The position numbers and the translations under genes are program-made. From an uncultured Maribacter sp. (GTDB lineage Bacteria; Bacteroidota; Bacteroidia; Flavobacteriales; Flavobacteriaceae), in the NCBI GenBank assembly GCA_947493885.1, contig CANLTE010000002.1, positions 434,001 to 498,000 of the forward strand: 64,000 bases of DNA, read 5' to 3'. The notes beneath the pieces are model-generated. The model was given only the letters and a program-made list of their open reading frames with translations. It did no database searches and was not told where the DNA came from. Positions 1 through 64,000 of this stretch are shown in pieces. The number at the start of each line of letters is the position of its first letter. Position 1 is the first letter of the stretch.

Positions 1-661
1 CGATATCTTTTATATTTCTTCTTGATTTAGTATGAGTTGGTTCTTCTTTTCTATAACCAAAAGCTACCATAAAAGACAGTCCATAATTTTTGGTGTCAAT
101 ATCAAACTTTTCGCGCAATACTATTTCTGTTTTTTTCTGATGAAACCCTTCAATTGGGCAGCTATCAATACCTATTAACGCAGCTGATGTCATCATATTG
201 GCTAATGCAATATATGTTTGTTTTGAGGCCCAATCAAAAAGTTTTTCATCGGTATCTAACTCAAAATCGCTTTCTTGAAATTCTCGGTAAAATTTAGAAT
301 AAGTTTCAATTACCTCATCTGGGAATTTTTTTACTTCTTTCATCATATGCATGATATAGTCTGAATTCCATTTGGTCATAGGTGCTTTCATACTTAAGCC
401 TAAAATAAAGTGACTTGCAGTATCTAATTTTAAAGGGGCGCCCCAAGCCACAGGTTTTAGTAATTCGCGTAATTCTTGATTCTGAATCACAATAAAATGC
501 CAAGGCTCAAACCCAAATGAACTTGGAGATAAATTAGCCGTTTTTAGAATGAAATTTATATCATCATTCGATAATTTTTTAGTTGAATCAAATTCTTCTG
601 TTGCGTGTCTAAATTCAAACGCACTGATAACATCTTTTTTTGAAATATTTGGTGTACCCAT
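1..661 (-). CDS. Nitroreductase-family NAD(P)H-dependent oxidoreductase (3' end off window)
   Basis: Reads 220 codons from ATG at 661-659 to the window edge without a stop; about 210 residues is the usual family length, so only a few C-terminal residues are missing. Seen: an N-terminal EFRHATEEFD segment (the family's R-x-S/A-x-R-x-[FY] FMN-phosphate site), PSSFGFEPWHFIV (flavin/substrate pocket), and a C-terminal VAFGYRKEE typical of NfsB-like enzymes. Known for the family: FMN-dependent two-electron reduction of quinones and nitro-compounds in the cytoplasm. It is divergent from an HxlR regulator gene with a 95 bp gap holding an inverted repeat, so quinone/electrophile-responsive control is inferred. 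Family call sure; substrate unknown. Confidence 0.9.
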   Translation of the reverse strand, partial: MGTPNISKKDVISAFEFRHATEEFDSTKKLSNDDINFILKTANLSPSSFGFEPWHFIVIQNQELRELLKPVAWGAPLKLDTASHFILGLSMKAPMTKWNSDYIMHMMKEVKKFPDEVIETYSKFYREFQESDFELDTDEKLFDWASKQTYIALANMMTSAALIGIDSCPIEGFHQKKTEIVLREKFDIDTKNYGLSFMVAFGYRKEEPTHTKSRRNIKDI

Positions 662-672
662 ATTGTATTTAA

Positions 673-701
673 TTTGTTACTATAGTTTTTATAGTTACAA
701 A
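673..701. promoter_or_regulatory. Inverted repeat, likely HxlR operator
   Basis: Arms TTTGTTACTATA (673-684) and TATAGTTACAAA (690-701) match at 11 of 12 positions with a 5 bp spacer. It lies in the divergent promoter region between the nitroreductase and HxlR genes and covers the place expected for the -33 element of the rightward promoter, whose -7 box TATTTTTG is at 718-725. Autoregulation plus control of the nitroreductase is the natural reading; binding is inferred. Confidence 0.65.
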
Positions 702-717
702 ATTAAATATAGTTTAT

Positions 718-725
718 TATTTTTG
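718..725 (+). promoter_or_regulatory. Putative -7 box of HxlR gene promoter
   Basis: TATTTTTG matches the Bacteroidetes TAnnTTTG consensus and sits 31 bp before the ATG at 757. No clear TTG -33 element; that position is occupied by the inverted repeat. Confidence 0.45.
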
Positions 726-756
726 CAATAACGGTCAAAAGGATAGTTTAATTTTT

Positions 757-1101
757 ATGAGAATTATGCATAAGTTTAACGGAAAGGAATACCCGTGTTG
801 CACAAGTTTAACTATGGGAATAATAGGAGGCAAATGGAAGACTGTAATCTTGTTTCATTTGATAGAGAGAAAATTGCGTTACAATGAATTAAGAAAGGAA
901 ATGCCAACGGTTACCGAAAGAACTTTAAGTTTACAGTTAAAAACGTTAGAGAAAGATGGTATAATTAAAAGAAAGGTTTATACTACCAAAGCACCATTAA
1001 AAGTTGAATATGCTCTAACTGATTTTGGAAAAACATTAATTCCATTAATCCAGTCTATTGCAGAGTGGGGCGTTTTTGCTGTTGAAAATCAATCAAAATA
1101 G
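757..1101 (+). CDS. HxlR-family winged-helix regulator, YodB-like Cys
   Basis: 114 residues, the normal size for the family. Seen: PCCTSLTMGIIGGKW near the N-terminus (family hallmark Cys followed by IGGKW), LRYNELRKEMPTVTERTLSLQLKTLEKDG (recognition region) and the EYALTDFGKTL wing. A second start, ATG at 766, would remove three residues. The double Cys before the helix resembles the redox-sensing Cys of YodB/QorR-type members, which sense diamide or quinones. With the adjacent divergent nitroreductase, a thiol- or quinone-stress switch is inferred. Dimeric DNA-binding protein in the cytoplasm. Confidence 0.88.
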   Translation: MRIMHKFNGKEYPCCTSLTMGIIGGKWKTVILFHLIERKLRYNELRKEMPTVTERTLSLQLKTLEKDGIIKRKVYTTKAPLKVEYALTDFGKTLIPLIQSIAEWGVFAVENQSK

Positions 1102-1113
1102 TTTTTAATTTTT

Positions 1114-1716
1114 TTAACTACATTTTTTTCCTAAATGAAAAATAGGTCTATACGCGTAATAGTGTAAAACTTCTTCTAAAGCCATTTTAAGAGCTTTGTT
1201 AATTGGCAGAATAATATTTTCTAGTTTAAAATCTATCTGATTTAATTGCATATAGTATTCGGTAAAAATAGGTACATAAAGCCCTTTAGTGATAGCTTCT
1301 GTAGTTGAGTTATAATTATTGGCTTGACCTTCCTTAATAATTTTACAAGTAGCCAATCTTAGATTTCCGTATTTATCGGTATTGGCCGAAAACCCAAACA
1401 GTCTACAAATTAAACCTCGGTATTTATAATTACTACAACTACCTTGATTAATAGAAGATAAAGGTTTATAAACTATACAAGTTGAACTTTGATTTTTATT
1501 GAGTTTAATGATTGTCTTTTCCGCTTCTCCATGTAAAAACAAGTGAAATGCCCATGGCAAAAATTCTATAGGAGAAGCTTCTACATCTGGATACGTGCAA
1601 CATTTTCCACAACCTGAAACACAACTAAAACCTGATGATTGCTTGAACAGAGCGGTTTCTTGTTCTAATTTTAAAAAAAGGCCTTCTACTAATTGAACTT
1701 TTCGCTCTATTGACAT
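1114..1716 (-). CDS. YkgJ-family Cys-cluster protein
   Basis: 200 residues. Seen: CVSGCGKCCTYPDVEASPIE near residues 32-51, then YRGLICRLFGFSAN and a further Cys in ATCKIIKEG, matching the Cys pattern of the YkgJ/UPF0153 group (CxxxCxxCC then CRxxF), proposed to bind zinc or an iron-sulfur cluster. Function of the family is not established. Convergent with the HxlR gene (12 bp gap). A second, shorter YkgJ protein is encoded at 26420-26911. Confidence 0.8.
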   Translation of the reverse strand: MSIERKVQLVEGLFLKLEQETALFKQSSGFSCVSGCGKCCTYPDVEASPIEFLPWAFHLFLHGEAEKTIIKLNKNQSSTCIVYKPLSSINQGSCSNYKYRGLICRLFGFSANTDKYGNLRLATCKIIKEGQANNYNSTTEAITKGLYVPIFTEYYMQLNQIDFKLENIILPINKALKMALEEVLHYYAYRPIFHLGKKCS

Positions 1717-1890
1717 TATTTTTTTTCGAAGGTATACTTAATATTCCTATGAAGTTTAATTTATTCTTGAAAAGAAATTAATGGGGACTCTTGACCTATC
1801 AATAGTAGGAGAGTAAAACCAGTGTTTACTTTCTAGTACGGGCATGGTGGAATCTTTTAGTTTTGTAAGTTAATATGTGGAAAATAAGAA

Positions 1891-2451
1891 CTAAGTTGTA
1901 GGGCTGGGAAGACTAAGGTTTTTTATTGTAGTTAATACTTTTTCAACAGTGTTATTTAATTCAACCATTCCATCTATTTTCAAAACTTTACAGTTTAGTG
2001 ATTTAATCCATTCATGATGTGCTGTTAAGGAGCTACCTTTAAAATTAGGATTCTCGTATTGGTTTGCCCAATTTAAGTACTCTTTTGAGATTTGTTGTGT
2101 TTTTTCGTCTTCTAGTAATTTGTCGCGGTAACGCTCAATTTCACGTTTTTGTAATCGTTTCATTCTTTCATTGTTTTCTAATCGAATAAAGATTACCAAA
2201 TCAAAAGCTGTTTTCCACTCTTTTCCCCAAGTGAGCATAGAACCACTAATCACTACATTTTTATTTTTTTTAAAATCGGTCGTTATTCTTTTGTTTCTTA
2301 ATGCAAGTGGAATTTTTTCTGTAAATGGGTATTTCGTTCTTTTCCAATAATAGTCGTCAGCATCTAAATGAACAAAGTTGGTTCTTTTTTCGATTTCCTT
2401 ACCTAAAGTTGTTTTCCCAGAGCCAGATGCACCAAATAGTAATATTTTCAT
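1891..2451 (-). CDS. Small P-loop kinase-like protein (AAA/adenylate-kinase fold)
   Basis: 186 residues beginning almost directly with a Walker A motif, GASGSGKTTLG. VHLDADDYYWKRT follows, as in FlaR/topology-modulation and shikimate/adenylate-kinase-like proteins, and an Arg-rich LQKREIERYRD lid-like segment lies further on. No DNA-binding or membrane segment. Probably a cytoplasmic small-molecule or nucleotide kinase of unknown substrate. Its start overlaps the upstream membrane gene's stop by 4 bp, so the two are likely cotranscribed. The exact reaction cannot be told from sequence. Confidence 0.7.
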   Translation of the reverse strand: MKILLFGASGSGKTTLGKEIEKRTNFVHLDADDYYWKRTKYPFTEKIPLALRNKRITTDFKKNKNVVISGSMLTWGKEWKTAFDLVIFIRLENNERMKRLQKREIERYRDKLLEDEKTQQISKEYLNWANQYENPNFKGSSLTAHHEWIKSLNCKVLKIDGMVELNNTVEKVLTTIKNLSLPSPTT

Positions 2452-3089
2452 TTGTCTGAACTATATTTTATGAGATACCCACCACAAAACAATATCCAAC
2501 CTGCGATACTAAAAACAAATATTCTGAAGCCAATAAGACTTGTAAATGTAAAATTTGAAATTAAACCAATAACTAAAAATGTTAAAACAACGATACCAAA
2601 ATAACCAACCCATTTTGGAAGTTTATTTGAACTAATTATAAGTAAAGAATAGGTTACAATAGCAAGGCACAACCCAATAATAAATACATAATCTAGTGCT
2701 TTATTAATTGTAAATCCGTAGTTCATTATTGCATAAAGTACAGTAGTGTTTTCTGTTATGTTTTTTGTGTATCGTGTGAGAAATTGAGGAAGAGCCAAAC
2801 CGTTAAATAATGCAGCAAGCATTGCCGCGAAAAGGCCAAAAGCTACTATGATAAATGCTAAAGTGGAAAATCTCCATTTGTTTGACAATATGTGTGTTAG
2901 TCCATAAAAACCAAATAACATGAATGGTAGGCTAAATATGGCCAATGAATGAGCAATTTGAAGTGATTTAGATACTTTTATGAGTTGCTCTATGTCGCCT
3001 CCTGATGGATGTAACAGCATAGTTATAATGGTTAGAAATGAACCCACTATTAGAGAAATTCCAGTGCTTTTGTAAAAATTTGTTTCCAT
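2448..3089 (-). CDS. Multi-pass membrane protein of unknown function
   Basis: About 213 residues from ATG at 3089; a TTG start at 3110 would add seven. Roughly six hydrophobic segments (for example SLIVGSFLTIITMLL, FAAMLAALFNGLALP, YVFIIGLCLAIVTYSLLII, WVGYFGIVVLTFLVIGLI) place it in the inner membrane. No catalytic motif seen. Its 4 bp overlap with the downstream P-loop gene suggests translational coupling. The layout resembles small DUF4386-like membrane proteins, but I cannot assign it. Confidence 0.6.
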   Translation of the reverse strand: METNFYKSTGISLIVGSFLTIITMLLHPSGGDIEQLIKVSKSLQIAHSLAIFSLPFMLFGFYGLTHILSNKWRFSTLAFIIVAFGLFAAMLAALFNGLALPQFLTRYTKNITENTTVLYAIMNYGFTINKALDYVFIIGLCLAIVTYSLLIISSNKLPKWVGYFGIVVLTFLVIGLISNFTFTSLIGFRIFVFSIAGWILFCGGYLIKYSSDK

Positions 3090-3167
3090 TGCTTTTTGTT
3101 TTAAAGACAAATATCAAGGGATTTCGAAAAAGGGACACTTGATTGAAATCAAGAAATAAAATTGAAT

Positions 3168-3728
3168 TTAAGAAAGTCTTTTTCTAACTCTACTTAATGT
3201 TTCTGGGGTCATTTTAAGATAAGAAGCTATAATGGTTTGAGGAAATTGTTGAAGTAGAGAGGGTTTACTAGTTATAATGTAACGATACTTCTCGTCTGGG
3301 GTGTTATTATTGTCAAAAAAATCGATACGTGAGGTAGATTCTTCTAAGATTTTACCCATCTGAAGAAATGACTGAGATTGTGCAATTAGTTTATGTATAG
3401 AGTCTATAGATAGTTCGTAGACCGAACTATTTTCAAAGGCTTGGATTGAATTTTTAGAAGGCTTTCTCGTAGTGAAACTTTTATGGTTTAGAATCCAATC
3501 GTTGGTAACATAAAGATCAACAATATTTACATTAATCTCAGAATCTGTATTATACTGGTAAAAGCTACCAGAAATTACAAAGTAGATTGACGAACAAACT
3601 TCTCCTTTTTTTAGTATAAAATCGTCTTTTTCCAGTTTTTTAAATAGAAGTTCTTGTTTTAGAAGAGAATTTTCTTTTTCTGAAAATTTACCAGCCTTAG
3701 CCAGAAGTTCTAGAATACCGTTATGCAT
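3168..3728 (-). CDS. Crp/Fnr-family transcription regulator
   Basis: 186 residues. Seen: an N-terminal cyclic-nucleotide-binding-like beta roll (LEKDDFILKKGEVCSSIYFVISGSFYQY), a long dimerisation helix, and a C-terminal helix-turn-helix in QFPQTIIASYLKMTPETLSRVRKRL. This last segment is the Bacteroidetes-type short HTH with the ending MTPETLSRVRKRLS. No four-Cys iron-sulfur signature, so the effector is unknown. Possible targets are the membrane protein/P-loop pair 57 bp downstream on the same strand. Confidence 0.85.
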   Translation of the reverse strand: MHNGILELLAKAGKFSEKENSLLKQELLFKKLEKDDFILKKGEVCSSIYFVISGSFYQYNTDSEINVNIVDLYVTNDWILNHKSFTTRKPSKNSIQAFENSSVYELSIDSIHKLIAQSQSFLQMGKILEESTSRIDFFDNNNTPDEKYRYIITSKPSLLQQFPQTIIASYLKMTPETLSRVRKRLS

Positions 3729-3842
3729 TTTTTTGAAAATTACGGGAAGCTATATTTTTTTAAAGATATGGTTACAAAAACAATTTGACTCGAATATATA
3801 AAACAAAATACACAAAACAACTGGATGGGAAGGTCAGGAGAA

Positions 3843-4997
3843 CTAAGGTTTTTCTTCGGAGTCACCATGGTTACCAGTGCCTATTTTTTCTTCCAATTTA
3901 TTAATGATTTTATTTTTAGAATACCCCATCCATTTATCAATAATTATTCCACTTGGGTTTATTAATACAAAAGTTGGAACGCCTTGAATTCCGTATTTAA
4001 TAGATGTTTCGCTGTATGTTCCTTTTCCATCCCAAATGCTATTCCAGGTTACTTTATCTCTTTCTAACGATTTTAACCAAACCTCCTTTTTAGGATCTTG
4101 AGTTACGCTTACTATGGCTAAAGAATCAGAATATTTATTATTAATTTCAACCAATTCGTCTGCTGCTTGAATACAAGGCCCGCAATAGGCGGCTGTAAAG
4201 TCTAATAGTGTATATTCTCCTCTTATATTTGAAAGTTTTACATGTTCTCCTTTCTGATTTAACCCTTCAAAATCATGATACTTATCACCAATTTGTGCTA
4301 TTTTTTCTCTTAAAAATACTTCAATTACTTTAGCATATTTGCTCTCTTTAATTTCAGGAGTGTAGTTGTCATATATTTTTTGAACAGTGTCTTTAGGTAA
4401 TTCATTCTTTAAATAAATTAGGTCCACGACACTTGCGTAAGTATTTGGATGTGATTTAATATAGTCTTTTCTTATAATTTGGGAAATACTATCTAATTTT
4501 CTAATTTTTTTCCATATTTCACCTCCAATTTTCTGTTGTTTTTCTGGAGTAAGTTTCATAATAATTTGTACCAGAGAATCTCTTTTAATATTTTGTTTTT
4601 TTGTTAAACTTTGAGCGTGGTTAAAATCTTCTTGAGTTTTTGAACCTGTAATGTCTACATTCCAAGGAAAATCAGATATATCACCTTGAACACTAATATC
4701 TTCATTTCCAATAAGTAGATTCGTGTAGATGAATTTTTTATCTACCATTGCATTTAACCAAATTTGTTCTGGTGGGGATGACAACTCTCCCTCAAATTTG
4801 AAGCTATTATTTTCCACCGTTGTGCTATCAAAAACAGCATCAGTTGCCAAGTTTCGTAAATAAAATTTAGTTCCATTTGGAAACCCACTAACTTGTCCCG
4901 AAATTGTAAATTTTTCTACTTGCTTTTCTTTTTCGCCACAAGCGATAACGAAAATTAAAATACAGATAGATAAAATTAATTTATAGATTGTTTTCAT
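3843..4997 (-). CDS. TlpA/ResA-like thioredoxin lipoprotein with DUF4369-type N-domain
   Basis: 384 residues. Seen: lipoprotein signal with lipobox IFVIAC (Cys20), an N-terminal beta-rich domain (ISGQVSGFPNGTKFYL, DUF4369-like) to about residue 120, a helical linker, and a C-terminal thioredoxin fold with redox motif CGPC in LDFTAAYCGPCIQAADEL and cis-Pro region GVPTFVLINPSG. Known: such periplasmic thiol-disulfide proteins reduce cytochrome c apoproteins or other exported proteins in Bacteroidota. No neighbours reveal its partner. C-terminal tail is acidic (GDSEEKP). Confidence 0.85.
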   Translation of the reverse strand: MKTIYKLILSICILIFVIACGEKEKQVEKFTISGQVSGFPNGTKFYLRNLATDAVFDSTTVENNSFKFEGELSSPPEQIWLNAMVDKKFIYTNLLIGNEDISVQGDISDFPWNVDITGSKTQEDFNHAQSLTKKQNIKRDSLVQIIMKLTPEKQQKIGGEIWKKIRKLDSISQIIRKDYIKSHPNTYASVVDLIYLKNELPKDTVQKIYDNYTPEIKESKYAKVIEVFLREKIAQIGDKYHDFEGLNQKGEHVKLSNIRGEYTLLDFTAAYCGPCIQAADELVEINNKYSDSLAIVSVTQDPKKEVWLKSLERDKVTWNSIWDGKGTYSETSIKYGIQGVPTFVLINPSGIIIDKWMGYSKNKIINKLEEKIGTGNHGDSEEKP

Positions 4998-5170
4998 CTT
5001 CTTTTTTATTGGTGCTAACAGCTTAGTTTAATTACCTAGGTATTTATAGTTTATGCATAAATATACAATTATGAATAAAATCCAACTTGTTTTGTAAGTT
5101 AAAAAAGGGAAAATAGTAATGATCGTAAATAGCATCTTATTTAATAGCGTAGTAAAGCATAAATTTTATG

Positions 5171-5178
5171 TAATTTTG
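5171..5178 (+). promoter_or_regulatory. Putative -7 box upstream of argS
   Basis: TAATTTTG fits TAnnTTTG and ends 22 bp before the argS ATG at 5201. No convincing -33 TTG at the right distance. Confidence 0.4.
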
Positions 5179-5200
5179 CAGGCTTAAAACCCTATTGGTA

Positions 5201-6985
5201 ATGAATATTCAAGATGTTTTAACAAAGAAAGTTAAAGAGGCGGTACAATCTATTTTTAATGCAGAATTGCCTGCCGTTGAATTTCAACCTACCCGCAAAG
5301 ATTTTGAAGGCGATATTACTATTGTAGTGTTTCCAATGTTGCGTGTGGTAAAAGGTAATCCCGTTGAAATAGGAACTAAAATAGGGGAGTACCTTGTTGC
5401 TAATGTGGATGAGGTTGCCAAGTTTAATGTGGTAAAGGGGTTTTTAAACATTGTTATTGACGATGCGTATTACTTAGACTTTTTCAATGCAATTAAAAGT
5501 GTAGAAAATTTTGGGTATGTTTCGCTAGAGGCTGATAAAGCAGTTATGGTAGAGTATTCTTCGCCTAACACTAATAAGCCGCTTCACTTGGGACATATTC
5601 GTAATAACTTGTTAGGGTATGCGGTTGCCGAAATTATAAAAGCCTCAGGTAAAAAAGTATATAAAACTCAGATTATTAATGATCGTGGAATACATATTTG
5701 TAAAAGTATGTTAGCATGGCAACGATTTGGTAATGGAGAAACACCGGAAAGTACAGGATTAAAAGGAGATAAATTAGTAGGTAACTACTATGTTGCTTTT
5801 GATAAAATGTATAAGGCTGAAATAGCTGAAATGGTAGCAAATGGAACGGATAAAGTTGTAGCCGAAAAAGAGGCACCAATACTTATTGCTGCGCAAGAAA
5901 TGTTGCGTAAGTGGGAATCTGGAGATGATGAGGTAGTGACCCTTTGGAAAACAATGAACCAATGGGTTTATGATGGTTTTGCTATCACCTACAAAAATAT
6001 GGGGGTAGATTTTGACCAATTGTATTATGAGAGTAATACCTATTTATTGGGTAAAGATGTTGTTGCAGACGGATTGCAAAAAGGTGTTTTTTACAAAAAG
6101 GAAGATGGTAGTGTTTGGATAGACCTTACTGATGAAGGTTTAGATGAGAAAATAGTATTACGATCAGACGGTACAGCAGTGTATATGACCCAAGATATTG
6201 GTACAGCCATACAGCGGGTTAAAGATTATGCAGATGTTGGAGGTATGGTATATACCGTTGGTAATGAGCAGGATTATCATTTTAAAGTGCTCTTTTTAAT
6301 TTTGAAAAAGTTAGGCTTTTCTTGGGCAGAGCGTTTGTATCATTTAAGTTATGGTATGGTGGACTTACCTAGCGGAAAAATGAAAAGTAGAGAAGGTACC
6401 GTTGTAGATGCTGATGATTTAATGCAAGATATGGCGCAAACGGCCGCAAAAATATCTGAAGACTTAGGAAAGCTTGATGGGTATTCTGAAGATGAGAAAA
6501 ACGATTTGTATAAAATGATAGGTCTTGGGGCTTTAAAATATTACATTTTAAAAGTAGACCCTAAAAAGCGTATTTTGTTTAATCCTGAAGAATCGGTAGA
6601 TTTTCAAGGCAATACAGGGCCTTTTATCCAGTATACCTATGCCAGAATACAGTCTATTATTCGCAAAGCCGATTTTGATTATAGCATGGATATTGATTTA
6701 GCATCCATTGAAAGTTTTCATGAAAAAGAAAAGGAGTTGTTAAAGCAAATTCAGTTATTCCCAGAAACTATACAGTTATCCGCAGACAATTATAGTCCAG
6801 CACTTATCGCAAATTATACCTACGATTTGGTAAAAGAGTTCAACTCATTCTATCAAAACGTATCTATTTTGGGTGAGGAGAATATGCAGAAAAAAATACT
6901 ACGTGTACAATTGGCTAAAAAAGTTGGAGAAGTTATTAAGTCTTCTTTTAGACTTTTAGGAATAGAAGTTCCAGTGCGCATGTAA
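5201..6985 (+). CDS. argS: Arginyl-tRNA synthetase
   Basis: 594 residues; charges tRNA-Arg with arginine in the cytoplasm. Seen: N-terminal additional domain (FQPTRKDFEGDITIVVFPM), the class I HIGH-type motif HLGHIRNNLLG preceded by SSPNTNKP, the class I MSK-equivalent GKMKSREGTVV typical of bacterial ArgRS, and the C-terminal DALR anticodon-binding domain (TYARIQSIIRKAD to the end, finishing GIEVPVRM as in most ArgRS). A TTG codon at 5195 is in frame, but ATG at 5201 fits homologues better. Single-copy housekeeping gene. Confidence 0.97.
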   Translation: MNIQDVLTKKVKEAVQSIFNAELPAVEFQPTRKDFEGDITIVVFPMLRVVKGNPVEIGTKIGEYLVANVDEVAKFNVVKGFLNIVIDDAYYLDFFNAIKSVENFGYVSLEADKAVMVEYSSPNTNKPLHLGHIRNNLLGYAVAEIIKASGKKVYKTQIINDRGIHICKSMLAWQRFGNGETPESTGLKGDKLVGNYYVAFDKMYKAEIAEMVANGTDKVVAEKEAPILIAAQEMLRKWESGDDEVVTLWKTMNQWVYDGFAITYKNMGVDFDQLYYESNTYLLGKDVVADGLQKGVFYKKEDGSVWIDLTDEGLDEKIVLRSDGTAVYMTQDIGTAIQRVKDYADVGGMVYTVGNEQDYHFKVLFLILKKLGFSWAERLYHLSYGMVDLPSGKMKSREGTVVDADDLMQDMAQTAAKISEDLGKLDGYSEDEKNDLYKMIGLGALKYYILKVDPKKRILFNPEESVDFQGNTGPFIQYTYARIQSIIRKADFDYSMDIDLASIESFHEKEKELLKQIQLFPETIQLSADNYSPALIANYTYDLVKEFNSFYQNVSILGEENMQKKILRVQLAKKVGEVIKSSFRLLGIEVPVRM

Positions 6986-7065
6986 TGCTATAGTTATCAC
7001 ATACGGAAGATGTTTTTGCAGCAAGTTCACAATAAGAACAGGTATATTTAGTTTTAATTGACATC

Positions 7066-7854
7066 ATGGATATAGGAACAAACGTATTTGGATTTGCGGC
7101 TTTACTATTTATTTTAGGATATCTTTCATATATAATTTACTATGCGCTAGGGTTATTTCAGATTAATCCCTTTGTGCAGCCCAAACCACTAAGTTTAAGT
7201 GAAAAAAGTAGAATAGCACAGAGTTTTCCTATTTACCGAAACCTTCCCGCTGATGCTAAAAAAAAGTGCGATAAGCGTATTGCTTGGTACCGCAGTAAAA
7301 AGAAGTTTATTTTAAGAGGAAATATCGCAAATGCGCAAGACGTAAAACTCATGCTGAGTGTTACAATAGCATTACTAACATTGGGTATGCGGAATTTTAA
7401 AATGATGAATTCCTTATTACGTATTGTAGTATATCCGTCTCAATACTATTCTAAAATAAGCAGAAAGCATCATTTGGGAGAATATAATCCAAGATTTAGA
7501 ACTGCAGTTTTTTCAGCTGAAGAACTTAAAGAAGGGTTTAAGGTTCCTAATGATAATAGAAATTTATCTGTACATGAATTTGCCCATGCGCTAACCTCTG
7601 AAATGATGCGTAAAAATAGTTGGGAAGCTCGTAAGTTTAAAGTTGGGCTAAAAAAAATCAAGCATATGTTTACCCAAGAAGATTTTTATAAGAGAGTTAG
7701 TACAACAGATTACTTTAGAGCTTATGGTCAAACTAATTTACATGAGTTTTTTTCAGTAGCTGTAGAGAATTTTATTGAAACCCCAGAGCAGTTTAAAAAA
7801 GAGTTTCCTGAGTTATACCGAATAATAAAGCGGATGCTAAATTTTAATTTTTAG
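7066..7854 (+). CDS. MtfA-like zinc peptidase (M90 family)
   Basis: 262 residues. Seen: one N-terminal membrane segment (about residues 7-30), then a soluble domain with the zincin motif HEFAHAL (about residue 168) and a distal Glu-containing segment TNLHEFFSVAVENFIETPEQFKKEFPELY, the pattern of MtfA/DUF980 peptidases, in which the downstream ExxxE supplies a zinc ligand. E. coli MtfA is an aminopeptidase that binds the Mlc repressor; Mlc is not evident here, so the role is unknown. The N-terminal TM segment differs from soluble E. coli MtfA. Confidence 0.85.
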   Translation: MDIGTNVFGFAALLFILGYLSYIIYYALGLFQINPFVQPKPLSLSEKSRIAQSFPIYRNLPADAKKKCDKRIAWYRSKKKFILRGNIANAQDVKLMLSVTIALLTLGMRNFKMMNSLLRIVVYPSQYYSKISRKHHLGEYNPRFRTAVFSAEELKEGFKVPNDNRNLSVHEFAHALTSEMMRKNSWEARKFKVGLKKIKHMFTQEDFYKRVSTTDYFRAYGQTNLHEFFSVAVENFIETPEQFKKEFPELYRIIKRMLNFNF

Positions 7855-7856
7855 CA
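7835..7856. terminator. Weak convergent terminator-like hairpin
   Basis: TGCTAAA (7835-7841) pairs with TTTAGCA (7850-7856), 8-base AT-rich loop, followed by an A-run (T-run for the leftward receptor transcript). It lies between convergent genes and contains the peptidase stop codon. Confidence 0.4.
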
Positions 7857-7869
7857 AAAACTCCTAACT

Positions 7870-10413
7870 CTAAAAACGTACTCTAAAACTTGCATTTGGT
7901 GTTAAGCCAAGTGAAACATTTTCGATAATTTTAACTTCATTAGCCTCATTTAGCTGGTAGTACTTGTTTAATATATTTTCCCGACCAAAAATGTTTAGTA
8001 CAGATATTCCTAAGGAGGCCTTTATGCGTTCGCTAATTTTAAAATCATAAATTGCTGATACATCTGCCCGTAAATATTGCGGTAGTCTACCACTATTAGG
8101 CTCCTTGTAATTTATAGTGTTGGGGAATACGCTGGTGTTGATACTATTAGGTTCCTCTAACGGTTCTGTAAATGGGGTGCCCGTTCGGTAATTTATGCCA
8201 AGACCAAGTTTTAGATTATTATAAGTGTACGTTCCTGCAAAAGTTACCGTATGCCTTATATCTAAATTATTCGGAAAAGTAGATGGTGTAATGTCTTTAA
8301 ATGTGTAGTTATTTACGTTATATGTATAACTTAACCATACACTGTAGTTGTTGTTTTTTTGATTTATTAAAAACTCAATACCTTTTACATTATATTGACC
8401 AACTTCACCATTAAACTGATTTTGGTTTTGAAAGCCCTGTGTTAATGTGTTTACGCCTTTTACCTCCTTATAAAAACCTTCAATTCCTACATATATTTTT
8501 TGTTTATCGATATTAAAACCTAAAGCACCTTGTTTGCTTTTTGTTACGGGAAGTTGATTACCATCTGATAAAATCCATCTTCTTTTTTCTATCCCTAAAA
8601 AGTTTTGTTCTAAATCTATAATTTGGTTGGTGGATTGACTTTTAAATTCGCCAAGGGCTTCTATTTTAAAATCTTCAATCAATTCATAGTTAACATTAAC
8701 ACGGGGTTCAATTAAAAACTCCTGAAAGGTTTCTAAATTTTCAATCCGATTAAAACGAACTCCACCCCGTGCAAAAAGTTTTTCGTTTTCTGAAATATAA
8801 CTTAGTTCTGAAAATAAGGAATGTGTTCTGTTTACACCTTTAATATTACTTTTAAAAGGGGGTTGAGTTACGTTGGTAAAATTGGCAATACCTACTTCGT
8901 TAAATTGATAGCCATTTAACCAGTTTAAATTGTCATTAAAATTGTATTTGGTAACAACCTTAACAGCTGTTTCAACAACTTTGTTATTTTGTAATAGTTG
9001 TTGCGAATCACTGAATGTACTGTTTTCGGAATCTAATTCGTAATTGGTGTAATATCCGTTTATAAATGTGGCAAAGTTGGTCCCCCACGTGCTTTCCAAA
9101 CTTCCTCCGAAGGATAAATTAAACTGATTTAAATTGCTGTTCGTTGAATTGTCTGGGTCTTCTGCAGTTTCAGCATATTTTAAATCGTTATTTATGGTAA
9201 TAAAACTTAATCGTACTTTATGATTATCGGTTAAATTGTAAAGTACTTTTGCAGTGAAATCATGAAAAAAGAAGTCAGATTTTCGCTCCGTATTTTCTGG
9301 TATCCGTCCAAAAACCTCGCTGTCTTGAAAAACCCTATTGTAAAACTGCTCATAGGTGGGGGTGTCAAAAAAATCGGTTACTGAGCGTCTTGCAGAAAAT
9401 TGAAAAGCTACTTTTGGTGTAATTGGAAATTGGGCAAAAACATCTCCATTGATAAGATTAAAACCCGCTCCACCAAAGTAAGAATTGGTTAACGCGTTTT
9501 TTGTTTGCATGTCTAAAATACCACTTACACCATCTCCATATTGGGCACTTGTACCATTTTTTGTAATTGTAATTTTATCTGTTAAATAGGGATTAAAAGC
9601 AGACATTAGACCAAAGAAGTGGCCAGATTGATACATTTTAATGCCGTCCCAGAGTATTAGATTTTGGTCATTGGTTCCACCACGAATATTAATGTTAGAC
9701 ACACTTTCATCTATACTTTTAATGCCAGGCAATGCCTGCGCTGTTTGTAAAACATCTGGTTCAATGAGTCCCGGTAAAATTCCAAAATCTTTAGTATTTA
9801 ACAGAATACTGGCATCTGCTTTTTTAGCTAAACCTGTAGTTAAAAATTGATAAACAATAACCTCACTTAGTTGTTGAAAATTTTCAGCCAGTAAAATACG
9901 TGAACACGGCCTTGAGCTGAGGTTTTTAGCTGCTATAAATTGTGTTTTAAAACCTAAAAACCGAATTTGAATTGTGGCCTTTCGTGGTATGTTTTGGAGC
10001 TGAAATAAACCCGATTCGTCTGTAACGATAGCAGTTTCCGTTCCTAGCAATTGTATGGTAGCTCCTGGTATGGTGTTGTTGCCATAATTGTCCAATACCT
10101 GTCCGCAAATAGTTACTGTGTCATTATAAGAAATGGTATAATACCGTTCATTTAACTTTTTAATAGTAAGCTGTGTTTGTTGTTGTATGTCTTCTAGAAT
10201 ATTATCTAATTCTTCGGCAGACGTTGGCGCAATAACTATTTCAGAAACATCGCTATCAGCATAAGAAAATTTTACGTTAAATGTTTTCTCTAATTGCTGA
10301 ATAACACTAATTAAGTTAACGGTGTCCTGTGCCTTTCCACTATTAAAACATAAAAGCAGAAAAAAGAAGAAGCAGGATAAAAAAATATAATTACTGCGGC
10401 GCGTTTTGGGCAT
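7870..10413 (-). CDS. TonB-dependent receptor with STN signalling domain (FecA-type)
   Basis: 847 residues from ATG at 10413; an ATG at 10434 would add seven and deepen the overlap with the anti-sigma gene. Domains in order: signal peptide ending GKAQ, STN/secretin-TonB domain (about 45-100, LISVIQQLEKTFNVKFSYAD), a carboxypeptidase-regulatory-like beta domain (ICGQVLDNYGNNTIPGATI), plug (about 200-300, SNINIRGGTNDQNLILWDG) and a beta barrel ending in Phe (ASFRVRF). STN receptors contact a FecR anti-sigma protein across the periplasm; the fecR and ECF genes lie immediately upstream in the same operon. Ligand unknown. The barrel has no obvious iron-siderophore hallmark, so a protein or peptide ligand is possible. 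Confidence 0.9.
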   Translation of the reverse strand: MPKTRRSNYIFLSCFFFFLLLCFNSGKAQDTVNLISVIQQLEKTFNVKFSYADSDVSEIVIAPTSAEELDNILEDIQQQTQLTIKKLNERYYTISYNDTVTICGQVLDNYGNNTIPGATIQLLGTETAIVTDESGLFQLQNIPRKATIQIRFLGFKTQFIAAKNLSSRPCSRILLAENFQQLSEVIVYQFLTTGLAKKADASILLNTKDFGILPGLIEPDVLQTAQALPGIKSIDESVSNINIRGGTNDQNLILWDGIKMYQSGHFFGLMSAFNPYLTDKITITKNGTSAQYGDGVSGILDMQTKNALTNSYFGGAGFNLINGDVFAQFPITPKVAFQFSARRSVTDFFDTPTYEQFYNRVFQDSEVFGRIPENTERKSDFFFHDFTAKVLYNLTDNHKVRLSFITINNDLKYAETAEDPDNSTNSNLNQFNLSFGGSLESTWGTNFATFINGYYTNYELDSENSTFSDSQQLLQNNKVVETAVKVVTKYNFNDNLNWLNGYQFNEVGIANFTNVTQPPFKSNIKGVNRTHSLFSELSYISENEKLFARGGVRFNRIENLETFQEFLIEPRVNVNYELIEDFKIEALGEFKSQSTNQIIDLEQNFLGIEKRRWILSDGNQLPVTKSKQGALGFNIDKQKIYVGIEGFYKEVKGVNTLTQGFQNQNQFNGEVGQYNVKGIEFLINQKNNNYSVWLSYTYNVNNYTFKDITPSTFPNNLDIRHTVTFAGTYTYNNLKLGLGINYRTGTPFTEPLEEPNSINTSVFPNTINYKEPNSGRLPQYLRADVSAIYDFKISERIKASLGISVLNIFGRENILNKYYQLNEANEVKIIENVSLGLTPNASFRVRF

Positions 10414-11302
10414 AGAACAGCACTTTATTCCCATCTAATTTAAAACTAACTTGCGAAGGGACACTTATACTCTGTAACGCCAAATCTGTATTTGTGTTGC
10501 TAAAAGTACCTGTAAACAATTTATTTAAATCTATATTTTTAGTTTCTACGATAATATTGTGCTGTCTTTGAAATTCATCTAAAACATATTTAAGCGGAAT
10601 ACTCTTAAAAGAGCTCTCATTGTTTATCCATGCGGGTGCTATTTCTTTAGTAGAATCTTTAGATACAATAGTACCATTCATAGCAAGAAAAGAACTTCCA
10701 GCAGGTAGTTTTATTTTCTCATCATTAAAGGTTACACTTACTAAACCTTCAAAACAGGTAACCTCAAAATAATCGCCACGATTTTCTACATTAAATTGAG
10801 TACCCAAAACGGCAACTTCTCCTTGTGAAGTACTTACTGTAAAACGCTTTCCTTTAGCTACCTTAAAATAGGCTTCACCTTGTAACGAGATGTTTCTTTT
10901 TTCATCCCAATTTTTTTCATTGAATGATACTCTAGATTCTGCATTTAAAACAATTTCAGAATTATCAGGAAGTACAACCTCTTTATTTTGAGCATATTCC
11001 GTTGCTACATTTTTATCCAGTGTGTCTACATAAAAGTAAGATCCTACCAATAAAAATGCTATTACAGCAGCCACTCTTAAGAACTTTTTAAAAGGTTTAA
11101 GCTGTATTACTTTTGGCTTTTCTGTTATATTTTTAACTGAATTCCAAGCTAATTCTTCATTAAAATTAGGCGCTTCCATTTTTTTAGAAGCATTGGCAAT
11201 TTTAACATATGTAGCGTACTCGTCCGTTTTTTTAAACGTTTCGAGTTCGGCTTCCGAAAGCTCATTGTTGAGCCATTTTGCTAAATAATTATCTTCCATC
11301 AT
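10391..11302 (-). CDS. FecR-family anti-sigma factor
   Basis: 303 residues. Seen: N-terminal cytoplasmic helical domain with WLNNELSEAELETFKK, one TM segment near residues 85-105 (FLRVAAVIAFLLVGSYFYVD), a FecR domain (VVLPDNSEIVLNAESRVSF, and QGEVAVLGTQFNVE typical of the family) and a C-terminal STN-like DUF4974 domain (SIPLKYVLDEFQRQHNIIVETKN). Known role: sequesters its ECF sigma until the outer-membrane receptor signals. The downstream receptor ATG at 10413 lies inside its last codons (23 bp overlap), which supports coupling. Confidence 0.93.
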   Translation of the reverse strand: MMEDNYLAKWLNNELSEAELETFKKTDEYATYVKIANASKKMEAPNFNEELAWNSVKNITEKPKVIQLKPFKKFLRVAAVIAFLLVGSYFYVDTLDKNVATEYAQNKEVVLPDNSEIVLNAESRVSFNEKNWDEKRNISLQGEAYFKVAKGKRFTVSTSQGEVAVLGTQFNVENRGDYFEVTCFEGLVSVTFNDEKIKLPAGSSFLAMNGTIVSKDSTKEIAPAWINNESSFKSIPLKYVLDEFQRQHNIIVETKNIDLNKLFTGTFSNTNTDLALQSISVPSQVSFKLDGNKVLFYAQNAPQ

Positions 11303-11501
11303 TTTTCGCCTTTATACTTTAATAACAATTAGGTTTAAAAAAACCCTACTTTAATATTTTATGGTTAACAGTTTTCAATTGATATTTTTTTCTAACCAGT
11401 AATTAAGTCTTATTCTTTGGGCTTTCGTCTTTCCAACTTTTAGATATATTTTTAATGCTACCCTTTGGACTTTTGTCTTTTCAACTTTCAGACATCATAA
11501 T
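11303..11501. other. Intergenic gap in ECF-FecR operon with a direct repeat
   Basis: 198 bp between the sigma and anti-sigma genes, unusually long inside such an operon. It contains the imperfect 33 bp direct repeat described separately and no ORF or hairpin terminator that I can see. Confidence 0.5.
11415..11495. repeat. Two imperfect 33 bp direct repeats
   Basis: Copy one is 11415-11447 and copy two 11463-11495, both beginning CTTTGG and containing CAACTTT. They match at 28 of 33 positions, and all five differences are transitions. Start-to-start distance is 48 bp. The sense is T/C-rich on the + strand. Whether this is a binding site or a small dispersed flavobacterial repeat cannot be told here. 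Confidence 0.75.
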
Positions 11502-12011
11502 TTAAATTCCATCAATATGTTCCCGAAGCGATTTTAACGCTAAGTGCATTCTTTTTTCTACAGCCTTGACACTTACTCCTTCCATTTCCGCAATTTCCTT
11601 ATATTTTTTCCCATCAATTCTATTTAATAAAAAAGTGGAACGTTGATTCTCCGGTAAACTCGCCAATGCCTTGTTCAATTTTTCCTGAAATTGTTTTTCT
11701 TCCAATAAAAATTCTGGTGATTCATTAGAGACATCATTATAGTTGGCATATTTAAGTTTAACTTTTTCTGCCTTAATAACATTTAAGTAAAGGTTGTTTG
11801 CAATAGTATATACATATGACTTTGCTTTTTCTGGAGCTACCTTAGCACAGTTCTCCCACAATTTGGTAAAAGCTTCTTGAACTGCGTCATATGCTTTTTC
11901 TTCATTTCCAAACTTGTAATATATATAGTTGAAAACCGTTTTAGAGTTAGCTTTAAAAATTTCGCTATATACAGCCTCTTCGCAAACATTGGTTTTGTTG
12001 GTTGTACTCAA
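11502..12011 (-). CDS. ECF RNA polymerase sigma factor (FecI-like, Bacteroidetes type)
   Basis: 169 residues. Seen: region 2 (FKANSKTVFNYIYYKFGNEEKAYDAVQEAFTKLWEN), including the DAVQEAFxxLW signature, and region 4 (LASLPENQRSTFLLNRIDGKKYKEIAEMEGVSVKAVEKRMHLALKSLREH). Region 4 VSVKAVEKRMHLALKSLR is typical of sigma-70 factors paired with FecR in Bacteroidetes. First gene of the operon sigma - anti-sigma - receptor; divergent from the repeat-rich lipoprotein at 12118. Likely targets are this operon and possibly that lipoprotein gene (106 bp between starts). Confidence 0.94.
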   Translation of the reverse strand: MSTTNKTNVCEEAVYSEIFKANSKTVFNYIYYKFGNEEKAYDAVQEAFTKLWENCAKVAPEKAKSYVYTIANNLYLNVIKAEKVKLKYANYNDVSNESPEFLLEEKQFQEKLNKALASLPENQRSTFLLNRIDGKKYKEIAEMEGVSVKAVEKRMHLALKSLREHIDGI

Positions 12012-12117
12012 TGGATTGTTTTTTTCAAAGATATTTTAAAAAAAATTAAAAATTTTGGTAGGGTATTTTTAAAGTTAGTTGTTTTACTGATATACGAACA
12101 AAAAAATCCAAATCGTT

Positions 12118-13881
12118 ATGAAAAAGTTTTTAAAGAATAGAGTTTACACAAGCCTGCTTTTTGTAGCTCTTATTTTTACCGCATGTCAAGATGAGTATGA
12201 AGAAGTTTCTGCAGAAGGAGAGACTGAAACGATAGTATCCAATTCTGCTACAGCCAAATTAATCGAAAACACATCTGCTCAAGATGGGTCTTTTGACAAT
12301 ATTGTTGATGGTGTTAGTTGCTTTGCAATTGAATTTCCATATACAGTAAATGTAAATGGTTTAGAAGTAACTGTTGATTCTCGCGAAGATTTACAAACTA
12401 TCGAAGAAATTTTAGATAGTGTTGAGATTGATGAGGGTATTCTTGATATTATTTTTCCAATTACAATTTCTTCTGCTGATTATGAGGAAAAAGTAATTAA
12501 CAGTAAAGAAGAGCTTAGGGCTTTAGCTGCTGATTGTAAAGAAGGTGGTGATGATGATGATATTGAGTGTATAGATTTTGTATACCCAATAGATATGTTC
12601 ACTTTTAATATAAATAGAGAGCAAACATCAAAAGTTACTATAAACAGTGATAGAGAGTTAAGACTTTTCTTTAAATCTTTAGAAGGTAATAACCTTGTGG
12701 GTATAGCTTTTCCAATATCGTTAAAATTATACGATGGTTCTGAAACCACTATTAATAGCATGAGTGAATTGGTAATGACAATTGAAAACGCTAGAGAAAT
12801 GTGTGATGAAGATGATGATAATGATCATAACGATGATGACTTTACCAAAGAGCGTTTAGATAGTTACCTAGTAATGTGTCCTTGGTTAATACATGAGGTT
12901 AACAGACAGGGTGTAAATTCTACAGACCAATATTTTGAGTACGCAATGAACTTTAAAGAAGATGGTACTGTTAAAGCTTTTGATAGAGAAGGTAATGCTA
13001 TTGAGGGTACATGGTCTACAAGATTAGGAGAAAATAGAGTGTTGCTTAAATTAGAGTTTGATTCATTGGTAGACTTTACATTAGAGTGGTTTATCTACGA
13101 AATTGAACACGGAAAAATTAAACTGTATGCTGGCGAAGGTGATAGAATTATCATGAAAAAGCATTGTGTTGAAAAAGACCCAAATACGTTAAGAGAAGTC
13201 TTAAGAGAGTGTAGCTGGGTTATTAAAAAGGTGTTTGTTGATGACGAAGAAATTAAAAGACTTTTAGGATACGAGTTTAATTTTGAAGCAGAAGGAGTTG
13301 TTACTTTAAGTAATGGCGATGTTACATCAACAGGTTCATGGGAAATTACTATGAATGAGCAAGAAAGATTGGTAATGGCGATTACAATGGGCGATGAGCC
13401 AGGTGTTAGTTTTGAGTGGCCATTGAGCGACTTAAGAGATGACAGATTAAAATTTGAAATCCCAGGAACAGATTACGAGCTTATTTTACAACGTGTTTGT
13501 GATAATAATTCAGATGACGGAGATGTTTTAGAAATTAGAAACATTATGATGGGCGGTGCTTGGGCCATAGCTAGTTATACAATTGGAGAAGAAGATTTAA
13601 CACAAAACTACGCAGGATACAGCCTTGACTTTGATGTTGAAAATGCATTAGGAGTTTACGAAGGTACAGCAACAGAGCCATTTATGAATGGTGTTTGGAG
13701 AGTTCTTAGAAACTACGAACAAGAGTTAAGAATTTACTTAAACCTTGGTGATCACGAACTTTTCGAAGAGTTAACTAAAGCATGGAAGTTACTTTCATTA
13801 GACGATAATCGTATAGAAATTAAATGTTACGATAGTGAGGGAGTGCTTACTAAAATCGTTTTAGAAAAAGAAGAGTGGTAA
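12118..13881 (+). CDS. Acidic repeat-containing surface lipoprotein, unknown function
   Basis: 587 residues, not recognised as a named family. Seen: lipoprotein signal (LLFVALIFTAC, Cys23). Residues after Cys are QDEYEE, resembling the acidic surface-export signal (LES) known in Flavobacteriia, so an outer-surface location is inferred. Residues 60-240 hold four repeats of about 40-45 residues with core F/YPI...T[IV]NS..EL; an Asp-rich linker (DEDDDNDHNDDD) follows. Residues about 245-580 hold three lipocalin-like repeats of about 110 residues, each starting with a CxW or GAW motif (CPWLIHEV, CSWVIKKV, GAWAIASY) and containing a GxW strand (EGTWSTR, TGSWEIT, NGVWRVL). Divergent from the ECF sigma operon; it could be ligand, partner or regulon member of the receptor. 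Confidence 0.8.
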   Translation: MKKFLKNRVYTSLLFVALIFTACQDEYEEVSAEGETETIVSNSATAKLIENTSAQDGSFDNIVDGVSCFAIEFPYTVNVNGLEVTVDSREDLQTIEEILDSVEIDEGILDIIFPITISSADYEEKVINSKEELRALAADCKEGGDDDDIECIDFVYPIDMFTFNINREQTSKVTINSDRELRLFFKSLEGNNLVGIAFPISLKLYDGSETTINSMSELVMTIENAREMCDEDDDNDHNDDDFTKERLDSYLVMCPWLIHEVNRQGVNSTDQYFEYAMNFKEDGTVKAFDREGNAIEGTWSTRLGENRVLLKLEFDSLVDFTLEWFIYEIEHGKIKLYAGEGDRIIMKKHCVEKDPNTLREVLRECSWVIKKVFVDDEEIKRLLGYEFNFEAEGVVTLSNGDVTSTGSWEITMNEQERLVMAITMGDEPGVSFEWPLSDLRDDRLKFEIPGTDYELILQRVCDNNSDDGDVLEIRNIMMGGAWAIASYTIGEEDLTQNYAGYSLDFDVENALGVYEGTATEPFMNGVWRVLRNYEQELRIYLNLGDHELFEELTKAWKLLSLDDNRIEIKCYDSEGVLTKIVLEKEEW

Positions 13882-14047
13882 AAAAGATAGATATGTTCAT
13901 GACTTATCCGCATCTATAAATCCTGATGCTTTAAAAAATTGAAAAAATTAAACCATGTATTAACAAAAATAGAGTTGGCGCTCGTTAGTATATTTCTTAA
14001 GTAATTCAGTTTTAAAAAGCATCAAAAAATGCCCCACAATTGTAGAG

Positions 14048-14072
14048 AGCACCCTTTAAGGGTGCTTTCTTC
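14048..14072 (+). terminator. Intrinsic terminator after surface lipoprotein gene
   Basis: AGCACCCTT (14048-14056) pairs with AAGGGTGCT (14058-14066), followed by TTCTTC. Strong GC stem for this AT-rich genome, 167 bp after the lipoprotein stop. The 166 bp ahead of it hold no ORF or RNA gene that I can see. Confidence 0.8.
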
Positions 14073-14119
14073 ATTTATATATTTTTTGATTAGGTTGCCG
14101 CACTTCACATCCTTATTGC

Positions 14120-14127
14120 TAAATTTG
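14120..14127 (+). promoter_or_regulatory. Putative -7 box of ffh
   Basis: TAAATTTG matches TAnnTTTG; a TTG at 14095-14097 lies 22 bp upstream, slightly long. ATG of ffh is 25 bp downstream. Confidence 0.45.
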
Positions 14128-14152
14128 CATTTCCCGATAATAAAGTAAGAAG

Positions 14153-15490
14153 ATGTTTGATAATTTAAGTGAAAAACTAGACAAGGCGTTACACGTTCTT
14201 AAAGGACATGGTCAAATTACAGAAATTAATGTAGCAGAAACCACAAAAGAAGTTCGTAGAGCTTTACTGGATGCCGATGTTAACTTTAAAATTGCGAAAG
14301 AGTTTACCAATAGGGTAAAAGAAAAAGCATTAGGTCAAGACGTACTTACAACATTACAACCAGGCCAATTAATGGTTAAGATTGTAAAAGACGAGCTTAC
14401 ACAACTAATGGGTGGAGATACCGAGGGTATAAATCTTTCTGGCACACCTTCAGTAATTTTAATGTCTGGTTTACAAGGTTCGGGTAAAACCACATTTTCG
14501 GGAAAACTTGCAAATTTTTTAAAAACTAAAAAAAGTAAAAACCCATTATTAGTAGCATGTGATGTTTATCGTCCCGCAGCAATAGATCAGTTACATGTAG
14601 TTGGTGAGCAAATAGGAGTAGAGGTATATTCAGACCGTGAAAATAACGACCCAGTTGCTATTGCAAAAGCGGGTATTGCCCAAGCAAAAACAAACGGGAA
14701 TAATGTGGTAATTATTGATACAGCTGGTAGATTGGCAGTCGATGAAAAAATGATGGAAGAAATTTCTAATATTCATTCGGCTATTAAACCACAAGAAACT
14801 TTGTTTGTGGTGGATTCTATGACGGGTCAAGATGCGGTAAATACGGCAAAAGCATTTAACGATATCCTTAATTTTGATGGTGTAATCCTTACCAAGTTAG
14901 ATGGTGATACTCGTGGTGGTGCAGCTATATCTATTAAGTCTGTTGTAGATAAACCTATTAAGTTTATTGGTACCGGAGAGAAAATGGAAGCCATAGACGT
15001 TTTTCACCCTTCCCGTATGGCAGACCGTATTTTAGGAATGGGTGATGTAATATCACTTGTTGAAAGAGCTCAGGAGCAGTTTGATGAAGAAGAAGCTCGC
15101 AAGATTCAGAAGAAAATTGCTAAAAACAAGTTTGGTTTTGATGATTTCTTGAATCAGATTCAGCAAATCAAAAAAATGGGAAACATCAAAGATTTAATGG
15201 GGATGATTCCTGGTGCAGGAAAGGCATTAAAAGGTTTGGATATTGATGACGACGCTTTTAAGCATATTGAAGCTATAATTCATTCTATGACACCAATAGA
15301 GCGTTCAACACCAGCAAAAATTAACGCAAGTCGTAAAAAGCGAATAGCAAAAGGAAGCGGTCGCACAATTCAGGAGGTTAATCAGCTAATGAAGCAGTTT
15401 GATCAAATGAGTAAAATGATGAAAATGATGCAAGGTGGTGGCGGTAAAAAAATGATGCAGATGATGAGTGGTATGAAAGGGATGCGTTAA
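14153..15490 (+). CDS. ffh: Signal recognition particle protein
   Basis: 445 residues, normal length. Seen: N domain (LDKALHVLKGHGQITE), G domain with GLQGSGKTTFSGKLA (P-loop), DVYRPAAIDQL, DTAGRL, TKLDGDTRGGAA, and a Met-rich M domain (KMGNIKDLMGMIPG, ending MMQMMSGMKGMR) that binds signal sequences and SRP RNA. Cytoplasmic GTPase delivering nascent membrane proteins to FtsY/SecYEG. Followed by folD 127 bp downstream, an adjacency I recall from flavobacterial genomes. Confidence 0.98.
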   Translation: MFDNLSEKLDKALHVLKGHGQITEINVAETTKEVRRALLDADVNFKIAKEFTNRVKEKALGQDVLTTLQPGQLMVKIVKDELTQLMGGDTEGINLSGTPSVILMSGLQGSGKTTFSGKLANFLKTKKSKNPLLVACDVYRPAAIDQLHVVGEQIGVEVYSDRENNDPVAIAKAGIAQAKTNGNNVVIIDTAGRLAVDEKMMEEISNIHSAIKPQETLFVVDSMTGQDAVNTAKAFNDILNFDGVILTKLDGDTRGGAAISIKSVVDKPIKFIGTGEKMEAIDVFHPSRMADRILGMGDVISLVERAQEQFDEEEARKIQKKIAKNKFGFDDFLNQIQQIKKMGNIKDLMGMIPGAGKALKGLDIDDDAFKHIEAIIHSMTPIERSTPAKINASRKKRIAKGSGRTIQEVNQLMKQFDQMSKMMKMMQGGGGKKMMQMMSGMKGMR

Positions 15491-15617
15491 GTTTATGGTT
15501 GTATTAGCCAAGAAAATCAGTCAATCCAATTGATACAATAATATGATTAACAATCCTAGCAAATTTAGTGTTTAACCACTGAAAGCTTAAAACTGCTAGT
15601 GAATACTAAAGTTTATT

Positions 15618-16502
15618 ATGAAATTATTAGACGGGAAAAAAATATCAAATCAAATAAAAGATGAGATTGCTGCCGAGGTGGCTAAAATGAAAGAAAAGGG
15701 AGAAAAAGTCCCTCATTTAGCCGCGGTATTAGTAGGTAACGATGGAGCTAGTTTAACATACGTTGGCAGTAAAGTGCGTTCTTGTGAACGTATTGGGTTT
15801 GAGTCTACTTTAATTCAGTTGCCAAGTACTACTTCTGAAGTTGAGCTTTTGAAAAAAATAGAAGAGCTAAATCAAAATGAAGATATTGATGGTTTTATCA
15901 TTCAATTACCACTTCCGCCTCAAATAAATGAGCAAAAGGTATTATTGGCGGTAGATCCTGATAAAGATGTGGATGGTTTTCATCCAACCAATTTCGGAAA
16001 AATGGCACTTGATATGAGTACCTTTATCCCTGCCACTCCTTTTGGGATTTTAGAGTTACTAGAAAGATATAAAGTTGATACTAAAGGTAAGCACACTGTT
16101 GTTATTGGTAGAAGTCATATTGTAGGTCGTCCTATGAGTATATTAATGGGGAGAAAAGGCTGGCCTGGAAATTCAACAGTTACGTTAACACATAGTCACA
16201 CCAAGAATATTACGCAAATAATTTCTCAAGCCGATATTGTAATATCTGCATTAGGAGTGCCAAAGTTTTTAAAAGCTGAAATGGTTAAAGATGATGCTGT
16301 AATTATTGATGTGGGTATTACCAGAGTTCCAGATGAAACAAAGGAAAAAGGGTATTATATTACTGGTGATGTGGATTTTGAAAATGTAAGCAAAAAGGCA
16401 TCATATATAACTCCCGTTCCGGGAGGTGTTGGTCCCATGACCATAGCCATGTTGCTTAAAAACACATTATTAGCGCGAGAACGCCATAGAAATAGAAGTT
16501 AA
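15618..16502 (+). CDS. folD: Bifunctional methylenetetrahydrofolate dehydrogenase / cyclohydrolase
   Basis: 294 residues. Seen: YVGSKVRSCERIGFES with the catalytic Lys of YxxxK, GFIIQLPLPPQIN, DPDKDVDGFHPTNFG, the GRSHIVGRPMS NADP-binding signature and the C-terminal ITPVPGGVGPMTIAMLL. Interconverts 5,10-methylene-, methenyl- and 10-formyl-THF in the cytoplasm. Closed by a good terminator. Confidence 0.98.
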   Translation: MKLLDGKKISNQIKDEIAAEVAKMKEKGEKVPHLAAVLVGNDGASLTYVGSKVRSCERIGFESTLIQLPSTTSEVELLKKIEELNQNEDIDGFIIQLPLPPQINEQKVLLAVDPDKDVDGFHPTNFGKMALDMSTFIPATPFGILELLERYKVDTKGKHTVVIGRSHIVGRPMSILMGRKGWPGNSTVTLTHSHTKNITQIISQADIVISALGVPKFLKAEMVKDDAVIIDVGITRVPDETKEKGYYITGDVDFENVSKKASYITPVPGGVGPMTIAMLLKNTLLARERHRNRS

Positions 16503-16516
16503 TAATATTAGTATAA

Positions 16517-16544
16517 AAAGCCTTATGTAAATGAGGCTTTTTTA
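16517..16544. terminator. Terminator of folD, possibly bidirectional
   Basis: AAAGCCT (16518-16524) pairs with AGGCTTT (16535-16541), flanked by an A-run on the left and T-run on the right, so it can serve both folD and the leftward small lipoprotein gene ending at 16542. Confidence 0.75.
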
Positions 16545-16688
16545 ATGCGCTTTTTTTCGAGAATATGTTTCTGTACTAGCGGTGTATGCTTTTTTTGTTT
16601 TATGAGATTTTGTATTGTTTTGAGAACTACATTGACAAAGTGTAGAAGTGCCCAATAAAATTAGGCTAAAACGTAGTATTTTATTCAT
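16542..16688 (-). CDS. Predicted 48-residue lipoprotein
   Basis: ATG at 16688-16686, stop at 16544-16542. The product starts MNKILRFSLILLGTSTLC, a plausible signal peptide whose lipobox Cys is residue 18 or 20, followed by a basic, Thr/Ser/Lys-rich tail ending RKKAH. The stop abuts the folD terminator, which would serve it in reverse. No homologue recognised. Supported only by ORF structure, signal-peptide character and the shared terminator. Confidence 0.5.
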   Translation of the reverse strand: MNKILRFSLILLGTSTLCQCSSQNNTKSHKTKKAYTASTETYSRKKAH

Positions 16689-16796
16689 TATTAATGGTTT
16701 GTATTGTGGATTAAGTGATTAACAACGCTTAAAAAATAAAATTGTTGCAAAACGTTTTATGAAAATCAGTATCTTTTTTGATAAATATTTAGAACC

Positions 16797-17654
16797 ATGA
16801 AAAAAATAGGATGTATTGTTACTTTTTGTATGCTTTTCTCATTAACACTTTCTGCGCAAACAGGGAAGGTTTTTGATAACCTAACAATGTCTAGTAAAAT
16901 ATTAAAAGGGGAAAGAAAATATGCAATATACCTGCCTCCAGATTATGAAACATCTGATAGAAGTTATCCTGTTTTGTATTTGTTACACGGAGCTGGTGAT
17001 GACCAAACAGGTTGGGTGCAGTTTGGAGAGGTTTTAAACATAACCGATAATGCTATTAAAAATAATTCGGCTACCGCTATGATTATTGTAATGCCCGATG
17101 CAAACACAGAAAAAAGAGGGTATTTTAATGTTGGTGATTGGCGTTATGAAGATTTCTTTTTTGAAGAGTTTATGCCATATGTGGAAAAAAAATACAGAAT
17201 TAAAAAAGAAAAAAGGTATCGTGCCATTTCTGGGCTTTCAATGGGAGGCGGAGGAACTTTTATGTATGCTTTGCATCATCCTGAATTGTTTTCGTCAGCA
17301 TGTCCACTAAGTGCTTATGTAGGTCCTTTAAGTCTGGAACAATTAAAAAAACAAATGGGCAATACCGTTGATAAATATTCTGAAGAAGAAATTAAAGCAA
17401 TTTATGAAAACCATAATGCCTTAGAGTTGTTAAAAATTGTTCCCGAAGAAGATGTAAAGTCCATAAAATGGTATATAGATTGTGGAGATGATGATTTTTT
17501 ATTTGAAGGAAATAGTTTGGTGCATATTGCCATGAAGAAAAAAGATATTCCTCATGAATATCGTGTTAGAGATGGCGCCCATAGTTGGGGATATTGGCGA
17601 GAATCATTGCCAAAAGTATTACAGTTTGTATCGGATACGTTTCATCAGCCTTAA
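16797..17654 (+). CDS. Secreted alpha/beta-hydrolase esterase (EstA/feruloyl-esterase-like)
   Basis: 285 residues. Seen: signal peptide ending LSAQ, KYAIYLPPDYETSDRSYPVLYLLHGAGDD (oxyanion region), nucleophile elbow GLSMGGGG (Ser about 146), an Asp in DCGDDDFLF and His in GAHSWGYW near residue 261, completing the triad. Known relatives are carbohydrate esterases (acetyl-xylan or feruloyl) and S-formylglutathione hydrolase-like enzymes; the signal peptide favours the former. Own promoter region of about 100 bp. Confidence 0.85.
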   Translation: MKKIGCIVTFCMLFSLTLSAQTGKVFDNLTMSSKILKGERKYAIYLPPDYETSDRSYPVLYLLHGAGDDQTGWVQFGEVLNITDNAIKNNSATAMIIVMPDANTEKRGYFNVGDWRYEDFFFEEFMPYVEKKYRIKKEKRYRAISGLSMGGGGTFMYALHHPELFSSACPLSAYVGPLSLEQLKKQMGNTVDKYSEEEIKAIYENHNALELLKIVPEEDVKSIKWYIDCGDDDFLFEGNSLVHIAMKKKDIPHEYRVRDGAHSWGYWRESLPKVLQFVSDTFHQP

Positions 17655-17659
17655 ACAAA

Positions 17660-17696
17660 ATTTGCTAAAACATAGATAACGGTTTACTTAGCAAAT
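17660..17696. terminator. Weak convergent hairpin
   Basis: ATTTGCTAA (17660-17668) and TTAGCAAAT (17688-17696) are perfect 9 bp arms around a 19-base loop, between convergent esterase and VOC genes; the right arm encodes the last VOC codons. No long T-run. Confidence 0.35.
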
Positions 17697-18109
17697 AACT
17701 GTTCTGGTTTTTTAAAAGCTTTAAATTCTAAAGCATTTCCTGCGGGATCTAAAAAAAACATAGTTGCTTGTTCTCCAATTTGTCCCTTGAATCGAATATA
17801 AGGCTCTATAATGAATTTTACTTTTTTACGAGTTAAATCTTCAGAGAATTTTTTAAACGCGTTCCAAGGTAATACAACTCCGTAGTGCGGTATAGGTACA
17901 TCATGACCATCAACAGGGTTGTAGTGTAATGTGTAATCGTTGGACTTTGGTTTGTAATGTATAACTAATTGATGTCCAAAAAGGTTAAAATCTACCCAGT
18001 GTTCACTACTACGACCTTCATGGCATCCTAAAACTTCGCCATAAAATTGTCGACATTCATTTAAATTATGAACGGGAATAGCAATATGAAATGGGCTTAT
18101 GTTTTTCAT
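17684..18109 (-). CDS. VOC-superfamily (glyoxalase/dioxygenase-like) protein
   Basis: 141 residues, one pair of beta-alpha-beta-beta-beta modules. Seen: [23 protein letters not shown] at the start and [18 protein letters not shown] at the end, classic VOC strands carrying metal-ligand positions (His, Glu). Several flavobacterial homologues are annotated as glyoxalases; substrate unknown. Six bases after the alpha/beta-hydrolase gene in a two-gene operon. Confidence 0.88.
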
Positions 18110-18115
18110 TATATA

Positions 18116-18955
18116 TTAGGGTTGTAAAAATGCTAGAATTTTGTCATTAACTTCATTTTGATGCATAGAATGTCCCAAACCTTCTGTGGCAACAAGTTCA
18201 CTATTTTTCCAATTAACATGAACCTGCTCCGAGCCATGGTAAGGTGCTATTTTATCGTATTTATCATGAAAAAGTAATCCTCTTTGCGAAATGGTTTGAA
18301 CATATTTTGGAGAACTAAAGTCTTTTATAGTAAAACCAAATCGGTTTTCAATATAATTGCTTAGGCTTTTATGAACCTTACTATTAAATTTTAGTATGTT
18401 TTGATAGTCACTCATAATTTCATGAAACTCTGAAGGAGAGCCAATAGTCACTATTTTTTTGAGGTTACTGTTCCTATTCAGGTGCTCATTATACAAAACC
18501 GTCATCCCCCCTAGTGAATGGGCAACAATAGATTCAGGATTGTACTTTTTAATCATGAATTGTAGAATCTCAGCATATAAAGGAACATATAGCTTATCGC
18601 CAGATGAATATCCATGACCCGGAGCGTCAAAAGCAATAACATTATAATTGGCGGCGGTAAGTTTTTCGACTAAATTTCGCCATCTAAAAGTATTACTTTC
18701 CCAACCGTGCACAAGTAATACGGTTTCTTTTTTTCCCTTCCATTTGTAGGATTGTATTTTATGAGAACCTATGGTATACAATTCATTTTTAGCGTTGTCT
18801 AAATATGCTTTTTGAAAAGGTAAAACCTTTCCTCTTCTGTTCGTGCAAAAAAGGTTAAAAGCTTTTACAGCAGTTTTTTCTGGAGATAAATAGACCAGAC
18901 TGTTGAAATAACTTCCGTAAGCAAGTGGAACTATTTTGCGAAGTATTTTTTTCAT
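18116..18955 (-). CDS. Alpha/beta-fold hydrolase
   Basis: 279 residues, no signal peptide. Seen: LLVHGWESNTFRWRNLVEKL (HGW oxyanion motif), DAPGHGYSSG, nucleophile elbow AHSLGGM, Asp in LLFHDKYDKIAP and the catalytic His in GLGHSMHQ. Cytoplasmic esterase or lipase-like enzyme. First gene of the operon with the VOC protein; divergent from an HxlR regulator across a palindrome, so the pair is its probable target. Confidence 0.88.
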   Translation of the reverse strand: MKKILRKIVPLAYGSYFNSLVYLSPEKTAVKAFNLFCTNRRGKVLPFQKAYLDNAKNELYTIGSHKIQSYKWKGKKETVLLVHGWESNTFRWRNLVEKLTAANYNVIAFDAPGHGYSSGDKLYVPLYAEILQFMIKKYNPESIVAHSLGGMTVLYNEHLNRNSNLKKIVTIGSPSEFHEIMSDYQNILKFNSKVHKSLSNYIENRFGFTIKDFSSPKYVQTISQRGLLFHDKYDKIAPYHGSEQVHVNWKNSELVATEGLGHSMHQNEVNDKILAFLQP

Positions 18956-19033
18956 AATTACATAAGGTTTTCGATGCCTTTTATTTTTTTGGCGAATTTA
19001 CGCTTTTCAAAATTTTGAATCACTTTTCTTTTG

Positions 19034-19060
19034 AAGTGAGTTACTTTTAGTAACTTACTC
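19034..19060. promoter_or_regulatory. Inverted repeat, likely operator of second HxlR regulator
   Basis: GTGAGTTAC (19036-19044) and GTAACTTAC (19050-19058) match at 8 of 9 with a 5 bp spacer; arms extend to AAG/CTC outside. It is in the 170 bp divergent region between the hydrolase and HxlR genes. The 5 bp spacer and GTTAC/GTAAC core resemble the operator at 673-701. Confidence 0.6.
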
Positions 19061-19125
19061 TATATATGAAACTAAATTAAGCATTACTAGTTAATTATTA
19101 GTGAGTTGCGAAAATAACACCTGGT

Positions 19126-19554
19126 ATGGAAAAAGAAACTAATATTGATAATCAGTTAGTTAGGAACAAAAAAAAGATGAAAAAAATGTTTGGACATATT
19201 GACTACAGGAACCCTCCTGAATTATGTCCAATTCGAGACATACTTGCACCTGCTTCTGATAAGTGGACTTTATTGTTGTTGCTTTATTTGGGGTATTTTC
19301 CTGTTTTACGCTTTAGTAAGCTAAAAAAGTATTTGTATGGGATATCAAATAAAGTATTGAGTGAAAGATTGAAAGCTGTCGAAGCTGATGGCTACGTTTA
19401 TCGTAAGATGTACGCTGAGGTTCCTATAAGAGTGGAATATGGTTTAACAGACTTTGGAAAATCTTATGTAGAAAGGCTACTTGAATTTACGGAATGGACC
19501 ATGCAGAATCATCCTAAAATAATTTCTAATAGAGAAAAATTTCAAATTTACTAA
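19126..19554 (+). CDS. HxlR-family winged-helix regulator
   Basis: 142 residues with about 30 extra basic N-terminal residues compared with the minimal family. Seen: LCPIRDILAPASDKW (family Cys and KW, with IGG replaced by ASD), KVLSERLKAVEADGYV (recognition helix) and RVEYGLTDFGKSYVERL (wing). Cytoplasmic DNA-binding dimer; divergent from the alpha/beta hydrolase-VOC operon. Confidence 0.88.
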   Translation: MEKETNIDNQLVRNKKKMKKMFGHIDYRNPPELCPIRDILAPASDKWTLLLLLYLGYFPVLRFSKLKKYLYGISNKVLSERLKAVEADGYVYRKMYAEVPIRVEYGLTDFGKSYVERLLEFTEWTMQNHPKIISNREKFQIY

Positions 19555-19562
19555 TCTACATT

Positions 19563-20117
19563 TTAATCCCATGAAACCATCATATACTTAATCTTTGCAG
19601 CATCTGGGATTTGAACAGCCTCAATGGAAGCTGTTGAAATATATCGCAAACTTTCAGGAAGCTCCTTTTTATCAATTGTAAAATAAATGTCGCTATCCTT
19701 AAGCAGAATTACAACATTGTTCATTGAGGTTATTATTTTACTAATGGAGCACTTATCTCTAATTTCTTGAAAAGTACTGTTAATTCCAATGCCATTTAGT
19801 GTGGAGAATCTAGGGTCTTTTATTTGAATGTTTTCTATTGTTGGAATACTATCAGAATTTGGTGTTAGCGTTAAGAGGTGCTTCCCACCTCGCTCAAAAA
19901 CCTTTATTTTGCTTGCGCCAGAACCAAAGTTTAACTTAACAGTATCTTGCACAATGGAATCGTTTGAATAAATTAATTCCAAATCACGGGCTAGACTTTT
20001 ACGTTCTAATTTTCCGATTTTTTCTTGAGTGATAAGAAAATGGGGGTCTTTTTCTTTTTCACATTGCGTTAAAAAGAAAAATAGAGGAATGGCTAGTAGT
20101 AGGAAATATTTTTTCAT
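19563..20117 (-). CDS. Lipoprotein, DUF1131-like
   Basis: 184 residues. Seen: signal FFLTQC with lipobox Cys19, then a beta-rich domain (IGKLERKSLARDLELIYSNDS, FSTLNGIGINSTFQEIRDKCSISKI). The phrase about a minimal stored property followed by GIGINSTFQEI resembles DUF1131/YedD-type lipoproteins, an uncertain match. It starts one base after the stop of the HerA-like ATPase gene, so the two are cotranscribed; a functional link is not obvious. Confidence 0.6.
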   Translation of the reverse strand: MKKYFLLLAIPLFFFLTQCEKEKDPHFLITQEKIGKLERKSLARDLELIYSNDSIVQDTVKLNFGSGASKIKVFERGGKHLLTLTPNSDSIPTIENIQIKDPRFSTLNGIGINSTFQEIRDKCSISKIITSMNNVVILLKDSDIYFTIDKKELPESLRYISTASIEAVQIPDAAKIKYMMVSWD

Positions 20118-21620
20118 TTATCGTATTACTTTTTTAAGAACTCCAAGAACACCTCTAATAAAGGTAGCACTTGTTAGTACTTTAACTATGGGGTTTTGTC
20201 TTGTACTTCTTCTGGAAGAAGAGCGTGGTTTGGGTTTGTTTTTTTCTTTTTCGGCTTCTTTTTCCGCAAGCTCAATTTTTTCGTTCAATATTTCATACGC
20301 ACTTTCACGGTCAATATCCTCGTTGTATTTTTTAACTAAGGTCGAGTTTTTTACAACCGTGTTAAGTTCACTATCGGTTAAAATATCCATTCGGCTCATA
20401 GGTGCTCTTAGTAAAGTAGCGGCTAAAGGGGTAGGTCTTCCTTTTTCATCAAGTGCCGAAATAAGAGCTTCTCCCGTACCCAAAGTTGTTAGCACGGTTT
20501 TGGTGTCGTAGTATTCAGAAATTGGATAATTTTCAGCAGCAAGTTTTATGGCTTTTCTATCTTTTGCAGTAAAAGCACGTAACGCATGTTGTACTTTTAA
20601 GCCTAATTGCGCTAAAACTTCATCAGGCACATCAGTAGGATTTTGTGTAACAAAATATAACCCAATTCCCTTAGAGCGTATTAGCTTTACAATACTTTCT
20701 ATTTGATCTAACAGTGCTTTAGAGGCTTCTTTAAAGATAAGGTGCGCTTCATCAATAAATAATACTAACTCTGGAGCATCAGCATCTCCCTGCTCCGGAA
20801 AAGTGGCATAAATTTCAGCTAATAAACTCAACATAAAGGTGGAGAAAAGCTTTGGCCTATCCTGAATATCTGTTAGTCTAATAATATTTATATAGCCCCT
20901 ACCGCTATCATCTATTCTGGTAAGGTCATTAACATCAAAAGATTTTTCGCCAAAAAACAAATCCGCTCCTTGTTGTTCTAATTCAATAATCTTTCTAAGA
21001 ATGCTACCAGTGGAACTTGTCGAGATACGTCCATAATCTTTTGTGAACTCAGGTTTTCCAGCACCCGTAGCATATTGCAGCACCTTTTTAAAATCTTTTA
21101 GGTCTAGTAATGGAAGTTTGTTATCATCACAATATTTAAATACTACTGCAACAATACCTTCTTGTGTTTCAGTTAAATCTAAAATTCTAGAAAGTAGTAC
21201 AGGACCAAATTCAGAAACCGTTGCGCGTAATTTTACTCCATCTTGTTCAGATAGGGAAAGAATTTCAACGGGGAAACCCTTAGCTTCAAAGGGGAAACCA
21301 ATTTTTGCATGTCGTTCATCAATTTTTTCATGTCCAGGACTTGGTTTAGCTAAACCACTTAAATCGCCCTTTAAATCCATTAAAAGCACGGGAATACCTT
21401 TTTCAGAAAGATTTTCAGCCAGCACCTGTAACGTTTTGGTTTTACCAGTTCCCGTAGCTCCAGCGATAAGACCATGCCTGTTAAGTGTTTTTAAAGGAAT
21501 TTTTACATAGGCATTGGTAACCGCATCATTTTCATGCATAGCCGCACCCATGTTAATGAAATCACCTTTTGTAGTATACCCTTTTTCAATATGTGCAAAG
21601 AAATCTTCCTTAGTGGCCAT
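20118..21620 (-). CDS. HerA-like ATPase, DUF853 (YjgR) family
   Basis: 500 residues, family length. Seen: Walker A GATGTGKTKTLQVLAENL (about 53), LLMDLKGDLSGLAK, Walker B ELVLFIDEAH, and the sensor-like YFVTQNPTDVPDEVLAQLG; the C-terminal region is basic (KPRSSSRRSTRQ). Family is a RecA-fold DNA-translocase-like ATPase whose cellular role is poorly known. Cytoplasmic. Upstream region shared with the divergent queE promoter. Confidence 0.92.
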   Translation of the reverse strand: MATKEDFFAHIEKGYTTKGDFINMGAAMHENDAVTNAYVKIPLKTLNRHGLIAGATGTGKTKTLQVLAENLSEKGIPVLLMDLKGDLSGLAKPSPGHEKIDERHAKIGFPFEAKGFPVEILSLSEQDGVKLRATVSEFGPVLLSRILDLTETQEGIVAVVFKYCDDNKLPLLDLKDFKKVLQYATGAGKPEFTKDYGRISTSSTGSILRKIIELEQQGADLFFGEKSFDVNDLTRIDDSGRGYINIIRLTDIQDRPKLFSTFMLSLLAEIYATFPEQGDADAPELVLFIDEAHLIFKEASKALLDQIESIVKLIRSKGIGLYFVTQNPTDVPDEVLAQLGLKVQHALRAFTAKDRKAIKLAAENYPISEYYDTKTVLTTLGTGEALISALDEKGRPTPLAATLLRAPMSRMDILTDSELNTVVKNSTLVKKYNEDIDRESAYEILNEKIELAEKEAEKEKNKPKPRSSSRRSTRQNPIVKVLTSATFIRGVLGVLKKVIR

Positions 21621-21818
21621 TGGTTATTTTTTGATAAAAATAATTGATTTTTGGTCAATTATAAAGTCATTTTGGCATCAATATTTATACCAAAGCCTGC
21701 TTTTTATTAACATTTTCAAAATAATCGACGATTATTTTTTGCGAATAATTCAAAATCAAATGCTTATCCTGTAAAAAATATGTAGCAGCGTTTTTTATGC
21801 TATGGAAAGCTATTTGCC

Positions 21819-21847
21819 TTGAGTATTAAGTATTAACTGTATCTTTG
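21819..21847 (+). promoter_or_regulatory. queE promoter
   Basis: TTG at 21819-21821, 18 bp spacer, TATCTTTG at 21840-21847: close to the Bacteroidetes TTG-N19-TAnnTTTG pattern. The ATG at 21852 is only 4 bases after the -7 box, so the mRNA is probably leaderless or nearly so. Confidence 0.6.
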
Positions 21848-21851
21848 CCGA

Positions 21852-22484
21852 ATGTCTAAAGCTCATATGTTAGAGAAGGTAAATAAAGGAGAAATGCTTC
21901 CCTTGATGGAGGAGTTTTATACGATTCAAGGAGAAGGGTATTATAAAGGAACTGCCGCTTATTTTATACGGGTAGGAGGGTGCGATGTTGGTTGCCATTG
22001 GTGTGATGTAAAAGAAAGTTGGAACGCAGAAACGCATCCACCAACGGAAATATCTAGTATTGTAGAAAACGCAGCTAAATATTCAGATACAATTGTGGTT
22101 ACAGGTGGTGAGCCTTTAACATGGAATATGAATCCGCTTACCAAGGCATTAAAAGCTAAAAATCTAACTACGCATATAGAAACTTCTGGGGCATATGAAT
22201 TAACAGGGGATTGGGACTGGATTTGCCTTTCACCAAAGAAAAATAAGTTACCAGTAAAAGCGGCATATGATAATGCTAATGAGTTAAAGGTAATAGTCTA
22301 TAATAAACACGATTTAATCTTTGCGGAGGAGCAAGCAGCAAAAACAAGTGACAATTGTATTCTATATTTGCAGCCGGAATGGAGCGTTAGAGATAAAATG
22401 GTACCCGAAATTGTTGATTTTGTAATGAAAAACCCTAAGTGGAAGGTGTCATTACAAACACATAAATATTTGAATATTCCTTAA
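21852..22484 (+). CDS. queE: 7-carboxy-7-deazaguanine synthase (queuosine pathway)
   Basis: 210 residues. Seen: MEEFYTIQGEGYYKGTAAYFIRVGGC followed by the radical SAM cluster CDVGCHWCD (CX3CX2C), VVTGGEPL, and HIETSGAY, all QueE hallmarks. Converts 6-carboxy-tetrahydropterin to CDG using SAM and a 4Fe-4S cluster. Other queuosine genes are not in the window. Confidence 0.96.
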   Translation: MSKAHMLEKVNKGEMLPLMEEFYTIQGEGYYKGTAAYFIRVGGCDVGCHWCDVKESWNAETHPPTEISSIVENAAKYSDTIVVTGGEPLTWNMNPLTKALKAKNLTTHIETSGAYELTGDWDWICLSPKKNKLPVKAAYDNANELKVIVYNKHDLIFAEEQAAKTSDNCILYLQPEWSVRDKMVPEIVDFVMKNPKWKVSLQTHKYLNIP

Positions 22485-22487
22485 ATT

Positions 22488-22781
22488 TTAAGCACACTCA
22501 GAAGATTCCGTTTCAACCAAACAAAGTTCTTCTTGTAGGCAAAACTTCCATTTAATATATAAGTCAATAGCACCAATAATTTCCATATCTTTAAAACGTT
22601 CTGCCAAATTATCATCTCGTAAAAAAGTGAGATAAAAAGGAAGTTGAAATTTCCATGGCATTTTTTCTATCGAAGATAATGGTCCAGTGCATTCACTAAA
22701 ATAAAGGTTTGAGTTTTTGTCTAAATAAAATGTAAGATTATGCGTATTAATGTAGGAAATTGCATTAAATGTTTTTTCCAT
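22488..22781 (-). CDS. Small protein of unknown function
   Basis: 97 residues, not recognised. Mixed alpha/beta composition with Trp/Phe-rich centre (KMPWKFQLPFYLTFL) and three Cys near the C-terminus (CLQEELCLVETESSECA). No signal peptide. Convergent with queE (3 bp gap). Probably expressed from the intergenic region that carries the long inverted repeat at 22828-22931. Confidence 0.6.
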   Translation of the reverse strand: MEKTFNAISYINTHNLTFYLDKNSNLYFSECTGPLSSIEKMPWKFQLPFYLTFLRDDNLAERFKDMEIIGAIDLYIKWKFCLQEELCLVETESSECA

Positions 22782-22827
22782 ATGCTATGGCGCGGTTTTA
22801 ACTGTGGTTTTTGTCTTAGTCCTATAT

Positions 22828-22931
22828 ATCCATCATGTCCATATCCAGTTTTAAATAATTATTTTGCATGTTAAAAATCTAATAAACATTTACTTACGTA
22901 ATGTATATGAGATATGGACAAAATGATGGAT
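22828..22931. repeat. Long split inverted repeat between divergent small genes
   Basis: Left element 22828-22845 is two adjoining 9-mers (ATCCATCAT, GTCCATATC). Right element has their exact reverse complements, GATATGGAC (22911-22919) and ATGATGGAT (22923-22931), separated by AAA. The 65 bp between the elements has no repeat. It sits in the 264 bp divergent gap before an HTH protein gene; operator looping or an mRNA hairpin are both possible. Nothing else is visible in the gap. Confidence 0.75.
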
Positions 22932-23045
22932 TGTAACTTAAAATAATTTACTTATCTTATCTATTACTAAACAAAAGTAATAAAAATTTAGTTCAAAGTA
23001 GTACATAAAAGTACATTTTTTGAAATAAATACTTACAAGAATTGA

Positions 23046-23507
23046 ATGAAAGCTGACGAAATAATAAATATTTTACTATCAGAATTCAAAACCGATAAAG
23101 CTGGTCTTGCGACGATTTTAGATGTACATAAATCTACAATTAGCAATATTAGTAAAGGGTATACAAAACGCATTTCTCCAAAACTTGCTCAACGAATAAT
23201 AGGTTTAAAACCGGAATTAAACTACTCTTTTTTAGTAGGTGCTAGTAATCAATTACGATTAACTGATGATGAAGATATTGCGCCTGCAAGTGTTTTTTTA
23301 ACTACAAAAGGAAGGTCACGTATAACGGTTGAAGAAATCGCAACTTTTGTATTGAATCATATAGAAGAGTTTGAAAAAAATGATATTTTTTCGGTGTATA
23401 AAAGCTCTGTGATTAATCAAGCTAAGGTAGAGTTATTGCAAGAACAATTGCTTTTGAAAAACACACTTAAAAACGATAACGAGGAGGAAGAAGATAAGGA
23501 GGATTAA
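23046..23507 (+). CDS. Cro/CI-like HTH DNA-binding protein
   Basis: 153 residues. Seen: an N-terminal helix-turn-helix (about 5-50: LSEFKTDKAGLATILDVHKSTISNISKGYTKRIS), then ELNYSFLVG, a middle Thr-rich linker and a C-terminal helix with an acidic tail (NDNEEEEDKED). No phage neighbours. The inverted repeat just upstream is a candidate autoregulatory site. Its 3' end overlaps the next convergent gene by 4 bp. Confidence 0.7.
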   Translation: MKADEIINILLSEFKTDKAGLATILDVHKSTISNISKGYTKRISPKLAQRIIGLKPELNYSFLVGASNQLRLTDDEDIAPASVFLTTKGRSRITVEEIATFVLNHIEEFEKNDIFSVYKSSVINQAKVELLQEQLLLKNTLKNDNEEEEDKED

Positions 23508-23815
23508 ATACCTTTAAGTGTTTTTTCAATATCTTGCTCGGTAATTTTGTCAAAGCCAATATCCTTTAAAAGCACCAGTATTTTTAGATTTTTTACTCGT
23601 TTTTTAGCTTTTTCATTTTTAGCATCAATTTCTTTGATTTTTTTGTTTTTGAATAAGCTTTTTAAATATCCTTTTTCACTATCGGAATAATCATCATTAG
23701 ATGTATTAAACTTATCCATAATGTCACTTAGTAAAACTATAGTTTCGCTTACAGATAATTCTCCTTCTGTGGTCCTTCGACGCACTTCTTTTATTTCTTT
23801 TATTAAATCTTGCAT
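23504..23815 (-). CDS. Small Lys-rich helical protein, unknown
   Basis: 103 residues, strongly helical and charged (KNKKIKEIDAKNEKAKKRVKNLK), no signal or membrane segment. Not recognised. Last gene of a three-gene leftward operon after the 52-residue lipoprotein and the four-TM protein (11 bp gap). Confidence 0.6.
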   Translation of the reverse strand: MQDLIKEIKEVRRRTTEGELSVSETIVLLSDIMDKFNTSNDDYSDSEKGYLKSLFKNKKIKEIDAKNEKAKKRVKNLKILVLLKDIGFDKITEQDIEKTLKGI

Positions 23816-23826
23816 AGGTAGTAGGC

Positions 23827-24327
23827 TTAACTTTCAGATAAGGTTTTAGATTTTAAAATGTTTAAAATCTCTTTAGTTTCTTGTTGAAATTCGTTTTTTA
23901 ATGTGTCCTGTTGTTTACGCCAAAGCGATATTTTTTGAATTAAAAATAATAGCAAAATAAAGAGGATACATGATCCAAGAGCATATACATGTAACAAGAC
24001 ATTATCAATTTTCATTTGTGGTTGAAAAACCCAAATAATATGTATAGTATAGCAATATATAGGAACAAGAAAAGAGGTGAAGTAGGGTTTTAGTTGAAAT
24101 CCAAAAATCATTATTAGGGGCGATACCGATTGCATTAATACCCAAATGAATGTATCAAAGTTAGCAAACCCATAATCGTTGGTTCCTTCTATGTTTAAAA
24201 AAAGAAGAACCTTATCCAGATATAATAATAATCCAGATAAGGCAATTAAAATTGATCCGAAGACCCTTTTATTTTCGTTGATCTCCGGCTTTTTCAACAG
24301 TCGTTCTGTCAATATTTTGAATTTCAT
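23827..24327 (-). CDS. Four-TM membrane protein, unknown
   Basis: 166 residues from ATG at 24327; a start at 24363 (adding 12) is possible. Seen: four hydrophobic segments (RVFGSILIALSGLLLYLDKVL, WVLMQSVSPLIMIFGF, FLVPIYCYTIHIIWVF, ALGSCILFILLLFLI) and a C-terminal cytoplasmic helix (QDTLKNEFQQETKEILNILK). Either start lies inside the coding region of the 52-residue lipoprotein gene upstream, in another frame, so translation of the two is coupled. No family recognised. Confidence 0.6.
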   Translation of the reverse strand: MKFKILTERLLKKPEINENKRVFGSILIALSGLLLYLDKVLLFLNIEGTNDYGFANFDTFIWVLMQSVSPLIMIFGFQLKPYFTSFLVPIYCYTIHIIWVFQPQMKIDNVLLHVYALGSCILFILLLFLIQKISLWRKQQDTLKNEFQQETKEILNILKSKTLSES

Positions 24328-24427
24328 ATAAATTCTCTGTTTCCGCAGTATCATTTTTTTCACAAGAGCTCACAAACCCTATAAATACAACAACTACCGC
24401 GATTAATACTAAACTTTTAACTTTCAT
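24269..24427 (-). CDS. 52-residue lipoprotein, paralogue of the one at 40621
   Basis: ATG 24427-24425, stop 24271-24269. Signal MKVKSLVLIAVVVVFIGF then lipobox SSC (Cys22), mature part EKNDTAETENLYEIQNID. The stretch ND...E..LYE.Q matches the 52-residue lipoprotein at 40621-40779, which has identical length. Its last 59 bases overlap the next gene. Promoter signals upstream include a palindrome centred on a TACATTTG -7 box. Function unknown; the paralogue sits beside a sensor kinase. Confidence 0.75.
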   Translation of the reverse strand: MKVKSLVLIAVVVVFIGFVSSCEKNDTAETENLYEIQNIDRTTVEKAGDQRK

Positions 24428-24473
24428 AATAACATGCTTTTAATTAATAATTATTTAGCATGAAATTACGGAT

Positions 24474-24491
24474 TTCCTACAAATGTAGGAA
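24474..24491 (-). promoter_or_regulatory. Palindrome centred on the -7 box of the small lipoprotein gene
   Basis: TTCCTACA and TGTAGGAA are perfect 8 bp arms around AA. Read leftward, the centre is TACATTTG (24487-24480), a perfect TAnnTTTG -7 box, 52 bp before the lipoprotein ATG. A repressor here would cover the promoter; alternatively the symmetry is part of the transcript start. Confidence 0.6.
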
Positions 24492-24518
24492 TTATATTAA
24501 TGAGTTTTGGTGTAAGTA

Positions 24519-24534
24519 TTACGGATATCGGTAT
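24519..24534 (-). promoter_or_regulatory. Degenerate copy of the 16 bp response-regulator-type palindrome
   Basis: TTACGGATATCGGTAT agrees with TTACAGATATCTGTAA (the motif before the 43584 and 46247 operons) at 13 of 16 positions. It lies 36 bp before the -7 box at 24487-24480 in the leftward sense. Direct repeats of GTAAGTATT (24512-24520, 24540-24548) surround it. Role inferred only by similarity. Confidence 0.4.
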
Positions 24535-24641
24535 GTAGCGTAAGTATTTCGGTATACAACCAAAACGTTTGCGTAAAGCATCTTTGAATTACGATTATAA
24601 TCGATAATTGGAAAAGTGTCAAAGAAAATAGTTTTTAGAGG

Positions 24642-25583
24642 CTACCTTCCTCCAATGGCTTGAATATCTAAAATACAGTCCGTATCTAAACCTGGGAAAA
24701 CCAATAAGCCTTTTGCGGCATTACTTTTCATTTTGCTTAATAAAGTGTTGCCGTTTAATGCACAGCTAGAGTACACTTTATTGCTGTTAACTTTAGCACT
24801 AGCAGATTTGTTGGTTCGCCCAAATTGTAGTTCAGCACGCATTAAACAAATATTTGCATTACAATGATTGTTTGGAGTTTCTTCTCCGTCAGTTAAAACT
24901 GGATCTCCATTTTCATCTCTTACTACATCTTCATGAGGGTTAACCATATCTGTTCCTAAATTTACTAAACCAAATAGGTGTCCAAATTCATGATTTAAAG
25001 TCGCGGTTTCTATATCTACAGTTGTGATTAACCCACCTTTTTGCGCTAAATCCTGTATCGTTTTTTGATAGATAACCATTGAGGTGTTTCTGTAAACAGC
25101 GCCAAGAGTAACAATATCGTTATCAGGTTCATCGGTATCATCAGGTGCATCTGCAAAATAAATGTATATGGCTAAGGTTTTTCCTGAATTGTAAGAATTT
25201 CGGTGTTCTTGTTCTAAATCTGCAACCTCTTGTAATGTTAATGTTTCTTTGTCTGGTGACGATAATTCGGAATAAGTAACCTCAATATCTTCTTTAAAAG
25301 TGTGTTCTTTTAAATAGTCCGTAAATCCTGTTATAGCACTTTCATTAGGTTTGTGCCCAACAACATAATCAATTTCTATAAGTAGTTTGTCAAAATTTGT
25401 ATTGGATAAAATATCACTACCAGAATCACCTGTTGCCCTTAAATTAGCAGTTTTATCAATAGAAGTTGGGTCTGGATTTTCACCTGGATTAGGGTTTTCA
25501 CTGTCTGGACTATCAGAACTACTAGAACATGAACCAAAAAACAAAACAACTAAAACAAGTAAAAACGAAGCAGATTTTTTCAT
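24642..25583 (-). CDS. Zincin-like metalloprotease lipoprotein
   Basis: 313 residues. Seen: lipobox LFFGSC (Cys19), a low-complexity Ser/Asp/Pro/Asn linker (SSSSDSPDSENPNPGENPDP), a mixed domain, and the metzincin-like motif HEFGHLFGLVN with a downstream NPHED that could give the third ligand. DNHCNANICLMRAEL is followed by Cys residues typical of secreted peptidases. Annotated relatives in Flavobacteriia are called membrane metalloproteases. Anchored in the outer or inner membrane, facing outward. The third metzincin position is Asn rather than His or Asp, so activity is not certain. Confidence 0.8.
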   Translation of the reverse strand: MKKSASFLLVLVVLFFGSCSSSSDSPDSENPNPGENPDPTSIDKTANLRATGDSGSDILSNTNFDKLLIEIDYVVGHKPNESAITGFTDYLKEHTFKEDIEVTYSELSSPDKETLTLQEVADLEQEHRNSYNSGKTLAIYIYFADAPDDTDEPDNDIVTLGAVYRNTSMVIYQKTIQDLAQKGGLITTVDIETATLNHEFGHLFGLVNLGTDMVNPHEDVVRDENGDPVLTDGEETPNNHCNANICLMRAELQFGRTNKSASAKVNSNKVYSSCALNGNTLLSKMKSNAAKGLLVFPGLDTDCILDIQAIGGR

Positions 25584-25638
25584 AATACAAATTTGTTACA
25601 TAAAGAGTAACGCAAAAATGATGCCTCCATTATCTTTT

Positions 25639-26334
25639 TTATGATAATCTTGCTAAATAATCATAATGTTCGCCTTCAAAAATAAGTTCGCATTGCAACC
25701 CATTTGCTAGAGCTGCGCGTTGTAACGTATTATAATCTATATAAAGCCAAGGGAATTCAGACGTTTTTTCTTTTTTATATTTCATGGTGAAAGTTACCTC
25801 TCCGTAATAGTTATTATCTGGTATCCAATAGCCACCATCATCATCGCTTTCAAACATATAAATAATATCGCTAGAGTCTATAAGTATTTGACCTCCAGTA
25901 GAAAGCATGTTTTTTAGGTGTGTCAGAAAGTTGCCAATATTAGCCAACGTACCAGCAAGACCGGTACCGTTCATTAGTAAAAGTAAAGTGTCATATTTTT
26001 TATGGTGTTCGTACAAGCTCTCATTAATAGTGTTTTTTATGCCTCTTAACTTGCAGGTTTCAATAGCCCCTTTTGAAGTATCTAAGACAGTAACTTTTTT
26101 GTTTTGTTGTTGAAGCCAAAGACTGTGACTGCCTGCTCCAGCGCCAATATCTAAAATATTACCCTTACATAACTTTAATGCTTTTTGTTCAAGAATGGGC
26201 ATTTCATTAAACGAGCGAAACAAATAGGGAAGTGGTAAAACATCTTCCTCATCTAAAGACGAAAAAGTAATGATGTCTTCAGTGTAATTATTTTGTTGAT
26301 AATCTAGTAAGGCATTACCATAAATATCGTTCAT
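25639..26334 (-). CDS. Class I SAM-dependent methyltransferase
   Basis: 231 residues. Seen: motif I GNILDIGAGAGSHSLWLQ, motif II acidic end VTVLDTSKGAIETC, YDTLLLLMNGTGLAGTLANIGNFL (post-motif IV) and GGQILIDSSDI. Cytoplasmic; substrate unknown. Divergent from the YkgJ-type gene across 85 bp. Confidence 0.88.
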   Translation of the reverse strand: MNDIYGNALLDYQQNNYTEDIITFSSLDEEDVLPLPYLFRSFNEMPILEQKALKLCKGNILDIGAGAGSHSLWLQQQNKKVTVLDTSKGAIETCKLRGIKNTINESLYEHHKKYDTLLLLMNGTGLAGTLANIGNFLTHLKNMLSTGGQILIDSSDIIYMFESDDDGGYWIPDNNYYGEVTFTMKYKKEKTSEFPWLYIDYNTLQRAALANGLQCELIFEGEHYDYLARLS

Positions 26335-26419
26335 GCGTATATTTGTACTTTATAGCAAAGTTCAGGTTTTTGTTTGTCTTAGAAAAATTGAACTCAATTA
26401 TTGCTTGCATATTTAGACC

Positions 26420-26911
26420 ATGAACAATATACTTCAACAATTACCAAAAAAGGCCGCTGAGAAGAAGGGAGAGAATCAAAAGTTTTTTAAAAAACTAAAA
26501 AAGAAACCACCCAAAAATTTGGATTACATTATGCAAGAATTGCATGATGATGAGTTTGAAAAAACCGATTGTTTAACGTGTGCAAATTGTTGCAAAACTA
26601 CGGGTCCTTTGTTTACAAATATTGATATTGAACGTATTGCAAAACATTTTAGACAAAAACCGCAACAGTTTATTAGTGAGTACTTAAAGGTAGATGAGGA
26701 TAATGATTATGTATTGCAACAAGTACCTTGTACTTTTCTGGGTGCCGATAATTATTGTTCTATTTATGATGTGCGCCCTAAAGCATGTCGCGAGTTTCCA
26801 CACACTAATCGTAAAAAGTTTCAACAAATAAGTAACCTAACCTTAAAAAATGTTGAAATATGCCCCGCTGCTTATAATATTGTGGAGGAAATGAAAAAAA
26901 GAATACCTTAA
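26420..26911 (+). CDS. YkgJ-family Cys-cluster protein
   Basis: 163 residues. Seen: CLTCANCCKTTGPLFTNIDIERIAKHF (CxxCxxCC cluster), VPCTFLGADNYCSIYDVRPKACREFPHT, matching the YkgJ/UPF0153 consensus with the CSIYxxRPxxCRxFP signature better than the 1114-1716 protein. Putative zinc- or Fe-S-binding; function unestablished. Convergent with the muramidase gene (2 bp gap). Confidence 0.88.
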   Translation: MNNILQQLPKKAAEKKGENQKFFKKLKKKPPKNLDYIMQELHDDEFEKTDCLTCANCCKTTGPLFTNIDIERIAKHFRQKPQQFISEYLKVDEDNDYVLQQVPCTFLGADNYCSIYDVRPKACREFPHTNRKKFQQISNLTLKNVEICPAAYNIVEEMKKRIP

Positions 26912-26913
26912 AT

Positions 26914-28146
26914 CTAGTTTTCAGGATACAATAAATATTTAGCTCTTATTTTTTTAAAGGCATTAATATCAGCTTGCCAAGTTTTTTTTATTTCACTATT
27001 AGAAAGTCCTGCCTCAATTTGTTGTTGAAGTTTTTCAGTACCCGCATGTTTGGTAAACCCTTTGGTAATAAAAAATTTCTTTTTATTTACGGTATTCATG
27101 TAGGCATCAATAATCCATTGCATGGAAACCTCATTCATTCTAGAAACTTTAGATAAGTCTTTTCCGAAACATTTTTTGCCTTTTTCTTTGGGGTATTTCG
27201 CACCAAAATTAGATTGCGGAACATAACTAAAATCATATTGAATACTATCTAAAAAAGAAGCGCCATAACGTTGAAATTGATATTCTGTTCCTCTGCCCGC
27301 GTTCACATTTGTTCCCTCAAAAAGTCCAAGACTAGGGTACAAATTTATTGCAGTATCATTGGGTAAGTTTGGTGAAGGCCTAATAGTTAGACTGTAGTTT
27401 GTTTTGCGAGAATAGTTTTTTAACGGTATTACAGTTAGTTGCGCTTTTTTGTTGTTTTTTAACCAGCCCTCCTTATTTACCATTGTTGCATACTCACCAA
27501 TGGTCATTCCATACACCAACGGAATTAAAGTCATACCCAAAAAACTAGTATGTTCTTTTTTCATAATTGGTCCATCAACATAATGGATATTTGGATTTGG
27601 ACGGTCAAGAACCAAAATAGGGATATTATTTTCAGCACAAGCTTCCATGACTAATTGTAGTGTTGCTATATAGGTATAAAAGCGAACGCCTACATCCTGA
27701 ATATCAAAAACAACCAAATCAATACCTTTTAATTGTTCATCCGATGGTTTTCTGTTTTTGCCGTACAATGAAATTATAGGAAGTCCAGTTTTTTTATCTA
27801 AACCATCACTTACATGCTCTCCGGCATCTACTTTTCCTCTAAAACCGTGTTCCGGGGCAAAAACTTTTACAATATTAATGTTGTGGCTTAATAAAGAGTC
27901 AATTAAATGGGTGTGACCATTTTTTTTAAAAATCACACTAGTTTGGTTAGCGATAACCGCAATTTGTTTGTTTTTAAGTTTTGGTAAATAAACTTCCGTT
28001 TGGTTTGCACTTATTTGTAATGTGTCATTTTTCGAGGTAGGGTTTTCTACGATATTTTTTTTGTGTGCTTTTCCTTGGTTTCCGCAGGCAGTTAATATAA
28101 AAAACCATAATAAAAATGTACTTTTGAAACTAGGTAAAAATGTCAT
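26914..28146 (-). CDS. DUF1343 / GH171 exo-beta-N-acetylmuramidase-like lipoprotein (NamZ type)
   Basis: 410 residues from ATG at 28146 (an in-frame start at 28200 gives an atypical leader). Seen: lipobox FFILTAC, the N-terminal Rossmann-like part (VIANQTSVI, FAPEHGFRG, GLPIISLYGKNRKPS, DLVVFDIQDVGVRFYTYIATL), VLDRPNPNIHYVDGP, and the C-terminal SPNLPNDTAINLYPSLGLFEGTNVNAGRGT signature of DUF1343. Characterised members release terminal MurNAc from peptidoglycan fragments, so a periplasmic cell-wall-recycling role follows. Starts 3 bp from a divergent permease gene. Confidence 0.9.
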   Translation of the reverse strand: MTFLPSFKSTFLLWFFILTACGNQGKAHKKNIVENPTSKNDTLQISANQTEVYLPKLKNKQIAVIANQTSVIFKKNGHTHLIDSLLSHNINIVKVFAPEHGFRGKVDAGEHVSDGLDKKTGLPIISLYGKNRKPSDEQLKGIDLVVFDIQDVGVRFYTYIATLQLVMEACAENNIPILVLDRPNPNIHYVDGPIMKKEHTSFLGMTLIPLVYGMTIGEYATMVNKEGWLKNNKKAQLTVIPLKNYSRKTNYSLTIRPSPNLPNDTAINLYPSLGLFEGTNVNAGRGTEYQFQRYGASFLDSIQYDFSYVPQSNFGAKYPKEKGKKCFGKDLSKVSRMNEVSMQWIIDAYMNTVNKKKFFITKGFTKHAGTEKLQQQIEAGLSNSEIKKTWQADINAFKKIRAKYLLYPEN

Positions 28147-28149
28147 GAT

Positions 28150-29391
28150 TTGAATTTTGAATACTTTGTAGCCAAACGACTCATTAAGGGTAAGGAGCAT
28201 AAAATTAGTATTTCTGCACCAATAATAAAAATAGCGATTGCGGCAATTGCTATTGGAATTATAATGATGTTGGTTGCTATCGCTACCGGAGTAGGGTTAA
28301 AATATAAAATTCGGGAAAAAGTAACTGCTTTTAATGGTCATATTCAAATTTTTAATTACGATAGTAATTCTTCTGAAGTTTCAGTAAAACCTGTTTCTTT
28401 GGAACAAGATTTCTACCCTAAGTTTACTAGTATTGATGGTGTTTTACATGTGCAAGCTGTTGCCAATAAAGGAGGTATTATACGTACTGAAGACACTTTT
28501 GAAGGGATTATTGCTAAAGGAGTAGGAACCGATTATAATTGGGATGTTTTTAAAGAATATGTAGTTGATGGTAGTTTGCCTGATTATTCAGGTGAATTGG
28601 GTAATCAAGTTTTAATGTCTAGCCTAATGGCAAATAGACTACAATTGAAAACCGGTGATGATTTTTATGCTTTTTTTCTGAAAGAACAAGATGTATCAAA
28701 AGCTCCTAATCAACGAAAATTTGTGATATCAGGTATTTACGATAGTGGTTTTGAAGAGTTTGATGGAACTTATTTATTTGTTGATATAAGACATGTTCAA
28801 CGAATGAACAAATGGTCGGAAAATGAAGTAGGGAATTTTGAAGTTTTCCTGAATGATTTTGATGATATTGATAAAAAAAGTAATGAAATATATGGTAAAG
28901 TAGTTTCCAGCCTAGATGTTAAAACTATCAAAGATAAATACTATAAAATATTTGAATGGATAGGTTTGTTTGATTTTAATATTGCCATCATTATTGGTAT
29001 CATGATTATAGTAGGCGGTATTAATATGATAACGGCACTTTTGGTTTTAATTTTAGAACGAACACAAATGATAGGGGTGTTAAAAGCACTTGGGTCTACT
29101 AATTGGACCATAAGAAAAGTGTTTTTATATAATGCTTCGTATTTAATTGGTATTGGATTGTTCTGGGGAAATATTGTTGGCCTAGGATTTATATTGATAC
29201 AACAAAAGTTTAAACTTTTTAAGTTCCCAAATCCAAAAGAATATTATATTGATTATATACCTGTGCATATAGATTTTTCTACTATAATAGCCCTTAATTT
29301 AGGAGTACTACTTTTATGTTTATTAATGTTATTGCTTCCATCATATATTATTACAAAAATAACTCCAGTTAAGGCGATGAAGTTTGAATAG
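28150..29391 (+). CDS. LolC/LolE-FtsX-like ABC transporter permease
   Basis: 413 residues with a TTG start (MNFEYFVAKRLIKG matches family N-termini, so the start is well placed). Seen: N-terminal TM (IIKIAIAAIAIGIIMMLVAIA), a large periplasmic MacB-PCD-like domain (about 45-245), then three C-terminal TMs including GGINMITALLVLILERTQMIGVLKALGSTN, the FtsX-domain hallmark. Likely extracts or moves lipoproteins or outer-membrane components with an ATPase encoded elsewhere. Its start is 3 bp from the divergent muramidase ATG. Confidence 0.88.
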   Translation: MNFEYFVAKRLIKGKEHKISISAPIIKIAIAAIAIGIIMMLVAIATGVGLKYKIREKVTAFNGHIQIFNYDSNSSEVSVKPVSLEQDFYPKFTSIDGVLHVQAVANKGGIIRTEDTFEGIIAKGVGTDYNWDVFKEYVVDGSLPDYSGELGNQVLMSSLMANRLQLKTGDDFYAFFLKEQDVSKAPNQRKFVISGIYDSGFEEFDGTYLFVDIRHVQRMNKWSENEVGNFEVFLNDFDDIDKKSNEIYGKVVSSLDVKTIKDKYYKIFEWIGLFDFNIAIIIGIMIIVGGINMITALLVLILERTQMIGVLKALGSTNWTIRKVFLYNASYLIGIGLFWGNIVGLGFILIQQKFKLFKFPNPKEYYIDYIPVHIDFSTIIALNLGVLLLCLLMLLLPSYIITKITPVKAMKFE

Positions 29392-29489
29392 TTTTTAAGC
29401 ATTAAACACTCTTTTATTTAAGGTAAATCTTACGTGGTTTTGTATCTTAATGCAAAAATTAAGCAGTAAGCAACTAACAACTAAGCTAT

Positions 29490-30266
29490 ATGGTTGAACT
29501 ACATTATTTAGAACAAAAAGTAAAGATTGATAAGGGTGAACTTGTTAGCTATACGGTCTCAAATTATGAGTGTATTCATCAAAAAGGGAGTCCGGGGTGG
29601 CGAAACTCAGATACCGAAATGTTTCCAATTATCGGACCAGTAAATGATGCTGATTATACCGTGCGGACTCCTAAAGGAGAAGCTAAACAGGATCAACATG
29701 GTTTATTACGTGAACTTTCTTACGAGTTAATGCTTCAGGAAAAACATAAAGTAATTTTTAAGAAAGAATATAAGGCGAACACAAAAATTGCCAATAGCAA
29801 ATATCCAGCTAAATCTACCCAAGAATCACTTTTATGGCCCTATGATTTTAGTTTTTGTAAACTATTTGAAATTACCAATGAAGGATTAAAAGTTTCGTTT
29901 ACTATTACAGGTGAAGAAGGTATGCCTTTTATGCTTGGGTATCATCCAGCGTTTAAGTTATATAGCAAAAAAGCAATCGTTAATGCTAGTGAAAAAAACA
30001 TAACTTTAGCAGAAATAAAGGATGCCGGAAGTAACGCTTACCCTGTTCAGAATTGTGCTGATATTATTTTAAAAGATGAAAAAGAAGTTTATCTGAAAAC
30101 GGTTGGGTTTAATCACTTTATGTTATGGACTGAGGTTGATAACATGTTGTGTATAGAACCTATAAGTTTTTATCCTTATGCGGTTTCTCAAAATAACTTA
30201 GCTGAAGGTTTTCAGTTTTTAGAAAAAAAACCAAAGGAATTTTCGGTACTTATAGCGGTTAAATAA
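29490..30266 (+). CDS. Aldose 1-epimerase-family (galactose mutarotase-like) protein
   Basis: 258 residues. Seen: FPIIGPVNDADYTV, QHGLLRELSYEL with the active-site-like His, FSFCKLFEITNEGLKVSFTITG and MPFMLGYHPAFKLY with a second His, plus CIEPISFYPYA carrying the acidic residue. Predicted to interconvert sugar anomers; ligand unknown. Stop overlaps the next gene's ATG (TAATG), so it is coupled to the Crp/Fnr regulator. Confidence 0.85.
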   Translation: MVELHYLEQKVKIDKGELVSYTVSNYECIHQKGSPGWRNSDTEMFPIIGPVNDADYTVRTPKGEAKQDQHGLLRELSYELMLQEKHKVIFKKEYKANTKIANSKYPAKSTQESLLWPYDFSFCKLFEITNEGLKVSFTITGEEGMPFMLGYHPAFKLYSKKAIVNASEKNITLAEIKDAGSNAYPVQNCADIILKDEKEVYLKTVGFNHFMLWTEVDNMLCIEPISFYPYAVSQNNLAEGFQFLEKKPKEFSVLIAVK

Positions 30267-30898
30267 TGCAAAACGAATTAATAAATAATTATGGAGGTGC
30301 TTTTGAAGAAAACCTATTACTTGAAATTCAGCAATACGGCAGGATTAAAAAAGTACAACCAGGTGATTTTTTAATCGATTTTGGACAAACTATTTCCGCA
30401 ATGCCTTTATTGTTTTCTGGTGCAATAAAAGTACTTCGTGAGGATGAAAACGGAGATGAGTTACTATTGTATTTTTTAGAAAAAGGCGATACCTGTGCAA
30501 TGACGTTTTCGTGTTGCATGGGACAAAGTAAAAGTGAAATAAGAGCAGTTGCAGAAACCGAAGCGGAGCTTTTAATGATTCCTATTGCGCAAATGGAATT
30601 ATGGATGCAAAAATATAAAAGTTGGAGAGCCTTTGTTTTAAATAGTTATCATTCAAGAATGACAGAGCTTTTGGAAACCGTAGATTCTCTTGCTTTTATG
30701 AAAATGGATGAACGTTTGCTAAAATATCTTTTTGATAAATCTAAGGTTAACAAGAATAGTGTTGTACGAAGTACACATCATGAAATAGCACAAGATTTAA
30801 ATTCCTCTAGAGTGGTAATTTCACGCCTTCTTAAAAAGTTGGAAAACAAAGGTAAAATAGCACAACAACGAAATTATATTAAACTTTTAGACATTTAG
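30266..30898 (+). CDS. Crp/Fnr regulator with clustered cysteines, sulfur cassette
   Basis: 210 residues. Seen: cyclic-nucleotide-like beta roll (VQPGDFLIDFGQTISAMPLLFSGAIKVLRED), three Cys at about 77, 83 and 84 (DTCAMTFSCCMG), a long dimer helix, and an HTH (HHEIAQDLNSSRVVISRLLKKLENKG). It lacks the FNR N-terminal Fe-S Cys motif; the Cys trio could sense persulfides or oxidants (inference). It heads a codirectional run: di-haem peroxidase, SulP transporter, persulfide dioxygenase-rhodanese. Two palindromes with ATTA centres (33901-33914 and 35392-35405) are candidate targets. Confidence 0.88.
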   Translation: MQNELINNYGGAFEENLLLEIQQYGRIKKVQPGDFLIDFGQTISAMPLLFSGAIKVLREDENGDELLLYFLEKGDTCAMTFSCCMGQSKSEIRAVAETEAELLMIPIAQMELWMQKYKSWRAFVLNSYHSRMTELLETVDSLAFMKMDERLLKYLFDKSKVNKNSVVRSTHHEIAQDLNSSRVVISRLLKKLENKGKIAQQRNYIKLLDI

Positions 30899-30907
30899 GG
30901 TATATCA

Positions 30908-32089
30908 ATGAATAAAATTAGGTTGAATTTTTTTGTACTTCTTTGTATTTTAAGTGTTTTTGCCTGCAAAGAACGTAGGTCAGAAAAGATGGTAGAATTT
31001 ACTGTTCCGAAAGACACTTTTGGTTTTAAAGCATTGCCTACTGCGATTTTAAGCCCAACAAACAATCCCCAGACTAAAGAAAAAATAGCGCTAGGTAAAT
31101 TACTGTTTTATGATCCCATTTTATCTGGTGGTAAAGATGTGGCTTGTGCAACCTGTCATCATCCAAAAACTGGATACGCAGAATTTTTAGATGTTTCCAT
31201 AGGTTCTAATGGAAAGGGTTTTGGAGGAAAAAGAAGGTTTAAAAAGCCTAATAATATTCCTTTTGTAAAGCGTAATGCGCATACCATATTAAATACCGCT
31301 TTTAATGGTTTGCAAAAAGATAGCTTGTATTCACCAGAAGATGCCCCTATGTTTTGGGATGTAAGAGCAAAAAGTCTAGAAAGTCAGGCGCTATTACCAA
31401 TTAAATCTTTTGAAGAAATGCGTGGCGCAGCATATTCAGAAGAAGAAATATTACGGGAACTTGAAAACCGTTTAAGTAAAATATCAGAGTATAAAAAATT
31501 GTTTAAAAATGTTTTTGGAACTCATAATGCTATCAGTGCAGAAAATATAGCAAAGGCAATAGCTGCATTTGAAAGAACCTTGGTAACCAATAATTCCAGA
31601 TTTGACCAATATATGAAGGGAGATTCTGCAGCAATTCAGTTATCTGAAAAGGAAGGGTTCACGCTTTTTAAAAAAATTGGCTGTGCTGGTTGTCATAGTG
31701 GTCCAATGTTTACAGATTATAAAACTCATGTGCTGGGTGTTCCTGAAAACGAAAAAGTAAAACAAATAGATAGTGGTTTATGTAGAACGTTTGAGTTTAG
31801 AACGCCAACACTTCGTAATTTAAGATTTACAGCACCCTATATGCATAATGGAAGTTTTGTAAGCCTTCAAAAAGTAATGGAGTTTTACGAAGACATTTCA
31901 AATGATAAGGTCAGAAACAAAAATATTGCTGTTAACGAATTTGATCCGTTGGTAAAGGAATTAGATTTTTCGGCTAAAGATATTTCCCTAATTATATCAT
32001 TTTTAAATACACTTAACGATGATGATTTTGATAAGGAAATTCCTGAGAAAGTACCTAGCGGGTTACCAGTAGGAGGGGACATTCAATAA
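30908..32089 (+). CDS. Di-haem cytochrome c peroxidase lipoprotein (MauG/CcpA family)
   Basis: 393 residues. Seen: lipobox VFAC (Cys20), first haem site CATCHHPKTGYA with following FGGKRRFKKPNN, second haem site CAGCHSGPMFTD, and the C-terminal FRTPTLRNLRFTAPYMHNGSFVSLQKVMEFY that carries the distal Met ligand. Reduces hydrogen peroxide or oxidises a partner in the periplasm. Nine bases after the Crp/Fnr gene. Confidence 0.92.
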   Translation: MNKIRLNFFVLLCILSVFACKERRSEKMVEFTVPKDTFGFKALPTAILSPTNNPQTKEKIALGKLLFYDPILSGGKDVACATCHHPKTGYAEFLDVSIGSNGKGFGGKRRFKKPNNIPFVKRNAHTILNTAFNGLQKDSLYSPEDAPMFWDVRAKSLESQALLPIKSFEEMRGAAYSEEEILRELENRLSKISEYKKLFKNVFGTHNAISAENIAKAIAAFERTLVTNNSRFDQYMKGDSAAIQLSEKEGFTLFKKIGCAGCHSGPMFTDYKTHVLGVPENEKVKQIDSGLCRTFEFRTPTLRNLRFTAPYMHNGSFVSLQKVMEFYEDISNDKVRNKNIAVNEFDPLVKELDFSAKDISLIISFLNTLNDDDFDKEIPEKVPSGLPVGGDIQ

Positions 32090-32144
32090 GAAATATTATT
32101 TGATAATAGTGTGCAAAAATAAATGTACTTTAAACGCTAATGCC

Positions 32145-32173
32145 TTGGTTTTGCGGATTTAGTTTTAAATTTG
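32145..32173 (+). promoter_or_regulatory. Putative sulP promoter, near-leaderless
   Basis: TTG at 32145-32147, 18 bp spacer, TAAATTTG at 32166-32173; the ATG at 32178 follows after 4 bases. Confidence 0.5.
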
Positions 32174-32177
32174 ACCA

Positions 32178-33908
32178 ATGCATAAAATATTTCCTTTTTT
32201 ACAATGGGTGTCTACCTACGAGAAATCTTTTTTTTCTAAGGACTTGCTTGCAGGGATTATTGTGGGCATAATATTGGTGCCTCAAGGAATGGCTTATGCT
32301 ATGATTGCGGGGCTTCCTCCAGTATATGGATTGTATGCATCGTTGTTTCCAGTTTTAACATATGTTTTTTTAGGAACCTCCCGACAAGTATCTGTAGGTC
32401 CCGTTGCCATGGATTCACTTTTGGTAGCAGCTGGGTTAGGTACATTGGCCATTTCGGGTATTGAAAATTATATTTTAATGGCGATTGTATTAGCCTTTTC
32501 TGTGGGGTTTATACAAGTTGTTTTAGGAATTTTTAGAGTAGGCTTTTTGGTAAATTTTCTTTCCAGACCAGTTATAAGTGGTTTTACTTCAGCCGCGGCT
32601 TTAATAATAATATTTAGTCAGTTAAAGCATTTATTAGGAGTTAGTATTCCTGGTAGTAATAAGTTTCACCAAATGTTTATAAACGTTTTTAAGCATATTA
32701 AAGACTTTAATCCCTATGATTTAGGTATTGGTTTAATAGGGATTTTATTAATTATCTTATTTAAAAAATGGGATAAACGTATACCATCAATTTTGATAGT
32801 GGTTTTTATTGGGATAATTGCAGTTTATTTTGGGGGATTAGAAAATAAAAATGTAAAGTTGGTAGGCGAAATTGCAATAGGATTGCCATCATTTTCGATG
32901 CCAGAAGTAAACCTGAAAAATATAAAAGAGATATGGCCAATTGCACTAACCTTAGCTTTGGTTGGTTATTTAGAAGCTATTTCCATTGGTAAAGCACTGG
33001 AAGAAAAAAGTGGAGAAGAAACACTTGATGCTAACAAGGAATTAATAGCGCTGGGAACCTCTAATATTGTGGGGTCTTTTTTTCAGGCTTTTCCGATTAC
33101 TGCAAGTTTTTCAAGATCTGCAATTAACGCAGAGGCAGGCGCTAAAACAAATTTAGCCGCGGTAGTAAGTGTAATAATGGTTGCCGTTACATTACTTTTT
33201 TTAACCCCCATTTTTTATTATCTACCCAATGCCGTTTTAGCAAGTATAATTATGGTTTCGGTTTTTGGACTTATTGATGTTTCGTATGCGAAAAGCCTTT
33301 GGGTATATCGAAAAGATGAGTTTATGGTGTTATTGCTTACGTTTTTAATAACCTTATTGGTGGGTATAAAGGAAGGAATAATAGTGGGGGTTTTATTCTC
33401 ATTATTACTTATGGTGTATAGAACATCAAAACCTCATTTTGCGGTATTAGGTAATATTAAAAACTCGGACTACTACAAAAATGTAAATCGTTTTGGAGAT
33501 GAGGTTATTCTTAGAGAAGATTTGCTCCTTATTAGATTTGATGCCCAGTTGTATTTTGGAAATACTGGCTTTTTTAAAAAAGAATTATATAAGTTAATAA
33601 AAGGAAAAGGAAGTGGTCTTAAAGGTGTAATTCTGAATGCTGAAGCTATTAATTATATAGATTCTACAGCTGCTAACATGCTGATTAAGGTAATTAAAGA
33701 AACTAAAGAAAATAAACTTCAATTTTATATAGCTGGTGCTATTGGCCCTACCCGAGATATTATATTTAGTAGCGGAATTATTGATGTGTTGGATAAAGAA
33801 CACCTTTTTGTAAAAACTAAAGAAGCAGTTGCCTATTTTGATAATCCAGACACGGTTTCTGCTTTAGGTTCAAAGGTGGCCTACCAAAATACCTTAAACG
33901 GTAACTAA
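32178..33908 (+). CDS. SulP-family anion transporter with STAS domain
   Basis: 576 residues. Seen: LAGIIVGIILVPQGMAYAMIAGLPPVYGLYASLFPVLTYVFLGTSRQVSVGPVA (SulP signature), about 12 TM segments, the second signature around SFFQAFPITASFSRSAIN, and a C-terminal STAS domain (about 430-560, LKGVILNAEAINYIDSTAANML). Inner-membrane sulfate or other anion transporter. In this cassette it probably moves the sulfite/sulfate produced by the next gene (inference). Confidence 0.95.
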   Translation: MHKIFPFLQWVSTYEKSFFSKDLLAGIIVGIILVPQGMAYAMIAGLPPVYGLYASLFPVLTYVFLGTSRQVSVGPVAMDSLLVAAGLGTLAISGIENYILMAIVLAFSVGFIQVVLGIFRVGFLVNFLSRPVISGFTSAAALIIIFSQLKHLLGVSIPGSNKFHQMFINVFKHIKDFNPYDLGIGLIGILLIILFKKWDKRIPSILIVVFIGIIAVYFGGLENKNVKLVGEIAIGLPSFSMPEVNLKNIKEIWPIALTLALVGYLEAISIGKALEEKSGEETLDANKELIALGTSNIVGSFFQAFPITASFSRSAINAEAGAKTNLAAVVSVIMVAVTLLFLTPIFYYLPNAVLASIIMVSVFGLIDVSYAKSLWVYRKDEFMVLLLTFLITLLVGIKEGIIVGVLFSLLLMVYRTSKPHFAVLGNIKNSDYYKNVNRFGDEVILREDLLLIRFDAQLYFGNTGFFKKELYKLIKGKGSGLKGVILNAEAINYIDSTAANMLIKVIKETKENKLQFYIAGAIGPTRDIIFSSGIIDVLDKEHLFVKTKEAVAYFDNPDTVSALGSKVAYQNTLNGN

Positions 33909-33914
33909 TGTTAC
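33901..33914. promoter_or_regulatory. Palindrome before the persulfide dioxygenase gene
   Basis: GTAACTAATGTTAC: perfect 5 bp arms, 4 bp centre TAAT. Its reverse strand shares the ATTA centre with the palindrome at 35392. It overlaps the sulP stop codon and lies upstream of a TATTTTTG sequence at 33935-33942 that could be a -7 box. Crp/Fnr-size symmetry; assignment to the cassette regulator is inferred. Confidence 0.4.
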
Positions 33915-33968
33915 AGACACGGGTTTAGTATTTCGTATTTTTGGTAGACGATGTAAAAGATAAATGTT

Positions 33969-35372
33969 ATGAAAATAGAGCAAATATACACTGGTTGTTT
34001 AGCGCAAGGTGCCTATTATATAGAAAGTAATGGGGAAGTTGCAATTATTGATCCCCTAAGAGAAACTACACCGTATATAAAACGAGCGGCTGAAGATAAG
34101 GCTACCGTAAAGTATATTTTTGAAACACATTTTCATGCAGATTTTGTTAGCGGGCATGTAACACTCTCGAAGGAAACAGGAGCACCAATTGTTTATGGTC
34201 CTACTGCTAATCCTTCTTTTGATGCAATAATAGCGACAGATGGACAAAAATTTAAAATAGGTAACATTACTATAATAGCATTGCACACACCCGGGCATAC
34301 TATGGAAAGTACAACCTATTTATTGCAAGATAAAGCAGGAAAAGATTATGCTATTTTTTCCGGAGACACTTTATTTTTAGGTGATGTCGGAAGACCAGAT
34401 TTGGCGCAAAAAGTAGCTAGTATGACTCAAGAAGAGCTGGCTGGCATTTTGTTTGATAGTTTACGTGATAAAATTATGCCGTTGGCGGATGAGGTCATTG
34501 TTTATCCTGCTCATGGGGCTGGATCCGCCTGTGGAAAAAACATGATGAAAGAGACAGTAGATACCTTAGGGAATCAAAAAAAGATGAATTATGCTTTACG
34601 TGCTGACATGACTAAAGCTGAGTTCGTAAAAGAAGTTACTGATGGTTTACTACCACCGCCGATATATTTTCCGTTAAATGTAAAAATGAATAAAGAAGGT
34701 TATGAGGATATTGGTAATGTTTTACATAGAGGAACACAAGCACTTTCCCCAGAAGCTTTTGAAATTGCAGCAAATGAAACAGGGGCAGTAGTATTAGATG
34801 TTAGACATCAAAATGAGTTTGTTAAGAAACATATTCCGAGGTCAACTTTTATAGGACTTAATGGTGATTTTGCTCCTTGGGTAGGGGCGTTGGTAGCAGA
34901 TGTGGCTCAACCCATATTATTAATTGCGCCTGAAGGAAAAGAAGAGGAAGCAGTTACACGTTTATCTCGTGTAGGTTTTGATGGAACAATTGGGTATCTA
35001 AATGGAGGTGTTGAAGCTTGGGAAGCGTCTGGTAGGGAAATCGATATTATCGTTTCTAAAACTGCAGAAGAAATAAAAGAAGAACTAAATACTAAGCCAG
35101 TTTTTGATGTTCGTAAGGTTGGAGAATGGCAATCTGAGCATGTTGAAAATGCGCATCATACCCCCTTAAGCTTACTTAACAATCATTTGTCAGAATTTCC
35201 AGAAAAAGAAACATTTTATGTGCATTGCGCAGGTGGATATCGTTCCGTAATTGCAGCTTCGATATTAAAAAACAGGGGAATTCATAATTTAATTGATGTT
35301 GCTGGTGGGTATGCGGCTATTAAAAAAGCAGGAGTTACGGTAACCGATTATATTTGTCCCACCACCTTGTAA
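33969..35372 (+). CDS. CstB-like persulfide dioxygenase - rhodanese fusion
   Basis: 467 residues. Domains: metallo-beta-lactamase fold (1-250) with ETHFHADFVSGH, HTPGHTMEST, FSGDTLFLGDVGRPDL and YPAHGAGSACG, the ETHE1/persulfide dioxygenase subset; a rhodanese fold (about 265-355) whose active loop (LLIAPEGKEEEA) lacks Cys; and a second rhodanese (about 365-460) with catalytic CAGGYRS. This three-part layout is that of staphylococcal CstB, which turns persulfide into thiosulfate/sulfite. Cytoplasmic, non-haem iron. Sits after SulP and the di-haem peroxidase. Confidence 0.93.
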   Translation: MKIEQIYTGCLAQGAYYIESNGEVAIIDPLRETTPYIKRAAEDKATVKYIFETHFHADFVSGHVTLSKETGAPIVYGPTANPSFDAIIATDGQKFKIGNITIIALHTPGHTMESTTYLLQDKAGKDYAIFSGDTLFLGDVGRPDLAQKVASMTQEELAGILFDSLRDKIMPLADEVIVYPAHGAGSACGKNMMKETVDTLGNQKKMNYALRADMTKAEFVKEVTDGLLPPPIYFPLNVKMNKEGYEDIGNVLHRGTQALSPEAFEIAANETGAVVLDVRHQNEFVKKHIPRSTFIGLNGDFAPWVGALVADVAQPILLIAPEGKEEEAVTRLSRVGFDGTIGYLNGGVEAWEASGREIDIIVSKTAEEIKEELNTKPVFDVRKVGEWQSEHVENAHHTPLSLLNNHLSEFPEKETFYVHCAGGYRSVIAASILKNRGIHNLIDVAGGYAAIKKAGVTVTDYICPTTL

Positions 35373-35391
35373 TTGTGTAATGTTACCCTAG

Positions 35392-35405
35392 ATGACATTA
35401 GTCAT
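35392..35405. promoter_or_regulatory. Palindrome before 45-residue membrane peptide gene
   Basis: ATGACATTAGTCAT: perfect 5 bp arms around ATTA, the FNR/HcpR geometry (5-4-5). It is 49 bp before the small gene at 35455. Similar in form to 33901-33914. Confidence 0.45.
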
Positions 35406-35454
35406 GTTTTATATTTCTAACAGCGATTAAATTTATAACCTAAATTATAATCAG

Positions 35455-35592
35455 ATGTTACGAATATTACCTTTAGTAGACTGGAATAATGGAATAATAA
35501 TGATAGGAGCTTTCGCACTCGTTGTTATTGGATTGGTTGCGGCTTTGTTTATGCTAATGAATGGAGGAAAAGGAAAAGACTCTAGTAATTAA
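35455..35592 (+). CDS. 45-residue single-TM peptide
   Basis: ATG 35455, stop 35590-35592. Seen: short polar N-terminus, one TM helix (NGIIMIGAFALVVIGLVAALFML) and a Gly/Lys-rich tail (NGGKGKDSSN). Resembles small subunits or accessory peptides. Position right after the persulfide dioxygenase and behind a palindrome suggests it belongs to the same stress cassette. No function known. Confidence 0.65.
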   Translation: MLRILPLVDWNNGIIMIGAFALVVIGLVAALFMLMNGGKGKDSSN

Positions 35593-35593
35593 A

Positions 35594-36949
35594 TTAGTAT
35601 TTCAAGGCTTTTTTCTGAAGATAGGAGGCTATAATCCGCTCAGTTTCTAAGGTGTTCTTTTGTGGAATAATAAAAGCTTCTAAATCGTTCTCCGAAATAA
35701 TATTGGCTTCTTTATCAATAAAACCATATCCCTTATATTTTTCATTTTCAATGAACACAAAGGCGTACTCATCCGTTGTTCTTCCTTTTTCTTTTATGAA
35801 CTGACTTTCTTTTTTAGTTTTTAAGAAAGAGATAGCGGATTGTACTTTTTGGTTATATGCAGTAATTTCTTCTGAACCACTACAAATACCTTCGCATTTT
35901 TTGATTTTATAGTGAGAGCATGTAGGAACATTTTCTTGTAAATGACAAAACTTGGGGCATAGCACAAAATGTTCGCAGATAAGCTCTAAAAAACTTCTGC
36001 AATCTGCCACACTGTAGCATATTTTTAATGGGTTAGGTGCCACTTTTATTTTGTTATATGCCAAATGCAATATTCCATTGCGGTCTTCATAACTAAAAAT
36101 GGCGTATTGTTGAATGTTTTTCTTTTGAGCAGTATTGAATTTTGGGTAATGCTGTTTTATAGCAGCTGATTCCATTAATAAAGCGACCAATTCACTACCT
36201 GATAACTCAAAATCTAAGTGAGCGGTTTCGTTGCATAGCTGAACCTCTTTAGTGCTTTTATTGTAAAAATGACTTAAAATTCGTTTTTTAATATTTATGG
36301 CTTTTCCAACATAAATAATTTCTCCTTTTGCATTTTTAAAGTAATAAACCCCTGCCGAGGTTGGTAATTTTTCAAATTCTTGTTTGGGCAATGATGGTGG
36401 TAAAGTAGCTTCTTGTGACCTTGCATTTAAAAAGGTTTTAAAAACGGCTTCGGCACCATCAATATGTAATAATTTTTTAAACAAAAGCATTGTGGCATGG
36501 GCATCTCCTCTTGCACGATGCCTATCAGAAAGAGGAATACCAACAGCAGAACAAAGTTTACCCAGACTATAGGAGTTGTAACCCGGAATTAGTTTTCTGG
36601 ATAAGCGAACGGTACACAGTTTTTTTCTGATAAAATCTAATCCAATGTTTTTAAATTCATTTTTAATTACGTTGTAATCAAAATTTACACTATGTGCTAC
36701 AAAAATGCTATCCGCTGTGATGTTTAAAATTTCTGATGCTATTTCGTCAATGGTTGGAGCATTTCTAACCATATCATTATCAATGCCCGTTAAACTTGTA
36801 ATAAAATAGGGTATTTCACATTCCGGATTCACTAATGAGGTAAACTCCTCCACAACCTCATTACCATCGAACTTAAAAATTGATATTTCGGTTATTTTGT
36901 TTCCTTTAATGCCATTTCCTGTAGTTTCTATATCAACAATACAATACAT
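35594..36949 (-). CDS. DnaQ-type 3'-5' exonuclease fused to GIY-YIG endonuclease domain
   Basis: 451 residues from ATG at 36949 (a longer in-frame start at 36982 overlaps the upstream gene). Seen: exonuclease ExoI motif YCIVDIETTG, ExoII HSVNFDYNVI, ExoIII HRARGDAHATM (DEDDh type), then a UvrC/Cho-like GIY-YIG domain (about 190-280, AGVYYFKNAKGEIIYVGKAINIKKRILSHF) and a C-terminal Cys-rich part (CPKFCHLQENVPTCSHYKIKKCEGIC). Such fusions (Cho/epsilon-like) act in repair or processing of DNA. Starts 4 bp after the molybdopterin enzyme gene ends. Confidence 0.9.
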   Translation of the reverse strand: MYCIVDIETTGNGIKGNKITEISIFKFDGNEVVEEFTSLVNPECEIPYFITSLTGIDNDMVRNAPTIDEIASEILNITADSIFVAHSVNFDYNVIKNEFKNIGLDFIRKKLCTVRLSRKLIPGYNSYSLGKLCSAVGIPLSDRHRARGDAHATMLLFKKLLHIDGAEAVFKTFLNARSQEATLPPSLPKQEFEKLPTSAGVYYFKNAKGEIIYVGKAINIKKRILSHFYNKSTKEVQLCNETAHLDFELSGSELVALLMESAAIKQHYPKFNTAQKKNIQQYAIFSYEDRNGILHLAYNKIKVAPNPLKICYSVADCRSFLELICEHFVLCPKFCHLQENVPTCSHYKIKKCEGICSGSEEITAYNQKVQSAISFLKTKKESQFIKEKGRTTDEYAFVFIENEKYKGYGFIDKEANIISENDLEAFIIPQKNTLETERIIASYLQKKALKY

Positions 36950-36953
36950 GTAA

Positions 36954-39254
36954 CTAGTTAACTTGCTTTTCAATAGTAACAACTACCGATTTACTAATAG
37001 GGGTATTACTTTTATCCGCGTAATGATTGTATGGTACTAGCACGTTGGTTTCAGGAAAATAGGCAGCTAAATTTCCTTCAGGTATTTTATATGGAATTAC
37101 TAAAAACTTTTGCGCTCGTCGTTCTGTATTATCATAATTACTAATTATATCAACCACTGAAAGGTTTTGTAAGCCCAACTTTTTCATGTCCGTTTTATTC
37201 ATAAGAACAACCCTTCGTTCATTGTAAATACCTCTGTACCGGTCGTTTAATCCATAAATTGTAGTATTGAATTGATCATGAGAACGAATGGTCATTAATA
37301 AAAACTCGTTTTCTTTTAAGTTGTGTTGCGGTAGACCACAAACACTAAATTGCGCTTTTTGATTCGGAAGTTTACTAAAATCTAAATCCCGAACATTATT
37401 AGGTAAATAAAAACCAACGCCCTTAGATTTGGTACTCAAGTCAGTAAATCCTTTTAAAACCGCCGTAATTTTTTCTCTAATGAGTTCATAATCAGCTCCA
37501 AGCGATTTCCAATTTACAGAATGATTTCCATTAAAATATGCATTTGCTATTCCAGCAACAATTTCAGGTTCACTTTTTAATGTATTAGATGACGGTTTTA
37601 GCATGCCTTTGGTACGATGTACTTTACCCATGCTATTTTCTACAGTTAAAAAGCGTTGTTGTCCATTTTTCACATCTTTTTCGGACCGACCTAGTGTGGG
37701 TAAAATAAGTGCAGTTTTTCCAGTAACAACATGAGACCTGTTAAGTTTTGTACTTATTTGAACGGTTAGCGAGCAATTTTGCAATGCTTTGGCGGTGTAA
37801 TTGGTATCTGAAGCAGCAGATACAAAGTTACCCCCTAAGGCAATAAATACTTTGCCCTCTTCATCATGCATTGCTTTTATTGCATGTACAGTATCTAAAC
37901 CTTCTTTTGCTGGGGGCGCAAAACCAAAAGTAGATTCGAGAGCGGTGTTTAGTTCTTTGGAGACATGATGCATAATGCCTACGGTACGATCCCCTTGTAC
38001 ATTGCTATGACCTCGAACAGGGCAAGTGCCCGCTCCCGGTTTTCCTAAGCTGCCTTTTAGTAATAGTAGGTTTACACACTCCTTTATATTTTCAACGCCA
38101 TTTTTATGTTGCGTTAAACCCATTGCCCAACATATGATAATTTTACTTTTTTGAGCCAACAGATTAACGGTTTGGTTAATCAGTTTTTCACTAATTCCGG
38201 AACGGTGTAATAATTCTTCTTCAGAATATTGTTCTAAACTTTCAAGTACTTGCTCATGCCCTTGGGTATAGGTTTTAATAAAGTTGTAATCAAAAATGCC
38301 ACCTTGTTCTTTTTCAAGTGTTACTAATTTTTTCATTAGTAGTTTTAAAAGAGCTACATCTTCATTTAATCTAACCTGCAAATAAATATCGGTTAAAGTA
38401 GTGCCAGATAATATTCCTGTTGCCTCTTGAGGGTTTTTAAATTTTAATAGCCCAGCCTCTTCAAGAGGGTTTATACTAATTACCTTTCCTCCATTTTCTT
38501 TACATTTTTGGAGGGCAGAAAGCATTCTGGGGTGATTTGTTCCAGGGTTTTGACCCATAACAATAACAACTTCGGCCTTATCAAAATCTTCTAATTTTAC
38601 AGACCCTTTTCCGATACCAAGCGTTTCGCTTAAAGCCACTCCACTGGATTCATGACACATGTTGGAACAGTCAGGCATGTTGTTTGTACCAAAAGCCCGT
38701 ATAAAAAGTCCGTATAAAAATGCAGCTTCATTACTAGACCTTCCTGAAGTATAAAAAATACCATCATCAGGAGAATTTAATTTTTGCAATTCTTTCGCTG
38801 TAAGTTCAAAGGCATCTTCCCAAGAAATAGGTTTATAGTGTACTTCACCAGGAAGTAAAACCATAGGTTGAGTTAAACGTCCACTTTTTCCAATTTTATA
38901 ATCGGTCCATTGAGAGATTTCCTCAACAGAATGTTTTGCAAAAAAATCCTCATCTACTCGCATGTGCGTAGCCTCTTCTGCAAGAGCTTTAGCTCCATTC
39001 TCGCAATACTCTCCAAGTTTCGAAGGTTTTTCGGGGTCTGGCCAAGCACAGCCTGGACAATCAAAACCTTCTTTTTGATTCATATGCGAAAGTGTGCGTA
39101 ATGATTTTACGACACCCATTTCTTTAAAAGTGTGTTGTAATGCTACTTTTATACTAGGAATACCTACACCATACTGTGCTGGTTGTTTTAATTTAATTCC
39201 CGTAAAACGTTTATCTCCGGTTAGAGAAATTTGTCGCTGCTTTGAATTCCCCAT
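36954..39254 (-). CDS. FdhF/YdeP-family molybdopterin oxidoreductase
   Basis: 766 residues. Seen: GFDCPGCAWPDP near residue 65 (YdeP-type Cys pair), FYTSGRSSNEAAFLYGLFIRAFGTNNMPDCSNMCHESSGVAL, WAMGLTQHKNGVENIKECVNLLLLKGSLGKPGAGTCPVRGHSNVQGDRTVGI, and a C-terminal molydop-binding domain (TIRSHDQFNTTIYGLNDRYRGIYNERRVVLMN). Cytoplasmic, no Tat signal. E. coli YdeP contributes to acid resistance; the true substrate is unknown. Probably expressed with the exonuclease gene. Confidence 0.92.
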   Translation of the reverse strand: MGNSKQRQISLTGDKRFTGIKLKQPAQYGVGIPSIKVALQHTFKEMGVVKSLRTLSHMNQKEGFDCPGCAWPDPEKPSKLGEYCENGAKALAEEATHMRVDEDFFAKHSVEEISQWTDYKIGKSGRLTQPMVLLPGEVHYKPISWEDAFELTAKELQKLNSPDDGIFYTSGRSSNEAAFLYGLFIRAFGTNNMPDCSNMCHESSGVALSETLGIGKGSVKLEDFDKAEVVIVMGQNPGTNHPRMLSALQKCKENGGKVISINPLEEAGLLKFKNPQEATGILSGTTLTDIYLQVRLNEDVALLKLLMKKLVTLEKEQGGIFDYNFIKTYTQGHEQVLESLEQYSEEELLHRSGISEKLINQTVNLLAQKSKIIICWAMGLTQHKNGVENIKECVNLLLLKGSLGKPGAGTCPVRGHSNVQGDRTVGIMHHVSKELNTALESTFGFAPPAKEGLDTVHAIKAMHDEEGKVFIALGGNFVSAASDTNYTAKALQNCSLTVQISTKLNRSHVVTGKTALILPTLGRSEKDVKNGQQRFLTVENSMGKVHRTKGMLKPSSNTLKSEPEIVAGIANAYFNGNHSVNWKSLGADYELIREKITAVLKGFTDLSTKSKGVGFYLPNNVRDLDFSKLPNQKAQFSVCGLPQHNLKENEFLLMTIRSHDQFNTTIYGLNDRYRGIYNERRVVLMNKTDMKKLGLQNLSVVDIISNYDNTERRAQKFLVIPYKIPEGNLAAYFPETNVLVPYNHYADKSNTPISKSVVVTIEKQVN

Positions 39255-39385
39255 TTTTTACAATACTGCTGTTCTTTTTTGAAAGGTAACAAGAACCATG
39301 GGGAAATAAAAAAAGGATTAAAGAATAAGACAAAATGTATTACTATAAAGTTAGAATAGGATATTGGGCTAGCCGCTACATAGAG

Positions 39386-40279
39386 CTAGGGTACAAATGA
39401 ATTTAAATTATTGGAATGTAGTGGCACATAGTTTTCGATAATTGTTTGGGTAATTTTTTTTAAGGTTTCACCATTTACAGGGTGTAACCCTGGAGCCGTA
39501 AAAAATTCTACCTCTCCATTTTTGTTTTTATAGTACCAAACCAAAGGTTTATTAGTTGTTTCTGAAAAAAAGTCAAAAGACATGCTCACATTAACTTTTT
39601 TCATGGTCTTAAACTCTGCTGGGTTTAAGGGTTTAATGGGAGTGCCATATTTTGAAAGAGACCCCATGTCACAAGAAACTTTTACATATGATGTGTCCGC
39701 CCATGTCATACATTGATTAACGTGGGTAGAGGCGGCTTGTCTGTTGTTATTATAGTTAAAATAGAACCCGCTTATTAATGCGCACATTACCGTGATACTT
39801 ATGGTAGGTATTATTTTTTTCGAAGCTTGGTTTTTGACTATTGGGTTATTTTTATTTGGTTTAGGAGAGCCTATAGGTTGTGCAATGTTCTGTTTTTTAG
39901 GGAAAGGGAAACTATTTTGAGGTTTTAAATATTCCGACCTAGGTCTTGGCTTAAAATCGACAAGCCATGCAATTAATTCTAAATTTTTGTCACTGGTATT
40001 ACTGGTTTCTCCAATTAAGAAGTTAACTATAGGTCGAAATTTATCTGCATCGAAGTTTTCTATTGTTTTTAGTATTTCCTTCTGTTCTTTAAAATTGAAA
40101 AAACGGTTAAGAATTTGAGGGTCGTTTTTTTCGTTTCTAATTTCTAACGCCCAGATACATGCTTCTCGTATTTTTTTTCTAGTGGGCTCAATAAAAAACA
40201 TGCCCATTTCTCCATTTTTTTCTCTTTCATATTTTTTTAAAACTTCTTTTTTGTAGCCTTCAATTGTCTTTTTTTCCAT
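39386..40279 (-). CDS. Single-TM protein of unknown function, possible two-component target
   Basis: 297 residues, family not recognised. Seen: a charged helical cytoplasmic part (1-150; EACIWALEIRNEKNDPQILNRFF and LIAWLVDFKPRPRS), one TM near 155-175 (PTISITVMCALISGFYF), and an extracytoplasmic domain with two Cys (QCMTWADTSYVKVSC) and WYYKNKNGEVEFFTAPGLHPVNGETLKKIT. It is divergent from the small lipoprotein-kinase cluster; its leader holds six phased repeats and its promoter a degenerate response-regulator palindrome. Confidence 0.65.
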   Translation of the reverse strand: MEKKTIEGYKKEVLKKYEREKNGEMGMFFIEPTRKKIREACIWALEIRNEKNDPQILNRFFNFKEQKEILKTIENFDADKFRPIVNFLIGETSNTSDKNLELIAWLVDFKPRPRSEYLKPQNSFPFPKKQNIAQPIGSPKPNKNNPIVKNQASKKIIPTISITVMCALISGFYFNYNNNRQAASTHVNQCMTWADTSYVKVSCDMGSLSKYGTPIKPLNPAEFKTMKKVNVSMSFDFFSETTNKPLVWYYKNKNGEVEFFTAPGLHPVNGETLKKITQTIIENYVPLHSNNLNSFVP

Positions 40280-40287
40280 GGTTTGGT

Positions 40288-40340
40288 TGGAATTGTTGGA
40301 ATCTTTCTGGAATTTCTTGGAACTATTGGAATCTTTGGAA
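40288..40340. repeat. Six phased TGGAA repeats
   Basis: TGGAA begins at 40288, 40297, 40308, 40318, 40327 and 40336, spacing 9, 11, 10, 9 and 9 bp. On the leftward transcript they read UUCCA and end 8 bases before the ATG of the 40279 gene. The upstream frame is open but without a usual start codon. A protein-binding array or RNA leader motif is possible. Confidence 0.7.
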
Positions 40341-40416
40341 TTACCTGTAAATACTGCTCTTCATCTAATTTAACTTTGCATCATCAGCAAGTTCTTGTTA
40401 TGAAATGCTAACATAA

Positions 40417-40452
40417 CAAATGTACAAAACAAGCTGATACGGAAATCTGTAA
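40417..40452 (-). promoter_or_regulatory. Leftward promoter with degenerate palindrome
   Basis: Leftward -7 box TACATTTG at 40424-40417, preceded 17 bp upstream by a degenerate TTACAGATATCTGTAA (40452-40437; 13 of 16 match). Predicted start of the 39386-40279 transcript, giving a leader of about 130 bases that contains the UUCCA repeats. Binding by the neighbouring response regulator is inferred. Confidence 0.45.
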
Positions 40453-40593
40453 TGCGGCTGGTATTCAGTCAAATGGAAAGTAACTAAGTACTGCCGCATT
40501 TGATTTTCACTTTCCAAAAACAAGGGAGTACTCCAAACACTCAAGGGTGGTTGAAAAACGAAACAAATCTGGGAAAAACCTGGACAGCCACCC
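40451..40593. other. Dense inverted repeats in the leader of the 52-residue lipoprotein gene
   Basis: Seen: AATGCGGC (40451-40458) with GCCGCATT (40493-40500); TGGAAAGT (40474-40481) with ACTTTCCA (40509-40516), interleaved with the first; the palindrome GGAGTACTCC (40525-40534); and GGGTGG (40545-40550) with CCACCC (40588-40593). No ORF. The GC-rich stems stand out in this AT-rich window and suggest a structured RNA leader or protein-binding region. Confidence 0.5.
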
Positions 40594-40620
40594 CATTGTT
40601 TAATTCCAAAATTTCAAATT

Positions 40621-40779
40621 ATGAAAAAAGTAAGTTTAGCCATTTTGGCAATAGTTTTTAATATGTTTTTGTTTTCTTGTAATAATGACGCAGTATCTGA
40701 AAATGATACTTTATATGAAACCCAATCAACTGAAGGGGATGATGGACAGGTTAAACCACCACCACCTCCTGCTGAGTAA
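40621..40779 (+). CDS. 52-residue lipoprotein next to sensor kinase
   Basis: ATG 40621, stop 40777-40779. Signal MKKVSLAILAIVFNMFLF then lipobox SC (Cys20); mature part NNDAVSENDTLYETQSTE and a Pro-rich tail (KPPPPPAE). Paralogue of 24269-24427 (same length, shared ND...LYE.Q). Followed by a strong terminator, then the TPR sensor kinase. A role as signal or accessory of that system is inferred from position. Confidence 0.75.
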   Translation: MKKVSLAILAIVFNMFLFSCNNDAVSENDTLYETQSTEGDDGQVKPPPPPAE

Positions 40780-40796
40780 TAAAGTTTAACTAATTT

Positions 40797-40827
40797 GAGT
40801 CATATCATTAGATATGACTCTTTTTTT
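40797..40827 (+). terminator. Strong intrinsic terminator after small lipoprotein
   Basis: GAGTCATATC (40797-40806) pairs with GATATGACTC (40811-40820), loop ATTA, then seven T. Separates the 52-residue lipoprotein from the kinase gene, so kinase expression needs read-through or a promoter inside the 24 bp gap. Confidence 0.85.
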
Positions 40828-40851
40828 AAATACATTTATTAAAAAATAATT

Positions 40852-42792
40852 TTGAATAAGTATTTATTATTCTGCTTAATTGGTTTGTTGTTTTCATGTG
40901 TTATGGATAATAAACATGATTTTTCAGAAAAGAAAGGAAGTAGAGGTAGGGCACGATTTTATTATAATACTTCAAAGGAGAAAACACTTTCTTTAAAACA
41001 AAAACTTGAAGCAATAAATGAGGCTTATAAGCTATCAAAAAGTATTTATTATGATACTTTGCTAGTAGATGTATTGTACAAAAAAAGCTTACTTCACTAT
41101 TCATTAAATGAATACGATAGCCTTAGTATTTATTGCAAAGAAACAGAAAAACTTGCGAGAAGTATTCATGATAATTTAAATCTAGCAAAGATATATTCGT
41201 TAAAAGCTTACTATTATGATGAAATCGTGAGTAACTCCGATAGCTCTTTTGTGAACTATAATTACTCCAAAAATTATTTTAAACAAATTAAAGATAGTAA
41301 TTGGGTTGGTAAGAATCTTTTATCTATGGGGCAAATACAACAAAACCAAAATGACTTTTTTGGAAGCAAAGAAACCATTACCGAAGCATTACAATATCTG
41401 GATGTGAAAAAAGATGCTAAATACGTTTCCTCTTCGTACAATGCTTTGGCAACAAACCACAGAAAGTTATTAAACCATAAGGATGCCGTACAGTATTATA
41501 AAAAAGCAATTACCTTAACAAATTCAGAAAAGGATAAATCTATTTATAAAAACAATTTAGCAACAGCATACATTGATTCAAAAAATTATGATGAGGCTAT
41601 TTTATTGCTGTCAACAATAGTTGTGGATACTACGTTATTAGGTAATCAAAAGGAATATGCCAGAGTTTTAGATAACCTTGCCTATGCAAAATGGTTATCA
41701 GGAAAAAGCGTTATAGAAAAGGAGTTTGTTAAAGCTTTAGATTTAAGAAAACAAAATAATGATCAAAGAGGACAAATAGCTAGTTATACGCATCTAGGAG
41801 AATTTTATGCTAGAAAAAATAGCCGTAAAGCAGCAACGTATTTAGATTCTGTTATTCAATTATCTAAAAAATTAAAAATTCCTAGAGCGGAAAAGGACGC
41901 GTTAAAATATTTAATGGAAATAAAACCTGATAATGTTTATATACGTAACCGTTATGTATTTCTTCAAGATAGTTTGTATAACCAAGAATTGAAAGTAAAA
42001 ACGCAGTTTGCTAAATATAAATATGATGATAGGCTTAAGCAGGAATCTATTTTAAGGTTAGAAAAAGAAAAAGCGGAAAAAGAATTGGAGGTTAGTTATC
42101 AAAAAAATCAAAAAACAATTTCTTTCTTTGGTATTGCCTTATTAGGTTTGGGTTTAGGGTTTGTAAGTTATTTTTTTACACAAAGATCTAAACGATTAAA
42201 ACAATTAAATAAGACCGCAAAGCAAGAAGCCACTTTTCAAACCGAAGCGCAAATTGCACGAAGAGTGCACGACGATTTTGGGGCAAAACTAAACCATACC
42301 ATGTCGCTGGTGCAAAATAATGGAGATAAAACACTTTTATTAGATACCCTAGAAGGGCTTTATAACCAAAGCAGAAATTTTTCCCGTGAAATTAATGAGA
42401 TTGACACCGGAGCCAATTACAAAAACGAGCTTTTCGAAATGCTTAGCACATATGCCGCTGAAGTTAAATTATTCACTTTGGGAACTAAAGAAATAGATTG
42501 GACATCTATAAATCAATTAAATAAAACAGTGGTGTACAAAGTGCTTAGAGAGTTAATGATTAACATGTGCAAGTACAGTAAAGCTACTACGGTAACATTA
42601 AACTTTAAAAAAACATCAGCGGGTTTAAAAATTGATTATTTAGATGATGGTGTTGGAGCATCTGTAAAGGAATTACAACTAAAAAATGGACTTAAGATTA
42701 CAGAAAACCGTATTAATGCTGTAGGTGGAACAATTATATTTGATTCGGAAAAAGGAAATGGCTTTAAAGCCGAAATACAAATACCGAATTAA
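40852..42792 (+). CDS. TPR-containing lipoprotein sensor histidine kinase
   Basis: 646 residues, TTG start. Seen: lipobox GLLFSC (Cys16), TPR-like helices through about residue 390 (SSYNALATNHRKLLNHKDAVQYYKKAITL), a coiled stretch, TM near 420-440 (ISFFGIALLGLGLGFVSYFF), a HisKA_3-like phosphoacceptor helix (AQIARRVHDDFGAKL, His about 472) and an HATPase domain (VLRELMINMCKYSKATTVTL, DDGVGA, GLKITENRINAVGG). Periplasmic TPR input, cytoplasmic kinase. Paired with the response regulator 12 bp downstream. Confidence 0.92.
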   Translation: MNKYLLFCLIGLLFSCVMDNKHDFSEKKGSRGRARFYYNTSKEKTLSLKQKLEAINEAYKLSKSIYYDTLLVDVLYKKSLLHYSLNEYDSLSIYCKETEKLARSIHDNLNLAKIYSLKAYYYDEIVSNSDSSFVNYNYSKNYFKQIKDSNWVGKNLLSMGQIQQNQNDFFGSKETITEALQYLDVKKDAKYVSSSYNALATNHRKLLNHKDAVQYYKKAITLTNSEKDKSIYKNNLATAYIDSKNYDEAILLLSTIVVDTTLLGNQKEYARVLDNLAYAKWLSGKSVIEKEFVKALDLRKQNNDQRGQIASYTHLGEFYARKNSRKAATYLDSVIQLSKKLKIPRAEKDALKYLMEIKPDNVYIRNRYVFLQDSLYNQELKVKTQFAKYKYDDRLKQESILRLEKEKAEKELEVSYQKNQKTISFFGIALLGLGLGFVSYFFTQRSKRLKQLNKTAKQEATFQTEAQIARRVHDDFGAKLNHTMSLVQNNGDKTLLLDTLEGLYNQSRNFSREINEIDTGANYKNELFEMLSTYAAEVKLFTLGTKEIDWTSINQLNKTVVYKVLRELMINMCKYSKATTVTLNFKKTSAGLKIDYLDDGVGASVKELQLKNGLKITENRINAVGGTIIFDSEKGNGFKAEIQIPN

Positions 42793-42804
42793 ATTTATTT
42801 TGCC

Positions 42805-43470
42805 ATGTTTAAAAAAGTATTAATAGTAGAAGATTTTCAGGCAACCCATAAAGGTATCGTAGATACGTTATCCGAAAAGTTAAAGGTTAAAGAAATACAA
42901 GAGGAACTTTATTGCGATAAAGCCTTTACCAGATTAAAAGTTGCCAATGCCAATCAAGTTCCTTTTGAGCTATTAATTACAGACCTTTCGTTTAAAGAAA
43001 GTCATGTTGAACGCAAGTTAACTTCAGGAGAAGAACTTATTAGGGAAGCCAGAAAATTACAGCCAGACATAAAAATAATAGTATACTCTCAGGTAGATAA
43101 TCCTGCAAAAATAAGAGCGCTTTTTCAAGAATATAAAATTAACGCATATGTGTGTAAAGGTCGTGACGAGTCGTTATGGTTGATGAATGCCGTTAACGCT
43201 GTGCATAAAAATACCACTTACGTTTCTCCTCAAATAAATATGGCAACTACAGATACAATTTTTGAACTCGATGACTTTGACGTTCAAATTCTTAAAGAGC
43301 TTGCCGACGGATTAACGAAAAGAGAAATTGCAGCAAAATTTAAGCAAAATAAAATTACACCAAATAGCGAGAGTACTATAGATAAAAGGGTAAGTAAATT
43401 GTATGATGAATTTGAGGCAAAAAATACAACACAGCTTATCGCGATACTTACCAAAATAGGACTTATCTAA
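42805..43470 (+). CDS. NarL/LuxR-like response regulator
   Basis: 221 residues. Seen: receiver with VLIVEDFQATHKG, phosphoacceptor Asp about 60 in LLITDLSF, IIVYSQVDNPAKI and YVCKGRDESLW (conserved Lys); HTH domain about 155-221 (FDVQILKELADGLTKREIAAKF, then STIDKRVSKLYDEFEAKNTTQLIAILTKIGLI). The HTH is a longer, diverged variant of the LuxR type. Probable targets: promoters carrying TTACAGATATCTGTAA directly downstream and at 46175. Confidence 0.92.
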   Translation: MFKKVLIVEDFQATHKGIVDTLSEKLKVKEIQEELYCDKAFTRLKVANANQVPFELLITDLSFKESHVERKLTSGEELIREARKLQPDIKIIVYSQVDNPAKIRALFQEYKINAYVCKGRDESLWLMNAVNAVHKNTTYVSPQINMATTDTIFELDDFDVQILKELADGLTKREIAAKFKQNKITPNSESTIDKRVSKLYDEFEAKNTTQLIAILTKIGLI

Positions 43471-43505
43471 GTACTGAAAAAAACTACTCACTAACCATTT
43501 TTAAG

Positions 43506-43554
43506 TTCCTTACAGATATCTGTAAGGAATTCTTTTTTTATGGTATTAGGTTTG
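43506..43554 (+). promoter_or_regulatory. Regulated promoter module A (palindrome plus -7 box)
   Basis: A 24 bp perfect palindrome at 43506-43529 (core TTACAGATATCTGTAA 43510-43525) followed by TTCTTTTTTT, then TAGGTTTG -7 box (43547-43554), 26 bp after the palindrome's ATC half. The same core, spacing and surrounding sequence recur at 46175-46219. The stem plus T-run could also terminate the response-regulator transcript. No TTG -33 box, suggesting activator dependence. Confidence 0.7.
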
Positions 43555-43583
43555 GGGTGTTAATAATCTTAAAAACCAATATT

Positions 43584-43733
43584 ATGACAGTTGAGCATAC
43601 TCTAACAGAAGAAATTCATAAAGGCACCAAAGGAGGAATTATAGGGTGTGGTTTTGATACTACTTTACATTCGAATCATTGGGTAAGTGTAAGTGCAGAA
43701 ATTACTTGTGATAAAAATGGATGTAAAAATTAA
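43584..43733 (+). CDS. 49-residue peptide with GG-leader-like N-terminus
   Basis: ATG 43584, stop 43731-43733. Sequence features: an acidic/polar first part (MTVEHTLTEEIHKGTKGG) ending in Gly-Gly, then IIGCGFDTTLHSN, HWVSVSAEITC and a final DKNGCKN, giving three Cys. No signal peptide. First gene behind the regulated promoter module. It could be a precursor peptide or simply a small cytoplasmic protein; no maturation enzyme or peptidase-ABC transporter is nearby. Confidence 0.6.
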   Translation: MTVEHTLTEEIHKGTKGGIIGCGFDTTLHSNHWVSVSAEITCDKNGCKN

Positions 43734-43743
43734 ATAAAAACAG

Positions 43744-43959
43744 ATGTTTATAAAGCCCGTTAAGCTTACTACAATTTTTATGTACCTGTTTTTTATTTCT
43801 TGTGACATAAGTAATACAGATGAATCCGATTCTAAAATAGAGTGGGAGTGTGGAACACATAATGAAAATTCATTGTTTACAGGACCAAAAGGAGGATGTT
43901 ATTATAACAATAGTAAGGGAAATAAAACTTACGTAGATAGGTCAGAATGTAGTTGTTAA
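43744..43959 (+). CDS. Small Cys-rich lipoprotein with GPKGGCYY motif
   Basis: 71 residues. Signal with lipobox FFISC (Cys20), acidic linker and a C-terminal ECGTHNENSLF TGPKGGCYYNNSKGNKTYVDRSEC, five Cys in all counting the lipobox. The GPxGGxYY...GxKxYVDR core resembles the PBCV-type basic adaptor motif found in short secreted bacterial proteins. Ten bases after the 49-residue peptide gene; same operon. Confidence 0.65.
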   Translation: MFIKPVKLTTIFMYLFFISCDISNTDESDSKIEWECGTHNENSLFTGPKGGCYYNNSKGNKTYVDRSECSC

Positions 43960-43978
43960 ATAATATAAATAATCTTCT

Positions 43979-44137
43979 ATGAACCCGCATTTAGAAATAA
44001 CAATAATATCTCTTTTCATAATTATTCTATTTTTTGTCCTAATAAGATCCATTATTCTTTGGTATTATAAAATTGATAAAAGAATTAGTTTAATGGAAGA
44101 GAATAATGAACTTTTAAAAAAACTATTAGACAGATAA
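43979..44137 (+). CDS. 52-residue single-TM peptide with C-terminal coil
   Basis: ATG 43979, stop 44135-44137. One TM helix near residues 6-28 (EITIISLFIIILFFVLIRSIILW) and an amphipathic cytoplasmic helix (KRISLMEENNELLKKLLDR). Such peptides recur in Bacteroidota operons as possible assembly or scaffold peptides; no function known. Confidence 0.65.
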   Translation: MNPHLEITIISLFIIILFFVLIRSIILWYYKIDKRISLMEENNELLKKLLDR

Positions 44138-44190
44138 TTAATATCTATTCTATCAAAGAATACAAATAAGAAATCTTAACAATAACTAAA

Positions 44191-44436
44191 ATGGGAGAAA
44201 AAAGAGATACTTATAAATATCATTTCAAAATTGGAAATTTAAAAGTACACTGTGGAATTACATATAATCTTAATGTGAGAGAAAATCAACATAAAAACTC
44301 AGGTAGATACTCTGTTTATAAAGATAAAAGATATTACTGGAAAAACGGCCATATAGTACAAATAGGAAGTATTACAACCAGAAAATCTGCTATGGATTGG
44401 GAGCGCGAAAACAATTGTAATGCAAACTGGAATTAA
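44191..44436 (+). CDS. Small GIY-YIG-like protein
   Basis: 81 residues. KYHFKIGNLKVHCGITYNLNVRENQHKNSG has the spacing of a GIY-YIG core (variant YHF...HCGIT, Arg in NVREN, His in QH), and DWERENN carries a possible Glu metal ligand. The canonical GIY and YIG tripeptides are altered, so nuclease activity is uncertain. Stop overlaps the following ATG (TAATG). Confidence 0.55.
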   Translation: MGEKRDTYKYHFKIGNLKVHCGITYNLNVRENQHKNSGRYSVYKDKRYYWKNGHIVQIGSITTRKSAMDWERENNCNANWN

Positions 44437-44675
44437 TGAATATGAAATACAAGGTAGTGCCCTTAGAGCCAAGTTTTGACTTAAAATCATCAGCATCAAA
44501 AGATGCTTCTGATTATTTAGAAAGATTCATTAATCATTATGAAAATCAAGGATGGGAATATTTAAGAGTAGAGGTTATTTCAACATACGTATCTGGAGAT
44601 AATGGTTGTTTTGGATTTGGATCTACTCCAGGATATACTCAGAATAAACAAATGGTGGTATTTAACAAGAATTAA
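44436..44675 (+). CDS. DUF4177-like small protein
   Basis: 79 residues. MKYKVVPLEPSFD start, ASDYLERFINHYENQGWEYLRVE, then FGSTPGYTQNKQMVVFNK: the pattern of short DUF4177-type proteins (KYxVV...INxxxxxGWEYxxV...MVVFxK). No signal peptide. Translationally coupled with genes on both sides. Confidence 0.65.
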   Translation: MNMKYKVVPLEPSFDLKSSASKDASDYLERFINHYENQGWEYLRVEVISTYVSGDNGCFGFGSTPGYTQNKQMVVFNKN

Positions 44676-44963
44676 ATGAAATATCTAATAATAATAACAA
44701 TCCACCTTTATTGGTTTTTAATCCCAAAATCAAAACGTAAAAAATGCATATTTAGAAAATCTTGTTCTACATATGTATATGAAAAAACTTCTATTAATGG
44801 ATTCTCTATGGGAATTAAAGCCTTTAGATTCCGTTATAAAAATTGTCGTCATGGTTTTGAAATTTTTAAAAACCCCATTGATGATAGTATTCAGGTGATT
44901 TTACCTAATGGTCAAATTATCGGTGAATTGGAAATTGCTAAAAGATTAATAAAGCTAAAATGA
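44676..44963 (+). CDS. YidD-like protein
   Basis: 95 residues. Hydrophobic N-terminus (YLIIITIHLYWFLIP), then KCIFRKSCSTYVYEKTSINGFSMGIKAFRFRYKNCRHG, matching the YidD pattern CxFxPSCSxYxxEAIxxHGxxKGxxLxxxRxxRC. The usual C-terminal GGxDPVP is replaced by GFEIFKNP and a variable tail. YidD proteins aid membrane-protein insertion near Oxa1/YidC; this is likely a diverged paralogue specialised for this operon. Confidence 0.75.
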   Translation: MKYLIIITIHLYWFLIPKSKRKKCIFRKSCSTYVYEKTSINGFSMGIKAFRFRYKNCRHGFEIFKNPIDDSIQVILPNGQIIGELEIAKRLIKLK

Positions 44964-45169
44964 AAGTAACTATAGTACTTCTTTTTCTACTCATTTTCAA
45001 TATAGAAAAAACAGAAACTTTTGTTTATATCTGCAAAACCAAAAGCAGTAAAAAATATCATTATCGTAAAAATTGTAGAGGACTTTCTCGCTGCTCGACT
45101 ACTATAGAAAAAATCACTAAACAAAAAGCAAAAGCATCCGGTAAAACTCTTTGCGGTTGGGAGGACTAA
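44960..45169 (+). CDS. Small secreted Cys protein
   Basis: 69 residues. Signal peptide (VTIVLLFLLIFNI), then VYICKTKSSKKYHYRKNCRGLSRCSTTIEKITKQKAKASGKTLC. The motif VYxCxSxxxxxYHxxxxCRGLxxC is common in short secreted Bacteroidota domains. Four Cys; function unknown. Overlaps the YidD-like gene by 4 bp. Confidence 0.7.
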   Translation: MKVTIVLLFLLIFNIEKTETFVYICKTKSSKKYHYRKNCRGLSRCSTTIEKITKQKAKASGKTLCGWED

Positions 45170-45183
45170 CAAATTTATCTAAT

Positions 45184-46088
45184 ATGAAAAAAAGTGTTTA
45201 TTTTTTATCATTTTTTTCTATACCTTTTTTCAATTATGCTTTTCCCAACATTATGAGACAATTCTTAGGGAAAAAGTTCTCGTTAAAAATAGATCTATCT
45301 ATTTGAATGGTGGATTAAATGCTTCTTTAGGAGGAACTTCAAGAATCTATATAGAAGTTGATTTGCTGCCAAATACCGTAGAATGGTATTATAGTTTTAC
45401 CACTAGTAAAGGTAAAAGTGAAGTTAAAAATTTGGGGTTAGCAATTCAACTAGGTTCACTTCTTACTGGATCAAGCGGATTAGCATCAACTACTTTATCT
45501 CGCATAAAAGTACCAACTGGAGAAGTAAACATTGATATCTATTTATGCGATAACAGTAATATAAAAGGATTTATTAAAAAATATGATAATTACGGTGGTT
45601 TGTTTTCTTTTTATACAGAAGGAACTGTACAAAGCACAAAACAAGCTGTTGTACATATTGACGATATAAGGTCTGGTGTATGGTATCTCGGGATTAAAAA
45701 CCCGAGTACCTCCTTTGGATTAAATATTGATATTGAGGTTGTAGCAGTCGTTGAAGAAAAAGTATTGATAGAAAAACCAGAAAAGCAAAGTAAAGCAGAG
45801 TTATATGGTAACATTGCATTATCTCATTATAATAACGGGGAGTATGAAAAATGTATTAAGTATTGTAATAAAGCAAATCAAGAAAAAAAGCTAGGCTGGA
45901 TTTTTGTTTGTAAAGGCATTGCCTTACTAAGACTGGGAAAGGAAACAGAATCTACTGAAGTTTTTATTGATGCAATTATGTTGATTAAAAAAGAACCTGA
46001 TGCTAATCAAACAATTGACTGGGCAATTAAAAATTTGGATAATATTATTTGGTTCAATTGGAACTTACAAGCGGCAAAAGGACATTAA
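45184..46088 (+). pseudogene. Secreted TPR protein gene with -1 frameshift near the 5' end
   Basis: The signal-peptide start (ATG 45184, MKKSVYFLSFF) is in one frame and stops at 45304; the rest (to 46088, 290 residues) is in the -1 frame, which carries FYTFFQLCFSQHYETILREK. Joining them at the T7 run 45211-45217 gives an intact signal peptide ending FSQ and a 301-residue protein: a beta-rich domain (ASLGGTSRIYIEVDLLPNTVEWYYSF) and a C-terminal TPR (AELYGNIALSHYNNGEYEKCIKYCNKANQ). Homopolymer error, real mutation or programmed slippage are all possible. A TTG at 45303 could give a 261-residue cytoplasmic remnant. Confidence 0.7.
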
Positions 46089-46142
46089 AACTATGATAAT
46101 AAATCAAAGGGAATAAAGTATAAAACTAATTTTTATCAATAA

Positions 46143-46171
46143 AAAAGAACAGCAATTTGCTGTTCTTTTTT
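46143..46171 (+). terminator. Intrinsic terminator of first small-protein operon
   Basis: AAAAGAACAGCA (46143-46154) pairs with TGCTGTTCTTTT (46158-46169), 3-base loop, then TT. Directly precedes the second regulated promoter module. Confidence 0.85.
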
Positions 46172-46174
46172 GCT

Positions 46175-46219
46175 TTACAGATATCTGTAAGGAATTGTCT
46201 TTCAATGGTCTTAGGTTTG
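46175..46219 (+). promoter_or_regulatory. Regulated promoter module B (palindrome plus -7 box)
   Basis: TTACAGATATCTGTAA (46175-46190), the same 26 bp distance, and TAGGTTTG (46212-46219). Sequence between and after (GGAATT, AATGGT, TTAATAAT) also matches module A at 43506. Here the T-run is broken and a separate terminator lies upstream, so the palindrome's conserved role is as a binding site. Confidence 0.75.
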
Positions 46220-46246
46220 ACATATTAATAATTTAAAAATAATACA

Positions 46247-46435
46247 ATGGGATTTCCAAAATTTGAAATTAAAAAAAGTAGTAACAGTAAATTTTATTTT
46301 AATCTAAGGTCAAAAGGTAACGGTGAAATTATCGCCACAAGTGAGATGTATGAATCAAAACAAAATTGTAAAAACGGAATTGCGGCTGTTAAACGCGATG
46401 CACCTAATGCAGAAGTAGAGGACACAACGATTTAA
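46247..46435 (+). CDS. DUF1508 (YegP-type) single-domain protein
   Basis: 62 residues: FEIKKSSNSKFYFNLRSKGNGEIIATSEMYESKQNCKNGIAAVKRDAPNAEV is one complete YegP/DUF1508 unit (FYFNLxxxNGExIxxSExYxSKxxCxxGIxxVxxNA). Many family members hold two units. Cytoplasmic, function unknown. First gene of the second operon. Confidence 0.88.
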   Translation: MGFPKFEIKKSSNSKFYFNLRSKGNGEIIATSEMYESKQNCKNGIAAVKRDAPNAEVEDTTI

Positions 46436-46481
46436 CAGAAGAAATAGTTTTAAACAAGCATCCAAATAATAATATATAAAA

Positions 46482-46853
46482 ATGAAAACTAGTTTTTTCA
46501 CAAATATTGTCCGGGGTACCTCCGTAATATGTGCATTACTTTTATTTATAGCTGTGTTACAAGCTCCACAAGATTATTATTGGATGCTTAGAATTATAAT
46601 TTTTTTCGGAGCAATTTTAGTAGTAATTAAAAATGGCTCTCAAAAATATTGGATATTCATATTTACTGTTATTGCAGCACTGTTCAATCCTATACTTCCC
46701 GTTTACTTGTACAAAAAAATACTTTGGATGCCAATAGATATACTTGCAGGAATGGTATTTCTTATTGAGGTAATTATAAATCGACCTAAAAAGAGAATTC
46801 AAGTAGTTTCAGAAAAGGAAGAAAAGCAATATACAAGAGATAAAATTTATTAA
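46482..46853 (+). CDS. DUF6804-like four-TM membrane protein
   Basis: 123 residues, four TM helices (GTSVICALLLFIAVLQ, YWMLRIIIFFGAILVVI, WIFIFTVIAALFNPILPV, ILWMPIDILAGMVFLIEVII) and a charged C-terminal tail. FNPILPVYLYKKILWMPIDI is characteristic of DUF6804-type proteins. Function unknown. Confidence 0.65.
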   Translation: MKTSFFTNIVRGTSVICALLLFIAVLQAPQDYYWMLRIIIFFGAILVVIKNGSQKYWIFIFTVIAALFNPILPVYLYKKILWMPIDILAGMVFLIEVIINRPKKRIQVVSEKEEKQYTRDKIY

Positions 46854-46870
46854 TTAAACCAGTCATTTAT

Positions 46871-47275
46871 ATGCAAAAGACAAAAATAACGGTAGAATTA
46901 AAAAGTCATTTTTTAAGGCTTTATCAGATTGCGCTTTCTGATGAAAATTTTAGTCATTTAGAAATGCAATTACTCTACAAATTTGCTGAGGAAAGAGGAG
47001 TTTCTAATCTAGAGTTAGATAAAATATTAACTAACCCTGTTGGGGAAACAACAATACCCGAAAGTTTAGAAAAAAGAATTGCCTATCTCTATGATTTAGC
47101 ATTAATGATTTGGGCTGATAATGTAGTAACAATAGATGAAGAGAACACACTTAAAAAGTATATTCAAAAATTCAATTTTTTAGATGAAAATGTGGACGAG
47201 TTGTGCGAATATCTTTTGGAAAGTGCTAAACAAGAAAAATCGAAACAAACAATATTAAACGAACTTAACGAATAA
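46871..47275 (+). CDS. TerB-like helical protein
   Basis: 134 residues, all helical. LKSHFLRLYQIALSDENFSHLEMQLLYKFAEERGVSNLELDKIL and LYDLALMIWADNVVTIDEENTLKKYIQKF match the TerB/DjlA-N pattern of acidic helix pairs (A-D--I---E---L). TerB proteins link membrane stress systems and bind metals. Here no TerC/TerD genes lie nearby; the vWA-like lipoprotein two genes on recalls TerB-vWA associations. Confidence 0.7.
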   Translation: MQKTKITVELKSHFLRLYQIALSDENFSHLEMQLLYKFAEERGVSNLELDKILTNPVGETTIPESLEKRIAYLYDLALMIWADNVVTIDEENTLKKYIQKFNFLDENVDELCEYLLESAKQEKSKQTILNELNE

Positions 47276-47283
47276 ATATAGTT

Positions 47284-48549
47284 ATGGGAATTTTAAAAAA
47301 GTTAGTAGCGTTAAGACCAAAAAATGAATTAAAGGTTGTAGGTACTTCGCAAACTAACCAAAATAGTAAAATAGATTATAACACAGAAGGGTATGAAACC
47401 TCCAAATCCTGTCAAGGAAGAGAGTATACACTTAAAACATCTTTAGAAACTATTTATCAAAAGTTTGAAAATGATAGCAAAATAGATATATCTAATCAAG
47501 AAAGATTAAAACAGCCATACACCACTGAATTAAAAGGAAAAACTACTGCATTACTAAACAAAAATGAAGAAAAAGAAACTTTGGAAAAAGAAGTCCAAAC
47601 CTATGAAAATGAAATTGAAAAACTTCATCAGGATACAATTAATGTAAGAAGAAATCCAAATGAGTATGGATTAAACGTTGATAAAAAGTCAACGGCAAAA
47701 TTTTGGATTGGATTACTTTTCTTATTGCCCTTATCAGCATACATTTTAATCTTTTATATTTCTACCTCGTATTCTGCTTTTTTCAGGACATTTGATCCAA
47801 GTACAAGTCTTTTTCAAGGTATGTTTTATCCTAAAGCGTTATCCAAAGCTTATACAGATGGCCTTTTAGAACTCGGTTTTGTGTTGTTCATACCTTTTGT
47901 GTTTTTTGCTTTAGGATATCTTATACACATGTTTCAAGAGAATAAAGGGCTTATAAATGTATTTAAGATAATAGCTCTTTTTGTGATTACCTTTTTATTT
48001 GACTCAATTCTTGCTTACCTAATTGATGAAAAGTTGTATAACCTAAATAAAACTTTTGATAGCCCAGAATTTAGTGTGGCAATAGCTTTTCAAAGTGTAG
48101 GTTTTTGGCTGATTATTTTCGCAGGCTTTGTTTCATATATCGTATGGGGATTAGTATTTGATTTTGTTATGAAAGAACATGCAGACAGAGATAAAATACA
48201 GTCGTTTATTACAGATAAATTGGAGGAAATTGTTAATAAGGAAAAGCGAATTATAAAAATTAAAAATGGGATTAAAAACATTCAGGATGGCATATCTGTC
48301 TTAGAAAAAAGAATTGCAGAATTACAAAATATAGTAGATGGGTTCATACTACCAATACGGAATTACAAATTACTTTCCGCCCAATATTTACAAGGATGGC
48401 AAAAATATATTGATGCGGAACTGCGCATTGGAGTAAATGAAAAAAACATTCTTCAAGAAACATGCAGGGGGCTTTACGAAAAGCACATTAAAAGCTTAGA
48501 GTTAGATGTTGACGATTACCAAAACAAAGTATATACCAAAACACTATAA
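47284..48549 (+). CDS. Coiled-coil four-TM membrane protein
   Basis: 421 residues, not recognised. N-terminal helix/coil (1-135, with NKNEEKETLEKEVQTYENEIEKLHQ), four TMs between about 140 and 295 (FWIGLLFLLPLSAYILIFYIS, VLFIPFVFFALGYLIHMF, IIALFVITFLFDSILAYLI, SVGFWLIIFAGFVSYIVWGLVF), then a second coiled coil (KRIIKIKNGIKNIQDGISVLEKRIAELQN). Membrane scaffold or sensor in the TerB-vWA operon. Confidence 0.65.
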   Translation: MGILKKLVALRPKNELKVVGTSQTNQNSKIDYNTEGYETSKSCQGREYTLKTSLETIYQKFENDSKIDISNQERLKQPYTTELKGKTTALLNKNEEKETLEKEVQTYENEIEKLHQDTINVRRNPNEYGLNVDKKSTAKFWIGLLFLLPLSAYILIFYISTSYSAFFRTFDPSTSLFQGMFYPKALSKAYTDGLLELGFVLFIPFVFFALGYLIHMFQENKGLINVFKIIALFVITFLFDSILAYLIDEKLYNLNKTFDSPEFSVAIAFQSVGFWLIIFAGFVSYIVWGLVFDFVMKEHADRDKIQSFITDKLEEIVNKEKRIIKIKNGIKNIQDGISVLEKRIAELQNIVDGFILPIRNYKLLSAQYLQGWQKYIDAELRIGVNEKNILQETCRGLYEKHIKSLELDVDDYQNKVYTKTL

Positions 48550-48551
48550 TA

Positions 48552-49484
48552 ATGAAAAACATAATAAAAAGCTTTTTCTTTTTTGTATTCATGTGCTTTA
48601 CATCAGCTTGTGCAGAAGAGAAAAATAATACACAGAAAAAAGAAATAGTTGTACATGCTGAAAATGTAAATCTAAATTGTCCTCCACACATTATAAAGAA
48701 TAAGCAAAATAATTTGAATATAAGTGTACTATTAGATTTATCTGATAGGATAGAAATCGATAAGCAAATTCATAAAGATTCCTCTTATTTAGCAAGTTTA
48801 TCTAAAGCATTTGTTACACATGTTAAAACTAAGAAACTTTTGTTTTTAGAGGATCGATTAAAGTTGTTTTTTAACCCGGAGCCTTCAAACAATAAAATAC
48901 ATGAGATAGCTCAAAAGTTGGAGGTTGTTTTTACAAGAGAAACCAGTAAAAGTAATATTGAAGAAACTCAAACAAGATATAATCAGTTACCTTCTGTACT
49001 GTATCATTTAGCGCGTAGTGATGCCCAAAAAAATAAAGGTTATCCAGGTTCGGATATTTGGCGTTTTTTTAAAGATCATGTTAAAGATTATTGCGTAGAT
49101 AATTGTCATAGAAATATTTTGGTGATTTTGACGGATGGATACATGTATCATCATAAAACAGTCATGAAACATGAAAATAAAACCTCATTCTTAACTCCAA
49201 AAAGCCTTTCAGATTTGAAATTAAGAACTCCGGATTGGGAGAAAAACATTAAAGAAAAAGATTTAGGGTTTATTCCGGCAACTGATAATTTAGAAGATTT
49301 AGAGGTGTTGGTAATTGGTATTACCAGTGAAAACAAAAATCCGTATGCACAAGATATCATTACTACTTATTGGCAAAATTGGTTTGTGAAAATGGGAGTC
49401 AAAAGTAATCACATAAAAGTCAAAAGTGCTGATATTCCTAGTAGTATTGAAAAAGTAATTTTTGATTTTATTTTAAATAAATAA
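48552..49484 (+). CDS. vWA-like lipoprotein
   Basis: 310 residues. Lipobox FTSAC (Cys21). NISVLLDLSDRIE gives the strand and D-x-S of a MIDAS site, with Arg in place of the usual second Ser. PGSDIWRFFKDH and NILVILTDGYMYHH supply the later strand and TDG. This suggests a vWA fold with partial metal site, periplasmic or surface-exposed. Two bases after the coiled-coil membrane protein gene, suggesting a shared complex. Confidence 0.7.
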   Translation: MKNIIKSFFFFVFMCFTSACAEEKNNTQKKEIVVHAENVNLNCPPHIIKNKQNNLNISVLLDLSDRIEIDKQIHKDSSYLASLSKAFVTHVKTKKLLFLEDRLKLFFNPEPSNNKIHEIAQKLEVVFTRETSKSNIEETQTRYNQLPSVLYHLARSDAQKNKGYPGSDIWRFFKDHVKDYCVDNCHRNILVILTDGYMYHHKTVMKHENKTSFLTPKSLSDLKLRTPDWEKNIKEKDLGFIPATDNLEDLEVLVIGITSENKNPYAQDIITTYWQNWFVKMGVKSNHIKVKSADIPSSIEKVIFDFILNK

Positions 49485-49486
49485 CT

Positions 49487-50005
49487 ATGGCATTCAGGTT
49501 TAATAGGAGAGTTAACTTGGGAAAAGGATTAGGAGTAAACATAAGTAGATTTGGGATAACGCTTATTTACAAAACTAAACGAGGAAGTTTAAGCACAAAA
49601 AGTTATTCTGTACGAACGGGTATTCCTGGGTTAGTATATCGAAAAAACTTTTCTAAGACTAAAAATAAAGGGTGCATTATATTTTTTTTAATACCATGGA
49701 TATTTTTGTTTTTAATATTTTCTTGTTCTGCAGCAGATAGTGTTAATGATTCCAATCCATGTGAAGATACTAATTGTGCCAATTATATTTCTCAATCTGA
49801 AGCGCAAGCAGCCTATGACGCAGACCCTGAATGTAGAAATGATTTGGATGCAGATAAGGATGGAATAGCGTGTGAAGAACCTGGTAATGGAATAAAAAAT
49901 TGTGCTACAACATCTAATTGTGGATGCTCGGGAAAGAATAAATCTTCTTGCCAATCTGATTCATGTTGTAAATGGATTGTTGGTACAGGGTGTAAATGCA
50001 GTTAA
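49487..50005 (+). CDS. DUF4236 - TM - excalibur protein, Cys-rich
   Basis: 172 residues. Domains: DUF4236 (1-52, FRFNRRVNLGKGLGVNISRFGI with GIPGLVYRK), one TM (CIIFFLIPWIFLFLIFSC), an excalibur calcium-binding domain (about 96-128, ISQSEAQAAYDADPECRNDLDADKDGIACE), and a Cys-rich tail (CGCSGKNKSSCQSDSCCKW, ending GCKCS). The excalibur motif is normally extracellular. Stops 9 bases before the K+ channel start. Confidence 0.85.
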   Translation: MAFRFNRRVNLGKGLGVNISRFGITLIYKTKRGSLSTKSYSVRTGIPGLVYRKNFSKTKNKGCIIFFLIPWIFLFLIFSCSAADSVNDSNPCEDTNCANYISQSEAQAAYDADPECRNDLDADKDGIACEEPGNGIKNCATTSNCGCSGKNKSSCQSDSCCKWIVGTGCKCS

Positions 50006-50014
50006 TTTGTAGTT

Positions 50015-50827
50015 TTGAAAACTAGTGTTTTATATATTATTGAGAACTCCATAATTTCAAAATTTATTTATGGATTGATATTTCTTAACATTATAGCTTT
50101 AATTTTAGAGTCTAACAAAGATGTAGAGAACCATTATTTCACTTGGTTTAAGGCAATTGAATACATTTCAATAGCATTATTTTCTTTAGAATATTTATTA
50201 AGACTTTGGACCGCTAGTATTAATAAAAACATAAAACCTAAATTTGGGTCAAAAAGACTAGGATATATAGTATCAGGATATGGTATTATAGATTTAATCG
50301 CCGTGCTTCCGTTTTATCTTCCAATTTTAATTGGATGTGATATGAGAGTTCTAAGAACTTTAAGATTTTTTAGAATTTTGCGCATTCTAAAACTTGGGAG
50401 GTATTCTAAATCTTTAAAACTGATTAAAAAGGTACTTCATGAAACTAAACCGCAATTAATTGTAACAGTTTTTGCTACTTGGATTTTGTTGATAGTAGCT
50501 TCTTTTTTAATGTATTATGCGGAGAATTTGGCTCAGCCTGATAAATTTTCAAGTGTTGCAGATGCAATGTGGTGGGCAATAGCTACATTAACAACTGTGG
50601 GTTATGGAGATGTTTATCCTATAACCGCAATGGGTAAAATATTAAGTGCAGTTATAGCTTTAATTGGTATTGGTTTTATTGCTCTTCCAACAGGTATTCT
50701 GAGTTCTGCTTTTATCGAAAATGTTAAAAAGGAAAAGTTTGGTAAACAAAATTTTTGTAAATGCTCAAATTGCGGACAAAAAATAAATTTGACAGAGGAA
50801 GCATCAAAAATTAGTTGTCAAAACTAA
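50015..50827 (+). CDS. Voltage-gated potassium channel, 6-TM
   Basis: 270 residues, TTG start. Seen: S1-S3 helices, an Arg-rich S4 (MRVLRTLRFFRILRILKLGRYS), pore helix and selectivity filter ATLTTVGYGD, S6 (ILSAVIALIGIGFIALPTGILSSAF) and a C-terminal zinc-ribbon-like CKCSNCGQKI with a final Cys. Inner-membrane K+ channel of the KvAP/Kch class. Its end overlaps the convergent nuclease gene by 17 bp. Confidence 0.93.
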   Translation: MKTSVLYIIENSIISKFIYGLIFLNIIALILESNKDVENHYFTWFKAIEYISIALFSLEYLLRLWTASINKNIKPKFGSKRLGYIVSGYGIIDLIAVLPFYLPILIGCDMRVLRTLRFFRILRILKLGRYSKSLKLIKKVLHETKPQLIVTVFATWILLIVASFLMYYAENLAQPDKFSSVADAMWWAIATLTTVGYGDVYPITAMGKILSAVIALIGIGFIALPTGILSSAFIENVKKEKFGKQNFCKCSNCGQKINLTEEASKISCQN

Positions 50828-51626
50828 ACACTAAATACACTGGTAAATGGTCAGATAATTTTCTGGCCATTTCTAAATTATCGCAAAATTTCACAAAATC
50901 AATTATGCCCGAATTAATTTTTAAAAGCTCTTTTGAGTAATAAATATTATCGATGGCGTGATTTACGTAAATGTTGTTTTTGCATGAAGTTTTTAAAGTC
51001 GTTTTTTTATCGAAAATTGATGGAGTGTACCCTTCTTTTCTAAGTGCTTTAAAAGCATCATCTTTCTCGCACATATTAAAATCTCCAGCTATTACTAACG
51101 GACTCTGTATGGAATTTAAAACATACTTAGATATCGCTTTTACTTCATCTTGAGGGTTTTTATTGTACGGTCGTGAATGAAAATTTAGAATGCTAAACTT
51201 TTTTTGACCTAAATAAAAATCTAGTAAAAAAGGCTCTCTGTCAACCGTAGCGTCTATTTCAGCAATTAAACGGCCTCTGTTTTTTATTTTTATGTGTTTT
51301 GTTTTCCAAATAAAGGCGTATCGTTCTGTTACAAATTTTGAACTATGCGTAGGTGCACTTATAACATAATCCCATTTACTGCCTTTTCTATTTAAAATAT
51401 CCGTGAGTTTTGCTACTGCTTGAGCTCCGCCAAAACCTGCCACCACTTCTTGGATGGCTAAAATATCTGTATGCTTTACAATATCTGCAATTTGATTTAA
51501 CTCTTCACGACTTTTTGTTTTTCCAAAGTCGCGAATGTTCCAAGAAACTAGTTGAATGTCTTTTTTTTGAGAAAAAAGAATAGATTGACAGAATAAAACA
51601 ATAAGAAAAAGTAGTTTTTTAGACAT
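50811..51626 (-). CDS. Endonuclease/exonuclease/phosphatase family protein (DNase I-like), secreted
   Basis: 271 residues. Signal peptide ending LFSQ, then QLVSWNIRDFGK, ILAIQEVVAGFGG (catalytic Glu), FSILNFHSRPY, VIAGDFNMCEKD (Asp/Asn), and the C-terminal LSDHLPVYL (Ser-Asp-His). Metal-dependent extracellular nuclease or phosphodiesterase. Convergent overlap with the K+ channel gene. Confidence 0.9.
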   Translation of the reverse strand: MSKKLLFLIVLFCQSILFSQKKDIQLVSWNIRDFGKTKSREELNQIADIVKHTDILAIQEVVAGFGGAQAVAKLTDILNRKGSKWDYVISAPTHSSKFVTERYAFIWKTKHIKIKNRGRLIAEIDATVDREPFLLDFYLGQKKFSILNFHSRPYNKNPQDEVKAISKYVLNSIQSPLVIAGDFNMCEKDDAFKALRKEGYTPSIFDKKTTLKTSCKNNIYVNHAIDNIYYSKELLKINSGIIDFVKFCDNLEMARKLSDHLPVYLVFSFDN

Positions 51627-51862
51627 ATGGTATGGTTGTTTAGCAACAAAACTAAATATTGTAAAGAAATTAAATTATAGAATTCCGTAAAAGAAATAAC
51701 AATTTCTTCCAGTATTTGAGTATAAAAATGGAGTTGGGTATTTTTTTTAGGATGTTAATTGATTTTAGCGCTGTGTTTTTTTGTTGAAAATCAGTCTGTA
51801 ATGCGAAGTATTTATTTAGATTTTTTATGATTTACAGAACTGTTGTTTTAACCCAGTAAAAT

Positions 51863-51876
51863 ATGATAAAAATCAT
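51863..51876. promoter_or_regulatory. FNR/Crp-like palindrome upstream of nrfH
   Basis: ATGATAAAAATCAT: perfect 5 bp arms with 4 bp spacer, close to the FNR consensus TTGAT-N4-ATCAA. It lies in the 324 bp gap before nrfH (51627-51950), which otherwise shows only AT-rich sequence and a possible promoter (TTG 51932-51934, 21 bp, TATTTTTG 51956-51963). Anaerobic or nitrite-linked control by a Crp/Fnr protein is inferred. Confidence 0.6.
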
Positions 51877-51950
51877 AAAAAAACAATAATTTTTAAAAAT
51901 GAATTTTTCTTAAAAAAAAGACCATAACATCTTGATTATGAATAAATTTT

Positions 51951-52577
51951 ATGTTTATTTTTGTTCGGAAATCAGATGTAAAGTTGAAGAAAAAACCTGA
52001 AATATTACCCAATAAAAATTCAAAATGGAGAACTACCGCAGTTTTTCTTATAGCGGTTTTTTTGGGCATTGGATTGTTCTTAGCAAAAGAGGGAGAAGTA
52101 GTCTCCTATATGTCAGATAATCCAGAAGCATGTGTTAATTGTCATGTAATGACACCGGTGTATAATGCATGGATGCACAGTTCTCACCGTGAGTGGGCAA
52201 ATTGTAATGATTGCCACGTACCTCATAATAACATAGTAAACAAATATTTTTTTAAAGCTAAAGATGGTTTATACCATGCTTCCATTTTTACGTTAAGGGC
52301 GGAGCCCGATGTTATTAAAATGCAGGAAGCCTCACAAAAAGTAGTGCAGGACAATTGTATTCGTTGTCATGTACAACAAGTTACACAAACTAAATATGAT
52401 GGTTGGATAGACAATCATGCAGAAAATAGAACAGAAAGACAATGTTGGAGTTGCCATAAAGAAATTCCTCACGGAAGGGTTCATGGTATTTCTACCGTAA
52501 AATATAATATAGCACCATTACCAACAGATCAGGAAGAAGCAGTTATTCCAGATTGGTTACAAAAAGAAAAAGATTAA
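51951..52577 (+). CDS. nrfH: Cytochrome c nitrite reductase small subunit (NrfH)
   Basis: 208 residues from ATG 51951; TTG at 51984 would remove 11 and would fit better if the TATTTTTG at 51956-51963 is the promoter. Seen: basic N-terminus, TM anchor (TTAVFLIAVFLGIGLFLA) and four haem sites CVNCH, CNDCH, CIRCH, CWSCH. Quinol dehydrogenase that passes electrons to NrfA at the periplasmic face. Fifteen bases before nrfA. Confidence 0.95.
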   Translation: MFIFVRKSDVKLKKKPEILPNKNSKWRTTAVFLIAVFLGIGLFLAKEGEVVSYMSDNPEACVNCHVMTPVYNAWMHSSHREWANCNDCHVPHNNIVNKYFFKAKDGLYHASIFTLRAEPDVIKMQEASQKVVQDNCIRCHVQQVTQTKYDGWIDNHAENRTERQCWSCHKEIPHGRVHGISTVKYNIAPLPTDQEEAVIPDWLQKEKD

Positions 52578-52592
52578 ATAAGGCCGAAGCGT

Positions 52593-54086
52593 ATGAAAAA
52601 TAAGGTATTATTCGTAGTTACGATTGTTGCTGTTTTTTTATTAGGGTTACTAGCATCTAGTATCATAAATAGAAAAAGTGAAGCTAAGTATAAGTTTGTT
52701 CCAAAAGTGGATATTAGTGAAAACGAACCACGTAATAAGGTTTGGGGCGAAAATTATCCCAAAGAATATCAGTCATGGTTGCAAACTGCTGACACTACAT
52801 TTTCTAGTGCACAAGGCGGTTCAGCAATGCGAGATATGTTAGAAGAAGATCCCAGATTGGTTGTGCTTTTTGCAGGATATGGGTTCTCTAAAGATTATAA
52901 TCAGGGTAGGGGGCATGCATATGCTATTGAAGATATTCATAATTCATTAAGAACTGGTGGCCCTACTGGTAAAGGAGATGGCCCTATGCCAGCGACATGT
53001 TGGACATGTAAAAGTCCAGATGTACCCAGATTAATGAGCGAAAATGGTATTGCTGAATTTTATTCTGGAAAATGGGCAGATAAAGGCGAAGAAGTTGTAA
53101 ATCCTATTGGTTGTGCAGATTGTCATGATCCCAGCAATATGAAACTACGTATTACACGTCCTGCGCTGGTTGAAGCGTTTGATGCTATGGGAAAAGATAT
53201 TAATCAAGCAACTCATCAAGAAATGCGTTCGTTAGTTTGTGCGCAATGTCATGTGGAATATTATTTCAATAAAAAATTGCCTGGAAAAGAAGGAGTTCCG
53301 TATTTAGTTTTTCCATGGAAAGAAGGTATGGCTGTTGAGGATATGGAAAAATACTATGATAATATAGAGTTTTCTGATTGGACCCATAAAGTAAGTAAGG
53401 CTCCAATGCTAAAAGCGCAACACCCAGGATACGAAACATTTGTTACAGGTGTTCATGCGGATAGAGGAGTATCGTGTGCAGATTGTCATATGCCGTATAA
53501 AAGTGAAGGCGGACAAAAATTTACAGATCACCACATACAATCACCTTTAAATAATACGGCTAATGCATGTCAGGCTTGTCATAGAGAAGAATCTACCAAG
53601 TTAATGGCAAATGTGTATGAACGTCAGCGCAAGTCAACCGAAAACCGTTTAAAGTTAGAAGACCTTTTAGTAAAGGCACATGTTGAAGCAGGTAAGGCAT
53701 GGGAGTTAGGAGCTTCTGAAGAGCAAATGAAAGCGATACTAACCGATATTCGTCATGCACAATGGCGCTGGGATTATTCTGCCGCTTCTCACGGAGCATC
53801 ATTTCACTCACCAGTTGAAACCGCTAGAGTTATTGGAGGTGGGCTTGATAAAGCGGCGGAAGCAAGAGTTAAATTAGCACGTTTGCTAGCAGACCTAGGT
53901 CATAACAAGCCTGTTGATATGCCAGATATTTCATCCAAAGAAAAAGCGCAAGAGTACATTGGCTTGGATATGGAAAAATTAAAAGCTCAAAAAGAAACGT
54001 TTAAAGAAAATCTTTTACCAAAATGGATGGAAGCCGCTAAAGCTCGTGAAGCAAAAATGGGTGAGAAATCTGTTTCAATGAACTAG
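52593..54086 (+). CDS. nrfA: Ammonia-forming cytochrome c nitrite reductase (NrfA)
   Basis: 497 residues. Signal-anchor at the N-terminus; the active-site haem motif CWTCK (Lys-ligated) followed by CADCH, CAQCH, CADCH and CQACH, five haems. YLVFPWKEG and the HPGYETFVTGVHADRGVSCADCHMPY region carry the calcium and substrate-site residues. Reduces nitrite to ammonium with six electrons in the periplasm. Confidence 0.97.
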   Translation: MKNKVLFVVTIVAVFLLGLLASSIINRKSEAKYKFVPKVDISENEPRNKVWGENYPKEYQSWLQTADTTFSSAQGGSAMRDMLEEDPRLVVLFAGYGFSKDYNQGRGHAYAIEDIHNSLRTGGPTGKGDGPMPATCWTCKSPDVPRLMSENGIAEFYSGKWADKGEEVVNPIGCADCHDPSNMKLRITRPALVEAFDAMGKDINQATHQEMRSLVCAQCHVEYYFNKKLPGKEGVPYLVFPWKEGMAVEDMEKYYDNIEFSDWTHKVSKAPMLKAQHPGYETFVTGVHADRGVSCADCHMPYKSEGGQKFTDHHIQSPLNNTANACQACHREESTKLMANVYERQRKSTENRLKLEDLLVKAHVEAGKAWELGASEEQMKAILTDIRHAQWRWDYSAASHGASFHSPVETARVIGGGLDKAAEARVKLARLLADLGHNKPVDMPDISSKEKAQEYIGLDMEKLKAQKETFKENLLPKWMEAAKAREAKMGEKSVSMN

Positions 54087-54111
54087 GTATTTATTACTAA
54101 TTGTCCAACAC

Positions 54112-54151
54112 ATATCCTCATCGTTGTAATGACGTTTGAGGATATCTTTTT
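54112..54151 (+). terminator. Hairpin between nrfA and ccsBA
   Basis: ATATCCTCA (54112-54120) pairs with TGAGGATAT (54137-54145), followed by CTTTTTT. Likely partial terminator that lowers ccsBA expression relative to nrfHA; the inner AACG/CGTT bases could extend the stem. Confidence 0.65.
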
Positions 54152-54165
54152 TAAGAGAATGTATT

Positions 54166-57100
54166 ATGCAGAGAATATATAAAATATTTGCTTCGCCAAT
54201 ATTAGCAGTATTACTACTATTGATTTTTGGAGTAAGTATGGCAGTAGCCACATTTGTTGAAAACGATTTTGGTACAGCAACGGCTTGGAAATTAATTTAC
54301 GATGCTCTGTGGTTTGAGTTCGTGATGGTAGGTTTAAGCTTTTGTTTTATTGCTAATATTTACAAATACAAATTGCTGCGTAAAGAAAAATGGGCAATAC
54401 TGCTTTTTCATGTTTCTTTTGTTATTGTGGTTGTTGGAGCTGGAATAACCAGATATGACTCTTACGGAGGTGTAATGCGAATTCGAGAAGGTGAAACCTC
54501 TAATGTTATTATTTCTGATGCTAACTATTTAAAAGCAAAAATAACGGATGGAAAAACAACTAAAATTCTTAGAAAAAAATTAAGCTTTTCCCCGTTAACG
54601 AATAATGATTTTAGTATTGAAACTACCTTTAATGGAGCACCAGTTAAAATTTCGCATAACAAGTTTGTTGCAGATGCTTTACCAAAAATTGAAGATAATG
54701 TAAAAGGCGGTAAATCCCTTTTAGAAATGGTGGTTTCCAGTGGAAATGGTAGAGAAACCGTTTTTTTGGAAAAAGGAGAAGTAGAACGAATTGGGGAGCA
54801 TAATCATTTAATTGGTTTTGAAGCTGAGGGTAAGGGAGTGATTAATCTTGTAGAAAAAAATGGGCAGTTTCAAATAGTATCGCCTAGAAATTTAGACTTT
54901 TTTATAATGTCTTCTCAAAAAGCAGGTAAAATCAAAAAGGATTCCTTACAGGATATTACCTTAAGAACGTTATACCGAGATGGAGATGCTTCATTTGTCC
55001 CTACAGCATTTCACCCCAATGCTAGAATAGATATCGTTAGCACATCGGATAAGTTAAAAGATAACGACCCAAATAAAGATGATGCGCTTTTGGTAGATGT
55101 TGAGGTTAACAATCAAATTACCACAACAAATTTGTTATACCGACAAGGCTTTTTACCAACAGAACATAAGGCAGATATTGATGATTTATCGGTGGTTTTA
55201 TCCTATGGAGCAGAAGCCCAAGAAACGCCATTCGCTATTCAGCTTAACGATTTTCAATTGGAGCGTTATCCCGGCTCTACAAGTCCTTCATCTTATGCAA
55301 GCGAATTAACTGTTATTGATGGAAAGCAAAAAGAACCTTATCGTATTTTTATGAATAATGTGCTGGATTATAAAGGATATCGGTTTTTTCAAGCAAGTTA
55401 TGACACTGATGAATTAGGAACCGTATTATCAGTAAATCATGATGCGCTAGGCACATGGGTAACGTATTTAGGATATTTGTTAATGGGTATTGGAATGTTT
55501 TTTACACTTTTTGGAAAAGCGTCTCGATTTCAGCAAGTCAATAAAAAGTTAAATGACTTAAAAAGGCATAAAACCATTTTAGTTTTGGCATTTGCGCTAA
55601 CTGTAAACGGATTATCTGCAAATGAAACACAGGAAGAGGGTATAACTCCAATACAACAAATAATTGATGTTGATCATGCTGCTTTTTTTGGACGTTTAAT
55701 GGTACAAGATTTAGACGGAAGAATAAAACCAATTAATACCCTTGCGTCTGAATTTTTACGTAAAATATCAGGGAAGCCTTATTTTAAATTAATTCAGAAT
55801 GGAGGTAGTGTAAAGCTAGATGCCAATCAAACCTTTTTGGCAATGCATGTTTCTGGTAATTATTGGAAACAAATACCATTAATAAAAATTGATAAAAAAA
55901 AACTAGGTTCAGATTATGCGTTATTGGAGTTAGGGGAGAATGGCCTAATTTCTTTTCAAAACTTGTTAGATGCCTCAGGGCAATACGTTTTATCAGAAGA
56001 TGTTGAAGAAGCAAATTTAAAAAAGCCAGCGGAACGCAGCGAGTTTGATAAAGAAGTTTTAAAGGTTGATGAGCGTTTTAATATTTTGTATAACGTGTTT
56101 ATTGGAAACTACTTGAAGATTTTTCCGAATGATAACGACACTAACAACACATGGTTTACCTATACGCATCATTTTCAAGATTTTCCTTTAGAAGATGGAC
56201 GATTTGCTAAAACTATTATACCAGCATATTTTTCTGATGTAGCAGCTCAAAAATGGAATGCAGCAGGAGAAAAATTAAGTTATATAGATACTTATCAAAA
56301 AACACTGGCAAGTGATATTATGCCTAGTGATAAACGTGTTGCAGCTGAGTTATGGTATAATGAACTAAATCTTAATTTTTGGTTGTTTCAAGTGCTATTT
56401 GTTTTAGGGCTTTTACTTTTAGTTTTGGCGATGGTAAAAGTTTTTGTGGAGAAAAAAGGGATTGAATATATCTGGAATACCCTTATACTAATTACACTTT
56501 TAAGTTTTGTTGTCTTTGCTGGAAACATAATATTACGCTGGTATGTTGCGCAACACGCTCCTTGGAGTAATGGTTACGAAATGCTAATATTTGTAGCTTG
56601 GGTATTGATGTTGTGTGGGTTTTTAACGTTTAGAAAGTCCGATTTTGCACTTCCGTTGGCTACATTGTTTTCTGGGGCTTTACTTTTTGTTAGTTATTTA
56701 GATTGGATTAATCCAGAAATCACCAATTTAATGCCAGTGTTAAAATCGTACTGGTTAAAGGTACATGTAGCAACCATTGTTAGTAGTTACGCTCCATTAG
56801 CATTATCTGCAGTATTAGGATTAATGGCATTAATTTTAATGATTATAAAAACGCCAAAAACCAAAAATAAAATAGATTTAAAAATTAAGGAGTTAACTTA
56901 TATTAATGAATCATCAATGACCATTGGATTATTTGTGTTGGCAGTTGGAACCTTTTTGGGTGGAGTCTGGGCAAATGAATCATGGGGGCGTTATTGGGCA
57001 TGGGATCCAAAGGAAACTTGGGCATTGATTAGTATAATAGTATACGCCATAGTTTTGCATTTGCGATTTATTCCAGGGCTTAAAAACAAGTATGTGCTTA

Positions 57101-57300
57101 ATGTAGCTAGTATGTTTGCTTTTTGGTCAATTATAATGACGTCTTTCGGGGTAAATTACTATCTATCCGGATTACATAGTTATGCAGCTGGAGACCCAAT
57201 TCCAATTCCAAAGTTTGTATACTTTTTAGCAGTATTAATGGTGGTACTCGCCATTTGGGCATATATTAAAAATCAAAAAAAACAATTTAAACAGTATTAA
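54166..57300 (+). CDS. Fused cytochrome c biogenesis protein CcsBA (ResB-ResC)
   Basis: 1044 residues from ATG 54166; an in-frame TTG at 54136 lies inside the hairpin and is less likely. N-terminal ResB/CcsB half (four TMs and a large periplasmic loop), then CcsA half with TMs and the haem-handling WWD motif (ESWGRYWAWDPKETWALIS) plus conserved His residues (HAPWSNGYEML, LHSYAAGD). System II haem export and attachment for the c-type cytochromes encoded upstream. Overlaps uxaC convergently by 4 bp. Confidence 0.93.
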   Translation: MQRIYKIFASPILAVLLLLIFGVSMAVATFVENDFGTATAWKLIYDALWFEFVMVGLSFCFIANIYKYKLLRKEKWAILLFHVSFVIVVVGAGITRYDSYGGVMRIREGETSNVIISDANYLKAKITDGKTTKILRKKLSFSPLTNNDFSIETTFNGAPVKISHNKFVADALPKIEDNVKGGKSLLEMVVSSGNGRETVFLEKGEVERIGEHNHLIGFEAEGKGVINLVEKNGQFQIVSPRNLDFFIMSSQKAGKIKKDSLQDITLRTLYRDGDASFVPTAFHPNARIDIVSTSDKLKDNDPNKDDALLVDVEVNNQITTTNLLYRQGFLPTEHKADIDDLSVVLSYGAEAQETPFAIQLNDFQLERYPGSTSPSSYASELTVIDGKQKEPYRIFMNNVLDYKGYRFFQASYDTDELGTVLSVNHDALGTWVTYLGYLLMGIGMFFTLFGKASRFQQVNKKLNDLKRHKTILVLAFALTVNGLSANETQEEGITPIQQIIDVDHAAFFGRLMVQDLDGRIKPINTLASEFLRKISGKPYFKLIQNGGSVKLDANQTFLAMHVSGNYWKQIPLIKIDKKKLGSDYALLELGENGLISFQNLLDASGQYVLSEDVEEANLKKPAERSEFDKEVLKVDERFNILYNVFIGNYLKIFPNDNDTNNTWFTYTHHFQDFPLEDGRFAKTIIPAYFSDVAAQKWNAAGEKLSYIDTYQKTLASDIMPSDKRVAAELWYNELNLNFWLFQVLFVLGLLLLVLAMVKVFVEKKGIEYIWNTLILITLLSFVVFAGNIILRWYVAQHAPWSNGYEMLIFVAWVLMLCGFLTFRKSDFALPLATLFSGALLFVSYLDWINPEITNLMPVLKSYWLKVHVATIVSSYAPLALSAVLGLMALILMIIKTPKTKNKIDLKIKELTYINESSMTIGLFVLAVGTFLGGVWANESWGRYWAWDPKETWALISIIVYAIVLHLRFIPGLKNKYVLNVASMFAFWSIIMTSFGVNYYLSGLHSYAAGDPIPIPKFVYFLAVLMVVLAIWAYIKNQKKQFKQY

Positions 57301-58709
57301 AATCCAAAATAGTTTTTAGCATTATTGTAGCAAATGTCTTGAACAATTTTACCTAAAAAGGAAGTGTCGTTTGGAAGTTCACCGTTTTCTACATCAGTAC
57401 CAATGGCATTGCAAAGAATTCTTCTGAAATACTCATGTCTCGTAAATGATAAAAAGCTACGGCTATCTGTTAACATGCCTACAAATCTACTTAACAACCC
57501 TAAATTGGATAAAATAGTGAGGTGTTTTTCTATACCATCTTTTTGATCCATAAACCACCATGCTGCTCCCCATTGCATTTTTGAAGGAATTTCGTTGGTG
57601 TTAAAGTTCCCCATCATTGTTGCAAATGTTTCGCTTTGGGCTGGATTTATGTTATAGGTAATAGTTTTTGCGAGTTGATTGGTGCTGTCCAATCGGTCTA
57701 AAAAACTAGATAACGACTCAGAAAAATTATAGTCTCCAACGGAGTCGCAACCCGCATTAGAACCAAAAATAGCGGACAATCTACTATTGTTATTGCGAAT
57801 GGCACCTAAATGATATTGTTGTGTCCATCCTTTGTTGTGATACATTTTTGCCAGCTCGTACATTAGACATGCTTGGTAAGCTTCACGCTCTACAGAACTT
57901 ATATTTTCGTTTTGTATTCTTTTTTTAATAATAGTGTCTACTTGATTTTCTGAAAAATCAGCATTAGCTAAAGGCCCAGATAAACCATAATCCGATAGGC
58001 GACAACCCTCAGCATGAAAATAATCAACTCTGATTCTTAGAGCAGAGATGAGACTATTGTAATCTATGATTTTTTGATTTGCTGCTTTTTCTAATTTTGA
58101 AAGATAATCAACAAAAGAGCTGTTTTCTATATCAATAACAGCGTCTGCCCTAAAGGTTGGCAAAACTTTAATAGAAAAATTACTTTTGGCAATTTGTTTA
58201 TGCCATTTTAAGTCATCAACGGGGTCATCGGTAGTACATACTACAGTGACATTCATTTTGCTTAGTAATTGTCTTGGGGAGGTTTGTTTTAAGGCTTCTG
58301 AAGACATTTTGTAAATAGATTTTGCAGTACTAGGTTGTAAAATTTCTGAAATGCCGAAATATCGTTTAAGCTCTAAATGTGTCCAATGAAAAAGAGGATT
58401 TTTTATGGTATGTGGTACTGTTGCCGCCCACTGTTCAAATTTTTGGAAATTTGTGGAATCTCCAGTAATATATTTTTCGTCAATACCATTAGCGCGCATG
58501 GCTCGCCATTTATAATGATCTTCAGTCAACCACGCGTCAGTAATATCAGAAAAAGGCTCGTTTAGGGCTATTTGTTTTGCAGAAAGATGGTTATGATAGT
58601 CAATAATGGGCATTGCTTTTGCATAGTCATGGTAAAGCACTTTTGCCGTTTTATTTTGCAATAAAAAATCATCATTAATAAATGATGTATCTGTTTTTAT
58701 AGTACTCAT
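57297..58709 (-). CDS. uxaC: Glucuronate isomerase
   Basis: 470 residues, family length. Seen: IIDYHNHLSAKQIA (metal HxH), DHYKWRAMRANGIDEKYITGD, HWTHLELKRYFGI, TTDDPVDDLKWH, VLPTFRADAVI, DSRSFLSFTRHEYFRRILCNAIG. Converts D-glucuronate to D-fructuronate (or galacturonate to tagaturonate). Last gene of the uxuB-like - uxuA - uxaC operon, 4 bp overlap with uxuA. Confidence 0.97.
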   Translation of the reverse strand: MSTIKTDTSFINDDFLLQNKTAKVLYHDYAKAMPIIDYHNHLSAKQIALNEPFSDITDAWLTEDHYKWRAMRANGIDEKYITGDSTNFQKFEQWAATVPHTIKNPLFHWTHLELKRYFGISEILQPSTAKSIYKMSSEALKQTSPRQLLSKMNVTVVCTTDDPVDDLKWHKQIAKSNFSIKVLPTFRADAVIDIENSSFVDYLSKLEKAANQKIIDYNSLISALRIRVDYFHAEGCRLSDYGLSGPLANADFSENQVDTIIKKRIQNENISSVEREAYQACLMYELAKMYHNKGWTQQYHLGAIRNNNSRLSAIFGSNAGCDSVGDYNFSESLSSFLDRLDSTNQLAKTITYNINPAQSETFATMMGNFNTNEIPSKMQWGAAWWFMDQKDGIEKHLTILSNLGLLSRFVGMLTDSRSFLSFTRHEYFRRILCNAIGTDVENGELPNDTSFLGKIVQDICYNNAKNYFGF

Positions 58710-59872
58710 AACGATAAACTTTTTTGTATGCCTAATGATAAGCCTCTAATTTCTGCAAGCCCTTTTAATCTTCCAATAGCTGTATATCCAGCATAAGTAC
58801 TTTGGGCAAGTAAGTCATTTAATATTTGGTGTCCATGATCTGGTCGCATTGGAATATGTATTCCTCTTTTTTGTTCAACCTTTAAAACGGTCTTCACAAT
58901 TTCATACATGTCAGAAGAACCCTCTAAATGACAATCTTCATAAAAACTTCCGTCGGATTCTCGCCTTACATTTCGCAAATGAAAGAAATGTATTTTTTCT
59001 CCAAATTTTTCAATCATTTTTGGCAAATTGTTATTCGGATTTGCACCTAAAGACCCTGTGCAGAAAGTAATTCCGTTAGAAGGACTATCAATAAAATTGA
59101 TTAAATCTTCGAGGTCTTTTTCAGACTTTACAATTCTAGGTAATCCCATAATATCAAAGGGAGGGTCGTCTGGGTGAATCGCCATTTTAATTCCGTTTTT
59201 CTCAGCAACTGGAATAACTTCATTTAAGAAATACGATAAATTATTTTTAAGGTCTTTGTGGGTATAGCCATCGTATTGCGCAATCATTTTTGAAAATGAT
59301 GCTATTGTTAAATCGTCAACAGTTCCTGGGAGCCCCTTTAGAATGCTATCTTCAAGGCGTTGTTGTTCTGAAATTGGCATTTCAGAAAATCGTTTATTTG
59401 CAATAGTTAAAACCTCTTGAGAATAATCATTTTCAGCGCCATTGCGCTTCATAATAAAACATTCAAAAATGGCCATGTCTACTTTGTCAAAACGTAATGC
59501 AGTGCCTCCATTCTGTAATTGCCAATGTAAATGGGTTCTGGTCCAATCTAATACAGGCATAAAATTGTAACATACATTTTTAATGCCACAAGTAGCTAAA
59601 TTAACAAGACTTTGTTTGTAGTTTTCTATCCGTTTTTTATAATCACCGATTTTAAGTTTAATATTTTCGTGAATGGGTACGCTTTCTACAAAAGCCCATT
59701 CTAAACCAGCGTTCTCAATAGTTTTTTTAACTTTTAGGATTTCGTTTATTTGCCAAATTTCTCCATTTGGTATATGATGTAATGCCGTAACAATACCTGT
59801 AACTCCAGATTGTTTAATATGAGGTAAAGTAACGGGGTCGTTTTGACCAAACCATCTAAATGTTTCTTTCAT
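58706..59872 (-). CDS. uxuA: Mannonate dehydratase
   Basis: 388 residues. Seen: MKETFRWFGQNDPVTL start, GVTGIVTALHHIPNGEIW, VCYNFMPVLDWTRTHL, MAIHPDDPPFDIMGLPRIV, TFCTGSLGANPNN, FFHLRNVRRE and MRPDHGHQILND, all UxuA signatures. Dehydrates D-mannonate to 2-keto-3-deoxygluconate, using Mn2+ or Fe2+. Confidence 0.97.
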   Translation of the reverse strand: MKETFRWFGQNDPVTLPHIKQSGVTGIVTALHHIPNGEIWQINEILKVKKTIENAGLEWAFVESVPIHENIKLKIGDYKKRIENYKQSLVNLATCGIKNVCYNFMPVLDWTRTHLHWQLQNGGTALRFDKVDMAIFECFIMKRNGAENDYSQEVLTIANKRFSEMPISEQQRLEDSILKGLPGTVDDLTIASFSKMIAQYDGYTHKDLKNNLSYFLNEVIPVAEKNGIKMAIHPDDPPFDIMGLPRIVKSEKDLEDLINFIDSPSNGITFCTGSLGANPNNNLPKMIEKFGEKIHFFHLRNVRRESDGSFYEDCHLEGSSDMYEIVKTVLKVEQKRGIHIPMRPDHGHQILNDLLAQSTYAGYTAIGRLKGLAEIRGLSLGIQKSLSL

Positions 59873-59881
59873 AGTAAATTA

Positions 59882-60688
59882 TTATACGCCACTGAATGCG
59901 CTAAAACCACCATCAATTGGAATTACTACTCCGGTTACAAAGCTAGCAGAATCACTTATGAGCCATTGTACGGCGCCGTTAAGTTCTTTTGCCTCACCAA
60001 AACGCTTCATAGGAGTATTTGTAATGATGGTATTTCCTCTATCCGTATAGCTACCATCTTTATTGGTAAGCAAACTTCTATTTTGTTCACCTATAAAAAA
60101 ACCAGGAGCAATTGCATTAACCCGTATTTGATCTCCAAATTTTATGGCAAACTCTGTAGCTAACCATTTTGTGAAATTATCTATAGCAGCTTTTGAGGCT
60201 GAATAGCCAACAACTCTTGTAATTGCTTGAGCTGCCGCCATTGAGGATATGTTTAAAATAGAACCTTTTCCTTGTTTTACAATTTCTTGACCAAATACCA
60301 TTGAGGGTATTACAGTACCATCTAGATTTAGTTGTGATACCTTTCTAAAGTCCTCTATTTTTAAGTCAAAGAAATTATTATCGGGAGCAATGGTGGCACC
60401 AGCCATATTGCCGCCAGCTGCATTTATTAGTACATCAATTTTATGCCATTTATTAAGTATTTGTTTTTTTGCCTTTTCTAAATCCTGCTGATTTAAAACA
60501 TTACAAGAAAACCCTATTATATTATCACTTATTAATTTTAATTGGCTAACTGTATTGTTGACCCGTTCTAAGTTTCGGCTAAGGATTACAATTTTTCCGC
60601 CTTGTTCTAAGAGGTTTTTTGCGATACTGGAACCTAAAACACCAGCGCCGCCAGTAATTACAATAACTTTGTTTGTTATGTTAAACAT
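59882..60688 (-). CDS. SDR-family D-mannonate oxidoreductase (UxuB role)
   Basis: 268 residues. SDR motifs: TGGAGVLG near the N-terminus (nucleotide binding), NAAGG, a Ser-containing ILNISSMA and YSASKAAIDNF (catalytic YxxxK), with GFFIGEQNRSLL typical of fructuronate-reductase-like SDRs in Bacteroidota. Reduces D-fructuronate to D-mannonate with NAD(P)H. First gene of the operon; the classical long-chain UxuB is absent. Confidence 0.9.
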   Translation of the reverse strand: MFNITNKVIVITGGAGVLGSSIAKNLLEQGGKIVILSRNLERVNNTVSQLKLISDNIIGFSCNVLNQQDLEKAKKQILNKWHKIDVLINAAGGNMAGATIAPDNNFFDLKIEDFRKVSQLNLDGTVIPSMVFGQEIVKQGKGSILNISSMAAAQAITRVVGYSASKAAIDNFTKWLATEFAIKFGDQIRVNAIAPGFFIGEQNRSLLTNKDGSYTDRGNTIITNTPMKRFGEAKELNGAVQWLISDSASFVTGVVIPIDGGFSAFSGV

Positions 60689-60758
60689 TTTAATTTTTAA
60701 TGGTTTTATTACCAGTCATTTAAACTAGTAAATTTCTTTTTCAAGTAAGTTAAAAAAA

Positions 60759-60766
60759 CAAATATA
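60759..60766 (-). promoter_or_regulatory. Putative -7 box of the glucuronate operon
   Basis: Leftward TATATTTG, 70 bp before the SDR ATG. No clear -33 TTG; the leader contains an ACTAGT palindrome at 60724-60729. Confidence 0.4.
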
Positions 60767-60786
60767 TGTAGCGTTTTAGCTGTTTT

Positions 60787-61731
60787 TTAGTTTTTAGGGT
60801 GTTCACTTAACGGTAATGGACTATCGTTACATTTTAAATCTCCAACGACGTATTGTAATCCATCAAGAAAATACTGAAGCAATTTGGGGTTTGCTAAGCT
60901 TTGAGCATTATGAGAAGGTGAGGTGTAAAACACTCTTCCTCTGCCATGCTTCTTAACCCAAGATACATAATTTATGTTGTTTTTTGGTTTTTTGCGTAGC
61001 CCATCTAGCTTGTCTGCCTCAATATACAAAAGAGGTCTAAAATTATAATTAAAGTACGCATTTTTAAAAAAGTAAGGTTCATCAACATGAATAAGTCCTT
61101 CACCATCAAAAGCTTTTACCAGAGGATGGTTTACATCTACTTCCTTAACATGCATTTGTTGTTGTTTAGGATGATAATCAAAACTTCCACCCGACATTTT
61201 ACTGAATTCGGCTGAGTTATTCTGAACCACAATGGCTCCGTGTAAAATCATTAATCCGCCTCCTTTAGCTACATAATTAATTAAATTTTGTTCGTATTTT
61301 AAGGCTTGTTTTTCGATTTCTGCATCACTATAAGAACTATTTTCTTTTAATAAATCCCAGAATAAATCACGTTTAGGACCTTTGGGATTTGAGTTATTTA
61401 AGATAACCGCATCATATTTTTTGAGGTTTTTTTTCTCAAAATTGGTTACATCATACCCAATGTGTATTTCAAAAGCTTTGGTTTTTTTTGCTAGTATTTT
61501 TAACATTTCAACATTGTGTGGTATTGTCCAATGTTGAAATCCTGTAGCATTAGAAAAGACTAAAACTTTTTTTATACTTACATTTTTGATGGTAGTAGAC
61601 GAAGGGGCTTTTTCTGCAATTTCTGCTAACCATTCATCGGTAATCTCTAGGGGTTGTATATTTTGACCGCTTACGGTAAGTATTGAGATAAAAAAGGAAA
61701 GAATTAACAGTGTTTTTTTTATTGTAAGCAT
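60787..61731 (-). CDS. ThuA-domain secreted protein
   Basis: 314 residues. Signal peptide ending VSGQ; ThuA fold with VLVFSNATGFQHWTIPHNVEML, YDAVILNNSN, GGGLMILHGAIVV and VFYTSPSHNAQSL. ThuA-like proteins accompany sugar-utilisation loci and may modify or bind sugars; the reaction is not settled. Follows the LacI gene by 3 bp, so both share a transcript. Confidence 0.88.
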   Translation of the reverse strand: MLTIKKTLLILSFFISILTVSGQNIQPLEITDEWLAEIAEKAPSSTTIKNVSIKKVLVFSNATGFQHWTIPHNVEMLKILAKKTKAFEIHIGYDVTNFEKKNLKKYDAVILNNSNPKGPKRDLFWDLLKENSSYSDAEIEKQALKYEQNLINYVAKGGGLMILHGAIVVQNNSAEFSKMSGGSFDYHPKQQQMHVKEVDVNHPLVKAFDGEGLIHVDEPYFFKNAYFNYNFRPLLYIEADKLDGLRKKPKNNINYVSWVKKHGRGRVFYTSPSHNAQSLANPKLLQYFLDGLQYVVGDLKCNDSPLPLSEHPKN

Positions 61732-61734
61732 ATT

Positions 61735-62748
61735 TTATAGTTGAGTTGATTCTCTAGTTATTATTTTGTGTTTTAAGATTATGGAGTTTGCAGATTCAAT
61801 ATCAATATTACCTTTTAAATGATTAATAATGCTTTGACCAGCTAGCACACCCATTTTATAACCTGGATAATCTATTGTAGTTAACGTTGGGTTTATTACC
61901 ATAGTAATTGGGTCATTGTTAAATCCAATTATTTTAATATCCTCAGGAATTTTGTAACCCGCATTTTGCAGTGCCTTTACACAGTGTACAGCAAAAGTGT
62001 CGCTCGAAATAAAAAGACCATCTATCTTTTTCTTTGAGCTTTTAACAAACTGCACAATCTCATCAACATTTTCAGGATTTAAATCATGTTCAACACAGTT
62101 AGCTTCATTAAATTTTCCGGTATACTCTTTTAAGGCTTTTTTATATCCGTTTTTTCGTTCTGTATACACATTTCGTTTAAAGTTACCGCTGATGTGTACT
62201 ATGTTTTTGCAGCCTTGTTGAATTAAATGTTCGGTAGCTTCGTAAGCAGCAAGTTCATTATCAATGACAATAATTGGACAATTTGGAATATCAAAAACCC
62301 TATCAAAAAATAAAAGAGGAATTTTTTGTTCTATAAATCTCATGAAATGGTCATAAGTATCTGTCTCATAGGCTAAAGAAACCAATAAAGCGTCCACTCC
62401 ACTGTCATATAAGGTTTTGGTATTAAGTATTTCTTTATTTTTTGATTCTAATGATTGACTTATAATAAGGTTGTAGCCATTATCATTAGCAACTTTTTCA
62501 ATTCCTGATAATACAGTAGACATAAAGTAGGAATTAAGTTTAGGCACTATTACACCAATGGTGTTGGATTGTTGTTTGCTAAGGTTTGAAGCAAACTTAT
62601 TAGTTCTGTACCCTACTTCTTTTGCTTTTGCTAATACTTTTTCTCTAGTTTTTTCACTTATCGAAGGATGATTGTTTAAACTCCTACTCACAGTGGCTGA
62701 AGAAATATTTAAACTCTTCGCTAAATCATAAATAGTTACTTTTTTCAT
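61735..62748 (-). CDS. LacI-family transcription regulator
   Basis: 337 residues from ATG at 62748 (an in-frame ATG at 62775 would add nine). HTH TIYDLAKSLNISSATVSRSLNNHPSISEKTREKVLAKA; type I periplasmic-binding-like sensor (IGVIVPKLNSYFMSTVLSGIEKV, GVDALLVSL, IPEDIKIIGFNNDP, LTTIDYPGYKMGVLA). Likely senses a glucuronate-derived sugar and controls the adjacent susC and uxu genes. Operator candidate at 62885-62900. Confidence 0.95.
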   Translation of the reverse strand: MKKVTIYDLAKSLNISSATVSRSLNNHPSISEKTREKVLAKAKEVGYRTNKFASNLSKQQSNTIGVIVPKLNSYFMSTVLSGIEKVANDNGYNLIISQSLESKNKEILNTKTLYDSGVDALLVSLAYETDTYDHFMRFIEQKIPLLFFDRVFDIPNCPIIVIDNELAAYEATEHLIQQGCKNIVHISGNFKRNVYTERKNGYKKALKEYTGKFNEANCVEHDLNPENVDEIVQFVKSSKKKIDGLFISSDTFAVHCVKALQNAGYKIPEDIKIIGFNNDPITMVINPTLTTIDYPGYKMGVLAGQSIINHLKGNIDIESANSIILKHKIITRESTQL

Positions 62749-62772
62749 ATATGGTAGTGCAACTTTACGCAA

Positions 62773-62803
62773 CAAAACTACGTAACATTATCTCATAATC
62801 AAA
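62773..62803 (-). promoter_or_regulatory. Promoter of the lacI-thuA operon
   Basis: Leftward TTTG (62803-62800), exactly 19 bp, TAGTTTTG (62780-62773): a full Bacteroidetes promoter. An ACGCAAC half-site (62767-62773), the same as in the susC operator, touches the -7 box and suggests autoregulation. Confidence 0.7.
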
Positions 62804-62884
62804 GTTAATTTAACAATTATTGGCAATTAAACCTCTTTTTTTAAGGATTATTTCAATTTTAACAGTTTTATTATGAAATTATTT

Positions 62885-62900
62885 ACGCAATCGGTTGCGT
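62885..62900. promoter_or_regulatory. LacI-type operator overlapping the susC -33 box
   Basis: ACGCAATCGGTTGCGT: 14 of 16 positions symmetric about a central CG, the classic LacI-family form. Its right arm contains the TTG (62895-62897) that serves as the -33 element of the susC promoter. Confidence 0.75.
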
Positions 62901-62924
62901 GAATGCTTTTTTTTTCTAGATTTG
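62895..62924 (+). promoter_or_regulatory. susC promoter
   Basis: TTG at 62895-62897, exactly 19 bp, TAGATTTG at 62917-62924. Matches the Bacteroidetes consensus fully; ATG of susC is 58 bp downstream. Confidence 0.7.
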
Positions 62925-62982
62925 TTCATTATTCAGTTTTATTCTTCGTGAAATTGAAAATTTTAACCTTAACCAAACACGT

Positions 62983-64000
62983 ATGAAAAACACAATTAAA
63001 CAAACTAATTCTTTGATTTATCTACTGCTGTTGATGATATCTTTTTCGGCATATTCGCAGGATGGTGTTTCTGTATCAGGTATTGTACTTGACGAATTTG
63101 AAACTCCATTGCCTGGTGCTGCTATTGTAGAAAAAGGAACAACTAATGGCGTAACAACAGATTTTGATGGTAACTACACTATTGAAGTTTCCAATTCCAA
63201 TGCTATTCTTGTCATAAGTTATATTGGTTATAGCGATCGGGAAGTTTCTGTGGCTGGGCAAACTCAAATTAACGTATCCTTAACTCCAAGTGCTTCTACA
63301 CTAGATGAGGTAGTTTTGGTGGGTTACGGAGCTGTAAAGAAAAAGGACTTAACAGGAGCAATTTCACAAGTGGATGCCAAAGAGCTTGCTAAGCAGTCAA
63401 CCAATTCGGTTACCGATGTATTAAGAGGTAATGTTGCTGGTTTAAGTATTGGCTTGTCTTCTGGTCCAAAAGGAGTTAGTAATATTAGAATTAGAGGTAA
63501 CAATGGTTTGTCAGCAGGGTCTAACCCTTTAATTGTTGTTGATGGAATCATTTATAATGGAGACTTGTCAGATATTGCGCCATCCGATATTGATAGACTT
63601 GATGTAATGAAAGATGCAAGTTCTGCCGCTGTTTATGGAGCAAGAGGGTCAAGTGGTGTTATTTTGATAACTACAAAAAGAGGAACTTCAGACAAACCCA
63701 CAATTAATTTTAATGCAAGTGTTGGTTATGCATCAGACGCTTATAAGGAAAGACCATATGGTCCAGAAGGATATGCGAATTGGCGTACCGATGTGTTTAA
63801 AAGTATAAACCCACAGTTAACGATTGATAACCCTGGGAGATATGATAACCCTAACAATTTACCTGATGGGGTAACGGTTGAAGAATGGTTGGCATATGAC
63901 GGTTCAGCAGGTGATACTACTAGGGCGTGGTTAAATAGGATAGGTTTTCAAGATGTTGAAATAGATAATTATTTGGCAGGAGATACCATAAACTGGTACG
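62983..64000 (+). CDS. SusC/RagA-family TonB-linked outer membrane receptor (3' end off window)
   Basis: First 339 residues of about 1000. Signal peptide ending AYSQ; carboxypeptidase-regulatory-like domain (VSGIVLDEFETPLPGAAIVEKGTTNGVTTDFDGNYTIEV); TonB-dependent plug with LDEVVLVGYGAVKKKDLTGAIS, RIRGNNGLSAGSNPLIVVDG and MKDASSAAVYGARGSSGVILITTK, the SusC signature. Imports oligosaccharides with a SusD partner expected downstream. Controlled through the LacI-type operator. Confidence 0.95.
   Translation, partial: MKNTIKQTNSLIYLLLLMISFSAYSQDGVSVSGIVLDEFETPLPGAAIVEKGTTNGVTTDFDGNYTIEVSNSNAILVISYIGYSDREVSVAGQTQINVSLTPSASTLDEVVLVGYGAVKKKDLTGAISQVDAKELAKQSTNSVTDVLRGNVAGLSIGLSSGPKGVSNIRIRGNNGLSAGSNPLIVVDGIIYNGDLSDIAPSDIDRLDVMKDASSAAVYGARGSSGVILITTKRGTSDKPTINFNASVGYASDAYKERPYGPEGYANWRTDVFKSINPQLTIDNPGRYDNPNNLPDGVTVEEWLAYDGSAGDTTRAWLNRIGFQDVEIDNYLAGDTINWY

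Follow-up and report, generated by a model that had tools for sequence, protein, structure and literature searches.

A palindromic switch linked to a TAnnTTTG -7 box stands beside a sensor-regulator gene pair in a flavobacterial genome, and comparison of related sequences indicates that such switches are real and recur across flavobacteria. In the window, the 64,000-nucleotide stretch of Maribacter DNA that was analysed, two identical copies of the switch precede two operons, and a third, diverged copy lies within a region encoding a structured RNA upstream of the gene pair (Table 1). The locus is very probably a two-component system acting on the genes around it by way of a conserved operator, with presumed class II activation of the two operons and likely feedback through the internal operator.

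Table 1. Features of the locus, in window coordinates
Feature	Position	Strand	Basis or remark
Divergent gene, candidate regulator of the RNA-lipoprotein-kinase-regulator unit	39386..40279	-	no Pfam match
Six ATTCCA/GTTCCA direct repeats, ~10 bp apart	40288..40341	.	separate the divergent gene from the RNA promoter
Class B RNA region: -7-like TAACTTTG (40371-40378), then structured RNA with H-type pseudoknot	40371..40593	+	31-sequence alignment A4; 3' boundary provisional
Third, internal palindrome copy ATACGGAAATCTGTAA	40437..40452	.	3 mismatches; inside RNA-coding region; conserved in relatives
52-aa lipoprotein-like ORF (MKKVSLAIL...FSC...PPPPPAE)	40621..40779	+	assigned start; similar ORF in relatives
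Sensor histidine kinase	40852..42792	+	Pfam; visual inspection for lipobox and membrane span
Response regulator, RcsB/NarL-type, 221 aa: receiver and LuxR-type HTH	42805..43470	+	conserved residues, fold, profile
Site 1, palindrome TTACAGATATCTGTAA	43510..43525	.	orthologous position present in relatives
-7 box TAGGTTTG of operon 1	43547..43554	+	sequence; 21 nt is the commonest spacing in the family
Operon 1: 8 small ORFs	43581..46088	+	operon structure inferred
Terminator-like hairpin behind operon 1	46140..46172	+	15 bp, 3' arm rich in T; 46140-46176 folds at -16.9 kcal/mol
Site 2, palindrome TTACAGATATCTGTAA	46175..46190	.	sequence
-7 box TAGGTTTG of operon 2	46212..46219	+	sequence
Operon 2: 7 ORFs	46247..50827	+	Pfam comparison

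Two identical sites and the genes behind them

The sequence-only reading had described two copies of one promoter module, and its particulars hold. Both palindromes are exact, both are followed by a -7 box that starts 26 nt past the palindrome's ATC (21 nt past its end), and the flanks GGAATT, ATGGT and TTAATAAT are common to the two. As that reading had also noted, neither site has a TTG -33 box where one would normally lie relative to the -7 box. Site 2 does contain a TTG at 46195-46197, 14 nt 5' of the -7 box, and the usual spacing is greater than this. The 3.84-Mb genome holds only these two exact copies of the 16-mer, against a chance expectation of 0.006. Allowing up to two mismatches adds two places, each with two mismatches; by eye both lack TAnnTTTG at 21 nt, and one (C3:529307) looks coding. 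At up to three mismatches the window contains four matches to the 16-mer, with 0.65 expected. A genome scan for palindrome and -7 box combined, at up to three mismatches, gave 46 matches against 34 in the reversed control, so that only the two perfect sites stand out by that route; its one-mismatch match at 42698, inside the kinase gene, was set aside as probable chance.

Site 1 together with TTCC/GGAA and a T-run forms a terminator-like hairpin of 12 bp (-15.4 kcal/mol), which is followed by TTCTTTTTTT and lies directly 3' of the regulator gene, as would be expected if the palindromes were intrinsic terminators of the preceding genes and not operators. Site 2, however, has no T-run and sits just 3' of a separate terminator-like hairpin, and terminators would be expected to show neither the fixed 21-nt spacing to TAnnTTTG seen across the family nor half-sites that follow the regulator's helix (see below), which makes terminators alone very unlikely. 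Site 1 may be both terminator and operator. It is barely credible that the two copies are identical only because a promoter fragment was recently duplicated: their 16 bases and the short blocks nearby are the same, but relatives such as G002, G163, L067 and L071 also carry two TTACAGATATCTGTAA modules each, in which the spacers are particular to them and the genes that follow differ.

Operon 1 encodes an MTVEHT peptide, a GIY-YIG-like protein (below cut-off), YidD, a TPR protein and others with no assigned function. Operon 2 encodes DUF1508, DUF6804, TerB, an unknown protein, a lipoprotein-like protein (weak DUF4969), a DUF4236/Excalibur protein (both below cut-off) and an ion channel. The earlier estimate of a regulon of about 15 genes is a fair count of these ORFs (8 plus 7), but the regulon extends beyond two operons, since its targets in relatives include a small RNA (sRNA) and one operator lies inside the structured RNA upstream of the kinase. 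A defence island was considered and rejected, as PADLOC returned for 10 window proteins a single weak match, to the TerB-like protein. Among relatives, DUF1508 is the first gene behind 9 of the 78 sites scanned for first ORFs (ATG starts only, at least 30 aa); this set, A3, took 78 of 80, leaving out one ORF of more than 1000 aa and one that overran the end of its locus or was also too long.

Recurrence of the module and its fit to the regulator

The 80 loci with a regulator orthologue contain 87 palindromes of the form TTAC[AG]G-N4-C[CT]GTAA, compared with one in the reversed sequence. TAnnTTTG lies exactly 21 nt from the palindrome in 61 of the 87, while every other spacing occurs at most twice. 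Among genomes that encode the regulator, 73 of 118 have the full module, and among those without it, 5 of 181; in a set of 80 relatives, with spacings of 19-23 nt allowed, the figures are 24 of 32 and 1 of 48. The exact module is missing from 45 of the 118 regulator-positive genomes, and 17 of the 80 loci have no promoter-type site. The five genomes with a module and no detected orthologue are G017, G150, G173, G275 and G320, and G150, G275 and G320 are less than 90% complete.

Promoter-type sites number 103 (consensus TTACGGatatCCGTAAGG), and 101 of them are on the regulator's strand. They fall outside ORFs of at least 100 aa in 100 cases, as against 349 of 2060 random positions. One site counted in the 103, before cas1 in L065, is probably fortuitous (1 mismatch, 5-of-6 box). 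The A2 set took 20 of 25 candidates; L013 was left out as a duplicate of L108's genome, and L020, L089, L119 and L126 as poor or different. Where the recognition helix carries E, the varying base of the promoter-proximal half-site is T in 42 of 48 sites, compared with 1 of 55 for other helices; since both helix and half-site are shared within clades, these figures do not number independent changes. Co-occurrence, the fixed spacing, the position outside ORFs and half-sites varying with the recognition helix support the reading of these sites as probable regulator-dependent promoters. No paper on this operator was among those listed by literature searches, and its exact strings returned none.

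The regulator had been called NarL-like, and this assignment is sound at the level of fold. Its AlphaFold2 model (pLDDT 92) has a receiver with alternating strand-helix order and a C-terminal four-helix LuxR-type HTH (helices 157-167, 172-181, 189-202 and 208-217). Its best PDB folds are spr1814, RcsB and LiaR, with the RcsB-rprA promoter complex 6zj2 among the matches, and the alignment profile matches spr1814 (4e-13), RcsB (2.4e-12) and also VraR. As a single sequence it scores below the Pfam gathering cut-offs for Response_reg (21.6 against 30.2 bits) and GerE (17.3 against 23.5 bits), and the protein is therefore filed as NarL/FixJ by fold and profile. D10, D60, S95 and K118, in keeping with a receiver's acidic pocket, phospho-acceptor Asp, Ser/Thr and Lys, are invariant in 28 orthologues (alignment A1, 28 of 30 fetched; L008 and L033 were left out as partial). 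The kinase has a lipobox-like N-terminus, a TPR region, one membrane span and a HATPase domain; TPR_12 is above the Pfam cut-off, whereas HATPase_c, with an E value of 8.6e-5, is below it. A Riemerella pair, RAYM_RS09735/09740, was dropped as a relative, being of OmpR/PhoP type according to the accessible part of PMC5399024.

Leader RNA, internal site and small RNA

Upstream of the lipoprotein, kinase and regulator genes lies a pseudoknotted leader RNA of ~210 nt. Its structure is the window's own fold plus the pseudoknot, adopted because RNAalifold, applied to a MAFFT local alignment, produced a poor structure for either strand. In alignment A4, both partners vary in 48 of 64 pairs; the fold z-score is -3.55, and covariance-model searches gave 49 RNA matches. 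A further set, A5, took 30 of 31 sequences, without L099, which is nearly identical to L097. G-U cells (209) exceed A-C cells (118), favouring a plus-strand RNA. An ORF similar to the lipoprotein, with a lipobox-like cysteine, stands behind 33 of the 37 matches examined. Rfam yielded nothing in window positions 39800-47000 beyond five sub-threshold matches to miRNA and snoRNA families, and in six relatives (L065, L071, L099, L108, L112 and L125) only tRNA and the L19 leader, both elsewhere.

The internal palindrome occupies the 5' arm of a covarying helix and could simply be a leader-RNA stem and not a regulator site, a possible though doubtful reading. Its right half, however, switches between CTGTAA and CCGTAA with regulator type, as at the promoters (CT[GA]TAA in 16 of 18, CCGTA[AG] in 13 of 13), and the base that switches (A4 column 82) does not belong to the counted pairs. 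A minus-strand promoter at 40437 (TATGTTAG at 21 nt) was dropped: its box is 5 of 6 among the class B rows listed, as expected if it merely mirrors a conserved RNA loop, and the plus strand is favoured.

The palindromes might instead be bound by a different protein, such as the divergent gene's product or an ECF factor, with the regulator a mere neighbour. The divergent gene has a conserved place next to the system and resembles a regulatory gene, and a Sigma70_r2 gene directly follows five sites in Aquimarina. Yet the divergent protein varies by type, with 2-6 TTCCA repeats in 16 of 16 type 1 loci and 0-1 in the other 20, while the internal palindrome is present beside both kinds; palindrome variants track the regulator's helix, and genome-wide co-occurrence, compared for the regulator only, is with the regulator. 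Binding by another protein is very improbable.

In 18 relatives' loci a site is placed to drive a predicted sRNA of ~70 nt, usually right after the regulator gene. The consensus fold of this sRNA has no pairs, because MAFFT left the terminators unaligned. A role as CsrA sponge was rejected: none of 40 relatives has CsrA over the Pfam cut-off (one sub-threshold match), and the control rings in E. coli, B. subtilis and T. maritima.

Proposed mechanism and comparison with known systems

In Flavobacterium psychrophilum, sigma-A promoters share the TAnnTTTG -7 box, which there spans -12 to -5 (accessible text of PMC9723704), and with the sequence geometry this puts the palindrome centre at -41.5, with the upstream element absent. 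The TPR-bearing membrane kinase and the RcsB/NarL-type regulator would control their own neighbourhood through this operator. Presumably dimeric and phosphorylated, the regulator would bind where the -33 element would otherwise lie and bring RNA polymerase to promoters left with just the -7 box. Here it would drive the two operons, of 15 small, mostly unknown genes and of predicted extent; in relatives, other accessory genes and in many the sRNA. The operator inside the transcribed leader most likely serves feedback. More speculatively, the locus may be a self-contained signalling island, in which the pseudoknotted RNA with its built-in operator controls a tiny secreted lipoprotein, a periplasmic-TPR kinase and the regulator. 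The TPR domain would then sense the lipoprotein or its tail as its signal, and the output would be the sRNA in many lineages plus interchangeable, nuclease-rich accessory genes captured via one standard promoter cassette.

The operator is strong enough for sequence-based target prediction across dozens of flavobacterial genera. Through it an uncharacterised kinase-regulator pair is linked to defined promoters, and class II activation gains a natural test case in a promoter with TAnnTTTG alone. The analysis also points to a structured RNA and an sRNA without Rfam match, and recurring first genes (DUF1508, HSDR_N, HNH, exo/endonuclease-phosphatase and TerB) would gain a common expression condition.

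At class II activator promoters the operator is centred near -41.5. There, as at the sites described here, it overlaps an upstream promoter element that lacks the consensus, an arrangement predicted in this case from sequence geometry. Enterobacterial RcsB, of the NarL family, has the same fold as the present regulator and counts the sRNA rprA among its targets. Both systems thus include an sRNA target, whereas the operator differs, with TAnnTTTG-only promoters here, and the RcsB system is a hybrid phosphorelay as opposed to a single TPR kinase. GacA of the pseudomonad GacS/GacA-RsmY/RsmZ system is likewise a NarL-type regulator. That system shares with this locus a palindromic upstream activating sequence and small RNA targets, but here the sRNA adjoins the regulator gene. 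The Gac sequence TGTAAG-N6-CTTACA (given in the accessible part of PMC4950607) is not matched by the consensus of the 103 sites, and the lack of CsrA in the 40 relatives argues against an Rsm sponge. In the main text of PMC9723704, so far as accessible, "palindrom" and "TTACGG" occur 0 times, and the paper includes the F. psychrophilum sRNA Rfp18; the leader RNA and the ~70-nt sRNA are apparently undescribed. NarL-type regulons as such are known; the architecture is new.

Distribution of the promoter module

In the window, two identical 16-nt palindromes each stand 21 nt before a -7 box, and the paired 16-mers, the two TAGGTTTG boxes, the equal spacing and the common flanks claimed by the sequence-only reading are all present in the sequence. 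The whole-genome scan that it proposed, run on the genome of origin (G000, 3.84 Mb, in which the window is C2:434001-498000), returned exact copies of the 16-mer only at sites 1 and 2, two observed versus 0.006 predicted by composition. At up to three mismatches, palindrome plus -7 box gave 46 matches in this genome versus 34 for the reversed pattern, so that scan of G000 alone allows no claim past sites 1 and 2. Site 1 doubles as a good terminator-like hairpin and has a T-run; site 2 lacks terminator character itself and sits behind a separate terminator-like hairpin.

Features of the system in the window
Feature	Position	Strand	Remark
Divergent gene	39386-40341 (region)		upstream of class B RNA
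Class B structured RNA	40371-40593		upstream of kinase
Internal operator	40437-40452		third palindrome copy, inside class B RNA
Lipoprotein-like ORF	40621-40779		proline-tailed; between class B RNA and kinase
Sensor histidine kinase	40852-42792	+	TPR-bearing
Response regulator	42805-43470	+	NarL/RcsB-type
Site 1	43510-43525		16-nt palindrome
Site 2	46175-46190		16-nt palindrome, identical to site 1

Among relatives, the module goes with the regulator. In a protein search, 32 of the 80 relatives (own genome counted) had a regulator match with an E value of at most 1e-20, and downstream of these regulators the same layout is found, the palindrome frequently being TTACGG-N4-CCGTAA. A scan for the palindrome 19-23 nt from TAnnTTTG was positive in 25 of the 80 genomes (reversed pattern, 2 matches); the regulator is present in 24 of the 25, giving the module in 24/32 genomes with versus 1/48 without it. 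In a larger sample of 299 Flavobacteriaceae genomes, a clear orthologue (cut-off E 8e-44, a line set by eye at a gap; 178 genomes match at 1e-20) is found in 118, the exact module at 21 nt in 78 and both together in 73 (Fisher p 8e-32, shared ancestry ignored), the reversed-pattern control giving 6 matches. The exact module is missing from 45 of the 118 orthologue-bearing genomes and present in 5 of the other 181. In each of the genera g19, g96, g97, g114 and g116, orthologue and module occur together in one sampled genome and are both missing from the other. There are contrary cases: in g11 and g92 the module also occurs in a genome with no detected orthologue, in g4 it is carried by a genome with just a weak regulator match, and in g14, g18, g70, g113 and g117 an orthologue-bearing genome has no exact module.

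The geometry was defined on 80 titled regulator loci (1.58 Mb) from Arenibacter, Cellulophaga, Zobellia, Aquimarina, Flavobacterium and others, some of them metagenome-assembled. These hold 87 exact palindromes versus 1 in reversed sequence, and 81 versus 21 with one mismatch. TAnnTTTG lies at exactly 21 nt for 61 of the 87, every other spacing occurring at most twice. Promoter-type sites (palindrome with no more than one mismatch, -7 box scoring 5/6 or better at 21 nt, internal sites upstream of the kinase left out) number 103 in 63 of the 80 loci; 85 fall within 3.5 kb behind the regulator, 101 share its strand and 100 lie outside ORFs of at least 100 aa, versus 349 of 2060 random positions. 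Their consensus reads TTACGGatatCCGTAAGG, followed by a spacer of weak conservation that has tgg close to its end, and by TAnGTTTG.

G107 has six modules (C1:267, 6044, 6923, 25337, 43219 and C13:362912) with similar, AAAACCCAATCCCAATCACCC-like spacers; five lie within the first 44 kb of C1, which would fit multiplication of a promoter cassette. G018 carries the structured RNA at C26:37912 and promoter sites at C26:39219 and 40423, but its regulator is on C15, reflecting either a contig break or a detached island. At L008 (genome G002) the regulator ends early, followed by transposase-like reading sequence close to the contig end.

The regulator as predicted binder

The reading of the regulator as NarL-like is borne out by its fold, an RcsB/LiaR-type receiver with conserved catalytic residues and a LuxR-type HTH; although below Pfam cut-offs, it is predicted by fold to belong with the RcsB/NarL proteins. 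The recognition helix has two main forms, SES-type in 34 loci and others in 46. The promoter-proximal half-site has one varying base: 42 of the 48 sites in SES-type loci have T there (CTGTAA), and the 55 sites in the other loci have C 50 times, A four times and T once. The internal operator, which lies upstream of the kinase, follows suit (CT[GA]TAA in 16/18, CCGTA[AG] in 13/13). Moreover, Aquimarina sediminis w01 has two paralogous systems, each with a half-site fitting its own helix: CTGTAA at the promoter site of L100 and CCGTAA at the internal site of L095. This match of helix and half-site is strong evidence for the regulator as the predicted binder, although the groups share ancestry and are thus not independent.

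In a start-site study on F. psychrophilum, TAnnTTTG is placed at -12 to -5 (PMC9723704). With this published -7 position, the palindrome centre falls at -41.5 at sites 1 and 2. This is the usual position of class II activators, and activation would therefore be likelier than repression.

Structured and small RNAs

The class B RNA was aligned over 248 columns in 31 sequences. Its structure, which includes an H-type pseudoknot, pairs 79.1% of cells; being derived from the window's member, it is favoured over slid versions on that measure. Of the 64 pairs, 48 show two-sided changes (210 cells), a level reached by 0 of 500 shuffles, with slid versions at 25-31 pairs. The folding z is -3.55 on the plus and -2.26 on the minus strand. 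Built on the first 148 positions, a covariance model found 49 matches in 81 sources, every one on the plus strand (30 from the training set, 19 new); applied to 149 genomes under strict filters, it gave 20 matches spread over 19 genomes. Of these, 17 lie no more than 3 kb upstream of a regulator orthologue, and the other three are in G018, G037 and C47 of G176. Searches against Rfam were negative, both for the window region and for six relatives.

A lipoprotein-like ORF, of about 45-70 aa in most cases and mostly about 100 nt on, follows 33 of 37 RNA matches checked; in the window it is a possible signal or sensor partner. Because the internal operator lies within what would be a transcribed leader, feedback of the regulator on expression of its own system is the simplest idea. 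The divergent gene upstream encodes different protein types: TTCCA repeats about 10 bp apart number 2-6 in 16/16 type 1 loci and 0-1 in the other 20, which mostly have AGAC/GTCT repeats instead. That repeat type follows protein type suggests a DNA-binding partner with matched operators.

Additionally, a pattern resembling a small RNA is found in 20 sequences from 18 loci, none of which has an SES-type helix: palindrome, -7 box (TAnnnTTG or TAnnTTTG in most), no gene, GCTATTA or a sequence close to it, AGGGA (in 13 of the 20) and, after about 70 nt, a terminator. Some loci without a title may belong to the species of a titled one. In 9 titled loci the palindrome begins 10-14 nt past the regulator stop codon. 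L108, whose genome (the same as G012) has two close regulator copies, carries three copies of the small RNA (9035, 15869, 15993). Across the SES-type loci, the window's L005 included, the finder reported only L089, rejected as spurious. CsrA was above cut-off in 0 of 40 relatives, so a Csr/Rsm sponge of the known kind is rejected.

Genes behind the sites and known systems

Among first genes behind 78 scanned sites (25 of 30 Pfam families listed), DUF1508 is commonest (9), followed by HSDR_N (6), Sigma70_r2 (5, all Aquimarina loci: L093, L094, L098, L100 and L103), DUF6567, Exo_endo_phos, TerB and HNH (3 each), and SNase and KTSC (one each). In G033 (L009), a DUF1508-like protein, judged by eye, is first behind the sole module site found there. 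If the Sigma70_r2 genes are targets, the regulon is a cascade. PADLOC marked none of ten window genes as defence except for one weak match.

The finding itself, a regulon, is well supported; a paper on this operator was not found in the open literature searched. RcsB, which has the sRNA rprA as a target, offers a likeness in the putative sRNA among the targets here. The same holds for GacA with RsmY/Z (PMC4950607). Membership of Gac/Rsm was rejected, the operator test and the CsrA test on 40 relatives both failing. In its predicted mode of action, the system works like NarL-family regulators with class II promoters.
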